A stretch of DNA of 64,000 nucleotides from Selenomonas sp. (GTDB taxonomy: Bacteria > Bacillota > Negativicutes > Selenomonadales > Selenomonadaceae), in NCBI GenBank assembly GCA_022482925.1, contig JAKVOG010000005.1:124001-188000 (forward strand), given 5' to 3'. A program made the position numbers and the translations under genes. The notes beneath the pieces were generated by a model, which did no database searches, was not told the origin of the DNA, and saw only the letters and a list, made by a program, of their open reading frames with translations. Shown piece by piece: positions 1-64,000 of the stretch (the first letter of the stretch is position 1; each line of letters starts with the position of its first letter).

Positions 1-429
1 AAAAGAAAAGGCCAGCCCACCAAAGAACAGGATGACTGACGTCGGCACGACCAGTCCCAGCACCATGCGTTCCCGCTGGGTCAGTGCCGGCAGGAAGAAA
101 CGCCAGACCTGCCAGAACACGACCGGCAGGGCAATCAGGAACCCGGCGACACACGCCACCTTCAGATAGGTAAAAAACGCTTCTGACGGCTGCATGTAAT
201 AAAGCTTGCCAGCCGGCAGCGTAATATAATGCATGATTGCATCGATGTAATAATAGCCTACGCAGCTCCCGAGAGCTACAGCGACAAGGCATTTGATAAG
301 CCGGCTGCGGAGTTCGGTCAGATGGGCAATCAATGACATGCTGCCTTCATCTGCTTCTTCCATCACCGGCTCGGGAGCGCCTATTTCCTTGGGCGCTTCA
401 ATTTCTTCATATTGCTTCTCTTCTGCCAT
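1..429 (-). CDS. tatC: Sec-independent translocase TatC (partial, 3' end beyond window)
   Basis: Multi-spanning core of the twin-arginine translocase, which receives folded precursors with RR signal peptides in the inner membrane. The first 143 codons are present on the minus strand and the rest runs off the left edge. After an acidic cytoplasmic tail of about 30 residues comes the family motif HLTELRSRL, a first membrane helix, the periplasmic PSEAFFTYLK segment and a second helix, in the usual TatC order. The ATG at 427-429 follows a GGTGGAG site and lies 14 bases after the tatA stop, so tatA and tatC are co-transcribed. Confidence 0.95.
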   Translation of the reverse strand, partial: MAEEKQYEEIEAPKEIGAPEPVMEEADEGSMSLIAHLTELRSRLIKCLVAVALGSCVGYYYIDAIMHYITLPAGKLYYMQPSEAFFTYLKVACVAGFLIALPVVFWQVWRFFLPALTQRERMVLGLVVPTSVILFFGGLAFSF

Positions 430-443
430 CGACTCCACCCGGC

Positions 444-665
444 TTACTGCTTCGTCGTCGTATCCGTCTTCGGCGGCAGCTCTTTCGGCTGCTCCGTGAC
501 GTTCGTCATCTGCTGCTGCTGAGCCGGCGTCTCATCTTCGGCTGCGTTGCTCTTGAACTCCTTGATGCTCTTTCCAAGGGCCTTGCCGATTTCCGGCAGC
601 TTGCTCGGACCAAAAACCACCAGGGCAATCAAGAGAACAATTCCCAGACTCTGCACACTAACCAT
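444..665 (-). CDS. tatA: Twin-arginine translocase subunit TatA
   Basis: Small pore-forming Tat subunit: one N-terminal membrane helix, the hinge FGPSKLPEIGK, an amphipathic helix and a charged, Gln-rich cytoplasmic tail. I chose the ATG at 663-665 because GGAGGA lies just upstream. A longer reading from a TTG at 680 would place that ribosome site inside the gene. A strong sigma-A promoter lies about 45 bases upstream and tatC follows directly. The family covers TatA, TatB and TatE; the short length and position before tatC favour TatA. Confidence 0.9.
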   Translation of the reverse strand: MVSVQSLGIVLLIALVVFGPSKLPEIGKALGKSIKEFKSNAAEDETPAQQQQMTNVTEQPKELPPKTDTTTKQ

Positions 666-711
666 TTCAATTTCCTCCAAACATTATTATCACTCATAGT
701 TATTTGATTCT

Positions 712-740
712 ATTATACCGAAAACCAACTGAAATCTCAA
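712..740 (-). promoter_or_regulatory. Sigma-A promoter of tatA-tatC
   Basis: Reading the minus strand, TTGAGA (735-740) and TATAAT (712-717) are separated by 17 bases, close to the sigma-A consensus. The tatA ATG is about 47 bases downstream of the -10. Confidence 0.85.
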
Positions 741-781
741 TGAATCTTACCGCATCGCCCATACGAAATCCTTATATCCCT

Positions 782-820
782 ATAAGAAAACCACCTCCTG
801 TCATATGCAAAAGGTGGTTT
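782..820 (-). terminator. Terminator after the tatB-like gene
   Basis: A 9-bp stem (788-796 with 812-820) is followed on the minus strand by TTTTCTTATA. It lies just past the stop at 826, so the tatB-like gene and tatAC are separate transcripts. Confidence 0.65.
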
Positions 821-825
821 GTATC

Positions 826-1248
826 TCATGATTCTTTTTTCACATCGGCCTGCTGGGCAGCGACCTGCTGGCGAACGGACTCCTGCGTAGGAGCCGTATA
901 GGCCGGGGCCGCCGGAGCCGGCTGTACTTCAGGCTGCGGAGCCGCTGCCTGGGCAGCTACGCTGCCTGCCGGGGCCGCCTGTGCAGCCGTTGGCTGAGCA
1001 GCAGTCGGCTGCGCAGTTGCGGTCGGCTGTGGCTGAGCAGCAGGCTGTTGAGCCGCTGCCTGCTGTTGCGAACGGACCGGGGTATCAATCGGTTCATTGA
1101 TGGCCTGCGACAGGGCATTCGTCGCCTTCTTGAACTCCCGCATCCCCTTACCCAGTGAGCGCGCCATCTCCGGCAGCTTGCCCGGGCCAAACACGATCAG
1201 GCCAATGACCAGGATCAGGATAAATTCTGGTACTCCGATTCCAAACAT
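826..1248 (-). CDS. tatB: TatA/TatB-family translocase subunit with long Ala/Gln/Pro tail
   Basis: Second single-helix Tat subunit of 140 residues. The first 40 residues hold the membrane helix, FGPGKLPEMAR and the amphipathic helix. From about residue 60 the protein is a low-complexity Ala/Gln/Pro/Thr tail. The length and the PEF motif after the start resemble TatB, which binds signal peptides with TatC, but in Firmicutes the TatA/TatB distinction is weak. The ATG at 1246-1248 has GGAGGAG upstream; the longer TTG-started reading contains that site. It has its own terminator and lies between the polyprenyl synthase and tatA. Confidence 0.8.
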   Translation of the reverse strand: MFGIGVPEFILILVIGLIVFGPGKLPEMARSLGKGMREFKKATNALSQAINEPIDTPVRSQQQAAAQQPAAQPQPTATAQPTAAQPTAAQAAPAGSVAAQAAAPQPEVQPAPAAPAYTAPTQESVRQQVAAQQADVKKES

Positions 1249-1349
1249 TTTAATCTCCTCCAACCATTCTCACATATAATACACTGCAAGAAAAAACCGT
1301 TATCACAATTTATAACTATCATAAAAATTTAATATGATAAATCCAGTAA

Positions 1350-2330
1350 TCAAAAATCGCGATCCCCGATAAAGTCCGTAACCATCAGGAAGGCTTCGCG
1401 GATGTCCGCCGGCAGGCTCGCCGGCAATACGGCCCGGGCCCGCTCCAGATAATCATCGGCCTGCTGCTTGGCCAGTTCGATCCCATCGGTCGCCTTGACA
1501 ATGGCCAGTGCCCGATCAACCATCTCATCCGTCATCTCCGGATCGGTTACGATACGTTCCAGCTCAGCCGCATTAGGGCTCACATTCAACGCATGGATGA
1601 CAGGCAGCGTCACGATGCCCTGTCGGATGTCATTGCCTGCCGGCTTGCCGATCTGTTCCGACGTCTGCAGGATATCCAGCAGATCATCGGTAATCTGAAA
1701 TGCCATGCCGATACAATGTCCATATTCCGCCAGCTTGCGGGTATCCACTTCCGGCATACCGCCCACCAGTCCGCCCAGTTCACAGCAGATTTCCAGGAAA
1801 TCTGCTGTTTTTTTCTGGATGCGCCCATAATAGTTGTCCAGATCCTTGACCGCCTGATAGACCGTGTGATTCTGAATGATCTCACCGACGCTCAGATTGC
1901 AGACCAGTTCAGCCAACCGCCTGGAGACATGCTCTCCATAAGTGCTGTCCGCAATCAGACCAAATGCCCTGGCAAAGATATAGTCCCCGCTCAGTATCGC
2001 AACCTGATTGTTCCACTTCGCATTGGCCGTAGCCTGTCCGCGCCGAGTATCTGCTTCATCAAGCACATCATCATGAACCAGTGAAGCCGTATGGATCAGT
2101 TCCAGCGCTTCCGCCAGCGGCAGCACCCGTTTCAGATCGAAGTCCGGCCCACCATGAGCAGCCAGCAGGCACAATGCCGGACGAATGCGTTTGCCGCCCG
2201 CACTGACCAGATGCGTACCTACTTCCGTCACCAGTTCTACGGATGAAGCAACTGCCCCGGTCAGCCCTTCGTCCAACTCCGCAAGATCGCTTTTTATCAC
2301 ATCAAACATGGGGTTTGACACATTTATCAC
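1350..2330 (-). CDS. Trans-polyprenyl diphosphate synthase
   Basis: Condenses isopentenyl diphosphate onto an allylic primer to make the long isoprenoid chain of menaquinone or a related lipid. The 326-residue product has both Asp-rich motifs: DDVLDEADTRRG near residue 90 and DDLLD near residue 215, plus GGKRIRP near the N-terminus. Chain length (hepta- or octaprenyl) cannot be read from sequence alone. Start is uncertain: GTG at 2330, GTG at 2321 or ATG at 2309; TAGGTG best suits the 2321 codon. The 214 bases upstream hold A+T-rich DNA with no gene. Confidence 0.88.
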   Translation of the reverse strand: MINVSNPMFDVIKSDLAELDEGLTGAVASSVELVTEVGTHLVSAGGKRIRPALCLLAAHGGPDFDLKRVLPLAEALELIHTASLVHDDVLDEADTRRGQATANAKWNNQVAILSGDYIFARAFGLIADSTYGEHVSRRLAELVCNLSVGEIIQNHTVYQAVKDLDNYYGRIQKKTADFLEICCELGGLVGGMPEVDTRKLAEYGHCIGMAFQITDDLLDILQTSEQIGKPAGNDIRQGIVTLPVIHALNVSPNAAELERIVTDPEMTDEMVDRALAIVKATDGIELAKQQADDYLERARAVLPASLPADIREAFLMVTDFIGDRDF

Positions 2331-2512
2331 CTACAAAATCCTACTCTTATCTTCCGCATAGCATATTCTATAATATTACTACATTTCACCTTATTTGTCA
2401 TTGATAAACTTTTTATTGCGTTTCACCTGTCTGCCATAAAACAAATTCATCATACATTTCGCCAGAAAAGCGCAAAAACCAGTCTTTATGAATGATTCCC
2501 CCTAAAGACAAA

Positions 2513-2539
2513 GACGCGTGGGCATAATACCCACGCGTC
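2513..2539 (-). terminator. Terminator of the nfeD-floA operon
   Basis: A near-perfect hairpin (GACGCGTGGG at 2513-2522 pairing to 2539) is followed on the minus strand by TTTGTCTTT. It begins 5 bases after the stop codon of the small membrane protein gene. Confidence 0.85.
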
Positions 2540-2544
2540 ATCAT

Positions 2545-2949
2545 TCATCGCCTTTGAAAGTTACGGTAAGCCCTGGGGCGGCCCAGGATCTCGGCCATCA
2601 CCACGGCCTGTTGTGCCGCGCCCAGAGTCAGCGGCGGCAGGATGGGCCGGGGCTGCGGCGCTGGCTGTGCCAACGGTACTGCCGGAGCCGGGCTGACCAC
2701 CTGAGTGTGCAGCCACTGGCCGGGGCTTGGGCACCACTGGTACAGGCGCTGTTTTGGCAGCAACTGAAGGCGCGGCCCTGGAGCCGGCGCATCACGGTGC
2801 TGTCCGGGCCACGGCTGTGGAACCGGCGGTGGCAGCTGGATATCAATATCACGCCGCCGTGGACGGGGCGGAACCTTTTTCTTTCCGCCCAATTTGTCCG
2901 ACAAAATAGCCAATATAGCAAACAGGATAATTACCAGGATGGAATCCAT
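2545..2949 (-). CDS. Small Pro-rich single-helix membrane protein, function unknown
   Basis: A 134-residue product that I do not recognise. Residues 1-20 form one membrane helix, followed by a short basic stretch (KKK, RPRRR), a long Pro/Gln-rich linker and a more conserved-looking end with QAVVMAEILGRPRAYR. GGAGG lies upstream of the ATG, and the gene starts 12 bases after the floA stop, so it is translated from the nfeD-floA message. It occupies the position of yqfB in Bacillus, with no clear similarity. A membrane-anchored partner of the flotillin scaffold is possible but only inferred from position. Confidence 0.6.
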   Translation of the reverse strand: MDSILVIILFAILAILSDKLGGKKKVPPRPRRRDIDIQLPPPVPQPWPGQHRDAPAPGPRLQLLPKQRLYQWCPSPGQWLHTQVVSPAPAVPLAQPAPQPRPILPPLTLGAAQQAVVMAEILGRPRAYRNFQRR

Positions 2950-2961
2950 ACGAATCCCTCC

Positions 2962-3963
2962 TTACTTCACCGGAGCAGCCGGTGCCTGCAGCTTGCTCTT
3001 GCCATCGGCATGGCTGATGGCATTGCGCATATCCGTATCAGCCTGCACATTGTTCAGATTGTAATAATCCATAACCCCAAGCTTGCCATCGCGCAATGCC
3101 TGTGCCATCGCATGCGGTACTTCGGCCTGAGCCTCGACGACCTTGGCCTCCATCTCCTGCGTATAGGCTTTCATTTCCTGTTCCTTGGCAACAGCCATTG
3201 CACGGCGCTCCTCAGCCTTGGCCTGCGCAATGCGCTTATCCGCCTCAGCCTGATCCGTCTGCAGTTCAGCACCGATATTACGTCCGACATCCACATCAGC
3301 GATATCGATGGAAAGTATCTCGAATGCCGTCCCGGCATCCAGTCCCTTGCCCAAAACGGTCTTGGATATATCATCCGGATTGGCCAGCACATCGTTATGA
3401 TTGGCAGACGAACCGACCGTCGTAACGATACCCTCACCGACACGGGCAATGATTGTCGGCTCGCCCGCACCACCTACGAGACGGTCGATATTGGCCCGCA
3501 CCGTGACCCGTGCCTTGATCTTAAGCTCGATACCATTCTTGGCCACAGCCGATACCGTTGGCGTCTCGATGACTTTCGGGTTGACACTCATCTGTACGGC
3601 TTCCAGTACATCGCGTCCAGCCAGGTCAATGGCCGCGGAACGCTCAAACGGCAGAGGAATCTGTGCCCGATGGGCAGCAATCAGCGCATCGACAACCTTA
3701 TCGACATTGCCTCCAGCCAGATAATGTGCCTCCAACTGATTGACCTGCACATCGAGACCAGCCTTATTGGCCTTGATCAGCGGCAGGATAATCTTTGCCG
3801 GCGGTACCCGGCGCATACGCATCCCGACCAGCGTAACGATGCTGACCTGCACATTGGCAGCTAATGCTGAGATCCATAAGCCCAGCGGCACGAAATGCAG
3901 AAAAACCATGACGACGGCAATCAGCATGACCAAAAAGAAACCAGAACTAATCAATCCACCCAT
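2962..3963 (-). CDS. floA: Flotillin-like protein FloA
   Basis: Bacterial flotillin that scaffolds functional membrane microdomains. The 333 residues start with a hydrophobic hairpin (about 1-45), followed by the SPFH/PHB domain and an Ala/Glu/Lys-rich coiled coil (about 230-300: [16 protein letters not shown] and onward). AGGAGG sits 7 bases before the ATG. It is transcribed after nfeD as in Bacillus (yqeZ-yqfA). The length matches FloA (about 330) rather than the longer FloT. Confidence 0.92.
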
Positions 3964-4007
3964 GAAAAAACCTCCTTATGCATAAATCCATCCATCTGAC
4001 AATACCA

Positions 4008-4640
4008 TTACTTTTTCCTTACTACAACGCGGCTGCCATTTACGGCCACTACGATGACCTCCTCGCCTTTCGGCAGGAACGCCCCTTCCGATATGACATC
4101 GACCGGACGTCCATCAATCAGGGCAGAACCAGCAGGACGCAGTTCAGTCAGTACTGTACCGTGCCGCCCCATCAGCTCATTTCTCGGCTCGGCACTGACA
4201 TAGCCACGGCTTGAGCTGGACTGATCCTTGAGCACAACCTTGTTCCAAAGCCGGCTGGACGGCAGCTTCTTCACGATAACCGCAAAAACAGCAATTGCCA
4301 CCACAAACGAAATCAGCATGGCATAAAGCGCATTGATATCACCGCCCAGAGCCAGCACGACACTGTACAGCATAGCCGCTACTCCGACACCGGCCAGCAG
4401 CCCGACTGTCGGCATCAGCAGTTCAACGATGATGCAGAGTATCCCCACCAGGAATATCGCAATCTGATAGAGATCAACCAGTCCTTTCACATACTGGCTG
4501 CCCCAAAAGACGCCAGCTGCTACGAGCCCCAACAGCACACCACCGCCCATACCTCCGGTCTTTATTTCCACAAAGATTGCCAGAAACATGATTGCCAGCA
4601 GCAGCATCTGCAGCAGCGGCATTCCCACGATAAGCTCCAT
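4008..4640 (-). CDS. NfeD-family membrane protein
   Basis: Partner of flotillin-type proteins. The 210-residue protein has about four hydrophobic helices (residues 5-25, 30-50, 60-85, 90-125) and a C-terminal OB-fold-like domain with GRHGTVLTELRPAG and GEEVIVVAVNGSRVVV, the usual NfeD end. It lacks the N-terminal ClpP-like protease domain of long NfeD proteins. The start has AGGAGG upstream. It forms an operon with floA and the small protein after it. Its likely role is membrane-domain organisation. Confidence 0.85.
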   Translation of the reverse strand: MELIVGMPLLQMLLLAIMFLAIFVEIKTGGMGGGVLLGLVAAGVFWGSQYVKGLVDLYQIAIFLVGILCIIVELLMPTVGLLAGVGVAAMLYSVVLALGGDINALYAMLISFVVAIAVFAVIVKKLPSSRLWNKVVLKDQSSSSRGYVSAEPRNELMGRHGTVLTELRPAGSALIDGRPVDVISEGAFLPKGEEVIVVAVNGSRVVVRKK

Positions 4641-4691
4641 ACGCCCACCTCCTTCTCCTTACATATTCCTCACAGCAGTCAGAAATCCCTG

Positions 4692-4727
4692 CAAACAAAA
4701 AGATCGCATGGCGTACCATACGATCTT
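4692..4727 (-). terminator. Terminator after the chemoreceptor gene
   Basis: Twelve paired bases (4700-4711 with 4716-4727, including a G-U pair on the minus strand) with a 4-base loop, followed on the minus strand by TTTTTGTTTG. It lies about 40 bases after the receptor stop. Confidence 0.8.
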
Positions 4728-4768
4728 ATTTTAGCAGATCTATATGAAAATCTGCTTTGTATGTGGTA

Positions 4769-6488
4769 TCAGAGCTTGAATACCTTTATAGCCGTCTGCA
4801 ATTCCTGCGCCAGGTGTGCCAGCGAATCACTGGCCTGGGCAATATCCTGAGCCGATGCCGTCTGCTCCTCAGTTGCGGCCGATACCGACTGCATCTCATT
4901 GGAGATATTCTGGCTGTGCTGACTCAGCTGATCGACCGAAGACGTAATGCGTTCCGTATCGCCTGACACGCTGCGCATCGAATCCGAGATACCCTGGATC
5001 TCGCCGGCAATATTGCCGATCAACTGGACAATCTCACCGAAGTTCTCCTTCAGTCCGGCCACAGATGCCGTGCCTTCTACGACCTTATCCCGGCCAGTCT
5101 GCATGGAACCAACGGCTGCATTTGTATCCTGCTGTATCCTGCCGATCAGTTCGGCAATGCGCTGTGCAGCATCCTGAGACTGCTCCGCGAGCTTGCGGAC
5201 TTCATCCGCCACGACAGCAAAGCCGCGGCCATATTCGCCAGCGCGGGCAGCCTCGATGGCTGCATTGAGCGCCAGAAGATTCGTCTGTTCCGCAATCTCT
5301 GAAATCGTATCAACGATCTGACCGATCTCATGCGAGCGCTCGCCAAGCTTGTCAACAATAGCTGCGGAAGACTGAACCGTCTGCTCAACATCCTGCATCT
5401 GCTGCACCGCGTCTTCTACCGACTGCACACCATGCTGGGCCCGTCTGGATGCCTGCTGGGAATTCTCCGCCACATGAGCCGATGTCGCCTCGATCGTATG
5501 TACACTGGAAGCCACTTCCGCCACCGCCTGATTGCTGCGATCCACGGATTCCTGCTGCTGGGCAGCCGCACCGGCTGCATCAGTCACCGACTGTGCGACC
5601 TGATTCGAGGCTTCAGCCGACTGCTGGGAGCTGGCCGTCAGTTCCTCAGAGGCTGAGGCCAGATGTTCGGCCGTTTCGCTGAACTTGCCCATAAGCCCAC
5701 GGAGATTCGTGCGGACTTCCAGCAGTGCCGACCACATCTCCCCAGCTCATCGCCGCGTTCCAATGTGATTCCGTTATTCCGGAAGTCCCCATCTTTCAGC
5801 GCCCGGCAGACAATGATCATCTGCTTCAAAGCCGACGTGATCTCCCGGATAATGTAATTGGCCGCCAGGAAGAGCAGCAGGAAGGCCACGACCGAGATGA
5901 TAAGCATCATGCGGTTCGTTGCTGCCGACGTCTCACTGTTCGCCTGCTGTGAAGCTTTATCTCCTCATTGCAGTTATCCTGCAGATCCGTAAGGCTCTCC
6001 TTCAATGCATTGAGCTTCTTGATGCCATCGCCGCCATACAGGACGCTGGCCTCCTCCATACGGCCGGCAATCGTCAGCTCAATGACATCGCCGGATACCT
6101 TCTTATAGTCCTGCCACTTCTGCTCCGTATCCGCCAGCTTCGGCTGCACAGCCGGATCGCTGCCCATGAGGTCCTTATAGCTGTTCCATGCAGCCATAAA
6201 GTCCCCGCTGTATTTATCATTCAAATCATTCTTCATCTTCCCCCGGCGCTCCGGCTTCGGCGTAGCGACAGCCTCGAGCATAGCCGACTGGATCTTGCGC
6301 ATGTTCAGCTGATCCTCAGCCAGATACTGCTGCGCCGGCAAATAGGTACTGCCAAGTGTATTGACCGTTGTCTCCGCCTTCTGCAAGGAAGAGAAACCGG
6401 TAAACGATACTGCAGCCAATCCAATTGCCGCGACAAAAGCCAGACACAGGATCTTATAGGCCATACGAATATTACTCAACCAATTCAT
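4769..6488 (-). CDS. Methyl-accepting chemotaxis protein (two apparent frameshifts)
   Basis: Membrane chemoreceptor that would signal through CheA/CheW to the flagellar motor. In order: first membrane helix (about residues 10-30), a four-helix-bundle ligand domain to about 170, second helix ([14 protein letters not shown]), HAMP linker, and a cytoplasmic coiled coil with the conserved tip [17 protein letters not shown]. The reading frame breaks twice, near 5957 and near 5742. The second break is restored by one extra G in GAGCTGGGG, giving GDELGEMW. I treat this as one gene of about 570 residues with base-calling errors. Ligand unknown. A terminator follows at 4692-4727. Confidence 0.88.
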
Positions 6489-6766
6489 GATTATCCGACC
6501 TCCAGTAATTCACATACATCTTCCTAGAATGTAATTATACGCATAAATCGACTGAAATCCTACCAAATCCGATTAAATCTAAATAAAGTTATATTTTTTC
6601 TAAAGAAACCTTTGCATTCTCATGGTTCCGTACATGTCAGCCCCTATTTCAACAGAGCGATAAACTGGAATAGGTCACTCAGTTCATCGAAGAAGCACCA
6701 AGGCTAGGTACGATCAACCCCGCTCAGACAAAGTTCGGAGAACGAGTAAATATAACACAGCAAAGG
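6489..6766. other. Intergenic region upstream of ncRNA copy 1
   Basis: About 280 bases without a supported gene. The first 110 are A+T-rich and should hold the chemoreceptor promoter, though no clear -35/-10 pair stands out. From about 6615 base composition shifts and resembles the structured element that follows; a 5' extension of the RNA could lie here. TATAAC at 6751-6756 is a weak -10 candidate. Confidence 0.4.
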
Positions 6767-7330
6767 AGCGCGGGGTTCGTGGAAAGAAGACCGCCGCGGG
6801 GACAGAGGTCAGCCAACGTTCCACCTAGATGTTTTGCTAAAGAATTTTTTTGTCCTTAATGAAGCATTCCAAAAGCAGCTTAACGCACTTCGTTTGGACG
6901 GACGCTCTTTTGAAACGATCGATAGAAGACAAAAAAATTCTTCTTCACGCAAAACATCAAAGCTCCACTTATGGCTGACCTCTGTCCCCGCGGCTGGGCT
7001 CGATGCATCGATGTTTGCTTTCTCTAAATCAGCTACATTGCTGGTTCTCCCATTGATGCTGAAATTCAACAAACCTGCTCGAACCGAACCAAGACCTACC
7101 GTAAGAAGGATGATGATTCAAAAGCCGCCACTAATCGACGGCGGGCGAAGGGAAACTATTTTTTTCGTCCGGAACGAGTTGCCGTAGGCTGGCACGCCGT
7201 AGGTACTACCTAGGTCCGTCGATTCGTTGCGGCGCCGTGGTACCGGCGCGTCAGCTAAGTAAATACTATATTCTTAGGGCGGGACATTTAGTGCAGGACG
7301 AAAAAAATAGTTCCACCGAACCCCGTGCTG
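6767..7330 (+). ncRNA. Large structured non-coding RNA candidate, copy 1
   Basis: Long homologous blocks are shared with 40971-41380. Helices visible on the + strand: P0 6768-6779 with 7317-7328; P1 6793-6815 with 6972-6994 (23 perfect bp); P2 6828-6837 with 6949-6958; P3 6840-6854 with 6928-6942 (15 perfect bp); P4 7005-7013 with 7051-7059, enclosing 7027-7033 with 7040-7046; P5 7156-7170 with 7296-7310 (15 perfect bp); P6 7138-7146 with 7192-7200, which crosses P5; and a hairpin 7232-7237 with 7244-7249. G-U pairs at 7010/7054 and 6770/7326 favour the + strand. Neighbouring genes are on the other strand. I do not recognise the family. P0 suggests the ends given; promoter and terminator are not clear. 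Confidence 0.75.
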
Positions 7331-7430
7331 AGCCTGTGCCGACTCGTCACCTGTAACTTATCTTGCCAGCCTACCTCAACCTACCTCGTTTCCTCTCTGT
7401 AACTTACAGTTTATCGAGATGTTTGCACAC

Positions 7431-7455
7431 AAAAAAGCACCGACAAAATCGGTGC
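7431..7455 (-). terminator. Terminator of yqeY
   Basis: GCACCGA (7437-7443) pairs with TCGGTGC (7449-7455), followed on the minus strand by TTTTTTG. It lies 15 bases after the yqeY stop and separates it from ncRNA copy 1. Confidence 0.9.
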
Positions 7456-7469
7456 CTCTCAATGTGCGC

Positions 7470-7916
7470 TTAGCCCTGCAGCATGCTGCGGACTATATTA
7501 TTGACCATCTTTCCGTCTGCGCGGCCTTTGACCTTCGGCATGAGTTTCCCCATGACCTTGCCCATATCCTTCTGGGTCTTGGCGCCTGTCTCCTCGACAG
7601 CAGCCTTCACCAGCTCGCTCACCTCAGCCTCAGACAGCTGAGCCGGCATATATGGCATCAGGACTTCGATCTCCGCCTGCGTCTTCTCGACCAGATCCTG
7701 GCGATCGCCCTTCTTGAACTCCTCAATGGAATCCTTGCGCATCTTGACTTCCTTGCTGATTACCGCGATGACATCGCTGTCGCCCAGCTCTTTCTTGCCA
7801 TCGATCTCCTGCTGGCGGATTGCGCCACGGACCATGCGGATAACAGCCAGACGGTCCTTATCATGGGCCTTCATGGCTTCTTTCATATCAGCCATCAACT
7901 GATCTTTCAGTGCCAT
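7470..7916 (-). CDS. yqeY: GatB/YqeY-domain protein
   Basis: A 148-residue cytosolic protein of the YqeY family, related to the tail domain of the GatB amidotransferase subunit that contacts tRNA. The N-terminal helical part (DMKEAMKAHDKDRLAVIRMVRGAIR) and the C-terminal part (MGKVMGKLMPKVKGRADG) carry the family signature. Its cellular role is not settled. It follows rpsU, as in most Firmicutes, and ends at its own terminator. In Bacillus the next genes are nfeD and floA; here ncRNA copy 1 and a chemoreceptor come between. Confidence 0.92.
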   Translation of the reverse strand: MALKDQLMADMKEAMKAHDKDRLAVIRMVRGAIRQQEIDGKKELGDSDVIAVISKEVKMRKDSIEEFKKGDRQDLVEKTQAEIEVLMPYMPAQLSEAEVSELVKAAVEETGAKTQKDMGKVMGKLMPKVKGRADGKMVNNIVRSMLQG

Positions 7917-7943
7917 AATGGATTACTTCCTTTCAAATCGTAA

Positions 7944-7984
7944 AATAAAGAGGCACCCGGGAATCTTCCGACTCGCAGATGCCT
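7944..7984 (-). terminator. Weak hairpin between rpsU and yqeY
   Basis: AGGCACC (7951-7957) pairs with the segment ending at 7984, with G-U pairs, and CTTTATTTT follows on the minus strand. It could partially terminate after rpsU and lower yqeY expression. Confidence 0.4.
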
Positions 7985-8002
7985 CACACAATATCTTCGG
8001 GA

Positions 8003-8185
8003 TTAACCTCTGAACTTGCGTTTACGAGCTGCCTCAGACTTCTTCTTGCGGCGAACGCTCGGTTTCTCATAATGTTCACGTTTTCTCACTTCAGCCAGCG
8101 TGCCAGCCTTCTGGGACATACGCTTGAAGCGGCGGAGAGCACTATCGATCGTTTCGTTTTTACCAACTTTGATTTCGTTTGCCAT
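8003..8185 (-). CDS. rpsU: 30S ribosomal protein S21
   Basis: Small basic ribosomal protein of the 30S platform. The 60 residues ([17 protein letters not shown], then a Lys/Arg-rich end [13 protein letters not shown]) are typical of S21 in length and sequence. A strong GGAGG-rich site precedes the ATG. A sigma-A promoter at 8244-8273 drives it and probably yqeY. Confidence 0.97.
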
Positions 8186-8243
8186 CTATTTTTCCCCCCC
8201 TCCACTTAACATGGGAGTTTGTGTTTCATAACCACACCATACA

Positions 8244-8273
8244 ATTATACATCAGCGCCCTATAAGCTGTCAA
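8244..8273 (-). promoter_or_regulatory. Sigma-A promoter of rpsU-yqeY
   Basis: On the minus strand a perfect TTGACA (8268-8273) and a perfect TATAAT (8244-8249) are 18 bases apart, about 60 bases upstream of the rpsU start. Confidence 0.92.
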
Positions 8274-8293
8274 CACTTATCAATAAGAGTTAG

Positions 8294-8641
8294 TCAGCCC
8301 GGCGGCCACTGCATGGACCGGCCGCCCAGGAGGTGGAAATGCAGATGCTTGACGCTCTGTCCGCCTTCGTCGCCCGTATTGGCAACCACGCGGAACCCCT
8401 TCTCATCAACCTGCAGCTCTTTCGCCAGCTGCGGGATGACCTCGATCAGAATATGGGATACCAGATCTTTATCCTCAGCCTTGAGCGCCATAATGCTCTC
8501 TACATGCTTCTTCGGAATGATCAGTACATGAACCGGCGCCTGCGGCTCCAAATCCTTGAACGCCACGACCTGTTCATCTTCATATACGAGCTGGGAAGGA
8601 ATCTCCTTCTGAGCAATCTTACAAAAAATACAATCTGCCAT
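8294..8641 (-). CDS. hinT: HIT-family nucleotide hydrolase (HinT-like)
   Basis: Purine nucleoside phosphoramidase family. The 115 residues include the metal-site-like start CIFCKI and the catalytic histidine triad HLHFHLLGG near residue 100, with the usual PQAPVHVLIIPKKH strand in between. An AAGGAGG site lies upstream of the ATG. It sits between mtaB and rpsU in the conserved heat-shock/translation cluster. The exact substrate in the cell is unknown. Confidence 0.93.
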   Translation of the reverse strand: MADCIFCKIAQKEIPSQLVYEDEQVVAFKDLEPQAPVHVLIIPKKHVESIMALKAEDKDLVSHILIEVIPQLAKELQVDEKGFRVVANTGDEGGQSVKHLHFHLLGGRSMQWPPG

Positions 8642-8671
8642 CTGAAAACACCTCCTTCGCTGGACTCCCCC

Positions 8672-8723
8672 GGCCGCGAATCACGTCCGAGAAAATCAGA
8701 TACTCTTTATATAATTCGCGGCC
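8672..8723. repeat. 10-bp inverted repeat between mtaB and hinT
   Basis: GGCCGCGAAT (8672-8681) is the exact inverse of ATTCGCGGCC (8714-8723), with 32 bases between. There is no T-run on the minus strand, so it is not a standard terminator; it may be an operator or mRNA-processing stem. Confidence 0.4.
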
Positions 8724-8753
8724 AGACGCTCAAACCCTGCCTGGCACAGAAAT

Positions 8754-10067
8754 TTATTTATCACGGGCAACGACACGACCAAACGCGCCGTCTTTATAGA
8801 GACGATCGAGCTTCACCTCATAGATCTCGCCGTCCTCGACCACATCATCCGTATAGACGCGGATATAGTTATCCGTCAGACCATCCGTGATGCCATCGGT
8901 CGTCGTCTCGAACAGGACCCGCAGGGTCTGTCCGAGGAAATGCTGATGGAACTCCCCGGCCTTGCGGGCAGCCAGTGCCTGCATGCGATGGGCGCGGTCC
9001 TTCTTGACCGGCTCCGGCACCTGATCCTCACGCTCGGCAGCCGGCGTGCCGCTGCGGCGCGAGTACGGGAACACGTGCATGCGCGAGAAATTCATCTTCG
9101 CCACGAAATCGAGCCCCGACTGGAACTCTTCCTCCGTCTCACCGGGGAAGCCCACGATGATATCCGTCGATACCTGCGATGCCGGGTACCTCCGACTCCA
9201 CCCGCTCAATGAGCCGGGCGAAACTCTGCCGTATCATAGTGGCGGTTCATGCCCTTGAGCACCGCATCAGAACCAGCCTGAAGCGGCAGATGCAGATGCG
9301 CGCAGAAGCGCTCGTCAGACCGGATCAGCTCGAAGAGATCCGGCGACAGCTCGATAGACTCCAGCGAGCCCAGGCGCAGCCGTTTCAGGCCTTCCACCCG
9401 GAGCACCTCACGGCAGGCATCGGCCAGCGTCACATCTTCCGGAAGATCACGCCCATAGGCCCCGAGATGAATGCCTGTCAGCACGATCTCCTTGAAGCCT
9501 GCGGCCACGAGCTTGGCCGCCTCGGCATGGATCTTGTCCAGATGGCGCGACTTCACGGGACCGCGTGCATACGGGATGATGCAGTACGAGCAGAAATTCT
9601 GGCAGCCATCCTCGATCTTGAGGAATGCGCGTGTCCGCTGCGGCATATCATAGAGCGGGATATCCTCGAAGTCCTTCGCCTCCATGATATTGCCCACTTC
9701 ATCCAGAATGCCGTCTTCCCTGGCCGCCTGCTCCACATACTCGACGATGTGGCTGCGCTCCTTGGTCCCCAGGACGACCCGGACCCCTTCAATGGCCTTG
9801 ATCTCCTCCGGATGCACCTGCGCATAGCAGCCGCAGACCGCAATGACCGCCTGCTCGTTCTGCCGCTGGGCCCGGCGGATGATCTGCCGGGATTTCCGGT
9901 CACCCAGGCTCGTGACCGAGCAGGTATTGATCACATAAAAATCTGCCTTGTCCTCGAACGGGAACAATCGTATAGCCCTTCTGCTTGAAAAGGCCCTCCA
10001 TGGATTCTGTCTCGAACTGGTTGACCTTGCAGCCCAGTGTCGTCAATGCCACCTTTGGCAAATTCAT
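8754..10067 (-). CDS. mtaB: tRNA t6A37 methylthiotransferase MtaB (three apparent frameshifts)
   Basis: Radical-SAM enzyme that adds a methylthio group to t6A at position 37 of ANN-decoding tRNAs. The start encodes LTTLGCKVNQFETE, the family opening; the middle has the radical-SAM triad in CQNFCSYCIIPYARG; the end is a TRAM-like domain. The frame is broken near 9964 (one extra C), near 9224 (one extra T) and near 9180 (one extra G). Removing those bases gives one protein of about 436 residues, a normal MtaB length. AAAGGA precedes the ATG at 10065-10067. Gene order rsmE-mtaB-hinT is the usual Firmicute one. Confidence 0.92.
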
Positions 10068-10092
10068 TCTTCCTTTCTCTATTGCTGCGCCC

Positions 10093-10834
10093 TCAGGCGC
10101 CTAAATCACCTTTTGCATACTGAGCAACCGTCAGTGCCGCCAGCGCTGCCGTCTCCGCCCGCAGGATGCGCGGTCCGAGCGTCACGCTGTGACCACCGGC
10201 CTCCGCTACGGCCTTCGCCTCATCCAGCGAGAAACCGCCCTCCGGTCCGACGAGCAGCACGATTCGCTTCGCCGTCACCTGGGACAGGTAGTCCTTCACC
10301 GTCTGATCCTGTTCATTCTCATAGAAGAAGATCAGCTCGGTATCGGCCGCAGGCCGCTTCCTGCTGCAGGAAATCCTCTATATCCGTCACCGGCTCCACC
10401 GACAGCAGTGCCGTGCGGCCGCACTGCTTGGCCGCTTCATCGGCAATCTTCTGCCAGCGGTCACGGCGGCCGGCCGCTTTCTTCGCATCATAGCGCACGA
10501 CGCAGTTCTGGCTGCGCACCGGCACGACGCCGACCGCGCCGAGCTCGACCGCCTTCTGCACCACAAAGTCCATCTTATCGGCCTTGAGCAGGCACTGTGC
10601 CAGTACCAGCTGGATTGGCGACTCCGTGTCCGCAGCCAGCCGTTCCCGCAGGGTCAGAGTGACAGCCGTCTCGCAGAACGCCGTCATCTCCATGCGGGCC
10701 ACCTGATTCTCATCATCGACGACGATGATCTCCTGCCCCGGCCGGGCCCGCATCACATGCATGAGGTGATGCGCATCTGCACCGGTGATCTCGATCGTAT
10801 CCTGCAGCAGGCCCTTGTAAAAAAGCCGTCTCAT
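10093..10834 (-). CDS. rsmE: 16S rRNA m3U1498 methyltransferase RsmE (one apparent frameshift)
   Basis: SPOUT-family enzyme that methylates N3 of U1498 in 16S rRNA. The N-terminal PUA-like part contains HHLMHVMRARPGQEI; the C-terminal knot holds LLVGPEGGFSLDEA and LGPRILRAETAA, the SAM-binding loops. One extra base near 10350 breaks the frame; without it the two halves join to a protein of about 246 residues. The ATG at 10832-10834 overlaps the prmA stop by ATGA, indicating translational coupling. Confidence 0.93.
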
Positions 10835-11784
10835 TTCTCGTCTCCACGGCTGATGACCATTGCCACCCAGCCTTTTTTCCTCGATGACCTTATCGACCAC
10901 GAAGCCATGCGCGATGCAGGCCGCCGTCACATCAGCCAGCCGCTCGGAAATGATGCCTGATGCCAGCAGCTGACCATGTTCAGCCAGATGCTCATCCAGC
11001 TCATCAAACAGGCGGATGATAATATCCGCGATGATATTGGCCACGATCAGATCTGCCTTGCCTTCGAAGGATTTGAGCAGATCGCTGACCCCTGTCTTTA
11101 TTTGTCCGTCCAGCCGGTTCTGACGGATATTCTCCTCCGCCACATTAACTGCCGTACGGTCATAATCCATAGCCGTGACATCGGTCGCCCCGAGCTTGGC
11201 CGCGGCAATCGACAGCACTCCGGAACCCGTGCCGACATCGAATACACGCATGCCGCCGCGGACCAGCGTCTCCAGCTCACGGATGCACATGGCCGTGGTC
11301 GGATGCGTGCCAGTGCCAAAAGCGGCCCCCGGATCCAGTTCGATCACGATATCATCGGGACTCGCCGTATAGTCTTCCCAGGTCGGCTTGATGACAATCA
11401 TGCCGCCGACCTTCTCCGGATGGAAATACTTCTTCCAGTTATCGGACCAGTCCTCATCCTGTACCGTAGCCCAGGAAATCGCACACGTGCCCTTTTCCAT
11501 CCCATCACCGGTCACAGCCTGGAATTCTTTGATGCGCTGCTCAAAGCGGCGCAGCTTTCTCATCCAGTTCCTCATCGACCGGCAGATAGGCCTTGACCGT
11601 CACAACATCGGTATCCGCTGCCCGGGTCATATCGCTGAAATCCCACATCCCGGCATCAATGTAATCGTTCAGGAGCTCCGGGTCCTCAATGACCACTCCG
11701 GAAGCACCCAGATCATGATAGATCTCAGGCAACCACATCGGTCGCCTCATGCGTTGTCTGAATACTGACTTCGGCCCACTTCAA
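10831..11784 (-). CDS. prmA: Ribosomal protein L11 methyltransferase PrmA (three apparent frameshifts)
   Basis: SAM-dependent methyltransferase that trimethylates ribosomal protein L11. The core reads DPGAAFGTGTHPTT and VFDVGTGSGVLSIAAAKLGA, the family substrate and SAM motifs. The frame breaks near 11737, 11559 and 10875. Each is repaired by removing one base, the last from a run of six A. The restored end (GWVAMVISRGDEK) stops inside the rsmE start. I chose the TTG at 11782-11784, giving the typical opening KWAEVSI, with AAGGAG nine bases before. Upstream ATG codons are in other frames. Confidence 0.92.
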
Positions 11785-11862
11785 AACACATCGCTCCTTT
11801 TCCTTGCATTCGTATCACGTTCACTCAATGGATAGATATCTCATTATACGTTTTATCGTACG

Positions 11863-11898
11863 AAAAAAACAAGTGAGAGCATCACACCCTCACTTGTT
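11863..11898 (-). terminator. Terminator of the hrcA-grpE-dnaK-dnaJ operon
   Basis: ACAAGTGAG and CTCACTTGT (11869-11877 with 11890-11898) form a 9-bp stem followed on the minus strand by TTTTTTTC. It lies 23 bases after the dnaJ stop, so prmA needs its own promoter. A weak candidate has TATAAT at 11844-11849, immediately after the terminator. Confidence 0.88.
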
Positions 11899-11920
11899 TG
11901 CTATGACTGAATGAATCGCC

Positions 11921-13096
11921 TTATTTGAACAGGTTTTTCAGGTTGTCCAGGAAGCTCTTCTGCTCCGGATTGACCTTGTCACCGCTGATCTCGCCGAACT
12001 CCTTCAGGAGCTCTTTCTGACGCTGGTTCAGGTTCTGCGGGGTCAGTACCTTGATGACGACATGCTCATCGCCACGGACCATTGCCACGCGAGATGTGGT
12101 ACACCCTTGTCACGCAGACGCAGGATCTTGCCGGACTGCGTACCCGCAGGCACCTTCATGTCCACCGGGACCGTCAAGTGTCGGGACCTGGACCTTATCG
12201 CCCAGTGCAGCCTGGACGAAGGATACCGGTACTTCCACGATGACATCATTGCCCTGGCGCTGGAAGATCTTGTGCGGCTTGATGAAGATATAAACATACA
12301 GATCACCATTGCCGCCACCACGGACGCCGGCCTCACCACCGCCGCCTACGCGGACACGCGAGCCCTGATCGACGCCCTTCGGGATATTGACCTTGATCTT
12401 TCGCGTAACCTTCTTATGACCTGTACCACGGCAGTCACCGCATGGATTCTTGATGATCTTGCCGGTGCCATGGCAGCGGCCGCAGGTCGTCTGATTGACC
12501 ATCCGACCGAACGGCGTATTCTGCACCGTCTGACGCGTACCCGTACCATGGCAGTCCGGGCATTCCTCAGGACTGGTCCCCGGTGCAGCACCGGTGCCAT
12601 GACAGGTCTCGCAGTTCTCCGTACGCGGAATACTGAGTTCCACTTCCTTGCCGAAAGCGGCTTCCTCGAACGTGATCTCCAGATCATAGCGCAGATCGCT
12701 GCCGCGCTCTGGTCCCGGACGACGGGAACGGCCACCGCCGCCCTGGCCGCCAAAGAACATATCGAATATATCGCCGAACCCTTCGGCACCGCCACCGCCA
12801 AAGCCGCCAAAACCACCCTGGCCGAAACCACCGAAGCCGCCGGCGCCACCGCCGCCCATACCGCCATCGAATGCCGCATGACCGAACTGGTCATACTGAG
12901 CCTTCTTCTGCGGGTCCTTCAGGACATCATAGGCTTCATTGACTTCTTTGAACTTCTCTTCGGCTGCCTTGGGGTCATCACGGTTCAGGTCTGGATGATA
13001 TTTGCGGGCCATCTTCTTATAGGCCTTCTTCAATTCAGCTTCTGAAGCGTTCTTGTCAACGCCCAGCACCTCATAGTAATCGCGTTTCTCGCTCAC
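11921..13096 (-). CDS. dnaJ: Chaperone DnaJ (three apparent frameshifts)
   Basis: Hsp40 co-chaperone that delivers unfolded clients to DnaK and stimulates its ATPase. In order: J domain with the HPD triad ([10 protein letters not shown], about residue 33), a Gly/Phe-rich stretch (about 70-110), four CxxCxGxG zinc repeats (about 145-210), and the C-terminal client-binding domain. The frame breaks near 12165 (extra C), near 12095 and near 12075. Corrected, the C-terminus runs through [14 protein letters not shown] to a TAA at 11921-11923. The total of about 390 residues is normal. It is separated from dnaK by a strong hairpin. Confidence 0.95.
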
Positions 13097-13110
13097 CTTG
13101 CACCATCCTT

Positions 13111-13147
13111 AATAAAACTGTTGGGAGTGACCGATCACTCCCAACAG
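13111..13147 (-). terminator. Intra-operon hairpin between dnaK and dnaJ
   Basis: A perfect 13-bp stem (13118-13130 with 13135-13147) with a 4-base loop, followed on the minus strand by TTTTATT. It looks like an attenuating terminator that would leave more dnaK than dnaJ message; an mRNA-stabilising stem is the alternative. Confidence 0.75.
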
Positions 13148-13167
13148 CACATACTTTGAACCTTGAA

Positions 13168-15028
13168 TTATTTCTTGTCGTCTTTGACTTCTGTATATTC
13201 AGCATCGACCACATCATCGTCAGCCTTCTTGGCTTCCTGCTGACCGGCCTCGCCCTGTGCACCAGCAGCGCCCTGTGCACCCTGTGCAGCCTGAGCCTGC
13301 TGATAAGCAGCTGCGCTCATATCATAGAGCGGCTTCTGTGCTTCTTCCATAGCCTTCTTGATGGTCTCGGTATCGTTGCTCTTGAGCGCTTCCTTGACCT
13401 TCTCTACGCCAGCCTTTGACCTTCTCGATCTGAGCCTTGTCCGCCTTGTCGCCGAGGTCCTTGATGGTCTTCTCAGCCTGATAGACGAAGCTGTCAGCCT
13501 GATTCTTGACATCGATGGATTCCTTCTGCTTCTTGTCTTCCGTAGCGTGAGCCTCAGCCTCTTTGACCATGCGGTCAATATCCTCTTTGCTCATGCCGCC
13601 ATCCGACTGGATCGTGATCTTCTGCTCTTTGCCCGTGCCAAGATCCTTAGCGGATACATGCACAATACCGTTGGCATCAATATCGAAGGAAACTTCGATC
13701 TTTGGAACGCCACGCGGAGCTGGTGGGATATCGGAGAGCTCGAAGCGGCCCAGCGTCTTGTTGCCGGCAGCCATTTCGCGCTCGCCCTGCAGGACGTGGA
13801 TATCAACGGACGGCTGATTATCAGCTGCCGTGGAGAATACCTGGCTCTTATGCGTCGGGATCGTCGTGTTGCGCTCGATGATCTTCGTACAGACACCGCC
13901 GAGGGTCTCGATGCCCAGAGACAGCGGCGTAACATCAAGCAGCAGTACGTCTTTGACTTCACCGACCAGGACACCGCCCTGGACAGCAGCACCGACGGAT
14001 ACGCACTCATCCGGGTTGACACCCTTGGACGGCTCTTTGGACAGGAACTTGCGGATTGCTTCCTGTACTGCCGGGATACGGGACGAACCACCGACGAGAA
14101 TAATCTTATGGATATCGCTGCCGGAGAGATCTGCATCGGCCATAGCCTTGCGGGTCGGCTCCATCGTGCGCTCTACGAGATCAGCCGTCAGTTCATCGAA
14201 TTTCGCACGCGTCAGCGTGAGATCCAGATGCTTCGGGCCCGTAGCATCAGCCGTGATGAACGGCAGGTTGATGTTCGTCTGCGTCATGCTGGAGAGCTCG
14301 ATCTTGGCTTTCTCAGCTGCTTCTTTCAGGCGCTGGGCAGCCATCTTGTCCTGAGACAGATCAATGCTGTTCTCTTTCTTGAACTCGTCAACCATCCAGT
14401 CCATGACCTTCTGGTCGAAATCATCACCGCCAAGGCGCGTATCACCATTGGTGGCCAGAACTTCGAACGTGCCGCCCGAGAGCTCCAGAATCGATACATC
14501 GAACGTACCACCACCAAGGTCGAATACGAGGACCGTCTCATCATCATCTTTATCGAGGCCATAAGCAAGAGCTGCAGCCGTCGGCTCGTTGATGATACGC
14601 AGTACTTCGAGGCCGGCAATCTTACCGGCATCCTTGGTTGCCTGACGCTGGCTGTCGTTGAAGTAAGCCGGAACCGTGATGACAGCCTGGCTGACCGTCT
14701 CACCCAGATAAGCTTCCGCATCCGATTTCAGTTTCTGCAGGATCATAGCCGAGATTTCCTGCGGCGTGTAATCCTTGCCATCGACACTTACCTTTATAAT
14801 CCGACTCGCCCATGTGACGTTTGATGGACGCAATCGTGCGGTCCGGATTGGATACCGCCTGCGCTTAGCCAGCTGGCCGACCAGACGCTGGCCGTCTTTC
14901 GTGAAACCGACAACGGACGGCGTGATGCGGCTGCCTTCCGGGTTCGTGATAACAGTCGGCTCGCCGCCTTCCATAACGGATACTACCGAGTTCGTAGTAC
15001 CCAGATCGATACCGATTACTTTTGACAT
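13168..15028 (-). CDS. dnaK: Chaperone DnaK (three apparent frameshifts)
   Basis: Hsp70 ATPase. The N-terminus has [26 protein letters not shown] is the phosphate-2 loop; [14 protein letters not shown] is the interdomain linker; the lid ends in a Gln/Ala/Gly-rich tail. The frame is lost near 14861 (one base missing) and regained near 14794 (one base extra), scrambling about 20 residues in between. It breaks again near 13418 (one extra A). Corrected length is about 620 residues, normal for DnaK. GAGGAGG precedes the ATG at 15026-15028. It lies downstream of hrcA-grpE and CIRCE. Confidence 0.96.
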
Positions 15029-15084
15029 GGTGAAATCCTCCTCATGTAAAATCAACACAATTATTTCGTAAAAAAATCTATAAC

Positions 15085-15741
15085 TTAATTCGCAACAACC
15101 TGAACCATGCTCGGACGGATGACCCGGCCTTCGACCATATAGCCTTTCTGCAGTTCCTGAGCGATATCATCATCTTCGAGATCCTCATTCTGGACCCGCA
15201 TGACAGCCTGGTGAAAGTTCGGATCAAACTTCTGCCCTTCTGTCTCGATTGGCTCAAGACCATTCTTCTTCATGACTTCCTGCAGCTGCGTATAGATCAT
15301 GTCCACGCCCTTCTGGAACGCTTCGGCATCTTTGGTCTCAGCAGCCATGGCCCGCTCGAAATTATCCAGCAGCGGCAGCATATCCTTGAGGATCTCCTGT
15401 TTGATCACCGCTGATAATTCCTCTTTTTCCTTGCTGGTCCGGCGACGGAAGTTCTCGAAGTCAGCCTGCAGACGCAAAGCCCGTTCTTCCTTTTCCTTCA
15501 GGCCCACCGTCAGCTCATCGATCTTCTGCTGCATCGCATCAGCGGGGTTCTCCTGAGCTTCGTCTGCCGGCTGCGCCTCTGTATCGTTCTCGCCCTCAGC
15601 AGTATCAACTGCCTCGGTCTCCTCGATCTCCTGCTTCATCTCGTCAAACTTCTGCTCATCTTTTTTTTTCATTTCATCTTTCATGAATGATGGCAATTCC
15701 TTCACCTCTTTCAAAGGGGATATTCTTATTTCATCATTCAC
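15085..15741 (-). CDS. grpE: Nucleotide exchange factor GrpE
   Basis: Releases ADP from DnaK. Residues about 45-75 are an acidic disordered region, followed by the long dimerising coiled coil ([17 protein letters not shown]) and the C-terminal beta-domain ([30 protein letters not shown]). The ATG at 15741 has only a weak ribosome site. A TTG at 15694-15696 follows AGAGGTGAAGGA and may be the real start, removing 15 residues. It begins 9 bases after the hrcA stop. Confidence 0.94.
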
Positions 15742-15750
15742 CAGCAGAGT

Positions 15751-16791
15751 CTACCAGTGAAAGCGTTTGATGACATCGGTCAAATTTGTGTTCATGTACT
15801 CCAGCAGGCTCATGGCCTTGGCGTACTCCATACGCGTCGGTCCCAGTACGGCAATCGTCCCCAGAAGCTCACCATCAAGATGGTAGGTCGCGGTAATCAG
15901 ACTGCTGTCCTTGAAGTGACTATCCTCATTCTCCTGGCCGATGATGACGCCGAGCCCATCGCCCATATGGGCATGGAGGATGTCCTTCATCAGCTCTTCC
16001 TCTTCCAGCATCAGCAGCGTATCCTTGACCTTCTCCACATCGTGGAACTCCGGCTGGGCCAGCATCTGGGTCGTACCGCCAAGATAAAGGCGTTCCCGTT
16101 TGCTGGAATCCAACGCCCGATGGATGATCCCGAGCGCTGCCTCATAGAGCTGCTCATCCTGTATCTCGGCCTTGATCTCAGCCATCGAATGATGCTCGAT
16201 CGTATGCAGCGTGTGCCCCATCAGGTTCTTGTTGATGACACCGGCCATGCGCTGGAAGTCCTCAAATGTGGCTCCATCCGGCATATCCAGGATCTTGTTC
16301 TCGATGAAACCGGCATCCGTCATCAGGACGGTGATGACCCGGCGGTCATCAAGCGGCAGGAACTGCAGGCAGCGGAACTGCGCCTGCGTCATCTGTGGTG
16401 CCAGCACCAGCGAGACATTCTTCGTCACCTGTGAGATGATCCGGGCCGTCTCCTGGAATACTTCCTCGATACGCTTGACCCGCCCCTTATACCAGCGGTC
16501 GATGAGGACTTTCTCCTCATCACTGACCGGCTTGGGCGGAATCAGGCCATCCACATAGAAACGGTACCCCTTGGAAGATGGCACACGGCCGGAGGACGTA
16601 TGCAGATGCTCCAGATAACCCAGCATCTCCAGATCTGCCATCTCATTGCGGATGGTTGCCGGACTGACTCCCAGATCATACTTGCGGGCCAAAGTGCGGC
16701 TGCCTACCGGCTCCGCTGACTCGATGTAATCATCAATGACTGCCTTCAGTACCCGCTGCTTGCGTTCGTCAAGTTCATCGGGCATCTGCAT
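15751..16791 (-). CDS. hrcA: Heat-inducible transcription repressor HrcA
   Basis: Repressor of class I heat-shock genes that binds CIRCE and is kept active by GroEL. The 346 residues start with the winged-helix DNA-binding domain (PVGSRTLARKYDLGVSPATIR) and continue into the GAF-like dimerisation domain. GGAGGAGG precedes the ATG at 16791. A perfect CIRCE element lies 26 bases upstream, so it represses its own operon with grpE, dnaK and dnaJ. Confidence 0.97.
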   Translation of the reverse strand: MQMPDELDERKQRVLKAVIDDYIESAEPVGSRTLARKYDLGVSPATIRNEMADLEMLGYLEHLHTSSGRVPSSKGYRFYVDGLIPPKPVSDEEKVLIDRWYKGRVKRIEEVFQETARIISQVTKNVSLVLAPQMTQAQFRCLQFLPLDDRRVITVLMTDAGFIENKILDMPDGATFEDFQRMAGVINKNLMGHTLHTIEHHSMAEIKAEIQDEQLYEAALGIIHRALDSSKRERLYLGGTTQMLAQPEFHDVEKVKDTLLMLEEEELMKDILHAHMGDGLGVIIGQENEDSHFKDSSLITATYHLDGELLGTIAVLGPTRMEYAKAMSLLEYMNTNLTDVIKRFHW

Positions 16792-16816
16792 CCCTCCTCC
16801 CTATGAAGTTTCTCTG

Positions 16817-16843
16817 TTAGCACTCTTAAATGGTGAGTGCTAA
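16817..16843. promoter_or_regulatory. CIRCE operator
   Basis: TTAGCACTC, nine bases, GAGTGCTAA: a perfect match to the HrcA operator. It begins about ten bases downstream of the predicted transcription start, so bound HrcA would block the polymerase. Confidence 0.98.
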
Positions 16844-16859
16844 CTTTGAATCTATTAAG

Positions 16860-16888
16860 ATGATACCGCGAATAAAACAAAAAGTCAA
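16860..16888 (-). promoter_or_regulatory. Sigma-A promoter of the hrcA operon
   Basis: On the minus strand TTGACT (16883-16888) and TATCAT (16860-16865) are 17 bases apart; the start point should fall near 16853, just before CIRCE. Confidence 0.88.
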
Positions 16889-16941
16889 CACCCCAAAAGA
16901 CAAAAAGTCAAAAACCATAGCCAGCATCGTTTGCTGCCTGA

Positions 16942-18099
16942 TCACGGCTGCGGCTCATAATCCTTGCGCTGATAATGCTGATTCGCCAGATGCAGTGCCA
17001 TCAGAAAACTGCCCGGTTTCCACTCCACGATATCCTTCTTCGGCAGCACGGCCTTGCCCTCAGCATAGGGCAGGATGAAATCGATGGCATCCGTAAGTCC
17101 CTGCCCTCTGGCTGTCCGGGCATCATAGAGATCTACACCAATCTGGCTGCCTACCCGGGCCAGCGTCAGATAGGCCCGCAGGACATACAGGCTGTAGTTC
17201 ATTGGCCGCGTACGGGCCAGTTCCAGCGGCATGCTGCCATCGGCAGCGATCTGCTTGGCCAGCCGTTTTTCCGGCACGGCCTTGATGATCTTGCGGGCAA
17301 TCGCTGGTTGTCCGGCAAACTGGGCATAGACAGCCACCTGTGCATCATACCAGATGCCATGATTGTTCCTGGCCTGTCCTTCTTTCTGCCCTTTTTCACT
17401 GTGCAGCAGCCAGTCTGTATAATCACGGAACCAGGCTTTGACCGCCTTCTGCCGCTCCGGCGTATAAGCCTCCGCCCCCTGCAGCAGGTTCAGGCTGTCC
17501 ACCACATCGATCAGACTGACCGTATCAATGATGCCCGTAGAACGACCGTCATTCCTGCCCGGTACCAGCTGTGCATGCTCCAGGTTTGGATTCATGCGGG
17601 TTTCCGGATTGATGAACCAGGCGGAAGCGATCTCCACGGCCCGATCCGCATACTCCTGCTGACCACTGACCGCATAACCGCGCGCCAGATCCCGAATCTG
17701 ATCCATCATCCGCTGCATGCGTTTGATGTCATAGCAGCTCTCATCGTTCCGTTCCGGATTAGCCAGACCATCATGCTGGACATACGGCAGCCCATCCGGC
17801 TTTGACTGATCCGGCCAGTAATAGGTAGCCAGGCTCGTGTAGTCATGCTTATCCCCGGATTCCGGCACAGTCTCCTTATCCGTGATCAGCGGAATCGGCT
17901 GCTTCAGGCGTTTCTCTGCATAACGGATCAGCTTTTCTTTCGATGGATAGAATGATGATGCCATCCCCTGCCCGACTGCCTGCAGTTCCGCCCGGTCGAT
18001 CCATATACCTTCCGATGCCTGCCCCGTCTGTCCCATCAATATCGTAAGTGCCACTACACCGACCAGGATCCAGTTCCGTTTCATCTTCCCCAAGCACAT
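16942..18099 (-). CDS. Secreted alginate-lyase-family protein
   Basis: A 385-residue exported protein of the alginate lyase (PL5-like) family, which cleaves uronate polymers by beta-elimination. After a signal peptide (WILVGVVALTILMG, cleavage near AS-EG) come the family segments YYWPDQSKPDGLPY, a long alpha-toroid, and NNHGIWYDAQ with the conserved Asn-His region. GAGGG precedes the ATG at 18099. It has its own promoter at 18152-18180. Alginate is unlikely in a gut or rumen habitat; a host or self polysaccharide is an alternative, and I cannot tell the substrate. Confidence 0.75.
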   Translation of the reverse strand: MCLGKMKRNWILVGVVALTILMGQTGQASEGIWIDRAELQAVGQGMASSFYPSKEKLIRYAEKRLKQPIPLITDKETVPESGDKHDYTSLATYYWPDQSKPDGLPYVQHDGLANPERNDESCYDIKRMQRMMDQIRDLARGYAVSGQQEYADRAVEIASAWFINPETRMNPNLEHAQLVPGRNDGRSTGIIDTVSLIDVVDSLNLLQGAEAYTPERQKAVKAWFRDYTDWLLHSEKGQKEGQARNNHGIWYDAQVAVYAQFAGQPAIARKIIKAVPEKRLAKQIAADGSMPLELARTRPMNYSLYVLRAYLTLARVGSQIGVDLYDARTARGQGLTDAIDFILPYAEGKAVLPKKDIVEWKPGSFLMALHLANQHYQRKDYEPQP

Positions 18100-18151
18100 G
18101 AAAATCCCTCATTTCTTCACAAAAGTCAGTCAGAAAGTACATACTACTAAG

Positions 18152-18180
18152 AAGATACCGCGAATTGCCGGTAAAGTCAA
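18152..18180 (-). promoter_or_regulatory. Sigma-A promoter of the alginate-lyase-like gene
   Basis: TTGACT (18175-18180) and TATCTT (18152-18157) are 17 bases apart on the minus strand. The -10 surroundings are nearly the same as in the hrcA promoter, but no CIRCE follows. Confidence 0.75.
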
Positions 18181-18193
18181 AGCTTATATCCTT

Positions 18194-18228
18194 CAAAAAA
18201 AATGCTGAAATCCCCCGGACTTCAGCAT
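18194..18228 (-). terminator. Terminator after the serine hydrolase gene
   Basis: Twelve paired bases (18202-18213 with 18217-18228, including a G-U pair) followed on the minus strand by eight T. It isolates the next gene, which has its own promoter. Confidence 0.9.
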
Positions 18229-18258
18229 TTTCCTGCTATGTAATTTCAAACCTCGGAA

Positions 18259-19212
18259 TTAGGCTTTCTTTTTCATGGTGCGGGCAAAATACCGGGTCAA
18301 TTCCTTCATCGACTCGATTGTCGCCTGACGATCGGTGTAAGCCTCATCCATGATAACCAGAATAAAATCACCATCCGCGCCATAGAAGATGCCGCCGTCG
18401 TCATAAAGTCCGGTCACTTCCCCCGTCTTATGGGCAATGGACCAGTCCGGCAGCGCAGCGGGAAAACACTCCGTATCCTTCTGACGGGACAGGATGCCAA
18501 GCATGAATTTATCTTCCTGCTCACCGACCAGCTCATGATAATAAAGCCGGGTCAACAGATGACCGATATCCCGGGCCGAAGAATAATTTTTCCAGCCATT
18601 ATTGCCGATCATCATCTTATGTGCCAGTTCCGTATCCTTATAGCCATGTGCCGTGATATAGTGATTAATCTGATCCATCCCCAGCCGGTCGATAATGATA
18701 TTCGTCGCAGAATTGTCACTGTCTGTGATCATAACGGTCAGCAGCCGCCGCAAGGTCATCTGTTCCCCGATATTATACCAGGTAATCACTCCGGCCCCAC
18801 CAACCACATCATCCTCAGCGATCGTGAGTTTTTCATCCAGCGACAATCGTCCATCCTTGACTTCCTGCATAGCCGTTGCCATAATGAACACCTTGATCAT
18901 ACTGGCTGGCGACATCTGCCGCGGCTGATAAAGGAACGGCTCCTCCTCCCGGTCCGGGCGCAGAAAATAAATCGAGAACCGATTGGCATCCGCTCCCAGT
19001 ATGCGCGTCACCTGCTGCTGCAAGGCTGCTTCATCCGCAGCCTTCGGCGTACGTTCTACGCTGATAGCTGTCGGATGGACTGATAACTGCATTGACTCAG
19101 CCTCAGCCTGCGATGCCTCCTGATGGTTTTTCCAGACCGAGACGGACAGCATCCCGCCGGTTTCCAGTACCACCATAATGCAAAAAAACATGAAAATCCG
19201 TTTGAATGTCAA
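18259..19212 (-). CDS. Exported SxxK serine hydrolase of the class A beta-lactamase fold
   Basis: A 317-residue protein with an N-terminal membrane anchor or signal (residues 7-28) and a class A beta-lactamase/transpeptidase-like domain. The three active-site motifs are SMIK (near residue 105), SDN (near 165) and HKTGE (near 265). I see no Glu at the omega-loop position needed for beta-lactam deacylation; that region reads KMMIGNNGWKNYSS. It may therefore be a cell-wall peptidase-like enzyme or ligand-binding homologue rather than a resistance enzyme. It lies 20 bases after the polysaccharide deacetylase gene, so both are probably co-transcribed. Confidence 0.78.
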   Translation of the reverse strand: MTFKRIFMFFCIMVVLETGGMLSVSVWKNHQEASQAEAESMQLSVHPTAISVERTPKAADEAALQQQVTRILGADANRFSIYFLRPDREEEPFLYQPRQMSPASMIKVFIMATAMQEVKDGRLSLDEKLTIAEDDVVGGAGVITWYNIGEQMTLRRLLTVMITDSDNSATNIIIDRLGMDQINHYITAHGYKDTELAHKMMIGNNGWKNYSSARDIGHLLTRLYYHELVGEQEDKFMLGILSRQKDTECFPAALPDWSIAHKTGEVTGLYDDGGIFYGADGDFILVIMDEAYTDRQATIESMKELTRYFARTMKKKA

Positions 19213-19232
19213 CGATACAACCTACCTTTTCC

Positions 19233-20147
19233 TTACCAGGGCTGTGGCGTAATCGGTGTCACCACCCCGAAACGATATCCCTTAGCCTTCAACGTATTGA
19301 TAATCCCCTGCAATGCCTTGACGGTCTGCTCCTTGCCCCCACAGCTGTGCATGAGCACCAATGCCATATTGTCCTTCAGGTTCCCCTTCGTCATACTGTC
19401 GACGAACTGTACCTGCCGGGCTGCATTCGGACGTTTCGGCGTTGCATCCTCTGAGCTTACATTCCAGTCATGCGGCACATAGCCGGCCAGATTGACTGCC
19501 TCATAGAAATCATTGCCGAACATTCCGACCGTACCACCTGGTGCACGGATAATCAGCGGGCGGACCCCCAGGACATTGAAGATGACCTCCTCCGACTGCT
19601 GCATATCAGCCAGGAAGTTCTCCTTGCTCTTATAGAGCCGTTTATAATCATGATCATAGCTGTGATTGCCAATGGCATGACCTTCATTAAAGATGCGCTT
19701 GAGGACCGCGGGGTTCTCCTGTGACATCTTACCCGTCACATAAAACGTAGCATGGATTCCATTTGCCTTGAGTATGTCAAGGATAGCCGGCGTATTCTTA
19801 TTATCCGGACCATCATCAAATGTCAGATAAGCTACCTTCTCGGATGTATAGTGCTCCAGTTGCGGCAGCATGGTTGGCAGGCCCTTATCCTGGCGCTGCT
19901 TCAGGGTATAACGATCATAGACCGGTTTATCTACATCTTTCAGATCCGTCACCAGATTCGAATAATCGCCCCTGGCCAGGATGTATGCATCCGACTCGAC
20001 ACCAGGTTCCGGTTCGGAGGCTTCCTGTACAGCAGCTTCCTGCCCGGCTCCCTCATGATGCTGCCAGGCAAACCCGACCACACTTGCTGACATGATAATA
20101 CCAGCTGCTATGACAAACTTCAATAGCACTTTTTTATCCATGCACAC
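19233..20147 (-). CDS. Exported polysaccharide (peptidoglycan) deacetylase, NodB domain
   Basis: Carbohydrate esterase family 4 enzyme that removes N-acetyl groups, usually from peptidoglycan. Residues 8-28 are a signal anchor. The catalytic motifs are in order: TFDDGPD (base and metal Asp), GNHSYDH (metal His pair), RAPGG, DWNVSSED and LMHSCGG (catalytic His). It is 304 residues long. The gene follows hemW by 60 bases with no terminator between, so it may be read from the lepA-hemW transcript. Confidence 0.88.
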   Translation of the reverse strand: MCMDKKVLLKFVIAAGIIMSASVVGFAWQHHEGAGQEAAVQEASEPEPGVESDAYILARGDYSNLVTDLKDVDKPVYDRYTLKQRQDKGLPTMLPQLEHYTSEKVAYLTFDDGPDNKNTPAILDILKANGIHATFYVTGKMSQENPAVLKRIFNEGHAIGNHSYDHDYKRLYKSKENFLADMQQSEEVIFNVLGVRPLIIRAPGGTVGMFGNDFYEAVNLAGYVPHDWNVSSEDATPKRPNAARQVQFVDSMTKGNLKDNMALVLMHSCGGKEQTVKALQGIINTLKAKGYRFGVVTPITPQPW

Positions 20148-20207
20148 CGCTCCCCATCTCTAACGTAATTCTAATCTGCACTGTTATCCATTATAGCAGA
20201 TTACCTC

Positions 20208-21356
20208 CTATCCGAGTAGGAATTCTTCAAAAACCCAGTTGCCATACTTCATCCCAAGATCCGTCAGACATACACTATCTGCCGACTCCTGCAGGAATCC
20301 CCGTGCTTTCATCCGCGTTATGGCATCCTCATAGACAGATGCCAGTGTGCAGCCAAACTTTTCCTGAAAACGCGCTTTGGAAATCCCCACAGCAGTCCGC
20401 AGCGCCAAAAAACAGAACTCCTCCATGTCAATCCTGCGGTCATGCGCCTCCTCCGGCTGCATGACATCCTGCCCGGAATGAATCCCTTCGATATAAGCTT
20501 CAATATCGCTGACGTGTTCCCAGCGCTGACCATCCAGATAGGAATGAGCTGCTGCTCCAAGCCCCAGATACGGCACATCCTGCCAGTAACTCAGATTGTG
20601 CCGGCTTTCCCGGCCCGGCCGCGCAAAATTCGAGATCTCATAGCGCGCATAGCCCTGCTGCGGCAGCGCGCCCGTCATATAGTCATACATCTGCTCGGTC
20701 AGTTCATCAGACGGCAGATGCAGCCGCCCCTGTTCCTGCATCTTCATGAAGGCCGTGCCTTCCTCCAGCTGCAGGCCGTAGATCGAGATATGCTCCGGTG
20801 CCAGGGCCAGGACCTGCCCGACACTGGCCTGCAGCTGCTCCATCGTCTGCCCCGGCAGACCATACATGAGATCCAGGCTGATATTTTGGAAGCCGGCCGC
20901 CCGGGCCAGCTGGAATGCCTGCACAGCCGCAGCGCCAGTATGAATCCGGCCAATCCGTTTCAGCAGGCCATCATCGAAGCTCTGCACGCCAAAGCTCAGC
21001 CGATTGACTCCACTATGACGCAGCCTCGACAGATACGCCTCATCCACCGTACCCGGATTGCATTCCACTGTAAACTCCGGCTGCGTGCCCTCACTCAGAC
21101 ACGCCGTTGTCACCGTCCGGATGATATGTTCCAGCTGACCGGCTGACAATGCCGTTGGTGTCCCACCGCCGATATAGATTGTTGCCGGTTCCCCCCATTT
21201 CTGCCGATAACAAGAGCCCTGTGTCTTTATTTCCTGACACAGGGCCGCTGTATAGTCTTCCATATAACGCTCCCGCCCGGCAAAGGACGGGAAATCACAA
21301 TAGAAACATTTCTGCCGGCAGAAGGGAATATGGATATAGATACCCCATTGCATCAT
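20208..21356 (-). CDS. hemW: Heme chaperone HemW (HemN-like radical SAM protein)
   Basis: Radical-SAM family member thought to deliver heme rather than to oxidise coproporphyrinogen. The cluster motif is CRQKCFYCDF, with Phe in place of the fourth Cys seen in true HemN. YIGGGTPTALSAGQLE and the C-terminal winged-helix domain complete the 382 residues. It follows lepA by about 30 bases, the typical Firmicute arrangement before hrcA. Three envelope genes separate it from hrcA here. Confidence 0.92.
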   Translation of the reverse strand: MMQWGIYIHIPFCRQKCFYCDFPSFAGRERYMEDYTAALCQEIKTQGSCYRQKWGEPATIYIGGGTPTALSAGQLEHIIRTVTTACLSEGTQPEFTVECNPGTVDEAYLSRLRHSGVNRLSFGVQSFDDGLLKRIGRIHTGAAAVQAFQLARAAGFQNISLDLMYGLPGQTMEQLQASVGQVLALAPEHISIYGLQLEEGTAFMKMQEQGRLHLPSDELTEQMYDYMTGALPQQGYARYEISNFARPGRESRHNLSYWQDVPYLGLGAAAHSYLDGQRWEHVSDIEAYIEGIHSGQDVMQPEEAHDRRIDMEEFCFLALRTAVGISKARFQEKFGCTLASVYEDAITRMKARGFLQESADSVCLTDLGMKYGNWVFEEFLLG

Positions 21357-21385
21357 GTATTCCCTCTATCACAAAATCAATATAC

Positions 21386-23188
21386 TCAGTCGATCTTCAG
21401 GATGGCCATGAACGCTTCCTGCGGCACCTCGACGCTGCCGACAGACTTCATGCGCTTCTTGCCTTCCTTCTGTTTCTCCAGCAGCTTGCGCTTACGGGAG
21501 ATATCACCGCCATAGCACTTGGCCAGTACATCCTTGCGGCGGGCCCGGACATTCTCACGGGCAATGACCTTGGACCCGATGGCTGCCTGGATTGGAATCT
21601 CGAACATCTGCTGCGGGATGATCTCCTTGAGCTTGGCCGCCAGCTGGCGCCCACGACTGGCCGCTCGGTCCTTATGCACGATTGTCGACAGGGCATCGAC
21701 CGGATCGCCATTGAGCAGGATATCGACCTTGACCAGCTGCGAAGTCTGATAATCCGCCAGTTCATAGTCAAGCGATGCATAGCCGCGCGTCGCCGACTTC
21801 AGGCGGTCGAAATAATCAAAGATGATCTCATTGAGCGGGATATGGTAAGTAATCATGACACGATTGGTGTCCAGATAATCCATCGTCTTGAACTCGCCCC
21901 GCTTGTCCTGCGAGATCTCCATTACCGCGCCGACGAAATCATTCGGCACGATAACCGTCGCCTTGACGTACGGCTCCTCGATATGCTCGATCTCCGTCTG
22001 TGGCGGCAGTTCCGATGGATTGCTGACCTTCAGCATCGTGCGGTCCGTCTTATAGACATGATAGATGACCGATGGTGCCGTCGTGATGAGCTTCAGATGA
22101 TACTCGCGCTCGAGCCGCTCCTGGATAACATCCATGTGCAGCAGGCCGAGGAAACCGCAGCGGAAACCGAAGCCCAGGGCAATCGATGTCTCCGGCTCAA
22201 ATACCAGAGCCGCATCATTGATCTGCATCTTTTCCAGAGCATCCTTGAGATTGTCATAGTCCGAGCTCTCAACCGGGTACAGGCCGCAGTAGACCATCGG
22301 CGTAACGCCGCGGTAGCCAGGCAGCGGCTTATCCGCCGGACGGTCAGCAAAGGTGATGGTATCGCCGACCCGCACATCGCGGACATCCTTGAGTGAACCG
22401 GCCACGAAACCAACCTCGCCCATATCCAGATGACCGACATCCACCGGCTGCGGCTTGAAGCAGCCCACATCGGTGACCTCGAACTCCTTGCCCGTGGCCA
22501 TCATCTTGAGCTTCATGCCCTTCTTGATATGTCCCTGCTTGACCCGGACATGCGCAATAACGCCCTTATAGGAATCAAAATACGAGTCAAAGATCAGGGC
22601 CTGCAATGGTGCCTCGGCATCCCCCTCCGGCGCCGGGATATACTTGACGATTGAATCGAGGATTTCCTCGATGCCGATACCGGCCTTGGCCGAAGCCAGT
22701 ACCGCATTCGACGTATCCAGTCCGATCGTATTCTCGATCTCTCCCTTGACCCGCTCCGGCTCAGCACTCGGCAGATCGATCTTATTGATGACCGGGATGA
22801 TCTCCAGATCATGTTCCAGCGCCATATAGACATTGGCCAGCGTCTGGGCTTCGACGCCCTGGGCTGCATCTACGACCAGCAGTGCGCCCTCACAGGCAGC
22901 CAGGCTGCGGGACACCTCATAGGTGAAATCCACATGGCCCGGTGTGTCGATAAGATTCAGCTGGTAGGTCTCTCCGTCCTTACCCTTGTAGTCGAGCCGG
23001 ACCGTCTGCGCCTTGATCGTGATGCCGCGCTCACGCTCCAGATCCATATTATCCAGGACCTGTGCCTCCATCTGCCGCTCGGACAACGTGCCTGTATATT
23101 CAATCAAACGATCCGCAATCGTCGATTTACCATGGTCGATGTGGGCAATAATCGAGAAATTGCGGATATTCTTGTTCTGCATGCTCAT
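21386..23188 (-). CDS. lepA: Elongation factor 4 (LepA)
   Basis: Ribosomal back-translocase-like GTPase. The 600 residues have [13 protein letters not shown] (G1), RGITIKAQ (G2), [12 protein letters not shown] (G3), NKIDLP (G4), followed by EF-G-like domains II, III and V and the LepA-specific C-terminal domain ([15 protein letters not shown]). The frame is intact throughout. It has its own promoter divergent from rpsT. Confidence 0.98.
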
Positions 23189-23220
23189 TTTCCTTTCATG
23201 TGCGAATCCATATAGCCTCT

Positions 23221-23250
23221 ATTATAGCATTGAAGCCCATTCGCCTGCAA
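23221..23250 (-). promoter_or_regulatory. Sigma-A promoter of lepA-hemW
   Basis: On the minus strand TTGCAG (23245-23250), an 18-base spacer and a perfect TATAAT (23221-23226), about 30 bases before the lepA start. Confidence 0.75.
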
Positions 23251-23279
23251 GAAATATGGGGGGTACTCAAAGAAAACTG

Positions 23280-23308
23280 TTGCTTTTTCGATTTTCACAT
23301 GCTAGAAT
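23280..23308 (+). promoter_or_regulatory. Sigma-A promoter of rpsT
   Basis: TTGCTT (23280-23285), 17 bases, TAGAAT (23303-23308), about 30 bases before the rpsT start. It is divergent from the lepA promoter. Confidence 0.75.
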
Positions 23309-23342
23309 ACTAAGGTAATGACATCAACGGAGGTGAAACCAA

Positions 23343-23609
23343 TTGCCAAATATCAAAGCATCTATTCTTAGTGTAAAATCTGACGCTAAGCGCCATGCAA
23401 AGAACGCTGCTGAGAAGTCTCGTGTACGTACTGCTTCCCGTCGTGTTCTCGACGCTGTTGAGGCTGGAAACGCTGATGAAGCGAAATCCCTCCTTACGGC
23501 TGCTTGCAAGACTATCGACCAGGCTGCTGCTAACCATGTTTATCATAAAAACTGCGCAGCTCGCAGAAAGTCCCGTCTGGCTCGCAAAGTCAACGCACTC
23601 GCTAAGTAA
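23343..23609 (+). CDS. rpsT: 30S ribosomal protein S20
   Basis: Basic helical protein that binds the 5' and 3' minor domains of 16S rRNA. The 88 residues (PNIKASILSVKSDAKRHAKN, ending in CAARRKSRLARKVNALAK) match S20 in full. The start codon is TTG, placed 9 bases after GGAGGTG. The divergent arrangement with lepA is standard in Firmicutes. Confidence 0.97.
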   Translation: MPNIKASILSVKSDAKRHAKNAAEKSRVRTASRRVLDAVEAGNADEAKSLLTAACKTIDQAAANHVYHKNCAARRKSRLARKVNALAK

Positions 23610-23627
23610 TTTCTCAGATGAGATAGA

Positions 23628-23660
23628 AAAAGCCCCACTCTTTTTGAGTGGGGCTCTTTT
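23628..23660. terminator. Bidirectional terminator between rpsT and the MATE gene
   Basis: AGCCCCACTC (23631-23640) pairs with GAGTGGGGCT (23646-23655), with T-runs on both strands. It ends rpsT on the + strand and the MATE gene on the minus strand. Confidence 0.93.
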
Positions 23661-23661
23661 G

Positions 23662-25005
23662 CTATGCTTGTTTTTTCTGTACGGAATGCAGCCGCAGGAC
23701 CAGGCAGACGGCTCCGACCAGGATGCCGATGATCAGGCCGATCCAGTAGCCATACGGGCCGAAGGACGTATAGTTGGCCAGTCCCCAGCCAGCTGGCAGG
23801 CCGACAACCCAGAACGACAGCACCGCGAGCAGGAACGTCACATGGACATCCTTGTAGCCGCGCAAAGCGCCCTGCAATGGTGCATTGATGCTGTCCGAGA
23901 ACTGCATGAACACCGCATAGACCAGGAAGCCCACGAGGATGGGCCGAACCTCCTGGCTCGACGTGTAGAACGCTGCTATGGCTTCACGGAACTGCGTCAG
24001 CAGGAGCGCCAGGCTGCCGACGAACAGGAACGTCAACACTCGGCTCAGGCGGATATACTGCCGGGCATCCTGCTGACGTTTCGCACCGACCTCATAGCCG
24101 ACCAGAATCGTCAGCGTCATGCTGACCGCCAGCGGCACCATGTAAACCATTGTCGTGAAGTTCATCGCTGCCTGATGTGCCGCCACGATAGCCGTACCAT
24201 AAGCCGTCATGAACAGACCGACCGCACCAAAGATGCTCTGCTCGCAGAACATCGTCCCACCGATCGGGATGCCAATGCTCAGCTGTTTCTTCCACTCCGC
24301 GAAATCCAGCCGCGGCAACTGATGAAATACCCGATACTGTTTGAACGGGCTGATCTGTGTCACCACGATTGCATTAAGCGCCAGATTCAGCGTCAATGCG
24401 ATCGCCGAACCAATGCCCGCACCAATACCGCCGAATGCCGGAACCCCGAATAAACCATACATCAGGATATAGTTCAGGATAATATTCGTCGGCACCGTGC
24501 ACATGGTGATGATCATGGTCAGCCGCGTATAGCCATGTGCATCGATAAAGTTGCGCAGCACCCCCGCCAGAAAAATCGGGATGATGCCGAACGATACTGC
24601 GATCAGATAATGCTGGGTGATATACTCCACCCGCGGTTCCAGGTTCAGCAGCGGCAGCGCCCAGGGAACTATCAGCCAGCCCAGCGCCAGGAAAATCACT
24701 GCCAACCCGAAGGCCCAATAGAATCCCTGCTTGACGATAAAGCCTATCCTATCCTGGCGACTGGCACCATAGAGCTGCGAGATTGTCGGTGTCAGTCCCG
24801 AGATAATACCAAGAAAACTGCCGAAGAACGGCATGAACAGATTGACCCCGACGGCTACACCCGCGAGGTCCTGCTCACTGATATGTCCGGCCATGACGGT
24901 ATTGAAAAACCCAGTTGCCATAAGGGACAGCTGGGTAATGAATATTGGCAGGAGCACGGCAAAGAACTGCCGTGCCTTCTGTCTGTAGTTAAAGGTCTGC
25001 TTCAT
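23662..25005 (-). CDS. MATE-family multidrug efflux transporter
   Basis: Cation-coupled drug/toxin exporter of the inner membrane. The 447 residues form about twelve membrane helices in two similar halves. FFNTVMAGHISEQDLAGVAV near the N-terminus and QLYGASRQDRIG are typical MatE segments. The ATG overlaps the stop of the SEC-C gene upstream (TAATG), so the two are translationally coupled. Substrate unknown. Confidence 0.92.
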   Translation of the reverse strand: MKQTFNYRQKARQFFAVLLPIFITQLSLMATGFFNTVMAGHISEQDLAGVAVGVNLFMPFFGSFLGIISGLTPTISQLYGASRQDRIGFIVKQGFYWAFGLAVIFLALGWLIVPWALPLLNLEPRVEYITQHYLIAVSFGIIPIFLAGVLRNFIDAHGYTRLTMIITMCTVPTNIILNYILMYGLFGVPAFGGIGAGIGSAIALTLNLALNAIVVTQISPFKQYRVFHQLPRLDFAEWKKQLSIGIPIGGTMFCEQSIFGAVGLFMTAYGTAIVAAHQAAMNFTTMVYMVPLAVSMTLTILVGYEVGAKRQQDARQYIRLSRVLTFLFVGSLALLLTQFREAIAAFYTSSQEVRPILVGFLVYAVFMQFSDSINAPLQGALRGYKDVHVTFLLAVLSFWVVGLPAGWGLANYTSFGPYGYWIGLIIGILVGAVCLVLRLHSVQKKQA

Positions 25006-26204
25006 TAATTCTCATCCTTGCGCAGGCAGCAATTCTTATACTTCTTGCCGCTGCCGCAAGGACAGGGATCGTTACGCCCCACCTTCTGGCGGCGGACTTC
25101 ATCGAACGAGATCACCTTGCCCTGTCCTGAGGCTGCCATAAGCTCATTCGGGGTATGGCCCTTAAGCGGCCAAAGGTGCGTCGTATTGTTGAAAGCAATC
25201 AGCAGTGGCACGATGGCCTCCGCCTTGCGGTCATCCTTCATAAGACCGAGTTCATCCAGATACTCTACGGCTTCCTGCATACTGCCGCCATTCTGCAGCA
25301 GAATCAGCAGCTCACCAGTAATATCCGCAGCCTTCAGGACCTCGCAGCCATGCTCACGCATGAAGTACTGGGCCAGTTCCTTATAGGCATCGGTTGCCGC
25401 AATATAGCTTTCCGTACCAGCCTCATAGACCGCCTGATAATCCAGCACGGCAAAATCCAGATTGCTATGCTTATGCTGCTCATCTTCGAGCTTATTCTCA
25501 TCAATCAGCGTATAGTATTTTGCTCCCTGCGGCAAAGCAACGAGCGTATTCTGCCAGCATGACGCATTGAGCATGACACCAACAAAATCCCTGAAGGATA
25601 CCTGCTCCTTCTCAGCTGTCTCCAGATAGCCGCATACCTTCGCATACAGCTGATCATAGTCCATATAGCCATAGAAGAACAGGCAGCCCGATGCCAGCCT
25701 CGTGACCTCAGAATTCAGCGTCACGAGGCTCTTATACGTGCCTGAATCGATCTTCTTGAATTCTGCCTGAATCTCCTTCGGCATATACCAGGCCAGCTTA
25801 TCCCCCTGCTTGCCGCAGGCAATAAGCCCCAGACCGCGCAGATAATCCAGACGCGTATCATCATCACGGAACTCCGTCGTCAGGCCTTCATGCTCGATCA
25901 GGTGCTGGAAACACGCATACTCATCTTCCAGTACCGACGGGAACCAGCGCTGCGAGAACTTCACGATTTCCGGTGCCAGACGCTCGATAAGTTCCGCCTT
26001 CTTCAGGGAACTGGCCCCTGTCACATTGAGGTTATAGCGGATATCATCCAGCTCAGCCTTGGTCATGGCATCGAGCATATCCATCAGGCCCTGCTTCTTC
26101 GGCAGTTTATGCCGGTACAATGCCTTCTTGCGCTCCACCATATCTTCTTCCATCATCTGTGCCAGGCTCGCGGCCGGCGTCATGTCTGTCTGTTTCTCTT
26201 CCAT
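25005..26204 (-). CDS. SEC-C zinc-motif protein of unknown function
   Basis: A soluble protein of about 400 residues. Near the N-terminus is a SAP/Rho-N-like helical element ([26 protein letters not shown]). The last 22 residues are a SEC-C zinc motif ([18 protein letters not shown]), nearly the same as the tail of SecA in this window. The middle has no domain I recognise. The start is uncertain: ATG at 26204, or ATG at 26264 overlapping the amidase stop (TGATG) but without a ribosome site. The SEC-C tail suggests binding to a nucleic acid, the ribosome or SecB, as in SecA; that is inference. Confidence 0.7.
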
Positions 26205-26263
26205 TATAAACTGTCGAATCCTCGCTTTCGGTTCATTCCTGTATCTTTTTGCCGTTCCTGGCA

Positions 26264-27530
26264 TCAGCCGAAGAAATCGGCAATACCATCGACAATCCCC
26301 TGAGCGGCTTTCTTGATGCCGTCCTCGCTGTCCATGAGTTTTTCTTCACTTTCATTGGAAATGAAAGCCACTTCTACCAGCGTTGCCGGCATATCGGTAT
26401 GCTTCACCACATAGAAATTACAACTCTGCGTACCACGGCTCTGCGTGCCAAGCTGATCGATCACCCCACTGCGTACTTTATCCGCCAGGTCACGGGACCT
26501 CGCGGAACCCAGTGAGTAATAATAACCGGTCGTCCCTTTGGCAGCACCATTCGAGAACGAATCCATATGAATGGACACAAACACATCGGAATTGTTCTGG
26601 TTTGCCACATCACAGCGCGCCTGCAGCTCCTCGATATCACTGGCATTCGCCCCTTTCGGCGATACCTCCTTATCCGTCTCACGCGTCATGAACACCGTCG
26701 CCCCCTGGGCAGTCAGCAGCCGCTTGACTTCATTAGCCACCCGCAGCGTCACGCTCTTCTCCATGATGCCAGTCGGACCGATGGCCCCGGAATCATTGCC
26801 GCCATGTCCGGCATCAATGGTGATCTTCTTGCCCTTGAGCCCCGTTATCGCAGCGATATCGGCATCCGTCTTATCCGCCGGCTGCGTCTGCGGTTTGGCT
26901 GCATCATCCGCCGGTTTGTTGATTGCCGGGGTAGCCGGCTTGGTTTCCACTGGTTTTACCGGCTGAGTTGATGGTTTTGTTGCAGGTTTCGTCGCTGGTT
27001 TCGTTTCCTTCTTAGCTTCCGGCTTCGTCGCTGGTTTTGTAGCTGGTTTTGTTGCCGGCAGCTGAATCGCCGCCTTGCTGGAATCCGGTCCGATATTGCC
27101 AAAATCCATCACGAGCCGCCCCGGAACATTGCCGCTTTTTAACGAAAATACCTTGTAATTATTCTTGCCGACCTTCGTTTCCACCACGACCCGGACAGTC
27201 TGCGGATCATGCTGTGCCAGCCGCATCTTACCCACGAACTGGACTATTGATGCCCGGCTCACGCTTCACTTTATCCGAGAACCCAGGCTTTGGCAATATC
27301 CACGACCACCCGGTCTGGATTGGCCAGTATCATCTCTTTATACTCCACTGGCTTGCTTGAATCGACTACGATACGGACCTTATCCTCACCTGCTGCTGAC
27401 ACGCACGCCAGGTGATTTCGGCCATTCCGTCTACACGCTGACCGAAGTCCGTCCCGGCAGCCGATACCGGCAGAACCGGCAGAATCATATATAACAACGC
27501 AATGGTAAGCAAAAAAATAACGCGTCTCAT
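26264..27530 (-). CDS. N-acetylmuramoyl-L-alanine amidase with AMIN domain (about three frameshifts)
   Basis: Exported zinc amidase that cuts the glycan-peptide bond of peptidoglycan. After a signal peptide ([18 protein letters not shown]) an AMIN-like domain covers about residues 35-140. A Lys/Pro/Ala/Thr linker with repeated ATKP units follows, then the Amidase_3 domain with the zinc residues in [14 protein letters not shown] and VSIHMDS and the catalytic [12 protein letters not shown]. The frame is lost near 27410, 27275 and 27245, all in the N-terminal third. The catalytic half is intact. GGAGGGG precedes the ATG at 27530. AMIN would target it to the septum or outer-membrane assembly sites. 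Confidence 0.88.
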
Positions 27531-27620
27531 AGAACCCCTCCATTAAGACATATATACTTCTATTATCTTATGTCTGAGGGAAAAAAGCAAGAAACGAATG
27601 TGCGAGCCAGTATCCCAAAC

Positions 27621-27649
27621 TAAAAACAGGGCCGAATCATCAGCCCCGT
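27621..27649 (-). terminator. Terminator of the amino-acid ABC importer genes
   Basis: Seven paired bases (27626-27632 with 27643-27649, one G-U) followed on the minus strand by TTTTTAG, just past the ATPase stop. Confidence 0.75.
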
Positions 27650-27654
27650 CTTCC

Positions 27655-28407
27655 TTATAACATATTCTGCAGAAAAGCCCTGGTCCGTTCCTCTTTTGGT
27701 GCCGCGAAGAATGCCTCCGGCTCCCCCTGCTCCACGATCATGCCGTCCGCCATGAAGATCACATGACTGGATGCTTCCCGGGCAAACGCCATCTCATGCG
27801 TGACCACCACCATCGTCATGTGCTCTTTGGCCAGCTCACGCATCGTCTTCAGGACCTCGCCCGTAAGCTCCGGATCCAACGCCGATGTCGGCTCATCGAA
27901 CAACAGAATATCCGGCTTCATGCATAAAGCCCGGGCAATAGCCACCCGCTGCTGCTGCCCGCCGGAAAGCTGGGACGGGTAATAATCCGCCCGATCCGAC
28001 AGGCCGACCTTCGCCAGCAGTTCCTGCGCATAGGGCTCAATCTCAGCCCGTTTCAGCCCCTTAACCTGCATCGGTGCCTCGATCAGATTCTCGATGACGG
28101 TCATATGCGGGAACAGATTGAACTGCTGGAAGACCATGCCCGTGCTTGCCAGGAGACTGCGGCCTTTCTTCGCATCGACATACTCTGCCTGACCGTCCTC
28201 GTTCGTGACCGCCAGAAACTCGCCCTTGATCTCGATCGATCCACTGTTGATCGTCTCCAGCTTATTGACGCAGCGCAGCAGGGTACTCTTCCCTGAACCG
28301 GACGGCCCGATGATGGCCAGCACCTCGCCGCGACGGACTTCGATGTCGATGCCCTTCAGCACCTCCAGATCGCCAAAGGACTTATGGATATCGTGCATAC
28401 GCAGCAT
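27655..28407 (-). CDS. Polar amino-acid ABC transporter, ATPase subunit
   Basis: Energises amino-acid import. Walker [14 protein letters not shown], signature [15 protein letters not shown], Walker [15 protein letters not shown] and the switch His ([10 protein letters not shown]) are all present in about 250 residues, of the GlnQ/HisP/ArtM type. I chose the ATG at 28405-28407, which has AAGGA upstream; a longer reading overlaps the permease end. It ends at its own terminator. The specificity (Gln, Arg, Cys or other) cannot be read. Confidence 0.92.
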
Positions 28408-28417
28408 GATTTCTTCC

Positions 28418-29062
28418 TTAGTTGTCGTATTTGCCATAATGTGCCTCCAGTTTCTTAAAGCCCCAGGTCAGTACAAATGTCATGGCCAGATAGAAGATTG
28501 CCGCAATCAGGAATGGCATCATATCGAACTCACGCTGAACAATCGTGCGGGCTACCCGCAGCAGATCATTCATCGCCAGGATATAAACCAGTGACGTATC
28601 CTTGACCAGATTAATGGTCTCATTGCTCACTGGCGGCAGGACCATACGGAACACCTGTGGCAGGATGATCCGGCGCATCGTCTGGGGATAGCTCATGCCC
28701 AGCGTCCGGGCAGCCTCATACTGCCCCTTCGGGATCGACTGGATGCCAGCCCGGAATATCTCCGCGAAATACGCCGCATAGTTGAGCGTAAAAGCCAGCA
28801 GCGCTGCTGCGATATCCGGCAAACGGATGCCAATCATAGGCAGCGCAAAATAAACAAACAGCAGCTGCAGCATCAGCGGCGTACCGCGCATCAGCCAGAT
28901 GTAGAATTCTACCAGCCGGCTCATGGCCTTGAGTTTGGAGAGCCGTCCCAGCGCTGCCAGCATGCCCAGTGGCAGAGCCAGTACCAGAGTCACGACGAAA
29001 ATCTCCAGCGTAATCTCCGAACCATCCAGCATCAACAGGAATGTATCGAAAAGCTTGTCCAT
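28418..29062 (-). CDS. Polar amino-acid ABC transporter, permease subunit
   Basis: A 214-residue HisM/GlnP-type permease with five membrane helices. The EAA loop reads [22 protein letters not shown], which contacts the ATPase. It is the first gene after the promoter at 29104-29132, and the ATPase gene follows 11 bases downstream. Only one permease gene is present, so the transporter would be a homodimer. Its likely binding protein is encoded at 34084-34884. Confidence 0.92.
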
Positions 29063-29103
29063 CAGACTATCTCCTTTAGTGTAGCAAAGCGTTAATACAT
29101 CAG

Positions 29104-29132
29104 ATTATACACGAAACTGCGCCAGCTGTAAA
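29104..29132 (-). promoter_or_regulatory. Sigma-A promoter of the permease-ATPase genes
   Basis: On the minus strand TTTACA (29127-29132), 17 bases and a perfect TATAAT (29104-29109). The -35 and spacer lie inside the upstream terminator hairpin. Confidence 0.85.
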
Positions 29133-29143
29133 GCTGACGCAGT
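29116..29143 (-). terminator. Terminator-like hairpin after the solute-binding protein gene
   Basis: ACTGCGTCAGC and GCTGGCGCAGT-type arms pair over about 11 bp (with G-U) between 29116 and 29143. TTTCGTG follows on the minus strand, so the U-run is weak. It overlaps the promoter of the next genes. Confidence 0.6.
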
Positions 29144-29159
29144 GATCGATCTACAGACC

Positions 29160-30485
29160 TCATTGCTGCTGTTCCTGACGATAGGCACGCTCGGCCTTCT
29201 CAAACTTCTGAGCCCACTGATCCAGGAAAGCCTGCGGGCTCAGATTCCCCATGAGCATCTGCTCCACCGCAGCATCCGAACCATCGACAATCTTGCGGTA
29301 TTCCGGCAAATACATCGGTGGCGTATAGAAGCGGATCTTATCGCTCTCCAGGGCCTGACGGGCCAGTCGCATATGTGGTGTCTTTGATACCCACTTATCG
29401 GCCAGTGCCTGATGGCTCACCGGAATCTGTCCGATCCGCTCATTCCACCAGCTCTGCACCTTTGCCGAACAAAGGAAACTCACGAAACGCCAGGCTGCTT
29501 CCGGATGCTTGGTCGATTGGAAAATGCCGTAGCCGTCGACATTGTTCGCCTCCTGCACGATGGTCCCCTTGATCGACCGGGGCAGCAGCAGGGCCGCAAA
29601 CTGCGCCGGTGCCAGACTGCGCTGATGACTGCCATACGAGCCAAGATTATGCTGCATCATCGCGGCCTGCCCGGTATCAAATGCAGCTACCATTTCCTGA
29701 TAGCCGTTCGTGATATCGCTGGTCGGCGTATTCTTGCGATACAGACTCAGATACCGCTCCAGGAAAGCCACATGCACCGGATCATTGAGCACACATTTGC
29801 CATTTGCCTCAAAGAACTGCGTAAGCCCTGAGTAGGCAAACATCGTACGCATCAGCTGCAGGCCGGCACCATCACCGCCGCGTATGGTATAGCCATAACG
29901 TCCCCGGCCGGTATCGGTCAGCCGTTCCACATCCTGAAAAAACGAGTCCCAATCCGCCGGCGGCATAATGCCTGCCTCTTCAAACCAATCAGACCGATAC
30001 CAAAGGATCTCCAGCCCCATGGTATTCGGCAGCTGATAAAGTCCTCCATCCTCAGCCAGACGCCGGTTGTCGGCAACGACTGCAGACAGCAGATCGTCCT
30101 TTCCCTCCCATTGCTCAAACCATGGATCCAGATTCATCAGCACACCCTTGTTGCAGAACTCGGCAATCCAGGCCGACTGCACACCGCAGACATCCGGCAG
30201 CTCATTGGTCGCAATGGCTGTGTTAATCTTGAGACGGGCAGCCTTTTTGGGCAGCCCCACATACTCGACCTGGATATCCGGATTCTCCTTTTCAAATTGC
30301 TGGATCAGTTCCTGATAATAGGCTGTACGGTCGGCAGCCGCATTCTCATTCCAGAACACAATGGTCGTCTTCGGCTTGCCATTCAGCCCCGATGGTACGG
30401 TCGACTGCGGCGATTCCCCGCAGCCGGCCAGCGGAAACAGCAGGATACCCAGCAGGATCGCCATAAACGCTCTCATGCCCATCAT
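29160..30485 (-). CDS. Family 1 extracellular solute-binding lipoprotein
   Basis: A 441-residue lipoprotein with a signal peptide ending in the lipobox LAGC near residue 22 and a periplasmic-binding fold of the sugar type (TIVFWNENAAADRTAYY, YGYTIRGGDGAGLQL). Its ATG overlaps the stop of the response regulator (TGATG), so it is the last gene of a kinase-regulator-binding protein operon. No sugar permease or ATPase is nearby. It may load an importer encoded elsewhere or act as an accessory sensor for the kinase; the second is inference. Confidence 0.85.
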   Translation of the reverse strand: MMGMRAFMAILLGILLFPLAGCGESPQSTVPSGLNGKPKTTIVFWNENAAADRTAYYQELIQQFEKENPDIQVEYVGLPKKAARLKINTAIATNELPDVCGVQSAWIAEFCNKGVLMNLDPWFEQWEGKDDLLSAVVADNRRLAEDGGLYQLPNTMGLEILWYRSDWFEEAGIMPPADWDSFFQDVERLTDTGRGRYGYTIRGGDGAGLQLMRTMFAYSGLTQFFEANGKCVLNDPVHVAFLERYLSLYRKNTPTSDITNGYQEMVAAFDTGQAAMMQHNLGSYGSHQRSLAPAQFAALLLPRSIKGTIVQEANNVDGYGIFQSTKHPEAAWRFVSFLCSAKVQSWWNERIGQIPVSHQALADKWVSKTPHMRLARQALESDKIRFYTPPMYLPEYRKIVDGSDAAVEQMLMGNLSPQAFLDQWAQKFEKAERAYRQEQQQ

Positions 30486-32074
30486 CAGCTCCTGTTCCGG
30501 AATTCCAGTGGCGAGCAGCCCGTGTATTTCTTGAAGCAGGCCCCGAAATACTCCGGACTGCTATACCCCGTCTGCTCAGCTACCTCATAGGTCTTGAGAT
30601 CCGTCGAGCGCAGCATCTCCATCGCTTTCGTCATACGGATCTGCAACAGGAATCCCGTAAATGTGATCTTCTTTTTCTTCTTAAAAGCACCGATAAATAA
30701 ATTGGATTCATGTGTACATAACGACCGATATCCTGCAACGAAAGCCCATGCTCTGCGTAGTGGTCCTCGATATAGGCCGTAACCTCATCAATGACATCGC
30801 CCCGCTGGACTGACATTCTCATCGGTCATGAACTGGGCCAGGGAATCAACCAGTGAACGCAGAAGATCCATGATTTCAGCCACGGTCTGCATATGATTGA
30901 TCTGACTGTAATACTGAGCTTTCTTGGCCGTGTGACCTGTGCACCAGTCCGGTGCCCATTTCTCGGCTCCCTTGAACAGTCCCAGCAGCATATCCACCGC
31001 CCGCAGCCGGACTTCGCCCAGATTCAGCCCGCTGCTGCACAGCTTTCCTTCCATCGTTGTAAGCAGCTGCAGGGCATCATCCACCAGCCCCAGACGGACT
31101 TTCTCAACCAGATCTTCCTCTGCGCCGCCCTCCGTCTGCTGGACCTCATTGACCAGCTGGTCGACATCCCCAAGTGTAATGACCGTATCTTTACCGATCA
31201 CATGCCGGAAAGCCAATACCGAATGAGCATCATCAAAAGATGCCGCCACACCACGCAGCCCCGGCTGCACCGTACCGATCCCGATAGTCAGTGTCGATGC
31301 CAGCTGCTCCCGGGCCAACTGGCAGGCATCATGAGCCGCCAGACGAGCCTGTTCTTCCAATCCATCTGGTTCATCTGCCATTAGCAGGATCACCAGCACA
31401 TCGTGTTCCAGAACAAAAGCACCGCCCATCAATTCCAGTGAGAGCAGCAGCTGATCCAGTTTCGCACTGAGCTGCTGCTTCAGCTGACGATGCCCGTTTG
31501 CCGGATGTACCGGCTCCAGATCATAATCATCAATGCAGGCCAGCATCACAATTCCATAGGAATGGTCAAGGTCCAAACTCAGATGAGCAGCCTCACGAAT
31601 CAGAGCGTCATCCGTATCCTTCCCCGTCAGGATTTTCTGAAACAGACTTCCTTTCAGGTACGGCTTTGCTTCCTGCAGCTGTGTCTTGCTGCCATGCTCC
31701 TTATCCCAGGCGGAAGCTGCCTTCCGGACTTTTTCGAGCAGATCATCACGTTCTACCGGTTTCAGCATATAATCCACCGCCTGCAGATTAATAGCCTGCT
31801 TTGCATAGCTGAAATCCTCAAACCCCGTCAGGAATATGAATTTGATGGCCGGATATAGCTCCCGCGTCCGTCGTGCCAGCTCCAGCCCATCCATAAAAGG
31901 CATCCGGATATCCGAAACGACGATCTGCGGCTGCTCCTGCCGGATGATTTCCAAGGCCTGCTCCCCGTCGCCAGCTTCACCGACCAGCTTGAATCCATTC
32001 TCTGCCCAGGGAATCGTCTTCATGAGACCTTTTCGTATAATCCTGTCATCATCCACGATCATTACTTTATGCAT
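30485..32074 (-). CDS. YesN-like response regulator with AraC-type DNA-binding domain (two apparent frameshifts)
   Basis: Receiver domain at the N-terminus with MIVDDD, the phospho-acceptor in VSDIRMPFMDG (near residue 55) and the conserved Lys in YMLKPVE. A long central region follows. The C-terminal double helix-turn-helix of the AraC family reads LSLQDIGRYVHMNP and, after correction, TYEVAEQTGYSSPEYFGACFKKYTG. The frame breaks near 30817 and near 30688 (one T missing before a K-rich stretch). Reconstructed length is about 530 residues. It overlaps the kinase stop by 8 bases and the binding protein start by one base. Confidence 0.88.
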
Positions 32075-33905
32075 GTTCTGATTCCTCCAACTTACGGGCC
32101 GGCATTACGACATGAATGCAGGTTCCCTTCCCAGGCTCACTCGTTATTTCCAGACCGGCAGCCTCACCATAATGAAGCCGCAGCCGCTCAAATACACTGA
32201 ATACACCAAATCCCACATGGGTCTTGCCACGGCGAGTCTCGGCCAGCCCCCGGCGCAGTTCAGCCAGCCGCTCCGGCGTCATCCCCATGCCATCATCCTC
32301 TACCGTAAAGTGCAGCATACCATCCTGTTCCCAGCCGCGAATTGCAATGATCCCCTGACCGCGCTTTTCCTTGACTCCATGATAGATTGCATTCTCCACC
32401 AATGGCTGCAGCGTCAGTTTAATGATGCTGTACTGCTCAATCTCCGGCGGGATATCAATGGTATAACGGAATACATCTCCATAGCGCATCTCCTGGATAT
32501 ACAGATAGTTGCGCGCATGATCGGCCTCCTGACTGACCGGAATGATTTCCTGCCCATGCGAAAGCCCGATCCGAAAGAAGTTAGCCAACGCCATGATCAT
32601 CTTGCTGGCATCTTCTGTAAGTCCCATATCACAGAGTCCCTTGATGGCAAACAACGTATTATACAGAAAATGCGGATGAACCTGCATTTGGACCACGGAA
32701 AGCTCCAGCTCACGCTGCAGTTCCTGATCCTTCTTGACCTGAGCCATGAGATCACGTACATGTCCCATGAGATCCTCAACCCCATGTCCCAGAGCCTCGA
32801 CCTCATCCGTCTGCTTTTTGCCCTCCGGTATCGCCGGCTTGATGGTACTGCCCCGGACCGCTTCCATGCGCCCGACCAGTTGTGAGATTGGCCGCATGAT
32901 ATAGCGGGCCAGCCAGTTCGTCAGGAATACCGCCAGCACGATAAGAATGAAGATGACTACAACTGTCGTATATTTGATATACTCGATCTTATCCAGCAGC
33001 GCATCACGCCGGAACACCGCAACCATCTTCCAATGATTTGTCTCCAAGGTGTCGTAAACGGCTACCAGACGGACGCCAGCCGCATTTGTGAACTCCACAT
33101 GACCGGATTTATCCGGGACCTGCTGCAGATACGCCATGATCTTCGGATCCAGGGCCATATCCGGCTGAGGATTCTGACTCAGCAGTTCCCCCTCCGGACT
33201 GGCCATCGTCAGATACCCCCGACCACCCAGGATGGGCCGGTTAAAGATATTGCTCAGGAACTCACTGCGCAGACGGAACAACAGGATGCCTCCATGCTCA
33301 GCCTCTCCCCGGCCAATCCGACGATAGACATCCAGTCCATCGGTCCCGGCAGCATCCGTACGATCATCGTCAGCATGCTGATGCAGCTGCCAGCGGATAT
33401 CACCGGACTGCCTATCCCCCACCGGGTCATAAGCACGATACTGCTCGGCAACCGAACGATAGTCATCGTCACCACGGAAGAAGGTGAACTGTCCATGATT
33501 CAGATTGATATAGACCGTATCGATGATTGAGCTGTTATACAGCCGGATCGTATCGACGTGCGACTGCAGCTGCAGATAATCTGTCGGTGTAATTTCTTCC
33601 CGCTTCAGACCAAGCACCCGGAGCACAACCGGATCATCTGCCAACGCGGTCATCTGTTCAAGTATCGACTGGAAACGGTTATCCGTATAGACTCTCGTCT
33701 GATAGACCAGATTTTCCACTTCATGCCGGGCGCTCTCCTCAACCTGACGCATGGCCAGCACATAGGAAATCATTCCGGTCAGGATAATGAAGGCAATGAT
33801 GACCGGAATATACAGGCTCAGCATGGTCGAACGGAATGAATACAGGAAGTGGCGTACCATGTAGGCCGTGAACTTTCGATATAGCTTCTCCAAGGCACGC
33901 AGCAT
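32067..33905 (-). CDS. YesM-like sensor histidine kinase
   Basis: Membrane sensor of 612 residues. A first membrane helix (about 29-51), an extracytoplasmic Cache-like domain (52-295), a second helix (TTVVVIFILIVLAVFLTNWLA), HAMP, and the LytS/YesM-type kinase core with the phospho-acceptor His in QVHPHFLYNTLFAIK. The ATPase motifs are LQPLVENAIYHGV and [12 protein letters not shown] precedes the ATG at 33905. It is paired with the YesN-like regulator directly downstream. The signal is unknown but kinases of this type usually sense carbohydrates. Confidence 0.92.
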   Translation of the reverse strand: MLRALEKLYRKFTAYMVRHFLYSFRSTMLSLYIPVIIAFIILTGMISYVLAMRQVEESARHEVENLVYQTRVYTDNRFQSILEQMTALADDPVVLRVLGLKREEITPTDYLQLQSHVDTIRLYNSSIIDTVYINLNHGQFTFFRGDDDYRSVAEQYRAYDPVGDRQSGDIRWQLHQHADDDRTDAAGTDGLDVYRRIGRGEAEHGGILLFRLRSEFLSNIFNRPILGGRGYLTMASPEGELLSQNPQPDMALDPKIMAYLQQVPDKSGHVEFTNAAGVRLVAVYDTLETNHWKMVAVFRRDALLDKIEYIKYTTVVVIFILIVLAVFLTNWLARYIMRPISQLVGRMEAVRGSTIKPAIPEGKKQTDEVEALGHGVEDLMGHVRDLMAQVKKDQELQRELELSVVQMQVHPHFLYNTLFAIKGLCDMGLTEDASKMIMALANFFRIGLSHGQEIIPVSQEADHARNYLYIQEMRYGDVFRYTIDIPPEIEQYSIIKLTLQPLVENAIYHGVKEKRGQGIIAIRGWEQDGMLHFTVEDDGMGMTPERLAELRRGLAETRRGKTHVGFGVFSVFERLRLHYGEAAGLEITSEPGKGTCIHVVMPARKLEESEHA

Positions 33906-34020
33906 GGTCTTCTCCCCTTCATTTCCTCTTGTTATTTATTCTACTTATCTATTGATAGATACCGGTTACTATACATCCTGTTCATTTTATCATATTTGGG
34001 CTAATTTTGCACCGTTTACA

Positions 34021-34058
34021 AAAATAAGAGACAGGCCTTTCGACCTGTCTCTTATTTT
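34021..34058. terminator. Bidirectional terminator after the amino-acid binding protein gene
   Basis: A perfect 10-bp stem (34026-34035 with 34044-34053) with ATTTTTGT-type tails on both strands. It ends the binding protein transcript before the kinase gene. Confidence 0.9.
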
Positions 34059-34083
34059 TGTCTATTATTCTTGGTTTACGCAA

Positions 34084-34884
34084 TTATTTGGTGATATCTT
34101 TGCCGAACCACTTCTCTGAGATCTTGGCCATCGTACCATCAGCCTTCATCTCGTCCAGGACTTTCTGCACTTCGTCGCGCAGCTGCTGGTTGTCTTTCGC
34201 AAAGCCAATACCGAACGTGCTGACCTCACCAACGGCCGTATCAACCGCATCAATCGTATCCGGGTGCTTGCTCATGTAGTAACGGCCCGTGATCTCATCA
34301 CCTATGACCGCATCAATACGGCCATTCTCGAGATCCATGAAGGCCGATACATAATCCGAATACTTCTTAACTTCCTTCACATTCTTCTTGAAGAACTCGG
34401 ATTTGTCCATATATTCCTCAGCTGTGCCGGCACTCTGCGTACCAACCGTCTTACCAGCCAGGCTCTTCTCATCCGTAATGCCCGTCGTCCCCTTCTTGAC
34501 GAAGATGATCTGACGATTATCCATATAAGGATCAGAGAACAGCATATTCTCTTTGCGCTGGTCCGTGATGTCCAGACCGTTCCAAAGAACATCTACGCGG
34601 CCGCTCTTGAGTTCAGCTTCTTTACTGGACCAGTCGATTGCCTTGAACTCAACCTCACGCCCCAGACGTTTCGTTGCCTCTTTGGCCAGATCGATATCAA
34701 AGCCTACAATCTCGTTGTTCTCATCTTTGAAGCCCATCGGCGGGAAATTATCATCCAGGCCGACTACAATCTTCTTGCTGCCCGATGAAGCACCGTTCTT
34801 AGCAGTATTGCTGCCACAACCGCTGACGAATGCGGCTGTCATGACGGCCACCATTCCCAATGCCAATAATTTCTTCCACTGCAT
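34084..34884 (-). CDS. Polar amino-acid-binding lipoprotein (family 3)
   Basis: A 266-residue periplasmic lipoprotein with lipobox VSGC near residue 22, then the family 3 fold: VGLDDNFPPMGFKDENNE, VGFDIDLAKEATKRLG and the substrate Asp/Arg region GRIDAVIGDE. It is the natural partner of the permease and ATPase at 27655-29062, although a kinase/regulator/binding-protein operon lies between. A strong promoter precedes it and a terminator follows. The ligand cannot be read. Confidence 0.9.
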   Translation of the reverse strand: MQWKKLLALGMVAVMTAAFVSGCGSNTAKNGASSGSKKIVVGLDDNFPPMGFKDENNEIVGFDIDLAKEATKRLGREVEFKAIDWSSKEAELKSGRVDVLWNGLDITDQRKENMLFSDPYMDNRQIIFVKKGTTGITDEKSLAGKTVGTQSAGTAEEYMDKSEFFKKNVKEVKKYSDYVSAFMDLENGRIDAVIGDEITGRYYMSKHPDTIDAVDTAVGEVSTFGIGFAKDNQQLRDEVQKVLDEMKADGTMAKISEKWFGKDITK

Positions 34885-34941
34885 ATACTTATGCCCCTCT
34901 CAATTTGTTTCTTTATCTCGTTAAAGGATTAACATGATGAT

Positions 34942-34971
34942 ATTATACTGTAACCCTGTAAATAATGTCAA
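34942..34971 (-). promoter_or_regulatory. Sigma-A promoter of the amino-acid-binding protein gene
   Basis: Perfect TTGACA (34966-34971), an 18-base spacer and perfect TATAAT (34942-34947) on the minus strand: one of the best promoters of the window, as expected for an abundant binding protein. Confidence 0.92.
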
Positions 34972-35080
34972 GCACTTTCCCAGTTTATTTTCGAGAATGG
35001 CAGGTTTTTTTTCATGGAGGGAGAATAATAATAATAGATAGTTGGGGATTCCCATCCCCTGTTACAAGGAGGGATTTATT

Positions 35081-36145
35081 TTGAGAGCTGTTTCCGTTGA
35101 AGATCTCAAGCCTGGAATGCTTCTCGCCCGAACCATCGTCAATTCCGACATGGTCGTGGTTTTATCTGAAGATACACTATTGACGAAAGCTCACATTACA
35201 CGACTGACATTCCTGAATATCCCAGTCGTCTATATCAAGGATGAATATGAGCTTAATCCGAACTACCAGACTGTGACGGCAATCTTCAATCGTGGCAATG
35301 CATTTGTCAAAGAATATGAGAGCGTCGTCCAGGAAGCCCGTTCCATCTTTACTGAGACCAGCAAGACTGGCCGTATTCCTCTTGCAAGCACGGAGAATAT
35401 GGTCCAGGACACGCTTGTCCCACTCGCAAAGAACAGCGGCGTCATCGACTACATTTATGAGCTCAACCATCTGGCCAATGATATCTACAATCATTCCCTG
35501 CGCGTCTCGATTCTCGCAGGTGTCATAGCCAAATGGATGCACTTCGACCAGGCCAAGACAAAGGATATCATCCTGGCTGGTTTCCTGCATGATATCGGCA
35601 AGACCAAATTCCCCCAGCGGCTGCTGGACAAGAACATCAATAATCTGCAGGGCGATGACTACGAAGCCTACATCCAGCATACGGTTGACGGGCACCATAT
35701 CCTCAATGATATTGCCGGCCTGTCCGAAGGTGTCAAACTGACCGCTATGCAACACCATGAACGCATGGATGGCAGCGGCTTCCCCTTCAACTGCAACGGT
35801 GCCGATATTCATGAATATGCCCGCATCGTCATGATTGCAGACCTCTACGACAATATCACGACCGAACGCGAAGGCTACGTCAAGCAGACGCCGTTCGCCG
35901 CCATTGCCCAGTTGACGGACCATATGTTCACCACACTGGATCCAACGGTCTGTGTTCCGGTGCTCACGCATATCAAGGATGCCTTCCTCGGCTCACGGGT
36001 TACGCTCAACAATGGTGCCAAGGGCACGATTGCCGCTTATCCCAATGATTTTGCCGCCCATCCGATCATCAATATCTCCGCCGATGAGATCCTGAATCTC
36101 AACGAACATCCGGAGCTCATGATCATCGAATACAACCCGAAATAA
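35081..36145 (+). CDS. HD-GYP domain protein (likely cyclic-di-GMP phosphodiesterase)
   Basis: A 354-residue cytosolic protein. The C-terminal half is an HD-GYP domain: NHSLRVSILAG, the metal pair in FLHDIGKTKFP, and HHERMDGSGFPFNCNG in place of GYP. The N-terminal 120 residues (LKPGMLLARTIVNSDMVVVLS) are common in bacterial HD-GYP proteins. It would hydrolyse cyclic-di-GMP or a related signal. The start is the TTG at 35081, six bases after GGAGGGA; the ATG at 35042 has no such site. It is a single-gene unit between two terminators. Confidence 0.88.
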   Translation: MRAVSVEDLKPGMLLARTIVNSDMVVVLSEDTLLTKAHITRLTFLNIPVVYIKDEYELNPNYQTVTAIFNRGNAFVKEYESVVQEARSIFTETSKTGRIPLASTENMVQDTLVPLAKNSGVIDYIYELNHLANDIYNHSLRVSILAGVIAKWMHFDQAKTKDIILAGFLHDIGKTKFPQRLLDKNINNLQGDDYEAYIQHTVDGHHILNDIAGLSEGVKLTAMQHHERMDGSGFPFNCNGADIHEYARIVMIADLYDNITTEREGYVKQTPFAAIAQLTDHMFTTLDPTVCVPVLTHIKDAFLGSRVTLNNGAKGTIAAYPNDFAAHPIINISADEILNLNEHPELMIIEYNPK

Positions 36146-36151
36146 GCGCAT

Positions 36152-36190
36152 AAAAATCCCGCAGCATTGTAAAGCTGCGGGATTTTTTTT
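36152..36190. terminator. Bidirectional terminator
   Basis: AAATCCCGCAGC pairs with GCTGCGGGATTT around a short loop, with eight T on the + strand and five T on the minus strand. It ends the HD-GYP gene and, from the other side, the efflux operon. Confidence 0.93.
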
Positions 36191-36199
36191 GCGCTTATT

Positions 36200-37417
36200 T
36201 TATTCATAACGCAGGGCTTCGATCGGGTCAAGCCGTGCGGCTTTCCGAGCCGGATAGATGCCAAAGAACAAGCCGATGCCTACCGAGAAGGCAAACGATA
36301 TGATAATTGGCAGCACCGTAATGACCGTTGTGAAATTTCCCACCTTGGCGATGATCTGCGACGCCAGACAGCCGGCGCCAATACCGATGATGCCACCGAT
36401 GATGCCGATGACCATGGACTCGATCAGGAACTGGGTCATGATGTTCATGAATGTCGCGCCCAGGGCCTTGCGGATCCCGATCTCACGCGTACGTTCCGTC
36501 ACGGACACCATCATGATGTTCATGATGCCGATACCACCGACCAGCAGCGATATTCCGGCAATCGCGCCAAGCAGCATCGTGAGCATCGTCGTAGACTGAT
36601 TGACCGTCTCCATGAGGCTGGTCAGATTGCGGACATTGAAATCATCTTCCTTGGTCCCCACGATATGATGGCGGGTCCGAAGCAGCGTCTGTATCTCATC
36701 CTGTACCTGATCCATCTTGTCCTGGCTGCTGACCTGGACATTGATGGACTGGACATAGGTGATGCCCAGCATGCGTTCCTGTGCAGTCGTCAAAGGCACA
36801 TAGATCATATCATCCTGATCCTGCCCCATCGACGACTGCCCTTTGGAAGCCAGCAGTCCGATGACTTTGTACGGCTGATTGTTGATACGGATGTTCTTGC
36901 CCACCGGGTTTTCCTTGGCAAACAGGTTCTCCGCTACCGTCGTACCAATTACGGCGATACGATTGCGCTTGTTCATATCATCCGTCGCCACAAATGAGCC
37001 ATTGCTGATTGAGAGCGACCGGATTGACAGAAATTCCGGCGTCACCCCCTGTACCGTCGTCTTCCAGTTATTGTTGCCATAGACAACCTGATAAGAGGAC
37101 GATACGGTCGGCGACACATAGTCGATATTCCTGATCTTGTCTTTGATGGCTACTGCGTCATCGTATTTGAGCGTCTGCATCGAACCGGCCGCACCACGTA
37201 CGCCCCCCTTGTTCGAGGATCCCGGCGAGATGATCAGCATATTCGATCCCAGACTCGCGATAGAACTCGTGATGTTGCTGCGCACGCCCATGCCGACCGA
37301 CACGAGCGCAATGACGGCGCCAACACCAATGATGATACCAAGCATCGTGAGCAGGCTGCGCATCTTGTTGGCATAAAGAGAGGTAAGTGCCATCTGAAAG
37401 CTTTCTCTACACAACAT
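36200..37417 (-). CDS. MacB-type ABC exporter, permease subunit
   Basis: A 405-residue permease with the MacB/FtsX layout: one helix near the N-terminus (LLTMLGIIIGVGAVIALVSV), a large periplasmic domain to about residue 275, and three C-terminal helices (LLGAIAGISLLVGGIGIMN and on). The permease is separate from its ATPase rather than fused as in E. coli MacB. The ATG at 37417 lies inside the end of the ATPase gene. A second ATG at 37393 is possible. It works with MacA and TolC encoded upstream. Confidence 0.88.
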   Translation of the reverse strand: MLCRESFQMALTSLYANKMRSLLTMLGIIIGVGAVIALVSVGMGVRSNITSSIASLGSNMLIISPGSSNKGGVRGAAGSMQTLKYDDAVAIKDKIRNIDYVSPTVSSSYQVVYGNNNWKTTVQGVTPEFLSIRSLSISNGSFVATDDMNKRNRIAVIGTTVAENLFAKENPVGKNIRINNQPYKVIGLLASKGQSSMGQDQDDMIYVPLTTAQERMLGITYVQSINVQVSSQDKMDQVQDEIQTLLRTRHHIVGTKEDDFNVRNLTSLMETVNQSTTMLTMLLGAIAGISLLVGGIGIMNIMMVSVTERTREIGIRKALGATFMNIMTQFLIESMVIGIIGGIIGIGAGCLASQIIAKVGNFTTVITVLPIIISFAFSVGIGLFFGIYPARKAARLDPIEALRYE

Positions 37418-38129
37418 CCATGATCACACCCTTTCCTTCATCACGGGTGATCTGCCCGTCGCGTACCAGCAGCTGCCGACTTGCGCAGGCAGCGATCTCC
37501 GGTTCATGCGTAACCAGGATGATCGTACGCCCTTTTTCATGCATGTGCTCAAAGATTCCCATGATCTCATGCGTGGATTTCGTATCCAGGTTACCGGTTG
37601 GCTCATCAGCCATGATGATATGCGGATCGTTGACCAGTGCCCGGGCAATCGCTACGCGCTGCCGCTGTCCGCCGGACAGTTCATTCGGCTGATGCTCCGC
37701 CCGGTCCCCCAGGCCAACCGACTCCAGATAATGCATGGCCCGCTCGAGCCGTTCTTTCCGGCTCACTCCGGCATAAACCAGTGGCAAGGCCACATTTTCC
37801 AGAGCCGAGATGCGGGACAGCAGATTGAAGTTCTGGAATACGAACCCGATCTTCTTGTTCCGGGTGATGGCCAGCTCATCATCGCCCAGTCCGGCCACTT
37901 CCTCGCCATCCAGCTTATAGGAACCGACCGTCGGCCGGTCCAGGCAGCCCAGGATATTCATGAGCGTGGACTTGCCAGATCCCGACGGCCCCATCAAGGC
38001 TGCGAATTCGCCTTGATAGATGTTCGTCGTGATGCCATTGAGTGCTGCCAGCGTCTCTCCGCCGATATGATAGATCTTCTTGATCCCGGAAAGCTGTATC
38101 GTTGGATACCGTTCTTCTTTCTTATCCAT
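37407..38129 (-). CDS. MacB-type ABC exporter, ATPase subunit
   Basis: LolD/MacB-class ATPase of about 240 residues. Walker [16 protein letters not shown], the class-typical NLLSRISALENVALPLVY, signature [15 protein letters not shown] and Walker [13 protein letters not shown] are present. I chose the ATG at 38127-38129, preceded by GGGGA. The open frame continues 64 codons further upstream, but that part overlaps macA and has no protein-like content. It overlaps the permease start. Confidence 0.9.
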   Translation of the reverse strand: MDKKEERYPTIQLSGIKKIYHIGGETLAALNGITTNIYQGEFAALMGPSGSGKSTLMNILGCLDRPTVGSYKLDGEEVAGLGDDELAITRNKKIGFVFQNFNLLSRISALENVALPLVYAGVSRKERLERAMHYLESVGLGDRAEHQPNELSGGQRQRVAIARALVNDPHIIMADEPTGNLDTKSTHEIMGIFEHMHEKGRTIILVTHEPEIAACASRQLLVRDGQITRDEGKGVIMDVV

Positions 38130-38154
38130 CAGGAATTCCCCGCTTTCCTCGTCA

Positions 38155-39297
38155 TCACATTGGTGGTCCGCCATGATCCTCGTTCTTCTTGGTCGAGGAG
38201 CTGCCAGTCTTGGCCGTATAGGTGCTGACAATCTGTTCCCCTTCGGAAAGGCCATCCAGGATCTCAACATATTCATCACTGTAGATGCCCGTCTGGACAT
38301 AACGGTTTTCCTGCGACCCATCCGGGTTCTTCACGACAACATAGGAACCATTGGTATCCGTCTTCAGGGTAGAAATCGGTACAACCAGCGCCCCCGGTTT
38401 ATTGGCCGTATTGATCTCGACACGGGCCGTCATAGCCGGCAGCAGTTCGTTGTCCGGATCATCGACATCCAGCGTAACATAATAGTAGATGACACTGGCT
38501 GATGAAGAACTGCTCGAGCTCGAACTCGAACTCGAAGAACTACTGGAACTAGTATCCCAGCTGTTACTCGTATCTGTCTGCGAAATCTTGGAAACATGGG
38601 CTGTAAAAGTCTTACCAGTATAGGAATCAACCGTAAAGGTCGCATCTTGACCAACTTTTACATTGCCAATATCCGTCTCATCGACTTTAGCCATGATCTG
38701 CTTACTGGACAAATCGGCGATCCGCATGATAACGGTCGGATTATCTGATCCCTGTACCGCCATCGTGCCAGCAGTTTTCGGTTCACCAACAACCACACCG
38801 GACATTGGTGCCTGGATGGTCATCTCGCTCATATCTGACTCTGCTTCTGACAGTGAAGAAACTGCTGTATCATAATTAAGCTGAGCATCTTCCAGATCCA
38901 CCTGCGTATCGGCACCGATACTATAAAGATAGCTGACCCGGTCATACTTAGACCGGGTATTCGTTACCTTGTACTGCGCCTGATCCCTCTTAGCTTCATA
39001 GTCCTTGCCGTCTAACAACGCTACAGTCTGCCCGGCCGTTACGGTATCATTTTCCTTGACCAGAACACTCTGAATCCGGGCCGTTACCTTTGAACTGACC
39101 TCAACCGAATTCACTGGCCGGATCGTCCCAGTAGCTGAGACCGTCGATTTCAAGTCCATACGGATGACATCTGTTGTCTCGACAGAAGCAGCCTGCTTGG
39201 CCTCCTGCTGTCCCTGATAATACTTCCAGCCACCGAAGGCACAACCTGCCAATACTACAATGGCTATGCCAGCCTTGATTTTCCAATTTACTTTCAT
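38155..39297 (-). CDS. MacA-like periplasmic adaptor with poly-serine loop
   Basis: Membrane-fusion protein linking the ABC pump to TolC. One N-terminal anchor helix (AGIAIVVLAGCAFGGWKYY), lipoyl-type halves (VSSKVTARIQSVLVKENDTV; TIQAPMSGVVVGEPKTAG), a short coiled-coil hairpin and beta-barrel domains. Within the beta-barrel near residue 255 is a run of 17 serines encoded by mixed AGT, AGC, TCG, TCC, TCT and TCA codons. The length is normal for the family (380). Its ATG overlaps the tolC stop by four bases. Confidence 0.9.
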   Translation of the reverse strand: MKVNWKIKAGIAIVVLAGCAFGGWKYYQGQQEAKQAASVETTDVIRMDLKSTVSATGTIRPVNSVEVSSKVTARIQSVLVKENDTVTAGQTVALLDGKDYEAKRDQAQYKVTNTRSKYDRVSYLYSIGADTQVDLEDAQLNYDTAVSSLSEAESDMSEMTIQAPMSGVVVGEPKTAGTMAVQGSDNPTVIMRIADLSSKQIMAKVDETDIGNVKVGQDATFTVDSYTGKTFTAHVSKISQTDTSNSWDTSSSSSSSSSSSSSSSSSASVIYYYVTLDVDDPDNELLPAMTARVEINTANKPGALVVPISTLKTDTNGSYVVVKNPDGSQENRYVQTGIYSDEYVEILDGLSEGEQIVSTYTAKTGSSSTKKNEDHGGPPM

Positions 39298-40838
39298 TTA
39301 GATGTTCCCTCCGCCAGTTCGGCTGCAACCCCACCAGCAGTAGTCGCACTGGTGCTGGCTGCTTTCGTCTGCACTGCCGTACTGGCCGCAGATTTCACGC
39401 CCTTTTTCGATTTTGATTTGCTTTTTGTCTTCCTGGCAGCCTTCGTATCAACCTTGGCTTCCTGCACTGCTTCTTTCGTATCACCAGCCTGCCGTGCCAC
39501 AGAAGAATCTGCAATCGCCTGATCCACATTCGTTACCAACTGGTCTGCCGCCTGCTCTTCATCAGTAGTCAAACCAATTCCCATGGCATTCTCCACCGTT
39601 GCCTTATAACGGGCATAATCATACTGAGCACTGATATAGTTGAGCCGCGCCGTAGAGAGTGCTTCCTGGGCATCGATGATATCCAACATCAACCCTTCCC
39701 CCGCACGGTATTTCTCACGAGCGATATAGTAGTCTTCCTCCGCCTGATTCACGGCATCCTTCGTTGAATTAAACCGCTTCTCCGCTTCACGCAGATTATA
39801 GTAAGCCTGACGGACAGACAGATCAATATCTTCCTTCGCCTGCAAGAGGTTCAGCTTCGCCACATCACGGCTGGTCACAGCCGAGCTGACCTCTGCCTTC
39901 GTCACGCCGCTATCGAACAGATCCCAGGAAAGCCCCAGCGTAGCTGAATTGCTATTGCTGGAATCACTGGACGGCTTGAATGTATTATCCTGACCAAGAC
40001 CGATGCCGAATTTCAAGGTAGGCAGATACCCGGCTTTCGCCGCCTTAATGGCCTGTTCCTGCTGCTCCAGCTTGTACTGGTCGACCAACAGGTCTTTGCG
40101 GTTGCGATAGGCATAATTGATGCAGTCATCCATCCCAATGTTGAATGCATCATAGGTGAAATCCGATGTGAGACTTAGCGGTTCTGTGCGATTCATGTTC
40201 AGATAATTGCGCAGTGTCGCCAGATCCACCTCATAACTGTTCTGTGCCTTGATGAGGTTCTGCTTGGCATTACTGAGTTCTACCGAAGAACGGATGACAT
40301 CGATACGTGCCTTCGAGCCAGCCGAAAAAAGCTGACTGACGTTGGTAAAGTGTTCCTGATATTTATCCACTGTTTCCTGACGTACGTCAACCGTTTTGCG
40401 CGCCTCAAGTGCATCATAGTAGGCTTTAATGACATTGAGCTTAAGATCTTCGCGTCCCCGCTCCGTCGTCCAGTCCGCTGACTGCACGCCCAGTTCCGCT
40501 TTCTTGATATTGGCCTGGTTCTTACCACCAGTATAGAGCGGTAAAGATGCATCTACGCTAAGCGCATTGGCATCCTTACGATTGCTGCTGGTCAGGCTGT
40601 CCGAAGCCGATACCGATACCCCATTGTTCCCCCTGGCTTCATCAAGCGCAGCTTTCGCCGTATCTTCCCCTTTTTGCGTGATCTTGAGGCTCGTATTCTG
40701 AGACAACGCCATATTGATGGCATCCTGAAGCGACAGATCCGCTGCAAATCCTGTTGGCAAGCTCCAAAGTAAGGCACCAGCCAGCAGCAGGCCCATCCGC
40801 TGCTGACATTTTTTTTTCATTAAGCGCTTTATTTTCAA
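39294..40838 (-). CDS. TolC-family outer-membrane efflux channel
   Basis: Outer-membrane channel of the tripartite pump, and direct evidence for an outer membrane. A signal peptide (GLLLAGALLWSLPTGFA, cleavage after AA) leads into two repeated OEP domains (LSLQDAINMALSQN; LREAEKRFNSTKDAVNQAEEDYYIAREKY). From about residue 430 a Lys/Ala/Ser/Thr-rich tail of some 85 residues extends beyond the usual TolC end. The operon order tolC-macA-ATPase-permease is complete. A possible TAGAAT -10 lies upstream. Confidence 0.92.
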   Translation of the reverse strand: MKIKRLMKKKCQQRMGLLLAGALLWSLPTGFAADLSLQDAINMALSQNTSLKITQKGEDTAKAALDEARGNNGVSVSASDSLTSSNRKDANALSVDASLPLYTGGKNQANIKKAELGVQSADWTTERGREDLKLNVIKAYYDALEARKTVDVRQETVDKYQEHFTNVSQLFSAGSKARIDVIRSSVELSNAKQNLIKAQNSYEVDLATLRNYLNMNRTEPLSLTSDFTYDAFNIGMDDCINYAYRNRKDLLVDQYKLEQQEQAIKAAKAGYLPTLKFGIGLGQDNTFKPSSDSSNSNSATLGLSWDLFDSGVTKAEVSSAVTSRDVAKLNLLQAKEDIDLSVRQAYYNLREAEKRFNSTKDAVNQAEEDYYIAREKYRAGEGLMLDIIDAQEALSTARLNYISAQYDYARYKATVENAMGIGLTTDEEQAADQLVTNVDQAIADSSVARQAGDTKEAVQEAKVDTKAARKTKSKSKSKKGVKSAASTAVQTKAASTSATTAGGVAAELAEGTSK

Positions 40839-40949
40839 GAAATTTTCCTCCCAAACATTGATCCCTCAAATAAATTTCCATATCATTCCTATTCTACCAC
40901 AAACCTCGCACCCCTGTTCAGATTCTTCATTTACCCGGCTAAATCGGAC

Positions 40950-40967
40950 TATAATATAGAGTATAAT
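40950..40967 (+). promoter_or_regulatory. Possible -10 elements before ncRNA copy 2
   Basis: TATAAT occurs twice on the + strand, at 40950-40955 and 40962-40967, just before the conserved start of the element. No good -35 is visible at the right distance. Confidence 0.4.
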
Positions 40968-40970
40968 TTA

Positions 40971-41380
40971 GACCGCCGCGGGAACAGAGGGCAGCCAACG
41001 CTCCACCTAGATGTTCTGCTTATGGCTGCCCTCTGTCCCCGCGGCTGGGCTCGATGCATCAATGGCTGCTTTACTCTAAATCAGCTGAATTGCTGGTTCT
41101 GCCATTGATGCTGGAATCCAGCCAGTCTGCTCGAACCGAACCAAGACCTACCCTCAGAAGAAGCACCTGGCAGCAGCCGTTAATTTACGACGGCGGGCGA
41201 GGGGAAACTATTTTTTTCGTCCGGAACGATTTGCCGAAGGCTGGCCCGCCGTAGGTACTATCTAGGTCCGTCGATTCGTTGCGGCGCCGTGGTACCGGCG
41301 CGTAAACAAAATCCGTAGTTCCCGTCAAGGCGGGACATTTAGTGCAGGACGAAAAAAATAGTTCCACCGAACCCCGTGCC
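40971..41380 (+). ncRNA. Large structured non-coding RNA candidate, copy 2
   Basis: Shorter paralogue of 6767-7330. The same helices form: P1 40975-40997 with 41023-41045 (one A-C mismatch); P4 41056-41065 with 41102-41111, enclosing 41079-41085 with 41092-41098; P5 41208-41222 with 41347-41361 (15 perfect bp); P6 41190-41198 with 41244-41252 (9 perfect bp, crossing P5); and the GCGCCG hairpin 41284-41301. The P1 loop is only about 25 bases; copy 1 has a 130-base hairpin extension there. The P0 left arm is absent although its right arm (CCGAACCCCGTGC) is kept. Between the copies U6809-A6978 becomes G40991-C41029, a compensatory pair change. The element lies 137 bases before recQ and divergent from tolC. 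No U-rich terminator was seen; family unknown. Confidence 0.75.
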
Positions 41381-41516
41381 CATCTATTCCTACTCGCCAG
41401 CCCCTTCTTCAAAAACTTTCCATCCCCATGGAGCCCTTCATGGAATATATGGTAGAATAGAGTAGTTGCGAAAAGATAACAAATGCATTATAGCTGCATT
41501 AGAATAGGAGCTTTCT

Positions 41517-43298
41517 ATGGATAATCCATACTTCACTTCTGCCCTGGACTTCCTTCGCCGGTTCTACGGCTATCGGAGCTTCCGCCCGGCTCAGGAACCG
41601 GTCATCAAAAGCCTGCTTTCCGGGCATGACACCGTCGCCATCATGCCGACCGGTGCCGGCAAATCCATCTGTTTCCAGATCCCGGCCATGGTCTTTCCCG
41701 GCATCACCCTCGTCATCTCCCCGCTCATCTCCCTCATGAAAGACCAGGTCGATGCCCTGGCTGAGCAGGGCATCCCTGCCACTTACATCAACAGCACCCT
41801 GTCCGTGACCGAGTCCGATGCCCGGCTGAACGCGATCGCCGCCGGACAATACAAGCTCGTCTATGTCGCTCCGGAGCGGCTCGACACCAGCTACTTCCAG
41901 TACATCCTTGAGCATCAGCCCATATCCATGGTTGCCATCGACGAAGCTCACTGTCTCTCGCAATGGGGCCACGACTTCCGGCCCAGCTACCGGCAGATTG
42001 CTCCATTCATCGCCGGACTGTCGCGCCGGCCATTGGTCAGCGCCTTCACTGCCACCGCAACCCCAGAGGTCAAGGACGACATCGTCAAACTGCTCGAGCT
42101 GCGTGACCCGCAGGTCCACATTACCGGCTTTGACCGTCCGAATCTCTACTTCGAGGTCCGCCGCGGCGAAGACAAGAAGAAATTCATCACCGGCTACGTG
42201 AAGAACCACCCGGATGAATCCGGTATCATCTACGCCGCCACCCGCAAGGAAGTCGACAAGGTCTATGAGCTGCTCCAGAAGAAGAAGCTGGCGGTTGGCC
42301 GCTACCATGCAGGCCTGACCGAAAAGCAGCGCACCAAGGCTCAGGATGACTTCCTCTACGATAATATTCAGGTCATCGTTGCCACCAACGCCTTCGGCAT
42401 GGGCATCGATAAATCCAACGTGCGCTACGTCATCCACTACAACATGCCAAAGAATATCGAAGCCTACTATCAGGAAGCTGGCCGCGCCGGCCGTGATGGT
42501 GAGCCCGGCAACTGCATCCTGCTCTATTCGCCGCAGGATACCATGACCCAGAAATACCTCATCGATGTCTCCATCGACGATCCGCAGCGCAAATCCCATA
42601 ATCTGGGCCGGCTGCAGAAAATGGTCGACTATTGCCACACACCGGAATGCCTGCGCCATTTCATCATCAATTACTTTGGCGACCACAGCACCCCGGAAGT
42701 CTGCGACAACTGCAGCAACTGCAAGGCCGGCCTGGAACGCGTCGATGTGACCGTCGATGCCCAGAAGGTCTTCTCCTGCGTCTACCGCATGCATGAGCGC
42801 TTCGGACTCACGCTTGTCGCCCAGGTGCTCAAAGGCTCCAGCGACAAACGGGTCAAGCAGCTGCATTTCGATGAGCTGTCTACCTACGGGCTCATGAAGG
42901 AACGCAGCCTCGCCGATATCAAACTGTTGATCCAGCGCTTCGTGGCTACCGATTACCTGGCCCTGACCGAAAGTCAGTATCCGGTGCTGACGCTACAGCC
43001 GGCAGCCTATCCCATACTCAAAGGACAGGACAGTGTCTATCAGGCCATGCCAAAACCGGAGCCTGAGAAAGAGCCCGCCCGTCCGGAGCTTTTCGACTAT
43101 CTGCGGGCTCTGCGCAAGGAAATCGCTGCGCGCGACCATATTCCGCCATATGTCATCTTTTCCGATGCCACCCTGCGTGATATGTGCGTAGTCCTGCCTG
43201 ACTCACCAGACCAGCTGCTTGAAGTCAAGGGTGTCGGTGAACTTAAACTCGAAAAATACGGCGATGATTTCCTGCAATGCATCCAGGAACACCGCTGA
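41517..43298 (+). CDS. recQ: ATP-dependent DNA helicase RecQ
   Basis: 3'-5' superfamily 2 helicase for recombination and fork repair. Walker A MPTGAGKSICFQ, DEAH box AIDEAHCLSQWGHDFRPSY with the aromatic-rich loop, motif VI QEAGRAGRDG, the zinc cysteines (PECLRHF, CDNCSNCKAG), the RQC winged helix and a C-terminal HRDC domain make up 593 residues. The frame is intact. AGGAG precedes the ATG. It is followed 36 bases later by ade. Confidence 0.97.
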   Translation: MDNPYFTSALDFLRRFYGYRSFRPAQEPVIKSLLSGHDTVAIMPTGAGKSICFQIPAMVFPGITLVISPLISLMKDQVDALAEQGIPATYINSTLSVTESDARLNAIAAGQYKLVYVAPERLDTSYFQYILEHQPISMVAIDEAHCLSQWGHDFRPSYRQIAPFIAGLSRRPLVSAFTATATPEVKDDIVKLLELRDPQVHITGFDRPNLYFEVRRGEDKKKFITGYVKNHPDESGIIYAATRKEVDKVYELLQKKKLAVGRYHAGLTEKQRTKAQDDFLYDNIQVIVATNAFGMGIDKSNVRYVIHYNMPKNIEAYYQEAGRAGRDGEPGNCILLYSPQDTMTQKYLIDVSIDDPQRKSHNLGRLQKMVDYCHTPECLRHFIINYFGDHSTPEVCDNCSNCKAGLERVDVTVDAQKVFSCVYRMHERFGLTLVAQVLKGSSDKRVKQLHFDELSTYGLMKERSLADIKLLIQRFVATDYLALTESQYPVLTLQPAAYPILKGQDSVYQAMPKPEPEKEPARPELFDYLRALRKEIAARDHIPPYVIFSDATLRDMCVVLPDSPDQLLEVKGVGELKLEKYGDDFLQCIQEHR

Positions 43299-43334
43299 AC
43301 AGATATCTGCACAGACAAAAAGGAGCGAATACCC

Positions 43335-45086
43335 ATGTCAAGCATCTCATCCCGCGATCATCTGATACGCATTGCCAACGGTAAGGAACCAGCGGAGCTT
43401 GTTCTTCGTAATGCCCGGGTTTTCCTCGGATTCGACGGCAAATTCTGTCAGGGGGACCTCGCTATCGCGGACGGCCATATCGCAGGCTTTGGCCACTATC
43501 ACGGCCACCAGGAAATCGATCTGAACGGAAAATACATCACCCCGGGCTTCATTGATGCTCATGTCCACATCGAAAGCACGATGCTGACTCCCGCTGGTTT
43601 TGCCCAGGCCCTGCTGCCACAAGGAATCACTACGGTCATCGCCGATCCCCATGAGATTGCCAACGTTGCCGGAACTGCCGGTATCCAGTATATGCTGGAT
43701 GCCTCAGAAAACCTGCCGATGAACATCCATTTCATGATGCCGTCCTGTGTCCCGGCGTCCCCCCTCGATGATTCAGGTGCCATACTGACGGCCAAAGACC
43801 TGCAGCCATTCATGGAACACCCACGTGTCCTTGGACTGGCTGAGGTCATGGATGTTCCTGACGTACTGAATGGCAATGCCGCAATGCGGGATAAGCTCGA
43901 TCTGACCGGGCCACAGCACCGGACCGATGGTCATGCTCCAGGCCTTATGGGAAAAGCGCTCATGGCCTATGCCGCTGCCGGCATTCAGTCCGACCACGAA
44001 TGTGTTACCCCGGAAGAAGCGAAGGCCCGCCTGCAGGCTGGTATGTATCTGCTGATCCGCGAAGGCAGCGCTGCCAAAAACCTGAAAGCGCTGCTGCCTG
44101 TCATCAATGAGCGCAACAGCCAGTTCTGCTGCTTCTGTACCGATGACCGCCATCCGGCAGATCTCATACAGGAAGGCAGCATCAATGCCATGGTGCGCAT
44201 GGCGATCGCAGCCGGCATACCGGTCTGGCAGGCCATCCAGATGGCCTCGCTCAACACCGCCCGCTACTTTGGACTCGAGGATACCGGTGTCATTGCGCCC
44301 GGCCGCCGGGCCGATCTGCTTGTATTCGACGATCTCACCAACTGGCATCCGACTCAGGTCTACAGTGCCGGGCAGCTCGTTGCACAGCAGGGTCAGCTCA
44401 CCATAGAGCTGGCTGCCTCCGTGCAGCCACCAGCCCCGCTTTGCCACTCCGTCCATCTGGCACCAGTCTGCAGGGAGGATCTGGCCATTCCCCTGACCGC
44501 GCCAACAGCCAATGTCATCGGACTGATTCCGCAGCAGCTGCTCACCCATTGGCAAAAACGTGCGGTTCCCATCCGGAATGGCCAGGCTGTTGCCGCTCCT
44601 GAACAGGACATCCTGAAGCTGGCTGTCTTTGAACGGCATCATGGGACCGGACGACACGGCACTGCTCTTGTCTCCGGATTCGGGCTGAAAGCTGGCGCCA
44701 TTGCCCAGACTATCGGCCATGACAGCCACAATCTCATCGTCATCGGCGCCAGCGACCGCGACATGCTGATTGCCATCGAGGCCCTGCGGCAATGTAACGG
44801 TGGTGTAGCAATTGCCGTCGATGGACAGCTGCTCTCCCATCAGCCGCTGCCTGTCGCCGGACTGATGACCAACGAGCCAATGGATCATGTGGCTGCACAG
44901 ATCGACCGGATGTACGAACAGGCCTGTGAACTTGGTGTCAAACGTGACTTTGACCCGTTCATCACCCTGGCCTTCCTGAGCCTGCCGGTCATCCCCGAAC
45001 TCAAACTGACCGACCAGGGACTGATCGACACCATGCACGCAGCCATCATTTCCTGTCAGGCAGATCAACTGCCCGAGCGATCCTGA
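43335..45086 (+). CDS. ade: Adenine deaminase
   Basis: Amidohydrolase-type enzyme that converts adenine to hypoxanthine and ammonia for purine salvage. The metal site is in TPGFIDAHVHIESTML and VIADPHEIANV; CTDDRHPADLI and the C-terminal Ade-specific domain (HDSHNLIVIGASDRDM) follow. Length 583 is typical. AAGGAGCG precedes the ATG. Probably co-transcribed with recQ; a clear terminator follows. Confidence 0.95.
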   Translation: MSSISSRDHLIRIANGKEPAELVLRNARVFLGFDGKFCQGDLAIADGHIAGFGHYHGHQEIDLNGKYITPGFIDAHVHIESTMLTPAGFAQALLPQGITTVIADPHEIANVAGTAGIQYMLDASENLPMNIHFMMPSCVPASPLDDSGAILTAKDLQPFMEHPRVLGLAEVMDVPDVLNGNAAMRDKLDLTGPQHRTDGHAPGLMGKALMAYAAAGIQSDHECVTPEEAKARLQAGMYLLIREGSAAKNLKALLPVINERNSQFCCFCTDDRHPADLIQEGSINAMVRMAIAAGIPVWQAIQMASLNTARYFGLEDTGVIAPGRRADLLVFDDLTNWHPTQVYSAGQLVAQQGQLTIELAASVQPPAPLCHSVHLAPVCREDLAIPLTAPTANVIGLIPQQLLTHWQKRAVPIRNGQAVAAPEQDILKLAVFERHHGTGRHGTALVSGFGLKAGAIAQTIGHDSHNLIVIGASDRDMLIAIEALRQCNGGVAIAVDGQLLSHQPLPVAGLMTNEPMDHVAAQIDRMYEQACELGVKRDFDPFITLAFLSLPVIPELKLTDQGLIDTMHAAIISCQADQLPERS

Positions 45087-45100
45087 CCAGCGACACAGCC

Positions 45101-45136
45101 AAAATGAGCAGCGACCATCTGATCGCTGCTCATTTT
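45101..45136 (+). terminator. Terminator of recQ-ade
   Basis: A perfect stem of about 14 bp (AAAATGAGCAGCGA with TCGCTGCTCATTTT) ending in CATTTTCTTA on the + strand, 15 bases after the ade stop. Confidence 0.9.
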
Positions 45137-45174
45137 CTTACTGTATTTTTGTTGTGATTTCACGCCAATGCCCT

Positions 45175-45200
45175 TAAGTTTTCGGTAAAAAAAACGATAT
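45175..45200 (+). promoter_or_regulatory. Sigma-28-like promoter of the flagellin gene
   Basis: TAAG (45175-45178), 16 bases, CGATAT (45195-45200), close to the flagellar sigma-D/sigma-28 pattern TAAA-N15/16-CCGATAT. No sigma-A pair is visible. A leader of about 60 bases follows. Confidence 0.65.
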
Positions 45201-45266
45201 AACAATTAGGAGGAGAAGGGATTCTCATAAATCTTCATATTTCTATCGTTACAGGGAGGTTTTAGA

Positions 45267-46580
45267 ATGACGATGATTAATCCCTATGGTCAGTCGCTCA
45301 TGATCCTGAACACATTGAACCGGAACTATCTTTCGATGTCCCGGCACATGCGTCATGTCAGCACGGGACTTCGGATCAACAGTGCAGCGGATGACCCATC
45401 CGGCTGGGCGATCGGGACCCGCATGCAAATCGAGATTCGCGGACTCGACCAATCCAGCCGCAATGCGCAGGCCAGCCAGTGCATGCTCAAGGTTGCCGAA
45501 GGTGCAGCCAGTTCAACGATTGATATTCTGCGGACACTCAAGGAAAAAGCGATTGAAGCCGCCAATGATACCTGCACGGATACCGACCGGCGGACTATCC
45601 AGAAAATGTTCGACCAATATTCTGACCAGATTGATGATAATGCTATGGTCACCTTCAACGGCCAGTACCTGCTGGATGGATCGCGAAACAGTGCTGCCCA
45701 GCTGACACAGCAGGCCTACACCAACCAGGAGCTGGCAACCTCAACGACCAGCGCGACCAAACTCACAGATCTGGCCCGCCGGGACGGCTCCGCCCTGAAC
45801 ATAAGAGCTGATGACACAGTCCACATCTCTTATGTCAAGGATGGCAAGACCTACACCACCAGTTATGCCGCTGCCAATACGACCATCGGCGACATCTTCA
45901 CCAAGGCGAACGGGATCAGTACTGACGTATTTGATATCAGCAATATGGACGGCAGCAGCACCATCGGCACCGATTCATCAGGGCGCACGGTCACCACTCC
46001 CGATGATGCCGGAGCCATCACAGTCAAGGCCAAGACGGCTGGCACCAGTGGTGCCATTTCCGGTTTTACGATCAGCATCACCGATAAGAATAATCAAGTC
46101 CGAAAGGATGTTAACCGGGCCCTTGATGCCTTCACCGAAACAATCCAACCCCGGAATGCCTCATCAGATACCTCCTTCTATACCCAGACCGGCACCAAAG
46201 CCAATCAGAATATCAAAACCCCGTTCGGCAATATGCAGGCCTCATCCCTGGGACTGCGGGGAAGTGATGGCGGTGTCATCAACGTGACCACCCGCGAGGG
46301 CGCGAATGCGGCCATCAGTGTCTTGGATAATGCACTTTCCCGCGCTCTGGATCAGCAGACAACCATTGGTGCTCAATCCAGCCGGCTGGATTACACGATC
46401 AGCAATCTGACTACCCAAAGCGAGAACCTTACCTCCGCCATGTCAACCATCATGGATGCTGATATGGCCAGGGAAATGACCGAGTATACCCGTGACAAAA
46501 TTCTGGTCCAGGCCGCTCAGGCTATGCTGGCCCAGTCTAACCAAAATATGGGCTGGTTCCTGAGTCTGCTGAAATCATAA
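45267..46580 (+). CDS. Flagellin
   Basis: Filament protein of 437 residues, exported by the flagellar type III system without a signal peptide. The N-terminal D0/D1 helices (ILNTLNRNYLSMSRHMRHVSTGLRINSAADDPSGWAIG) and the C-terminal D0/D1 helices (SRLDYTISNLTTQSENLTSAMSTIMDADMA..) are conserved. The centre, about residues 150-300, is variable and Thr/Ser/Asp-rich. GGGAGG precedes the ATG. It stands alone between two terminators with a sigma-28-like promoter. With the receptor at 4769-6488 it implies motility. Confidence 0.93.
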   Translation: MTMINPYGQSLMILNTLNRNYLSMSRHMRHVSTGLRINSAADDPSGWAIGTRMQIEIRGLDQSSRNAQASQCMLKVAEGAASSTIDILRTLKEKAIEAANDTCTDTDRRTIQKMFDQYSDQIDDNAMVTFNGQYLLDGSRNSAAQLTQQAYTNQELATSTTSATKLTDLARRDGSALNIRADDTVHISYVKDGKTYTTSYAAANTTIGDIFTKANGISTDVFDISNMDGSSTIGTDSSGRTVTTPDDAGAITVKAKTAGTSGAISGFTISITDKNNQVRKDVNRALDAFTETIQPRNASSDTSFYTQTGTKANQNIKTPFGNMQASSLGLRGSDGGVINVTTREGANAAISVLDNALSRALDQQTTIGAQSSRLDYTISNLTTQSENLTSAMSTIMDADMAREMTEYTRDKILVQAAQAMLAQSNQNMGWFLSLLKS

Positions 46581-46594
46581 CCGCAACCGGCACG

Positions 46595-46628
46595 CAAAAA
46601 AGCTGACGCATCTGCGCCAGCTTTTTTA
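46595..46628. terminator. Bidirectional terminator between flagellin and ctpA
   Basis: AGCTGACGCA (46601-46610) pairs with TGCGCCAGCT (46613-46622) with one mismatch; T-runs on both strands. It ends flagellin and ctpA. Confidence 0.9.
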
Positions 46629-46635
46629 TTACGAT

Positions 46636-47786
46636 TCAGTTAGGATTCACTTTTCCCTGCAATACTTCCTTGGCCTTATCGAGCTGTACATCAGTCGTAT
46701 CGCCCTCATGGAAGTCGACTTCGATATCCGGGTCGATACCGATGCCGTCGATACAACGGCCATTTGGCGTATAATACTTGGCAATGGTCAGCTTGACACC
46801 ATCATCATGGAACAACGGAACAACGACCTGCACCGACCCCTTGCCATAAGATTTCGTCCCCACCAGCGTTGCCGCCCCGGTATCCTGCAAGGCACCAGCC
46901 AGGATCTCTGATGCACTGGCACTGTTGCCATCGATCAGGACTACGATCGGATACTTCGACTCAGCCAGGCTCGAATCATGCTCTTCTTTTGAACCATCAC
47001 GCTGAACAACTGAAACGATTGGCCCCTTTGGCACAACCATGTTTGCTACTTCTACACAGCTGTTGATCAAACCGCCCGGGTTCTGCCGCAAATCGATGAC
47101 CAGGCCCTTCATGCCTGCTTCAACCAGCTGATCATACTCTTCCTTGAATTCCTTGCCGGTATTCTCACTGAAGGAAGCAATACGGATATAGCCGAGATCC
47201 GTTCCCTCCAGCATCTTGCCTTTGGCCGAACGGATCGTGATGGTATCACGGATAAGGTTATAATCCGTATCTTCGCTGCCCGCACGATGAATGGTCAGTG
47301 CAACCTGCGTCCCGATCTCACCCCGAATGTGCATGGAAACTTCCTCTGGCTGATATTCCGTCACCGGCGTACCATCGACAGCGACGATCTCATCATTCGC
47401 CTTGAGCCCGGCTTTCTCCCCCGGTGTTCCCTCAAGCACAGATATGATCGTGACCTTATTGTCCTTGAAACCCATGGTAACGCCAATCCCGCCGAAAGAA
47501 CCAGCAGTGTGCTCCTTGAGTGCCTTGAACATATCCGCTTTCATATAGATGGAATGCGGATCCCCCAGAGACTGGACCATACCATTGATTGCGCCATCCA
47601 TGAGCTGCGTCGAATCAACATCGTTGACATAACGCGTCTCGATCAGACGCTTGACCCCGATAAAACGGGCCATATCCACCGCCCTTGAGCCATTCAGCCC
47701 AACAGCAATGAAAGCCCGACCAGAGTCAGGATACTGGAAATAACAGCCGTAACCACTACACCCAGCACAATTTTCTTCTTACTCAA
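46636..47786 (-). CDS. ctpA: C-terminal processing peptidase, S41 family (one apparent frameshift)
   Basis: Membrane-anchored serine protease of the extracytoplasmic space. One N-terminal helix (VVVTAVISSILTLVGLSLLL), then a PDZ domain (GGIGVTMGFKDNKV) and the catalytic domain with Ser in DGNSASASEILAGAL and Lys in TKSYGKGSVQ. The anchor and the rest are in different frames; adding one G near 47698 joins them into about 383 residues. The start is the TTG at 47784-47786, after AAGGTG. It is the last gene of the ftsEX operon and may control turnover of the hydrolase encoded before it. Confidence 0.92.
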
Positions 47787-47811
47787 TATCTACACCTTCA
47801 CTTTATCCGTC

Positions 47812-48933
47812 TCAAAGGAACCCATAAGGGCTGACTGGTTCACCGTTCTGACGAACCTCGAAGTGGCAGTGCGGTCCGGTAGAATTACCAGTAGACCCGC
47901 AATACGCGATTGTCTCCCCCTGACTGACCTGCTGTCCGACGGATACCGCCAATGACTGATTATGCCCATAAAGAGTCGTGATACCACCACCATGATTGAT
48001 GATGACTGCATTGCCATAGCCGGAAATCCAGCCGGCATATTCCACCGTGCCAGCCTGTGCGGCCGCAATCGGCGCCCCATAGTCCGCACCAATATCGATG
48101 CCGCTGTGGAATTTCTGTGTGCCAGTAATCGGATGGGTGCGCCAGCCAAATTCTGAAGTCACCGTACCGCCAACCGGCCAGATCATCGAGCCGTTGCCCG
48201 CTACAGCTGGCATATTCGCCATGCTGCTGCGCTGCAGCATCTGTGAAACCTGCTTGGACGCCGCCATCATCTCATCGTACTCACGATCAACGGTGGCCTT
48301 GTCTGATTTCATCTTATCGATAACCGCCTTGCGCTTGCGGACCTTCTCTTCCATGACCTCTCTTGACTGACGGGCCTTCAGTTCCTGCTGGGACCTGGTT
48401 TCTTTATCTTTAGCCAGCGACTTCTGCGTTGCCTCGATCTCATTCTTCTCGTCCATCACGGTATGCACAAGATCATAGTCCTGCTTGATTATCTTCTTAA
48501 GCAGATCCATCCGTGTCATGAAATCCGAGACATCCCTGGCGCCAAACAAGACATCCAGATAAGATATCTGCCCATTGATATAGATATCCCGTACCCGCTT
48601 GCCCAGCTTGCCGCTCTTGACCTCATAATCCGCGCCGACTTCTTTGAGCCGGGACTCGTTCTGATTCATACGGTCTGTGGTCTCATCGAGCGCAGCCTTG
48701 AATTTGTCATGCTCGGCAATCGCTGCGTCTGCTTCTTCATCGATTGCGCGCTTCTCTTCTGACAGCGACTCAATCTTCTGCTGCAGGGCGTTGCTCTGCT
48801 TGCGCATCTCCTCGGCCTTCGCATCATAGCCAGCCTTATCGTCTTCCAGCGATGCCCGGGCATAGCCCGCGGGAATCGTAGCCAGGATACTTGCAGCCGC
48901 CACAACAGCCGCCGCCTTCCTTATCTCCATCAT
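47812..48933 (-). CDS. Peptidoglycan endopeptidase, coiled coil plus M23 (EnvC/PcsB-like)
   Basis: A 373-residue exported protein. Signal peptide (AAAVVAAASILATIPAGYARA), a long coiled coil (about residues 30-240) and a C-terminal LytM/M23 zinc peptidase domain with HSGIDIGADYG and HCHFEVRQNG; all zinc ligands are present. The ATG at 48931-48933 has AGGAGG upstream. The coiled coil of such proteins docks on FtsX, and the gene lies directly after ftsE-ftsX, so FtsEX very likely activates it at the division site. Confidence 0.92.
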   Translation of the reverse strand: MMEIRKAAAVVAAASILATIPAGYARASLEDDKAGYDAKAEEMRKQSNALQQKIESLSEEKRAIDEEADAAIAEHDKFKAALDETTDRMNQNESRLKEVGADYEVKSGKLGKRVRDIYINGQISYLDVLFGARDVSDFMTRMDLLKKIIKQDYDLVHTVMDEKNEIEATQKSLAKDKETRSQQELKARQSREVMEEKVRKRKAVIDKMKSDKATVDREYDEMMAASKQVSQMLQRSSMANMPAVAGNGSMIWPVGGTVTSEFGWRTHPITGTQKFHSGIDIGADYGAPIAAAQAGTVEYAGWISGYGNAVIINHGGGITTLYGHNQSLAVSVGQQVSQGETIAYCGSTGNSTGPHCHFEVRQNGEPVSPYGFL

Positions 48934-48946
48934 CCGCTGCCTCCTG

Positions 48947-49834
48947 TCAGACTTTAAGAAACCGTTTGAGCGAAATCGTCGAACCGATCGCACCAATGAC
49001 CATCCCCGACAGGATGATTGCCACCGTCACATAATTCATGAACGGATACTGCGGCATCAACGGAAAGAATGCCAGCGTATTGTATATCTTCGCTGCCATA
49101 GCGGCATAGAAACTACGCAAAGCCACCGCCGCAATGATGCCACCGGCAAAGCCAAGCACCACGCCTTCCATGAGGAATGGCCAGCGGATGAACCAGTCCG
49201 TTGCACCCACATATTTCATGATGGCAATTTCCCTGCGGCGGGCAAACACCGTCAGCCGGATGGTATTCGATATGATGAAGATCGTCGCTCCGGCCAGCAG
49301 TACCATCAAAGCCACGCCAAAGATTCGCATAAGCCGCGTGATGTCAAAAAGGTGCTCAACGACATCCTGCCCGTACTTAGCCGACTCCACTCCATTCATA
49401 TGCTCGATGGCCTTGGCCGCCGTCTCGACCATATCCGGATGCACGACCGTCAACTCAAAAGAATCCGGCAAGGGATTCTTGTCGCCCAGGGCATCCAGCA
49501 GATACTTCTGATCGCCCAGCCGCTCCGAAAGACGCGATTTGGCCTCGTCCCGGCTGACATACTTCACGGTCTCGATGCCCTGCATATTGGTAATATCCTT
49601 CTGCAGGCCTTCACGGTCCGCCTTCTTCAGATCATCCTGCAGATAGACACTGATCTGTACCTGGGATTCCAGCGTCGCCGCCAGCCGGTTCATATTCATG
49701 ACCAGCAGCAGAAACACCCCCAGCACGAACAGCGATACCGCCACCGTACTGATGGAGGCAAAAGACATCCAGTTATTGCGCTTCAGCGACCGGAATACCT
49801 CCTGTATGAAATATTCACCAGTCCTAAGCTTCAT
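48947..49834 (-). CDS. ftsX: Cell division protein FtsX
   Basis: Permease-like divisome protein of 295 residues: helix one (SISTVAVSLFVLGVFLLLVMN), an extracytoplasmic domain to about 165, then three helices (IFGVALMVLLAGATIFIISN and on) with the typical RREIAIMKYVGATDWFIRWPF loop. The ATG at 49832-49834 has GGGGAGG upstream. It overlaps the ftsE stop by 11 bases, and the M23 peptidase gene follows. Confidence 0.95.
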   Translation of the reverse strand: MKLRTGEYFIQEVFRSLKRNNWMSFASISTVAVSLFVLGVFLLLVMNMNRLAATLESQVQISVYLQDDLKKADREGLQKDITNMQGIETVKYVSRDEAKSRLSERLGDQKYLLDALGDKNPLPDSFELTVVHPDMVETAAKAIEHMNGVESAKYGQDVVEHLFDITRLMRIFGVALMVLLAGATIFIISNTIRLTVFARRREIAIMKYVGATDWFIRWPFLMEGVVLGFAGGIIAAVALRSFYAAMAAKIYNTLAFFPLMPQYPFMNYVTVAIILSGMVIGAIGSTISLKRFLKV

Positions 49835-50510
49835 AACCATAGCCTCCCCGCTGTTCATCACGGACAATACGGCCATCCTCGATGGCAATTACCCGCTTCT
49901 TCATCGCATCGACGATATTGCGATCATGCGTTGCCATGACAATCGTCGTGCCCGCTTTATTGATGCGCTGAAAGATATCCATGATATCCCAGCTCGTCTC
50001 CGGGTCCAGGTTACCGGTCGGCTCATCGGCAATGACGATCGACGGATCATTGACGATTGCCCGGGCAATCGCGACCCGCTGCTGCTCGCCACCTGAGAGC
50101 TGAGACGGGAAACTCCGATATTTATCCCGCAGCCCGACGACATCAAGCACAGCATTCACGCTGCGCTGCATGATGCGGCGCGGCGCTTCAATGACCTGCA
50201 TGGCAAATGCCACATTTTCAAATACCGTCTTATCCGGCAGCAACCGGTAATCCTGAAAGATTACACCGAGCCCGCGGCGCAGATAGGGAATTTCCTCCCG
50301 CGCCATACCGACCACATCATGACCATCCACCACGAGCTTGCCACTCGAAGGCAGTTCCTCACGGAACAGCATCTTGATGAAGGTTGATTTGCCGGCACCG
50401 CTGGCACCAACGATGAATACGAACTCACCCTTTTCGATATCCAGATTGACATGATCCAATGCCACTGCACCAGTATCATAAGTCTTGCAAACATTACGCA
50501 TATGTATCAT
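49824..50510 (-). CDS. ftsE: Cell division ATP-binding protein FtsE
   Basis: ATPase of FtsEX, 228 residues: Walker [14 protein letters not shown], signature [15 protein letters not shown], Walker [16 protein letters not shown]. The Q-loop [16 protein letters not shown] is FtsE-typical. I chose the ATG at 50508-50510, which has GGAGGA nine bases before. ATP hydrolysis would drive the FtsX change that opens the M23 enzyme. Confidence 0.95.
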
Positions 50511-50584
50511 AAGATACGTTCCTCCATTGAACTCAATACTGTACTCTATTGTATCATATTCAACTGAAAAAAATCGAGTAAGTG

Positions 50585-52704
50585 TCACATCTTCATGAAT
50601 TCCGCTTCTTTCCTGACCTCTGTCGGCAATCTGTCCGTCATCGTCTGGATCTTGCGCGTGAACACATCCAACAGATGATCCTTCGTGCCCTGCTTCACAT
50701 TCCAGCGCTCCATCAACGGCTGATACTGCGGATTCAGCGACAGTGCCTCCCGATACTTCCGCGAAAACGTGCAGTACCGGAACAGGATCTCACGAGCCAC
50801 CTTGTTAAGCCGTGGCAGACCAAGTGCCTCATTCTTGATGAACAGCTCATAATCGGCGACAAAGACATTCCGATAATTGTTGCCATTGCGCCGCAAGGCC
50901 AGTTTCACCTTCTCCTTCACATCATCGGAGATATCATGATTCTTCCGATAGAACTGCAGATAATTGCCATAATCCGCCGTAAGGGACGGATCCGTAATGT
51001 CACTGTAATGCACGCCCTGAATCCGCTTGCACATCTCCCAGCGGAACTGCCCGCACATCTCAGGATCGTGTCATTAAGATTCTCCGAATGGAATACCGAC
51101 AGGACCATATGCGCCGGTGTCGTCCGACGACGGCCTTCAATTTCCTGCCACATGGATCCCCGGCGCCCAAAATTCGGCATCAGTATGATGTAAGGGAGAA
51201 CCTCTACATGATAATCGAAACGATTGATCTTGAGCTCCGGATAGGATTTGAACGTCTGCCGGTAGAAGCAGCTGTAATCGACAGCCCGGACCTTATCCAG
51301 GGCCTCATGTACCCTTTTGGGGCTGGCAAAGCATTCCTCAATCGGACGCACAACTGCTTCTTCATAGAAGGCCGGAATAAACGAGAAGATATTGCCATAG
51401 GTCATCTTATTGGCGGCAGCAATCATATTGCTAAGCTCAAAGCGGACCATCGCGGTCCCATCCACCAGCAGTGCATCGGCCGCTTCCTGCGTCATAGCCG
51501 AGGTGCGCACCTGCTCCCTGAGATACTCGGACCAGTCCGTATCGAGCTCGTTCTTCGACGGCTGCGCCTCGCCCCGGTAGATCATGCACAGCCAGTCATA
51601 GGCCGACAGAACCGTACCACTCGGATCATCCTCCCACAATACAGCATACTTGTAAAGGGCAGCCGTATTCTCACGTCCGGCCAGTTCCTCATCTACGAAG
51701 CCGAACAGGAAGAACATCTTCACCTCAACCGGGATGTCGGTCATCGTCTGGCTCTTGAAGAATGCGGCCTCATAGATCGCATAGAAATTCTGCGTGATAT
51801 TGCGCCGGATCCGCCGCATATCATCCGATTTCTCCGACTTGTCCGGTTCCTTCATGAATGCCCGTATGTCCCGTCGGAACGCCTCTGCCACCTCGGTATC
51901 AATCCCGGCAAAGGCCAGAATCGTATTCAAGGCATCCACGATAGCCGGCAGCTTTCCACTGCCAGCCCCCAGTTTTTCCTGCCGCTTCGCCTCATCGAGC
52001 TTTGCCTTCTGCATATGATATTCCCGAATGAAATCCGCTGCGTTGGCTTTCGTTTCCCGGATGAAGTTGATTGCCAGTTCCATCCGCGGCTGAACGCTGT
52101 GAGCAAGCTGCGCCGCATTCATGATGGTCCCGACACAGAAGTTGACATCTGCGGGATAATATACCTTCCGCAGCAGCTCATCCTTCTCACGATAGGAACG
52201 GCACAGATCGGCCTGCCATCCCGACAGGATTGCCGGTGCTTCCGGCAGTACAAGCGCATCGATCTCATCATAGCGTTCCGGCTGGATCATAAGACCGGCA
52301 CAAACCTCCCGATATTCGCTGTAATCCGCTTTCAGATCGGCACACAGGGCACAGCCCTGTTCATACAGACCAGCCAAGACCGCCAATGCCCGGTTCAGCA
52401 GCCCCATGTTGGACGAGGCCATGATTGGCAGAATAGACGGCGTGGACATCATGACCGCAATCAGATCATCCTCAGAGCTGTAATCGTAAGTGACGATTAT
52501 ACTGTCTTCACTGGCGACGTAATCATGATAATATTGTTCCCCCGGCTGATAGCAGGCCCCCAGGATCGTCCCCTGACCGGCCGGTATGCTGATATCCTCC
52601 CCACCCTTGATGGCTATACCGCCCTTCAGGATAATTTCCACCGTGTTCACCTGATCGTACCGTTGATGCAGTATTTGCCCCTTTTTGATGTCCATTTTCC
52701 CCAT
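50585..52704 (-). CDS. Large cytosolic protein with cyclic-nucleotide-binding-like N-terminus (one frameshift), function unknown
   Basis: About 705 residues after repair of one indel near 51065. The first 85 residues (EIILKGGIAIKGGEDISIPAGQG, ILGACYQPGEQYYHDYVASE) resemble the beta-roll of cyclic-nucleotide-binding domains, but I do not see a complete phosphate-binding cassette. The rest is helical, soluble and unknown to me, with no membrane helices. It has AGGA before the ATG at 52704 and lies between the csaB terminator and ftsE. An open possibility is a signal-responsive regulatory protein. Confidence 0.6.
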
Positions 52705-52722
52705 GATTCATCCTGCCTCTCT

Positions 52723-52754
52723 AAAAAAAAGCCGGCCTGCTCACGCAGGCCGAC
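52723..52754 (-). terminator. Terminator of csaB
   Basis: GCCGGCCTGC (52731-52740) pairs with GCAGGCCGAC (52745-52754) around a GTGA tetraloop, followed by eight T on the minus strand. Confidence 0.93.
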
Positions 52755-52768
52755 CTGAAAAGATTCTA

Positions 52769-53860
52769 TTATTTGTGGGCCAGATTCAGCGCCAGCTCTG
52801 CGTTGCGGGCAGCCATATCACGCAATTCCACTAGTAATTCAGCATTCTGCTGTCGGAAGGTCTGCTTATCATTCCATTTCCGACGAATCTCTGCCATGAG
52901 TTCTTCCGCGGTCACATCACGAAGGTTCCCCACCGGCTGTTCCCCGATCGAATCAAGGAAACGGTCAATCTTCGGATCATACGAAATTCCCAGCATCGGT
53001 ACTCCCATGACACCGGCAAAGATCAGGGCATGCAGCCGAATGCCAAGCATCAGGTCCATGTTCCCGACCAATGACAGGAACTCGCTGGTCGTATACTCAT
53101 CCTTGAGTACCGTACACGGTTCCTTCGTCATGGATGCAATCGTCTGGGCAGCCCGGACATCATCCGGAAACTGCATCGGCAGAAATACCACCCTGGCCTT
53201 GAGTTCCCTCACGACCAGATCCGACACCTCAGCCAATACTTCCTTATAATGGCGCCAGCCTTGCCATTCACGTACGGAGATGCCCACTACCGGCTTTGCT
53301 CCATCGGCATGATAGGCCTTGAAGATTGCCCGGCCCACCTCTTTGTCTACCGGATGAATAGCCAGCACCGGATCCGCCGTGCACTCGATAGCCGGATGCC
53401 GGATACCCAGGCGCTCAAGTTCAGCCAGCGATCCCTGATCGCGGACCGTGATGAGATCCACCCGGTTGCAGATCCATCGCATCACATGCTCGGCCAGGCC
53501 GCCAATGATGGGACCTATACCCTGGGCATATAACATGACCTTGGTCCCGAGCAGCCTGGCCATCGTGATGATGGCCAGATAATAATACAGGCTGCGGCGG
53601 CTGGTCACATTCTGCAACAGACTGCCGCCACCGCTGATCAGAAGATCAGCCCGGCGCAGTGCCCGAAAAATGTCCGGCATACTCAGCCAGGAAACCGCGT
53701 CCACGCCATGGCGCTGTCGCGTGTCTTCCGGATCAGCAGAAATCACCGTAATATGTAGTTTGGGGTCGAGATCACTGAGAACTTCCAGCATTGCTGCCAG
53801 CATTGCCTCATCACCGGCATTCTTTGAGCCGTAGTAACCCGATACGACGATTCTGCTCAT
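52769..53860 (-). CDS. csaB: Polysaccharide pyruvyl transferase CsaB
   Basis: Transfers pyruvate from phosphoenolpyruvate to a cell-wall polysaccharide, creating the ketal that S-layer-homology (SLH) domains bind. The 363 residues begin VVSGYYGSKNAGDEAMLAAM and include ISGGGSLLQNVTSRRSLYYY and LYAQGIGPI, the CsaB signature. It overlaps the upstream DUF5693 gene by one base and ends at a strong terminator. In Negativicutes, SLH-bearing OmpM-type proteins tether the outer membrane, so this could touch outer-membrane attachment (inference). Confidence 0.93.
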   Translation of the reverse strand: MSRIVVSGYYGSKNAGDEAMLAAMLEVLSDLDPKLHITVISADPEDTRQRHGVDAVSWLSMPDIFRALRRADLLISGGGSLLQNVTSRRSLYYYLAIITMARLLGTKVMLYAQGIGPIIGGLAEHVMRWICNRVDLITVRDQGSLAELERLGIRHPAIECTADPVLAIHPVDKEVGRAIFKAYHADGAKPVVGISVREWQGWRHYKEVLAEVSDLVVRELKARVVFLPMQFPDDVRAAQTIASMTKEPCTVLKDEYTTSEFLSLVGNMDLMLGIRLHALIFAGVMGVPMLGISYDPKIDRFLDSIGEQPVGNLRDVTAEELMAEIRRKWNDKQTFRQQNAELLVELRDMAARNAELALNLAHK

Positions 53861-55917
53861 TAATCCGCCTTACGCTCCTTTGCTTTTGAAAGAATAGCCT
53901 GCCACAGCTCGATAAGAACCATAGCCACAGCACCGATAACGGCACCCAGCACGATGCCGCCAATGCCACGCATGAACGACATATAGACCGGCGTACGCAT
54001 ATGTGCAAACGTCTCAACCATGGAGCCCTGCCCAATCGTTGCAATCAGAACCAGCGCAAAGAGCACCATGGTCGGCCACTTGCGCCAGAATGCCATGGCC
54101 GCCAGCATAAAGGCCGGATGACCGATCAGGAGCTCCTTCGTGCGCGGACGCGCATAAAAAGCCTGTTCCAGGAAAGCCCGGAAGCGCAGCTCCAGATTGG
54201 ATACCGGCATCCCAGACGTATGACCACTGCGGGCTACAAATACCACCCCGGCGATCAGAACCAGGAACATGACCACAAGGGTCTTGATCTTGACTGGCAT
54301 ATCCATTATCTTCGACAACTGATTCAGGACACCATCGGTGTCATCCATCCGACCATCGAAGATATCAAACCGCTGCAGGAAGGCAATGCCCACGAGAATC
54401 AGCGGCAGTATGAACGTCAGCTTGATGCCACGGAAAATCTGGAATTCCAGCAAATACTCCGTATCGGCCAGCGAACCGGACAGATAGGCAGCACCCACAT
54501 AGGAAATCACTCCCATAACGAACAGGGCCAGCGCACCTGTAACGATGATCCTTGGCAGGGACACCCTGGCCTTATTGCGGAAAGCCCGCACCCGGTCAAG
54601 CTGCCAGATCACTGCCAGTGCCGGGAATACATTGGCACTGGCCAGCGCTGCAATAGCCCGGATCTTCGTGCCGTTGCCCATCAGCACCGGCACCACGGCC
54701 AGCAGGGCAAACACCAGGAACAATATATACTGATATTTTGGACGAGCATTCAACCGGGGAATGATCAGCGACAGATACAGGATTCCGGCTGCAGCTACCC
54801 CGGCCATGATCACGGCGCGCAGCAATTTAGACGGGTAGAAGGATGTGAACGTGCTGGCCGGTCCGATGGTATAGCCATGGGCAACCAGCTTATCATGTGT
54901 ATCCTGGAAATATTTCATATTGGTAGCCATCAGACTCATATTCGGTGATGGCTTATCATAGATACGCATGAGATCGATGCGGATATTACGCTCTTCATCC
55001 GTATTGGACCAGCGCTCTACCGCGGCATCGATCTTGAGCTTCGGCTGCTCATCTTTCGGAATCGAGTACAGACGGGCAATCTTATCATAGCCGATTCCCT
55101 TCGCAATCTCCTCCATGCCATCCTGCTTGTAGAACTGCAGCTGCGTCGTAGCCTCAATCAGGCCCAGCGTGAACTGGCGGTCCTTCATCTCATCGATGGT
55201 TGCCTGCAGCGCCTTTGGTGCGCCCAGGCTCTGAGAGCCGGAACACACAACTTCCGAAACCTTCACGCCGTCCAGACGCTTGAATACCGCCTGAACATCG
55301 TCTTTTGAACATTCCTCATAATCACTCGGACGGGCCATGACATAGAATCCGGCATCATTGACGGCCTTCATCTCATCCGTCGGCATGCCGATATTCATCT
55401 TAAGGAAGGATTCGTAGTGCGCCTTGACAGCCATGACTTCTTCACTGCCGACCGTATAGAGCTGGACCCTGTCCTCTCCCAAACGGCGTGGCAGATCTTC
55501 CTTGAGCTCTTGCCAGGTCTGGGCATCATGACCGACTATGTAGATGACATCGCCCTGGATCTTACCATCAGCCACAAGCTGACGCCATACCGGATCCGTC
55601 AGGGCTCCGCTGTGGTAATTTGCCAGGATCTGACTGCCAGCGATTGCCGTAGCTTTGCCGTTGGCATTGAGTTTCTTGAACGTCGTCTCATAGACTGCCA
55701 GCGAAGTGATGCCCGCATCTTTGGCCTGCTTCAGCACCTCAGACTCAGGAAGGCCCTCGCGTTCAGCGAGTTCCTGCAACCCTTCATAATCAATTGCCAT
55801 ATCTACCTGGCGGTTCGCCTGTTCTACCGCATGGCGCTGAAAACTGATTGCCAGCGCCGCTGCCAGCCCGATGACGATGACCAGGATCAACCAGCGGTTA
55901 TACTTGAATACCTTCAT
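53860..55917 (-). CDS. DUF5693-family polytopic membrane protein
   Basis: A 685-residue membrane protein. One helix at the N-terminus (LILVIVIGLAAALAISF), a large extracytoplasmic domain to about residue 360, then about eight to nine helices to the end. The soluble part opens with YEGLQELAEREGLPESEVL and is similar in layout to DUF5693 proteins that sit next to csaB in many Firmicutes. Function unknown; the coupling to csaB suggests a part in making or exporting the pyruvylated polymer (inference). Confidence 0.75.
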   Translation of the reverse strand: MKVFKYNRWLILVIVIGLAAALAISFQRHAVEQANRQVDMAIDYEGLQELAEREGLPESEVLKQAKDAGITSLAVYETTFKKLNANGKATAIAGSQILANYHSGALTDPVWRQLVADGKIQGDVIYIVGHDAQTWQELKEDLPRRLGEDRVQLYTVGSEEVMAVKAHYESFLKMNIGMPTDEMKAVNDAGFYVMARPSDYEECSKDDVQAVFKRLDGVKVSEVVCSGSQSLGAPKALQATIDEMKDRQFTLGLIEATTQLQFYKQDGMEEIAKGIGYDKIARLYSIPKDEQPKLKIDAAVERWSNTDEERNIRIDLMRIYDKPSPNMSLMATNMKYFQDTHDKLVAHGYTIGPASTFTSFYPSKLLRAVIMAGVAAAGILYLSLIIPRLNARPKYQYILFLVFALLAVVPVLMGNGTKIRAIAALASANVFPALAVIWQLDRVRAFRNKARVSLPRIIVTGALALFVMGVISYVGAAYLSGSLADTEYLLEFQIFRGIKLTFILPLILVGIAFLQRFDIFDGRMDDTDGVLNQLSKIMDMPVKIKTLVVMFLVLIAGVVFVARSGHTSGMPVSNLELRFRAFLEQAFYARPRTKELLIGHPAFMLAAMAFWRKWPTMVLFALVLIATIGQGSMVETFAHMRTPVYMSFMRGIGGIVLGAVIGAVAMVLIELWQAILSKAKERKAD

Positions 55918-55942
55918 GCTCGTTTTTCCACCTTATTCCTTC

Positions 55943-56638
55943 TCATTCCTTACCATCCCGCTCAGCGGTAATGATAATCGCCCCTTCAGTCTGCTCCACC
56001 TGACGGATTTTCATCCCCAGTGGCAGCCGGTCTGGCGTGGCCAGCTGAATATTGCCGAAGAGGTCGCCCAGCTTCGCTGTACCCAGCCGCGTATTTTTCA
56101 CATCCAGGCGGGTCATCAGGAAGTACAGTGAACCGGAGTCCTCCACAACCTGTCCTTCCATCCCGATATCCGCCGTGCGGCCGAATACCTTGGCATTGGC
56201 CGTGACCTGGATCTTATCGGGATGAATGGCCACCTGAACATTTTCTACCTTATCTACTTTACGGGACAGTACCTCGCGCATGTTCTCTTCATCCACGATG
56301 CCCTTGAGCTCCAGCTTATCCGCCCGTTTGACCTGTATGCCTTCCTCCCTCAGGAGTGCCGGCATATCCAACTGGACATCGCTGCCGGAAAGCGTAAGCT
56401 CCCGCAGATAAACCTGACCAACTTTTGCCTGATGCATAACAGCATCGAGCTGCTGGATATTCCCCAGCAACAACAGTGCAGACGGTGAGGACCCCAGCGT
56501 CGCCTGCACATCGTCCGTCGCGGCTTTCTGGCTCAATTTGGTCTGTACGGTTGCCCGGACTAACCAGGGTAATACTGTCTCACTTGACACGATTAATATT
56601 ATGAATAACAAGCCCAGAATAGTCAAGCCTTTTCGCAA
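55943..56638 (-). CDS. DUF2993-family lipid-binding-like membrane protein
   Basis: About 231 residues with one N-terminal helix (GLTILGLLFIILIVSSETVLP) and a DUF2993 (LmeA-like) domain; LREEGIQVKRADKLELKG and LPLGMKIRQVEQTEGAIII are visible. Relatives bind phosphoinositides or other lipids in actinobacteria. I prefer the TTG at 56636-56638, which follows AAGGTG; the frame is open upstream to 56701 but that part overlaps a terminator hairpin. It starts the DUF2993-DUF5693-csaB run. Confidence 0.65.
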   Translation of the reverse strand: MRKGLTILGLLFIILIVSSETVLPWLVRATVQTKLSQKAATDDVQATLGSSPSALLLLGNIQQLDAVMHQAKVGQVYLRELTLSGSDVQLDMPALLREEGIQVKRADKLELKGIVDEENMREVLSRKVDKVENVQVAIHPDKIQVTANAKVFGRTADIGMEGQVVEDSGSLYFLMTRLDVKNTRLGTAKLGDLFGNIQLATPDRLPLGMKIRQVEQTEGAIIITAERDGKE

Positions 56639-56663
56639 ATTCGTCACCTTCGCAATGGAACAA

Positions 56664-56691
56664 GGAGCCAGAAGCTTACACCCCTGACTCC
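56664..56691 (-). terminator. Terminator-like hairpin after prfB
   Basis: An 8-bp stem (56664-56671 with 56684-56691) followed by TTGTTCC on the minus strand; the U-run is poor. Confidence 0.45.
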
Positions 56692-56707
56692 TTACGGTCA
56701 TTTCTTC

Positions 56708-57814
56708 TTAAAATTCATGGTTTGCCTTGGCGCTCAGGTAAGCCCGGATGAACGGATCAATCTCGCCATCCATAACGGCCTGGACGTTGCCCGTCTCTTC
56801 ATTGGTACGATGATCCTTGACCATCGTATATGGCTGGAATACATAAGAACGGATCTGGCTGCCCCACTCGATGTTCTGCTGAACACCTTCGAGCTTGGCC
56901 AGCTCTGCTTCCTTCTTCTCCAGTTCCAGCTCAAAGAGCTTGGCACGCAGCATCTTGAGGCACTGCTCACGATTCTGCAGCTGGGAACGCTCATTCTGGC
57001 ACTGAACCACGACCCCCGTCGGCTCATGCGTCATACGCACAGCCGATGAGGTCTTATTGATGTGCTGTCCACCGGCACCACTTGCGCGGTAGGTATCCAC
57101 ACGGACCTCAGCCATATTGATGTCAACCTCAACCGCATCATCGATCTCCGGCATGATATCACAGGCCGAGAAGGACGTATGACGGCGGGCATTGGCATCA
57201 AACGGCGAAATACGGACCAGACGGTGTACGCCCTTTTCCGATTTAAGGAAGCCATAGGCATTATGTCCCTTAATGATGAGTGTGACCGATTTGACGCCGG
57301 CTTCATCACCTGGCAGCAGGTCGGCCGTCTCCACGGTAAAACCGTGGCGCTCAGCCCAGCGGCCATACATGCGCAGCAGCATCTGAGTCCAGTCCTGAGC
57401 CTCAGTTCCGCCCGCACCGGCATGCAGCGTCAGGATGGCATTATTGGCATCATAAGGTCCGGACAGCAGCACTTCCAGCTGCAGGGCCTCAAGTCCCTCG
57501 GTGACCTTCTGGATCTCGGCCTTTACATCGGCCTCCATCCCCTGGTCATCCTCTTCCATACCCATCTCAAAGAGCGTCTCCGCATCTTCATACTTTCTGA
57601 CGAGCACTTTGTATTTATCAACGCTGATCTTGACATCGTTGAGTTCCTGGTTGATTTTCTGTGCCTTTTCCGCATCATCCCAGAACGTCGGCTCGCCCAT
57701 CTTATACTCAAGCTCGGCAATCTTCTCTTCCTTAGCCGGGACCTCCAGGGACACGCCCATCTGGTCCAGCTTTTCTTTGAGCGCGCCAAGCTGCGGTTTT
57801 AAATCTTCAAGCAT
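56708..57814 (-). CDS. prfB: Peptide chain release factor 2
   Basis: Recognises UGA and UAA stop codons. The 368 residues run in one frame from the ATG at 57814 and contain the catalytic GGQ in RASGAGGQHINKT and the SPF codon-recognition tripeptide in RLVRISPFDAN. There is no in-frame UGA near codon 25, so the programmed +1 frameshift that autoregulates many prfB genes is absent. It follows secA by 36 bases. Confidence 0.96.
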   Translation of the reverse strand: MLEDLKPQLGALKEKLDQMGVSLEVPAKEEKIAELEYKMGEPTFWDDAEKAQKINQELNDVKISVDKYKVLVRKYEDAETLFEMGMEEDDQGMEADVKAEIQKVTEGLEALQLEVLLSGPYDANNAILTLHAGAGGTEAQDWTQMLLRMYGRWAERHGFTVETADLLPGDEAGVKSVTLIIKGHNAYGFLKSEKGVHRLVRISPFDANARRHTSFSACDIMPEIDDAVEVDINMAEVRVDTYRASGAGGQHINKTSSAVRMTHEPTGVVVQCQNERSQLQNREQCLKMLRAKLFELELEKKEAELAKLEGVQQNIEWGSQIRSYVFQPYTMVKDHRTNEETGNVQAVMDGEIDPFIRAYLSAKANHEF

Positions 57815-57850
57815 TATCTCGCACCTTTACTACTATTTATCAATTATGGA

Positions 57851-60460
57851 TCACTCATCTTTGCCGCAGCAATTCTTGTATTTCTTGCCACTGCCGCACG
57901 GGCACGGATCATTGCGGCCGACTTTCTTCCCATCGGAAGTCGTCGGTTTCTTCTTGGCCTCAGCCGCACTGACATCATCACCATGCGAAGCCTGGGCATT
58001 CTGCAGATGATCCGACAGCTGCGAACGCTGCTGCTCGATGGTTTTCTCCATCTTCTGCTTCTGCGTCTCGTTTGCCTGCTGGGCATCATTCATAGCCTGC
58101 TGCTGTTCCGGTGTCACGATGCTGACATGATACATGAGCGAAGCAATCTGATCCTGGATCGCTGCTTCCATCTCGCTGAACATATCGAGCGCCTCGATCT
58201 TGTACTCAACCAGCGGATTGCGCTGACCATAAGCACGAAGATTGATACCTTCACGCAGCATATCCATATGATTCAGATGTTCCATCCATTTATTGTCGAC
58301 CACACGAAGCATGACGACCTTCTCGAGCTCACGCATGTTCTCTTCGCCGAAGAGCAGCTCGCGCTGACGGTAACCGTCCTCTGCGACCTTCTCCAGGGCA
58401 TCCTTGAGATCGTCGCGGCTCATCTCGACCAGTTCTTCCTTCTTGAGCTTGCCAGCCGGCGCATAGATCTTCTCGGCATCTTCGATGAGATGATCGAGCT
58501 GCCATTCCTCCGGATAAAGCTGCTCATTGGCATACTGGGCCATCTCTTCCTTGATGATATGGTTGACCATGCCCATGATGTTCTCACGCAGGTTGTCCCC
58601 GGTGAGGATCTTGCGGCGCTCGCCATACATGACTTCACGCTGCTGGTTCATGACATCATCGTACTCCAGGACATGTTTACGAATGTCGAAGTTGCGCGCC
58701 TCGACCTTCTTCTGTGCATGCTCGATGGAGTTGGTGATGAGCTTATGCTCGATCGGCTCGTCCTCTTCCATGCCCAGTTTGTCCATCATGCCGGAGATGC
58801 GCTCGGATGCGAACAGACGCAGCAGATCGTCTTCGAGCGACAGGAAGAAGCGGGATGCCCCCGGATCGCCCTGACGGCCGGAACGGCCACGCAGCTGGTT
58901 ATCGATACGGCGGGACTCATGACGCTCCGTACCGACGATGAAGAGACCGCCCAGGTCCGCTACACCCTCGCCGAGCTTGATATCCGTACCACGACCAGCC
59001 ATGTTGGTGGCGATGGTTACCGCACCGCGCTGACCAGCGTCAGCGATGATCTCAGCTTCCTTCTCATGGAACTTCGCATTCAATACATTATGAGGAATCC
59101 CGTGATGCTTGAGTGCGGCACTGAGTTCCTCGGACTGCGTGATGGAGGTCGTACCGATCAGGACCGGCTGTCCCTTCTCATACAGTTCCTTGACAAAGTT
59201 GCCAACGGCCTTATATTTGGCCCGCTTCGTCTTATAGATGAGATCCGGATAGTCCGTACGCATGACCGGCTTATTCGTCGGCACCACGATAACGGACAGA
59301 TTATAGATCTTGATGAACTCGTCTTCCTCAGTCTTGGCCGTACCGGTCATACCAGCCAGCTTGTCATACATACGGAAGTAATTCTGGAACGTGATCGTCG
59401 CGAGCGTCTGTGACTCACGCTGGATCTTGACGCCCTCTTTGGCCTCGATAGCCTGATGCAGACCATCCGAATAACGGCGGCCTTCCATCAGACGGCCCGT
59501 GAACTCATCAACGATGATGACTTCAGCCATTGCGCACCACATAATCGCGGTCGCGCTTCATGAGTGCCTTGGCACGCAGGGCAGCCGTGAAGCAGTGCGA
59601 CAGCTCGATGTTCTCCGGCGCATACAGATTGTTGATTCCGAGGATCTTCTCGATCTTCGGCACCGTGCTGTCGGCTGCCGCTACCGTCTTCTGCTTCTCA
59701 TCAAGGGTATAGTCTGCCCCTTCCTTAAGGCCGGCTACTGCCTTGGCCATCACGGCATACATATCCGTCGACTTGGCACCAGGACCGGAAATGATCAGCG
59801 GGGTACGGGCTTCATCAATGAGGATGGAGTCCACCTCATCGACGATGGCATAGTTCAGGTCGCGCTGAACCATCTGATCCTGATAGATGACCATGTTGTC
59901 ACGCAGATAATCGAAACCGAACTCGTTGTTCGTACCGAACGTCACATCACAGCTATACGCATATTTACGCTCCGGGAAATCCATGTCATGGACGACCAGA
60001 CCAACGTCAGCCCCAGGAAACGATACAGCTTACCCATCTCCTCGCTATCGCGGCGAGCCAGGTAATCATTGACCGTGATCATGTGTACGCCCTTGCCCGT
60101 CAGGGCATTGAGGTATACCGGCAGCGTTGCTACCAGGGTTTTACCTTCACCAGTACGCATCTCTGCGATCCGGCCTTCATGCAGACACATACCACCAATG
60201 AGCTGTACATCGAAATGACGCATGCCCAATACACGGCGGGAACCTTCACGTACCACGGCAAAGGCCTCCGGCAGCAGGTCGTCCAGCGTTTCGCCATTTG
60301 CAAGCCGCTCCTTGAACTTATTCGTCAGTCCGGTCAGCTTGTCATCCGTCAGATTTTCCATCTGCGGTTCCAGTGCGTTGATTTTCTCGACAACCTCGCG
60401 ATAACGGGCTATTTCTTTATCGTTATTGTCGCCCAAGAATCTTTTGAGAAATCCCAGCAA
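57851..60460 (-). CDS. secA: Preprotein translocase ATPase SecA (two apparent frameshifts)
   Basis: Motor of the Sec export pathway. Walker [37 protein letters not shown], the C-terminal ATPase half ([26 protein letters not shown]) and a SEC-C zinc tail ([18 protein letters not shown]) are present. The frame breaks near 60022 (one base missing, [14 protein letters not shown]) and near 59535 (DYVVRNG then [11 protein letters not shown]). Corrected length is about 870 residues. The start is the TTG at 60458-60460, preceded by AAGGAG. An excellent promoter is upstream. Confidence 0.96.
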
Positions 60461-60498
60461 ACAAAATCACTCCTTCTTATAAGTAGTCTTACCTTACA

Positions 60499-60527
60499 AT
60501 ATTATCAGACTGCCTGCTATAAGTCAA
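60499..60527 (-). promoter_or_regulatory. Sigma-A promoter of secA-prfB
   Basis: TTGACT (60522-60527), 17 bases, TAATAT (60499-60504) on the minus strand, about 40 bases before the secA start. Confidence 0.8.
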
Positions 60528-60551
60528 TGAAAGGCCCCTGGACCGGCGAAT

Positions 60552-61269
60552 CTACTCCGCCTCATCCTCACGCACCAGCCGGTAACCGATCCCGACATGC
60601 GTCTGGATATAGTGCGGCGTCCCCGGTGCCGATTCCAGTTTCTTGCGCAGGGCAACCATGAATACGCGCAGGGAAGCGACATCACTTGGCAGGCTGCTGC
60701 CCCAAACCTTGCGCAGGATATACTGATGGGTCAGTACCTTGCCGGCATTCTCGGCCAGCGCACACAGCAGCTTGTATTCGATCGGGGTAAGATGGATCTC
60801 CTGCCCCTGCACATAGACCAGATGCGCCTCATAGTCGATGCGCAGTTTCCCGTTGAGGAACTCCTTCGCCTCAGCCGGCGCCTCGTCATGCTGCTGGATA
60901 AGCCCCAGACGGCGGATTGTCGCCCGCAGCCGCGCCAGCAGTTCATTCACACTGAACGGCTTCGTGATATAGTCATCCGCTCCCGCATCCAGCGCCTCGA
61001 TCTTATCCGCATCATCCGTGCGGGCACTGATGACCAGAATCGGAAGCTCGGACCAGCTGCGCAGCTTCTCGATGACTTCCGTGCCATCCATATCCGGCAG
61101 ACCAAGATCCAGGAACAGGATGTCCGGCTTATCCGCTGCGGCTGTCAGGAGCGCCTGTTTGCCAGTCTCCGCCGTCAGACAGCCGTAGCCCTTGGATTCC
61201 AGCGTCACCTTGATCAGATTGCGGATGGCCTTTATCATCCTCAACCACCAGTATCGTCGGATTACTCAT
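60552..61269 (-). CDS. kdpE: KdpE-like response regulator (one apparent frameshift)
   Basis: OmpR-family regulator of potassium-uptake genes. The receiver has the phospho-acceptor in LFLDLGLPDMDG and KPFSVNELLARLRA; the winged helix reads IHLTPIEYKLLCALAENAGKVLTHQYILRKVWG. The true start MSNPTILVVEDDKAIRN is joined to the rest by removing one A from AAA near 61232. The ATG at 61267-61269 overlaps nothing but lies 4 bases after the kdpD stop, so the two are coupled. Length about 238 residues. Confidence 0.92.
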
Positions 61270-61272
61270 CAA

Positions 61273-63934
61273 TCATGCTCCTTCCAAGTCCAGTATTATT
61301 TCGAAAACCGTCCCCTGCGGTGCATTATCATGCACCGAGATCTTCCCGCCATGCGCCTCCACGATGGCCCGGCAGAGCGTCAGCCCAATGCCCAGACCAC
61401 GACGGGAATCCGTGCTGTGTATCTTGCCGGTCCCGAATTCATCGAAAATATGGGCCCGCAGGGCTGCCGGGATCCCCGGCCCCTGATCGGCCACCTCGAG
61501 GATGGCCCGGCCATTGTCTTTGCGGGCTGAAATTGACAGCAGGCGTCCCCACTGGCGTATATTTCATCGCATTGTCGAGCAGATTAATGAATACCTGCAC
61601 CAGCAGACGCCCATCTGCCCGAACCATCATATAATCATCCTCGAGCCGGACCTGCAGGGGATATTTCTCCCGCCGGCGGCCGATATGCGTCAGGGCCTCC
61701 TGGATGATATCGGCCAGCATCTCCGGCTCCAGCCGGATCTGCATCGTACCATTCTTGATCCGCGTGACGGCCAGCAGGTTTCTCGACCATATTCGTCAGC
61801 CAGCGCGCATCGTTGGCAATATCCTGGCAGAGCTCCTGCTTCTGCCCCAGTGGCAGGTTCTCCCCCTCATCCTGCAGCAGCTCCGCATTGCCCGCAATCG
61901 TGGTCAGCGGTGTCCGCAGGTCATGCGAGATGCCGCGCAAAAGATTACCGCGCAGCTGCTCCTGCCGGGCTGCGAGCTCCACCTCACGGCGCCGCTGGCT
62001 CTGATGCTCCTTCTCCAGCGCCAGCGCGCAGCTGTCGAGGATAGAGAGCACAACGTTGTATTCAAACGCAGTCAGCCGGCTGCCATCAAGGGCAATGCCG
62101 ACCACAGCCAGCACGGCAGCATTGCCCCGCACGGCCAGATACAGGCATTTCGCCCCCGGCAGGGTCTGCGTCCCCGCGCCGGCATGCTTGTTGTTCTTAT
62201 AGACCCAGGCCGCCAGTGCCTGCTCATCGGCCGTCACATACTCCGTCAGACCGCGTCCCTGTTTCCTCATGCGCATAGAACTCCGGCTGGAACACTTCAC
62301 CATCATAGACCACGATGGGCTTATCCAGCAGCCGTTCCAGCTGGCGGGACAATGCCTGATAGATCTCGCGCTTGCCCTCGGCCTGCTGCAGCAGGCTGCT
62401 CGTCTCGAGCAGGACCTCCGTGCGGTACGCCTTGCGGGAAGCCAGCTCGGCCTGCCGGTGCACCTTGCGGGTCAGGAAGCCCGTGATCAGCGAGACCAGG
62501 AACAGCATCGCAAAGGTCACCAGATCCCCCGGATCGAATACGACAAACGTATAGCGCGGTTCACTGAAGAAGAAATTGACCACCAGCACGCTGCCGACCG
62601 AGACGAGCAGGCTGTAGCGCCAGCCGGTCGTAAGCATGGCCGGTGCCAGTGCCGCCAGGATATAGATCAGCACGATGTTCTCGGTCTCGATCTGCCAGGT
62701 CAGGCAGATGAGCCCCACCAGGGTACATACGCCCAGCGAAGCCACCACGATGCCCAGATCCCGGAGATTTCGCCAGGGTTCCACGCCCCCGCCCGGCTTC
62801 GCATGGGTACGGGGCACATAGCTTCCCACCATCTTGTCCGGGATGATATAGATATCCAGCTGCGGCACGAGTTCCGTCAGCCGTTCCGAAAAGGTCGGCT
62901 TCACGAAGAAGAAGCCCCGCTTCGTCGTCGAGCGCCCCAGCACGACCTTCGAGATGCGCGCCTGCTTGACATACTCCGCAATCTGCCAGGCAACATCCTC
63001 ACCATAGACCGTCACGATATTCGCCCCGAATGAACGGGCCAGTTTCGTATTGGCCTCCAGCCGCCGCTGATCCGATGCCGACAGTTGCGGGAAATCCGGC
63101 GTCTCGACGAACAGAGCGGTAAAGGTACCACCAAAGGCCGCCGCCATACGGGCTGCCGTACGGATGACCTTCGGATTCGACGGAGAACTGGACAGACAGA
63201 TCAGGATATGCTCCTCAATCGGCACCTGCCGGCCGGACTCACGGCGGCTGACCCGGTCGGCCATCCGCCGCAGGGCAACCTCCCGCAAAGCCGTAAGGTT
63301 GTCCCGCACAAAGAAGCTCTCCAGCGCAGCCGTCGGCCGGGCATAGATCTTGCCCTCGCGCAGCCGCATGATCAGATCATCCGGCTCAATATCCACGAGC
63401 TCAACCTGATCCGCACCATCGAACACCTCATCGGCAATGCGCTCACGCACGATGACACCGGTAATGGAAGCGACCATATCATTGAGGCTTTCAATGTGCT
63501 GGACATTCACCGAGGTATAGACATCGATGCCGGCCCGCAGCAGCTTCCTCCACATCCTGCACCCGCTTCTGATGCCGGCAGAACGGCGCATTGGTATGCG
63601 CGAGCTCATCGACCAGGATCAGCTGCGGCTTGCGCGCGAGTGCTGCGTCAAGATCCAGCTCATGAAGCTCAATGTCATGATACCTGCCGCTCTTGACCGG
63701 CAGGCACTCCAGCCCTTCAAGCAAAGCCGTCGTAGCCGGCCGCTGATGCGGTTCCACATAACCGCAGACCACATCCACGCCCTCCGCCTTCGCCGTCTGA
63801 GCCGCCTCCAGCATCGCATAAGTCTTACCGACCCCTGCCGCATAGCCAAAGAATATCTTCAGTTTTCCCTGTCCACTTTTTACTTCTTCCTGCTGAATCC
63901 GTTCCAAGATCCGCTCCGGCGTTTCCCGTTCCAC
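61273..63934 (-). CDS. kdpD: KdpD-like sensor histidine kinase (four apparent frameshifts)
   Basis: Potassium/turgor sensor of about 886 residues after repair. The N-terminal KdpD domain has Walker A FGYAAGVGKTYAMLEAAQ and VDELAHTNAP. A USP-like domain, four membrane helices (LGIVVASLGVCTLVGLICL and on), a GAF-like domain, HisKA with the acceptor in GISHDLRTPLTTIAGNAELL and the ATPase domain (INLLDNAMKYTP, DQGPGIP, GLGIGLTLCRAIVEAHGG) follow. The frame breaks near 63545, 62262, 61780 and 61545. The start is a GTG at 63934. No kdpFABC genes are in the window; they may lie beyond the right edge. Confidence 0.92.
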
Positions 63935-64000
63935 AACCTCATCTCGCTTTCTTCATCACCATTATTATCATTATTGTAGCATAGCCCCCCAAAAGAACCA

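Follow-up and report, generated by a model that had tools for sequence, protein, structure and literature searches.

The window, a 64,000-nt stretch of a Selenomonas genome, carries a repeat element of 759 nt at positions 6658 to 7416 of the plus strand. Its limits were obtained by comparing the flanks of the copies in the same genome and from their end positions, and they reach beyond the 6767 to 7330 given in a preliminary description. To the left of the element, two minus-strand open reading frames (ORFs), one at 5907 to 6488 with a four-helix MCP sensor domain and the other at 4769 to 5737 with an MCP signaling domain, look like one split chemotaxis receptor gene. The sole ORF of at least 100 amino acids inside the element (6834 to 7187) has no Pfam match, in keeping with the earlier view that the region holds no plausible gene, and ARAGORN found no tRNA in the window, as had also been supposed.

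Architecture of the element

The element is bounded by a terminal inverted repeat, identified by inverted-repeat search and flank comparison, with CGATAAACTGGAA at 6658 to 6670 on the plus strand and its right-hand counterpart on the minus strand at 7404 to 7416, where the plus strand reads TTACAGTTTATCG. Around the central part lies a closing helix, whose left arm (6767 to 6779) pairs with the right arm (7317 to 7329) over 13 nt at 92% and encloses the other helices. The first folded part, hairpin A (6793 to 6994), is the module that is widespread elsewhere and was delimited by inverted repeats, an alignment of 81 copies, and a match to R1, a covariance model of hairpin A built from 21 sequences. 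R1 aligns with 6807 to 6980, scoring 190 bits on the plus strand and 46 bits on the minus strand. Hairpin A consists of a perfect 23-bp outer stem (6793 to 6815 with 6972 to 6994; 23 nt, 100%), conserved internal loops, an A/T-rich middle stem, and an apical loop, and it contains a second inverted repeat of 36 nt at 78% (6840 to 6875 with 6907 to 6942). The second folded part, module B (7124 to 7312), is made of helices at 7154 to 7175 with 7291 to 7312 (22 nt, 91%) and 7124 to 7141 with 7216 to 7233 (18 nt, 89%). The long perfect or near-perfect helices seen before are therefore real, as inverted repeats of 13 to 36 nt at 78 to 100%.

Also borne out is the second copy some 34 kb away, at 40970 to 41379 on the plus strand, which was found by sequence comparison with the first and by the R1 search. 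The two are 86% identical over 365 columns and 92% over 51, and ACTATTTTTTTCGTCCGGAACGA occurs at both 7155 and 41207, with a chance expectation of 0. The second copy is shortened: the 5′ arm and the apical part of hairpin A are missing, and no left end was recognized.

RNA folding of the region gives −224.8 kcal/mol for the plus strand (z −7.8 versus shuffles) and −238.2 kcal/mol for the minus strand (z −9.5), and the two strands fold about equally well. At gathering score, neither the window nor ten relative loci gave an Rfam match, which agrees with the earlier failure to place the structure among known large RNAs; lax searches of the two window copies gave 3 and 6 hits, every one far under the cutoff and belonging to miRNAs, snoRNAs, or one family of small RNAs.

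Copies in the genome and its relatives

The window genome (G000; 2.94 Mb in 22 contigs, 89% complete) does not hold just the two copies first described but 25 long copies and fragments. A 564-base query gave 40 matches, 25 of which span at least 520 bases at 80 to 100% identity, the 100% match being the window copy itself; two more span 343 and 361 bases, and the remainder consists of shorter pieces and of hits that the palindrome makes on the reverse strand. These copies end in CGATAAACTGGAA and TTCCAGTTTATCG or close variants, and a left end of this kind could be located at 21 of 26 loci examined in this genome. The outer modules vary. L002, L003, and L007 have a module with CCAAGAGGTGAGTCCGAAGGACGAAGGCGATTGG-like hairpins on their left side, and in L004, L012, and L015 such a module stands in inverted form at the right side. 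Four copies have an inset of ∼100 nt. By eye, the small CCAAGAGGTGAGTCCGAAGGACGAAGGCGATTGG-like hairpins look kink-turn-like. One locus, L084 (G000:C12:6188-6479), is a deletion derivative of ∼290 nt that keeps both element ends and little else.

By BLAST the element was found in 9 of 41 genomes, every one of the same genus. A covariance-model search, of the kind proposed in the preliminary description, reached further: R1 matched hairpin A in 21 of the 22 genomes from the genus, G008 being the exception. Of 151 genomes sampled across the order, 56 had matches; they represent 11 of 30 genera and a single family. With stricter filters, a sample of the phylum gave 5 of 299 genomes, all from that same family. 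Because a palindrome can also score on the reverse strand, a genome has at most as many copies as matches (up to 62). In named genomes, Selenomonas, Centipeda, and Mitsuokella are among the matches listed for the loop pattern (at least 116). As many as 11 R1 matches lie within 17.5 kb at L246 (G124:C83:21000-38500), in the spaces between ORFs and as singles or inverted pairs.

The inner loops of hairpin A are conserved across genera, although the ends of the element differ. Composition varies too. Elements in G001 and G013 have hairpin A with a diverged module B, like the window copy, and diverged relatives of module B at L038, L076, and L142 have main arms that changed together. Several species carry hairpin A in inverted pairs, and the elements of G018, G019, and G010 consist of two A hairpins inverted to each other. 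Several of L061 to L070 and L078 have, in one flank, an extra hairpin GAAGCCTCCATAAG..CTTATGGAGGCTTC and a GGGACTGTGAAA / TTTCACAGTCCCTTTT pair, whose T runs face outwards and are terminator-like. A repeated 18-mer, GGGGCTGTGAAATAACAC (G002, G013, G015, and G018; L087 to L094), is a different sequence, often at contig ends, and is similar to the terminal repeat of the S. ruminantium-type element.

The same 20-base loop is present in records labeled Lachnospiraceae, Clostridia, Bacteroidales, and one candidate phylum, on hairpins with quite different stems. R1 matched 13 of 26 such loci, mostly from metagenome bins, at E values of 0.001 or better (5e-9 to 7.5e-4), scores that are partly circular because the loci were picked by their loop. 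Judged by eye, the genes beside the hairpins in other phyla look housekeeping.

Pairing changes and gene context

In the 81-copy alignment of hairpin A, which was fitted to the covariance model, 96.8% of the cells are paired, 781 pair cells are changed on both sides, and one-sided changes are few. The covariation score is 0.763 compared to 0.164 for shuffled and at most 0.106 for slid structures, and the covariation that the preliminary description had proposed to look for is thus present.

On the strand that is transcribed, the helices of a functional RNA can contain G-U, whereas A-C is not tolerated. For hairpin A, an alignment of 44 copies (MAFFT and RNAalifold) has 23 G-U and 18 A-C. The 81-copy alignment has 30 and 41, a count that omits one lone apical-loop pair, G-U in 47 copies, which had been entered in the model in error and is not predicted by RNAalifold. 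An alignment-free count of stem pairs outside the fitted model gave 18 G-U and 11 A-C in 75 of the 81 copies. The control, RNase P RNA from 19 genomes of the genus (20 were found and a truncated one was excluded), had 236 G-U and 0 A-C by MAFFT and RNAalifold; RNAalifold accepts G-U and rejects A-C, which pushes the control toward zero but applies equally to hairpin A. A second family, chosen by its loop (17 copies, 15 of them of clostridial type and two from one Veillonellaceae bin with the Selenomonas-type hairpin), has 43 G-U and 43 A-C, with 268 both-sided against 18 one-sided cells. Pooling 30:41, 18:11, and 43:43, of which two counts share the same copies, gives 91 G-U to 95 A-C (p 0.83). 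G-U being no commoner than A-C in hairpin A fits arms that are held complementary as DNA and not selection for an RNA helix.

Two sets depart from parity. The alignment of module B, a poor one of 13 copies that are for the most part nearly identical, has 40 G-U and 13 A-C. The 22 members of a young subfamily have 13 G-U and 35 A-C, which are shared by descent and are not independent events. Measured against its consensus, this subfamily has 165 changes in 178 × 22 stem sites and 68 in 62 × 22 loop sites, similar rates that would be expected if copies decay without selection on the stems.

Paired arms can also change together in place, as comparisons of orthologous sites show. One hairpin in an orthologous spacer of two Eubacteriales genomes has 26 both-sided changes and 2 one-sided changes to G-U, A-C being uncountable by the method used. 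The second hairpin of L299 versus L259 has 2 and 4, L299 versus L340 has 4 and 3, and one orthologous Selenomonas site (L006 versus G015) has 4 and 2, all three being weaker cases. Template switching between hairpin arms during DNA replication can produce both-sided changes, as described in a passage of PMC8794818.

Among 56 copies taken as single, with A set to plus, the left gene faces A in 37 and faces away in 18 (p 0.014), and 20 of the 37 A-facing genes end 15 to 40 nt upstream of the hairpin; the right-hand gene has no orientation bias (28:25). All of these copies except L028 and L029 come from other genomes, with ORFs called crudely and known pairs removed by hand, and the set has flaws: at least L160 and L177 have a partner, L165 and L252 are one place counted twice, and L111, L118, and L157 look orthologous. 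REP repeats likewise lie close to gene ends, according to a passage of PMC3733652. The orientation bias is absent from the window genome, where the left gene is on plus in 10 and on minus in 15 of 25 copies. Many copies lie between codirectional or divergent genes, and inverted pairs occur between convergent genes, such as in the glnQ/truA spacer of L299 (gene names assigned by eye).

The preliminary description took the locus for a candidate large structured noncoding RNA, and the large conserved structure stands while the RNA nature is left unsupported. A structured RNA, either standing alone or in 3′ untranslated regions, with its helices selected as RNA and its copies spread by other means, would account for the strong covariation of hairpin A, the conserved internal and apical loops, and the excess of G-U over A-C in module B. 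Of the 55 single copies with a left gene, 37 lie in sense orientation behind its stop codon, 20 of them at 15 to 40 nt, and this is the best argument for an RNA role. Hairpin A, however, has no G-U preference on either strand (30:41 and 18:11, versus 236:0 for RNase P RNA), the strands fold about equally well, the orientation bias is absent in the window genome, the same hairpin is present in inverted pairs, stems change about as often as loops in the young subfamily, and the element is a repeat scattered over the genome, with one site that is empty in relatives. We therefore regard this explanation as unlikely.

Mobility, interpretation, and known systems

We compared six sites of the window genome with five relatives. 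The L018 site is element-free and continuous in G021 and nearly so in G008, while G015 has a remnant of ∼180 nt there that retains both ends. At the L006 site, G015 has an orthologous copy that has lost its left end, and the other four sites gave no joined answer. At the window copy's own site, the gene beyond yqeY is not the same in G015. In the single-contig genome G011, the yqeY region occurs three times (C1, near 9336, 2824407, and 2825719), perhaps through a duplication or an assembly overlap.

An ordinary MITE, in which a DDE transposase acts on the terminal repeats, the inner palindromes are passengers, and template switching keeps their pairing, would explain the short terminal inverted repeat of most copies, the modular outer parts, and the empty site at L018. 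By eye, no target duplication was seen in the flanks of the own-genome loci. Among 34 end-pattern matches in G000 (89% complete), with eight places inspected more closely, we found no autonomous element with the same ends and a gene between them. Moreover, the inner loops are kept across genera while the ends vary, and this explanation seems to us less probable than an RNA.

A Y1/RAYT mobilizer was rejected, since the presence of Y1_Tnp (PF01797) does not track with the repeat: within the genus, 13 of 22 genomes have it, including G008, which is without hairpin A, and it was not found in the repeat-bearing G000, G010, G011, and G018 (all drafts except G011). An origin from phages or plasmids was also rejected, as none of 50,697 phage records and 72,556 plasmid records matched the window element. 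Element L066 of Selenomonas sp. ND2010 likewise had no match among plasmid records, nor did two exact patterns in viral contigs. No transposase was recognized by eye in the ORFs of five loci from other species with the look-alike end GGGGCTGTGAAATAACAC, and no 100-amino-acid ORF lies between the hairpins of L245, the one widely spaced pair considered.

RNA hairpins made from both strands, for example behind convergent genes, would turn a G-U pair into A-C on the opposite strand and so disfavor it on both. Such hairpins would give parity of G-U and A-C and suit the inverted pairs found where genes converge, as in the glnQ/truA spacer of L299, but the many copies between codirectional or divergent genes make this very improbable.

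What has been observed is a repeat with a wide distribution, arms in which both sides change, few one-sided changes, no G-U preference in hairpin A, and at least one site where relatives have no element or a decayed one. On balance, we favor the view that it is a noncoding, intergenic, dispersed DNA repeat of large nested palindromes, akin to REP and BIME sequences and several times larger than the known ones. Against this DNA-repeat reading stand the 37:18 orientation bias, the 40:13 of module B, the uncounted apical-loop pair that is G-U in 47 copies, the 13:35 of the young subfamily, the weak orthologous comparisons, and the failure to find either a mobilizer or a target duplication. As a DNA repeat, its palindromes would fold while the DNA is single-stranded or extruded, in the course of replication or mobilization, and one arm could be copied onto the other by template switching or repair within the hairpin, in which case changes show on both sides simultaneously. 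The conserved unpaired stretches may be contact sites for a putative protein that moves or reads the element.

More tentatively, the element might belong to an ornate class of DNA hairpins with the common apical loop AAACGCGCTTCGCTTRRACG and similar unpaired stretches, found in intergenic spacers of Selenomonadaceae. Members with quite different stems would occur in Clostridia, Bacteroidales, and perhaps additional phyla. A putative protein sensing folded DNA would read or move these elements, and their two arms would coevolve in place.

Covariation is often read as proving that an RNA is functional. The present family is large, covaries very strongly, and has no G-U preference in its main hairpin, which makes it a natural test case for telling the upkeep of a DNA palindrome from selection on RNA. 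If the element moves, its mobilizer would be a new or unrecognized enzyme acting on hairpin or single-stranded DNA. The element also occupies intergenic space in a bacterial group common in the rumen, gut, and mouth.

In the titles and abstracts of open-licence papers, we found no description of the element among Selenomonas or Negativicutes repeats, structured RNAs, MITEs, or under its loop sequence, and the motifs treated in passages of two discovery papers that mention Negativicutes are other motifs (PMC6429828, PMC8632094). REP, BIME, and REPIN sequences are, like the element, dispersed, intergenic, and palindromic, and occur as singles and inverted pairs near gene ends; both-sided hairpin changes are also noted for REPINs in a passage of PMC3116915. 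REPs are ∼20 to 60 nt with stems of 5 to 13 bp, as given in parts of PMC3116915 and PMC3733652, whereas hairpin A alone is ∼200 nt and the element 759 nt, and Y1/RAYT genes do not track with it. MITEs share its noncoding nature, terminal inverted repeats, many copies, and empty site, but the element has no visible target duplication, no autonomous partner was found for it, and its inner loops are deeply conserved. It resembles OLE, GOLLD, ROOL, and HEARO in size and number of helices and differs from them in having no Rfam match and no wobble preference in hairpin A. Integron attC sites are structured DNA hairpins behind stop codons that are recognized as single strands; the element is much larger, and at L018 it was gained without a gene. 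We file it among the dispersed palindromic DNA repeats, as an outsized and ornate one.
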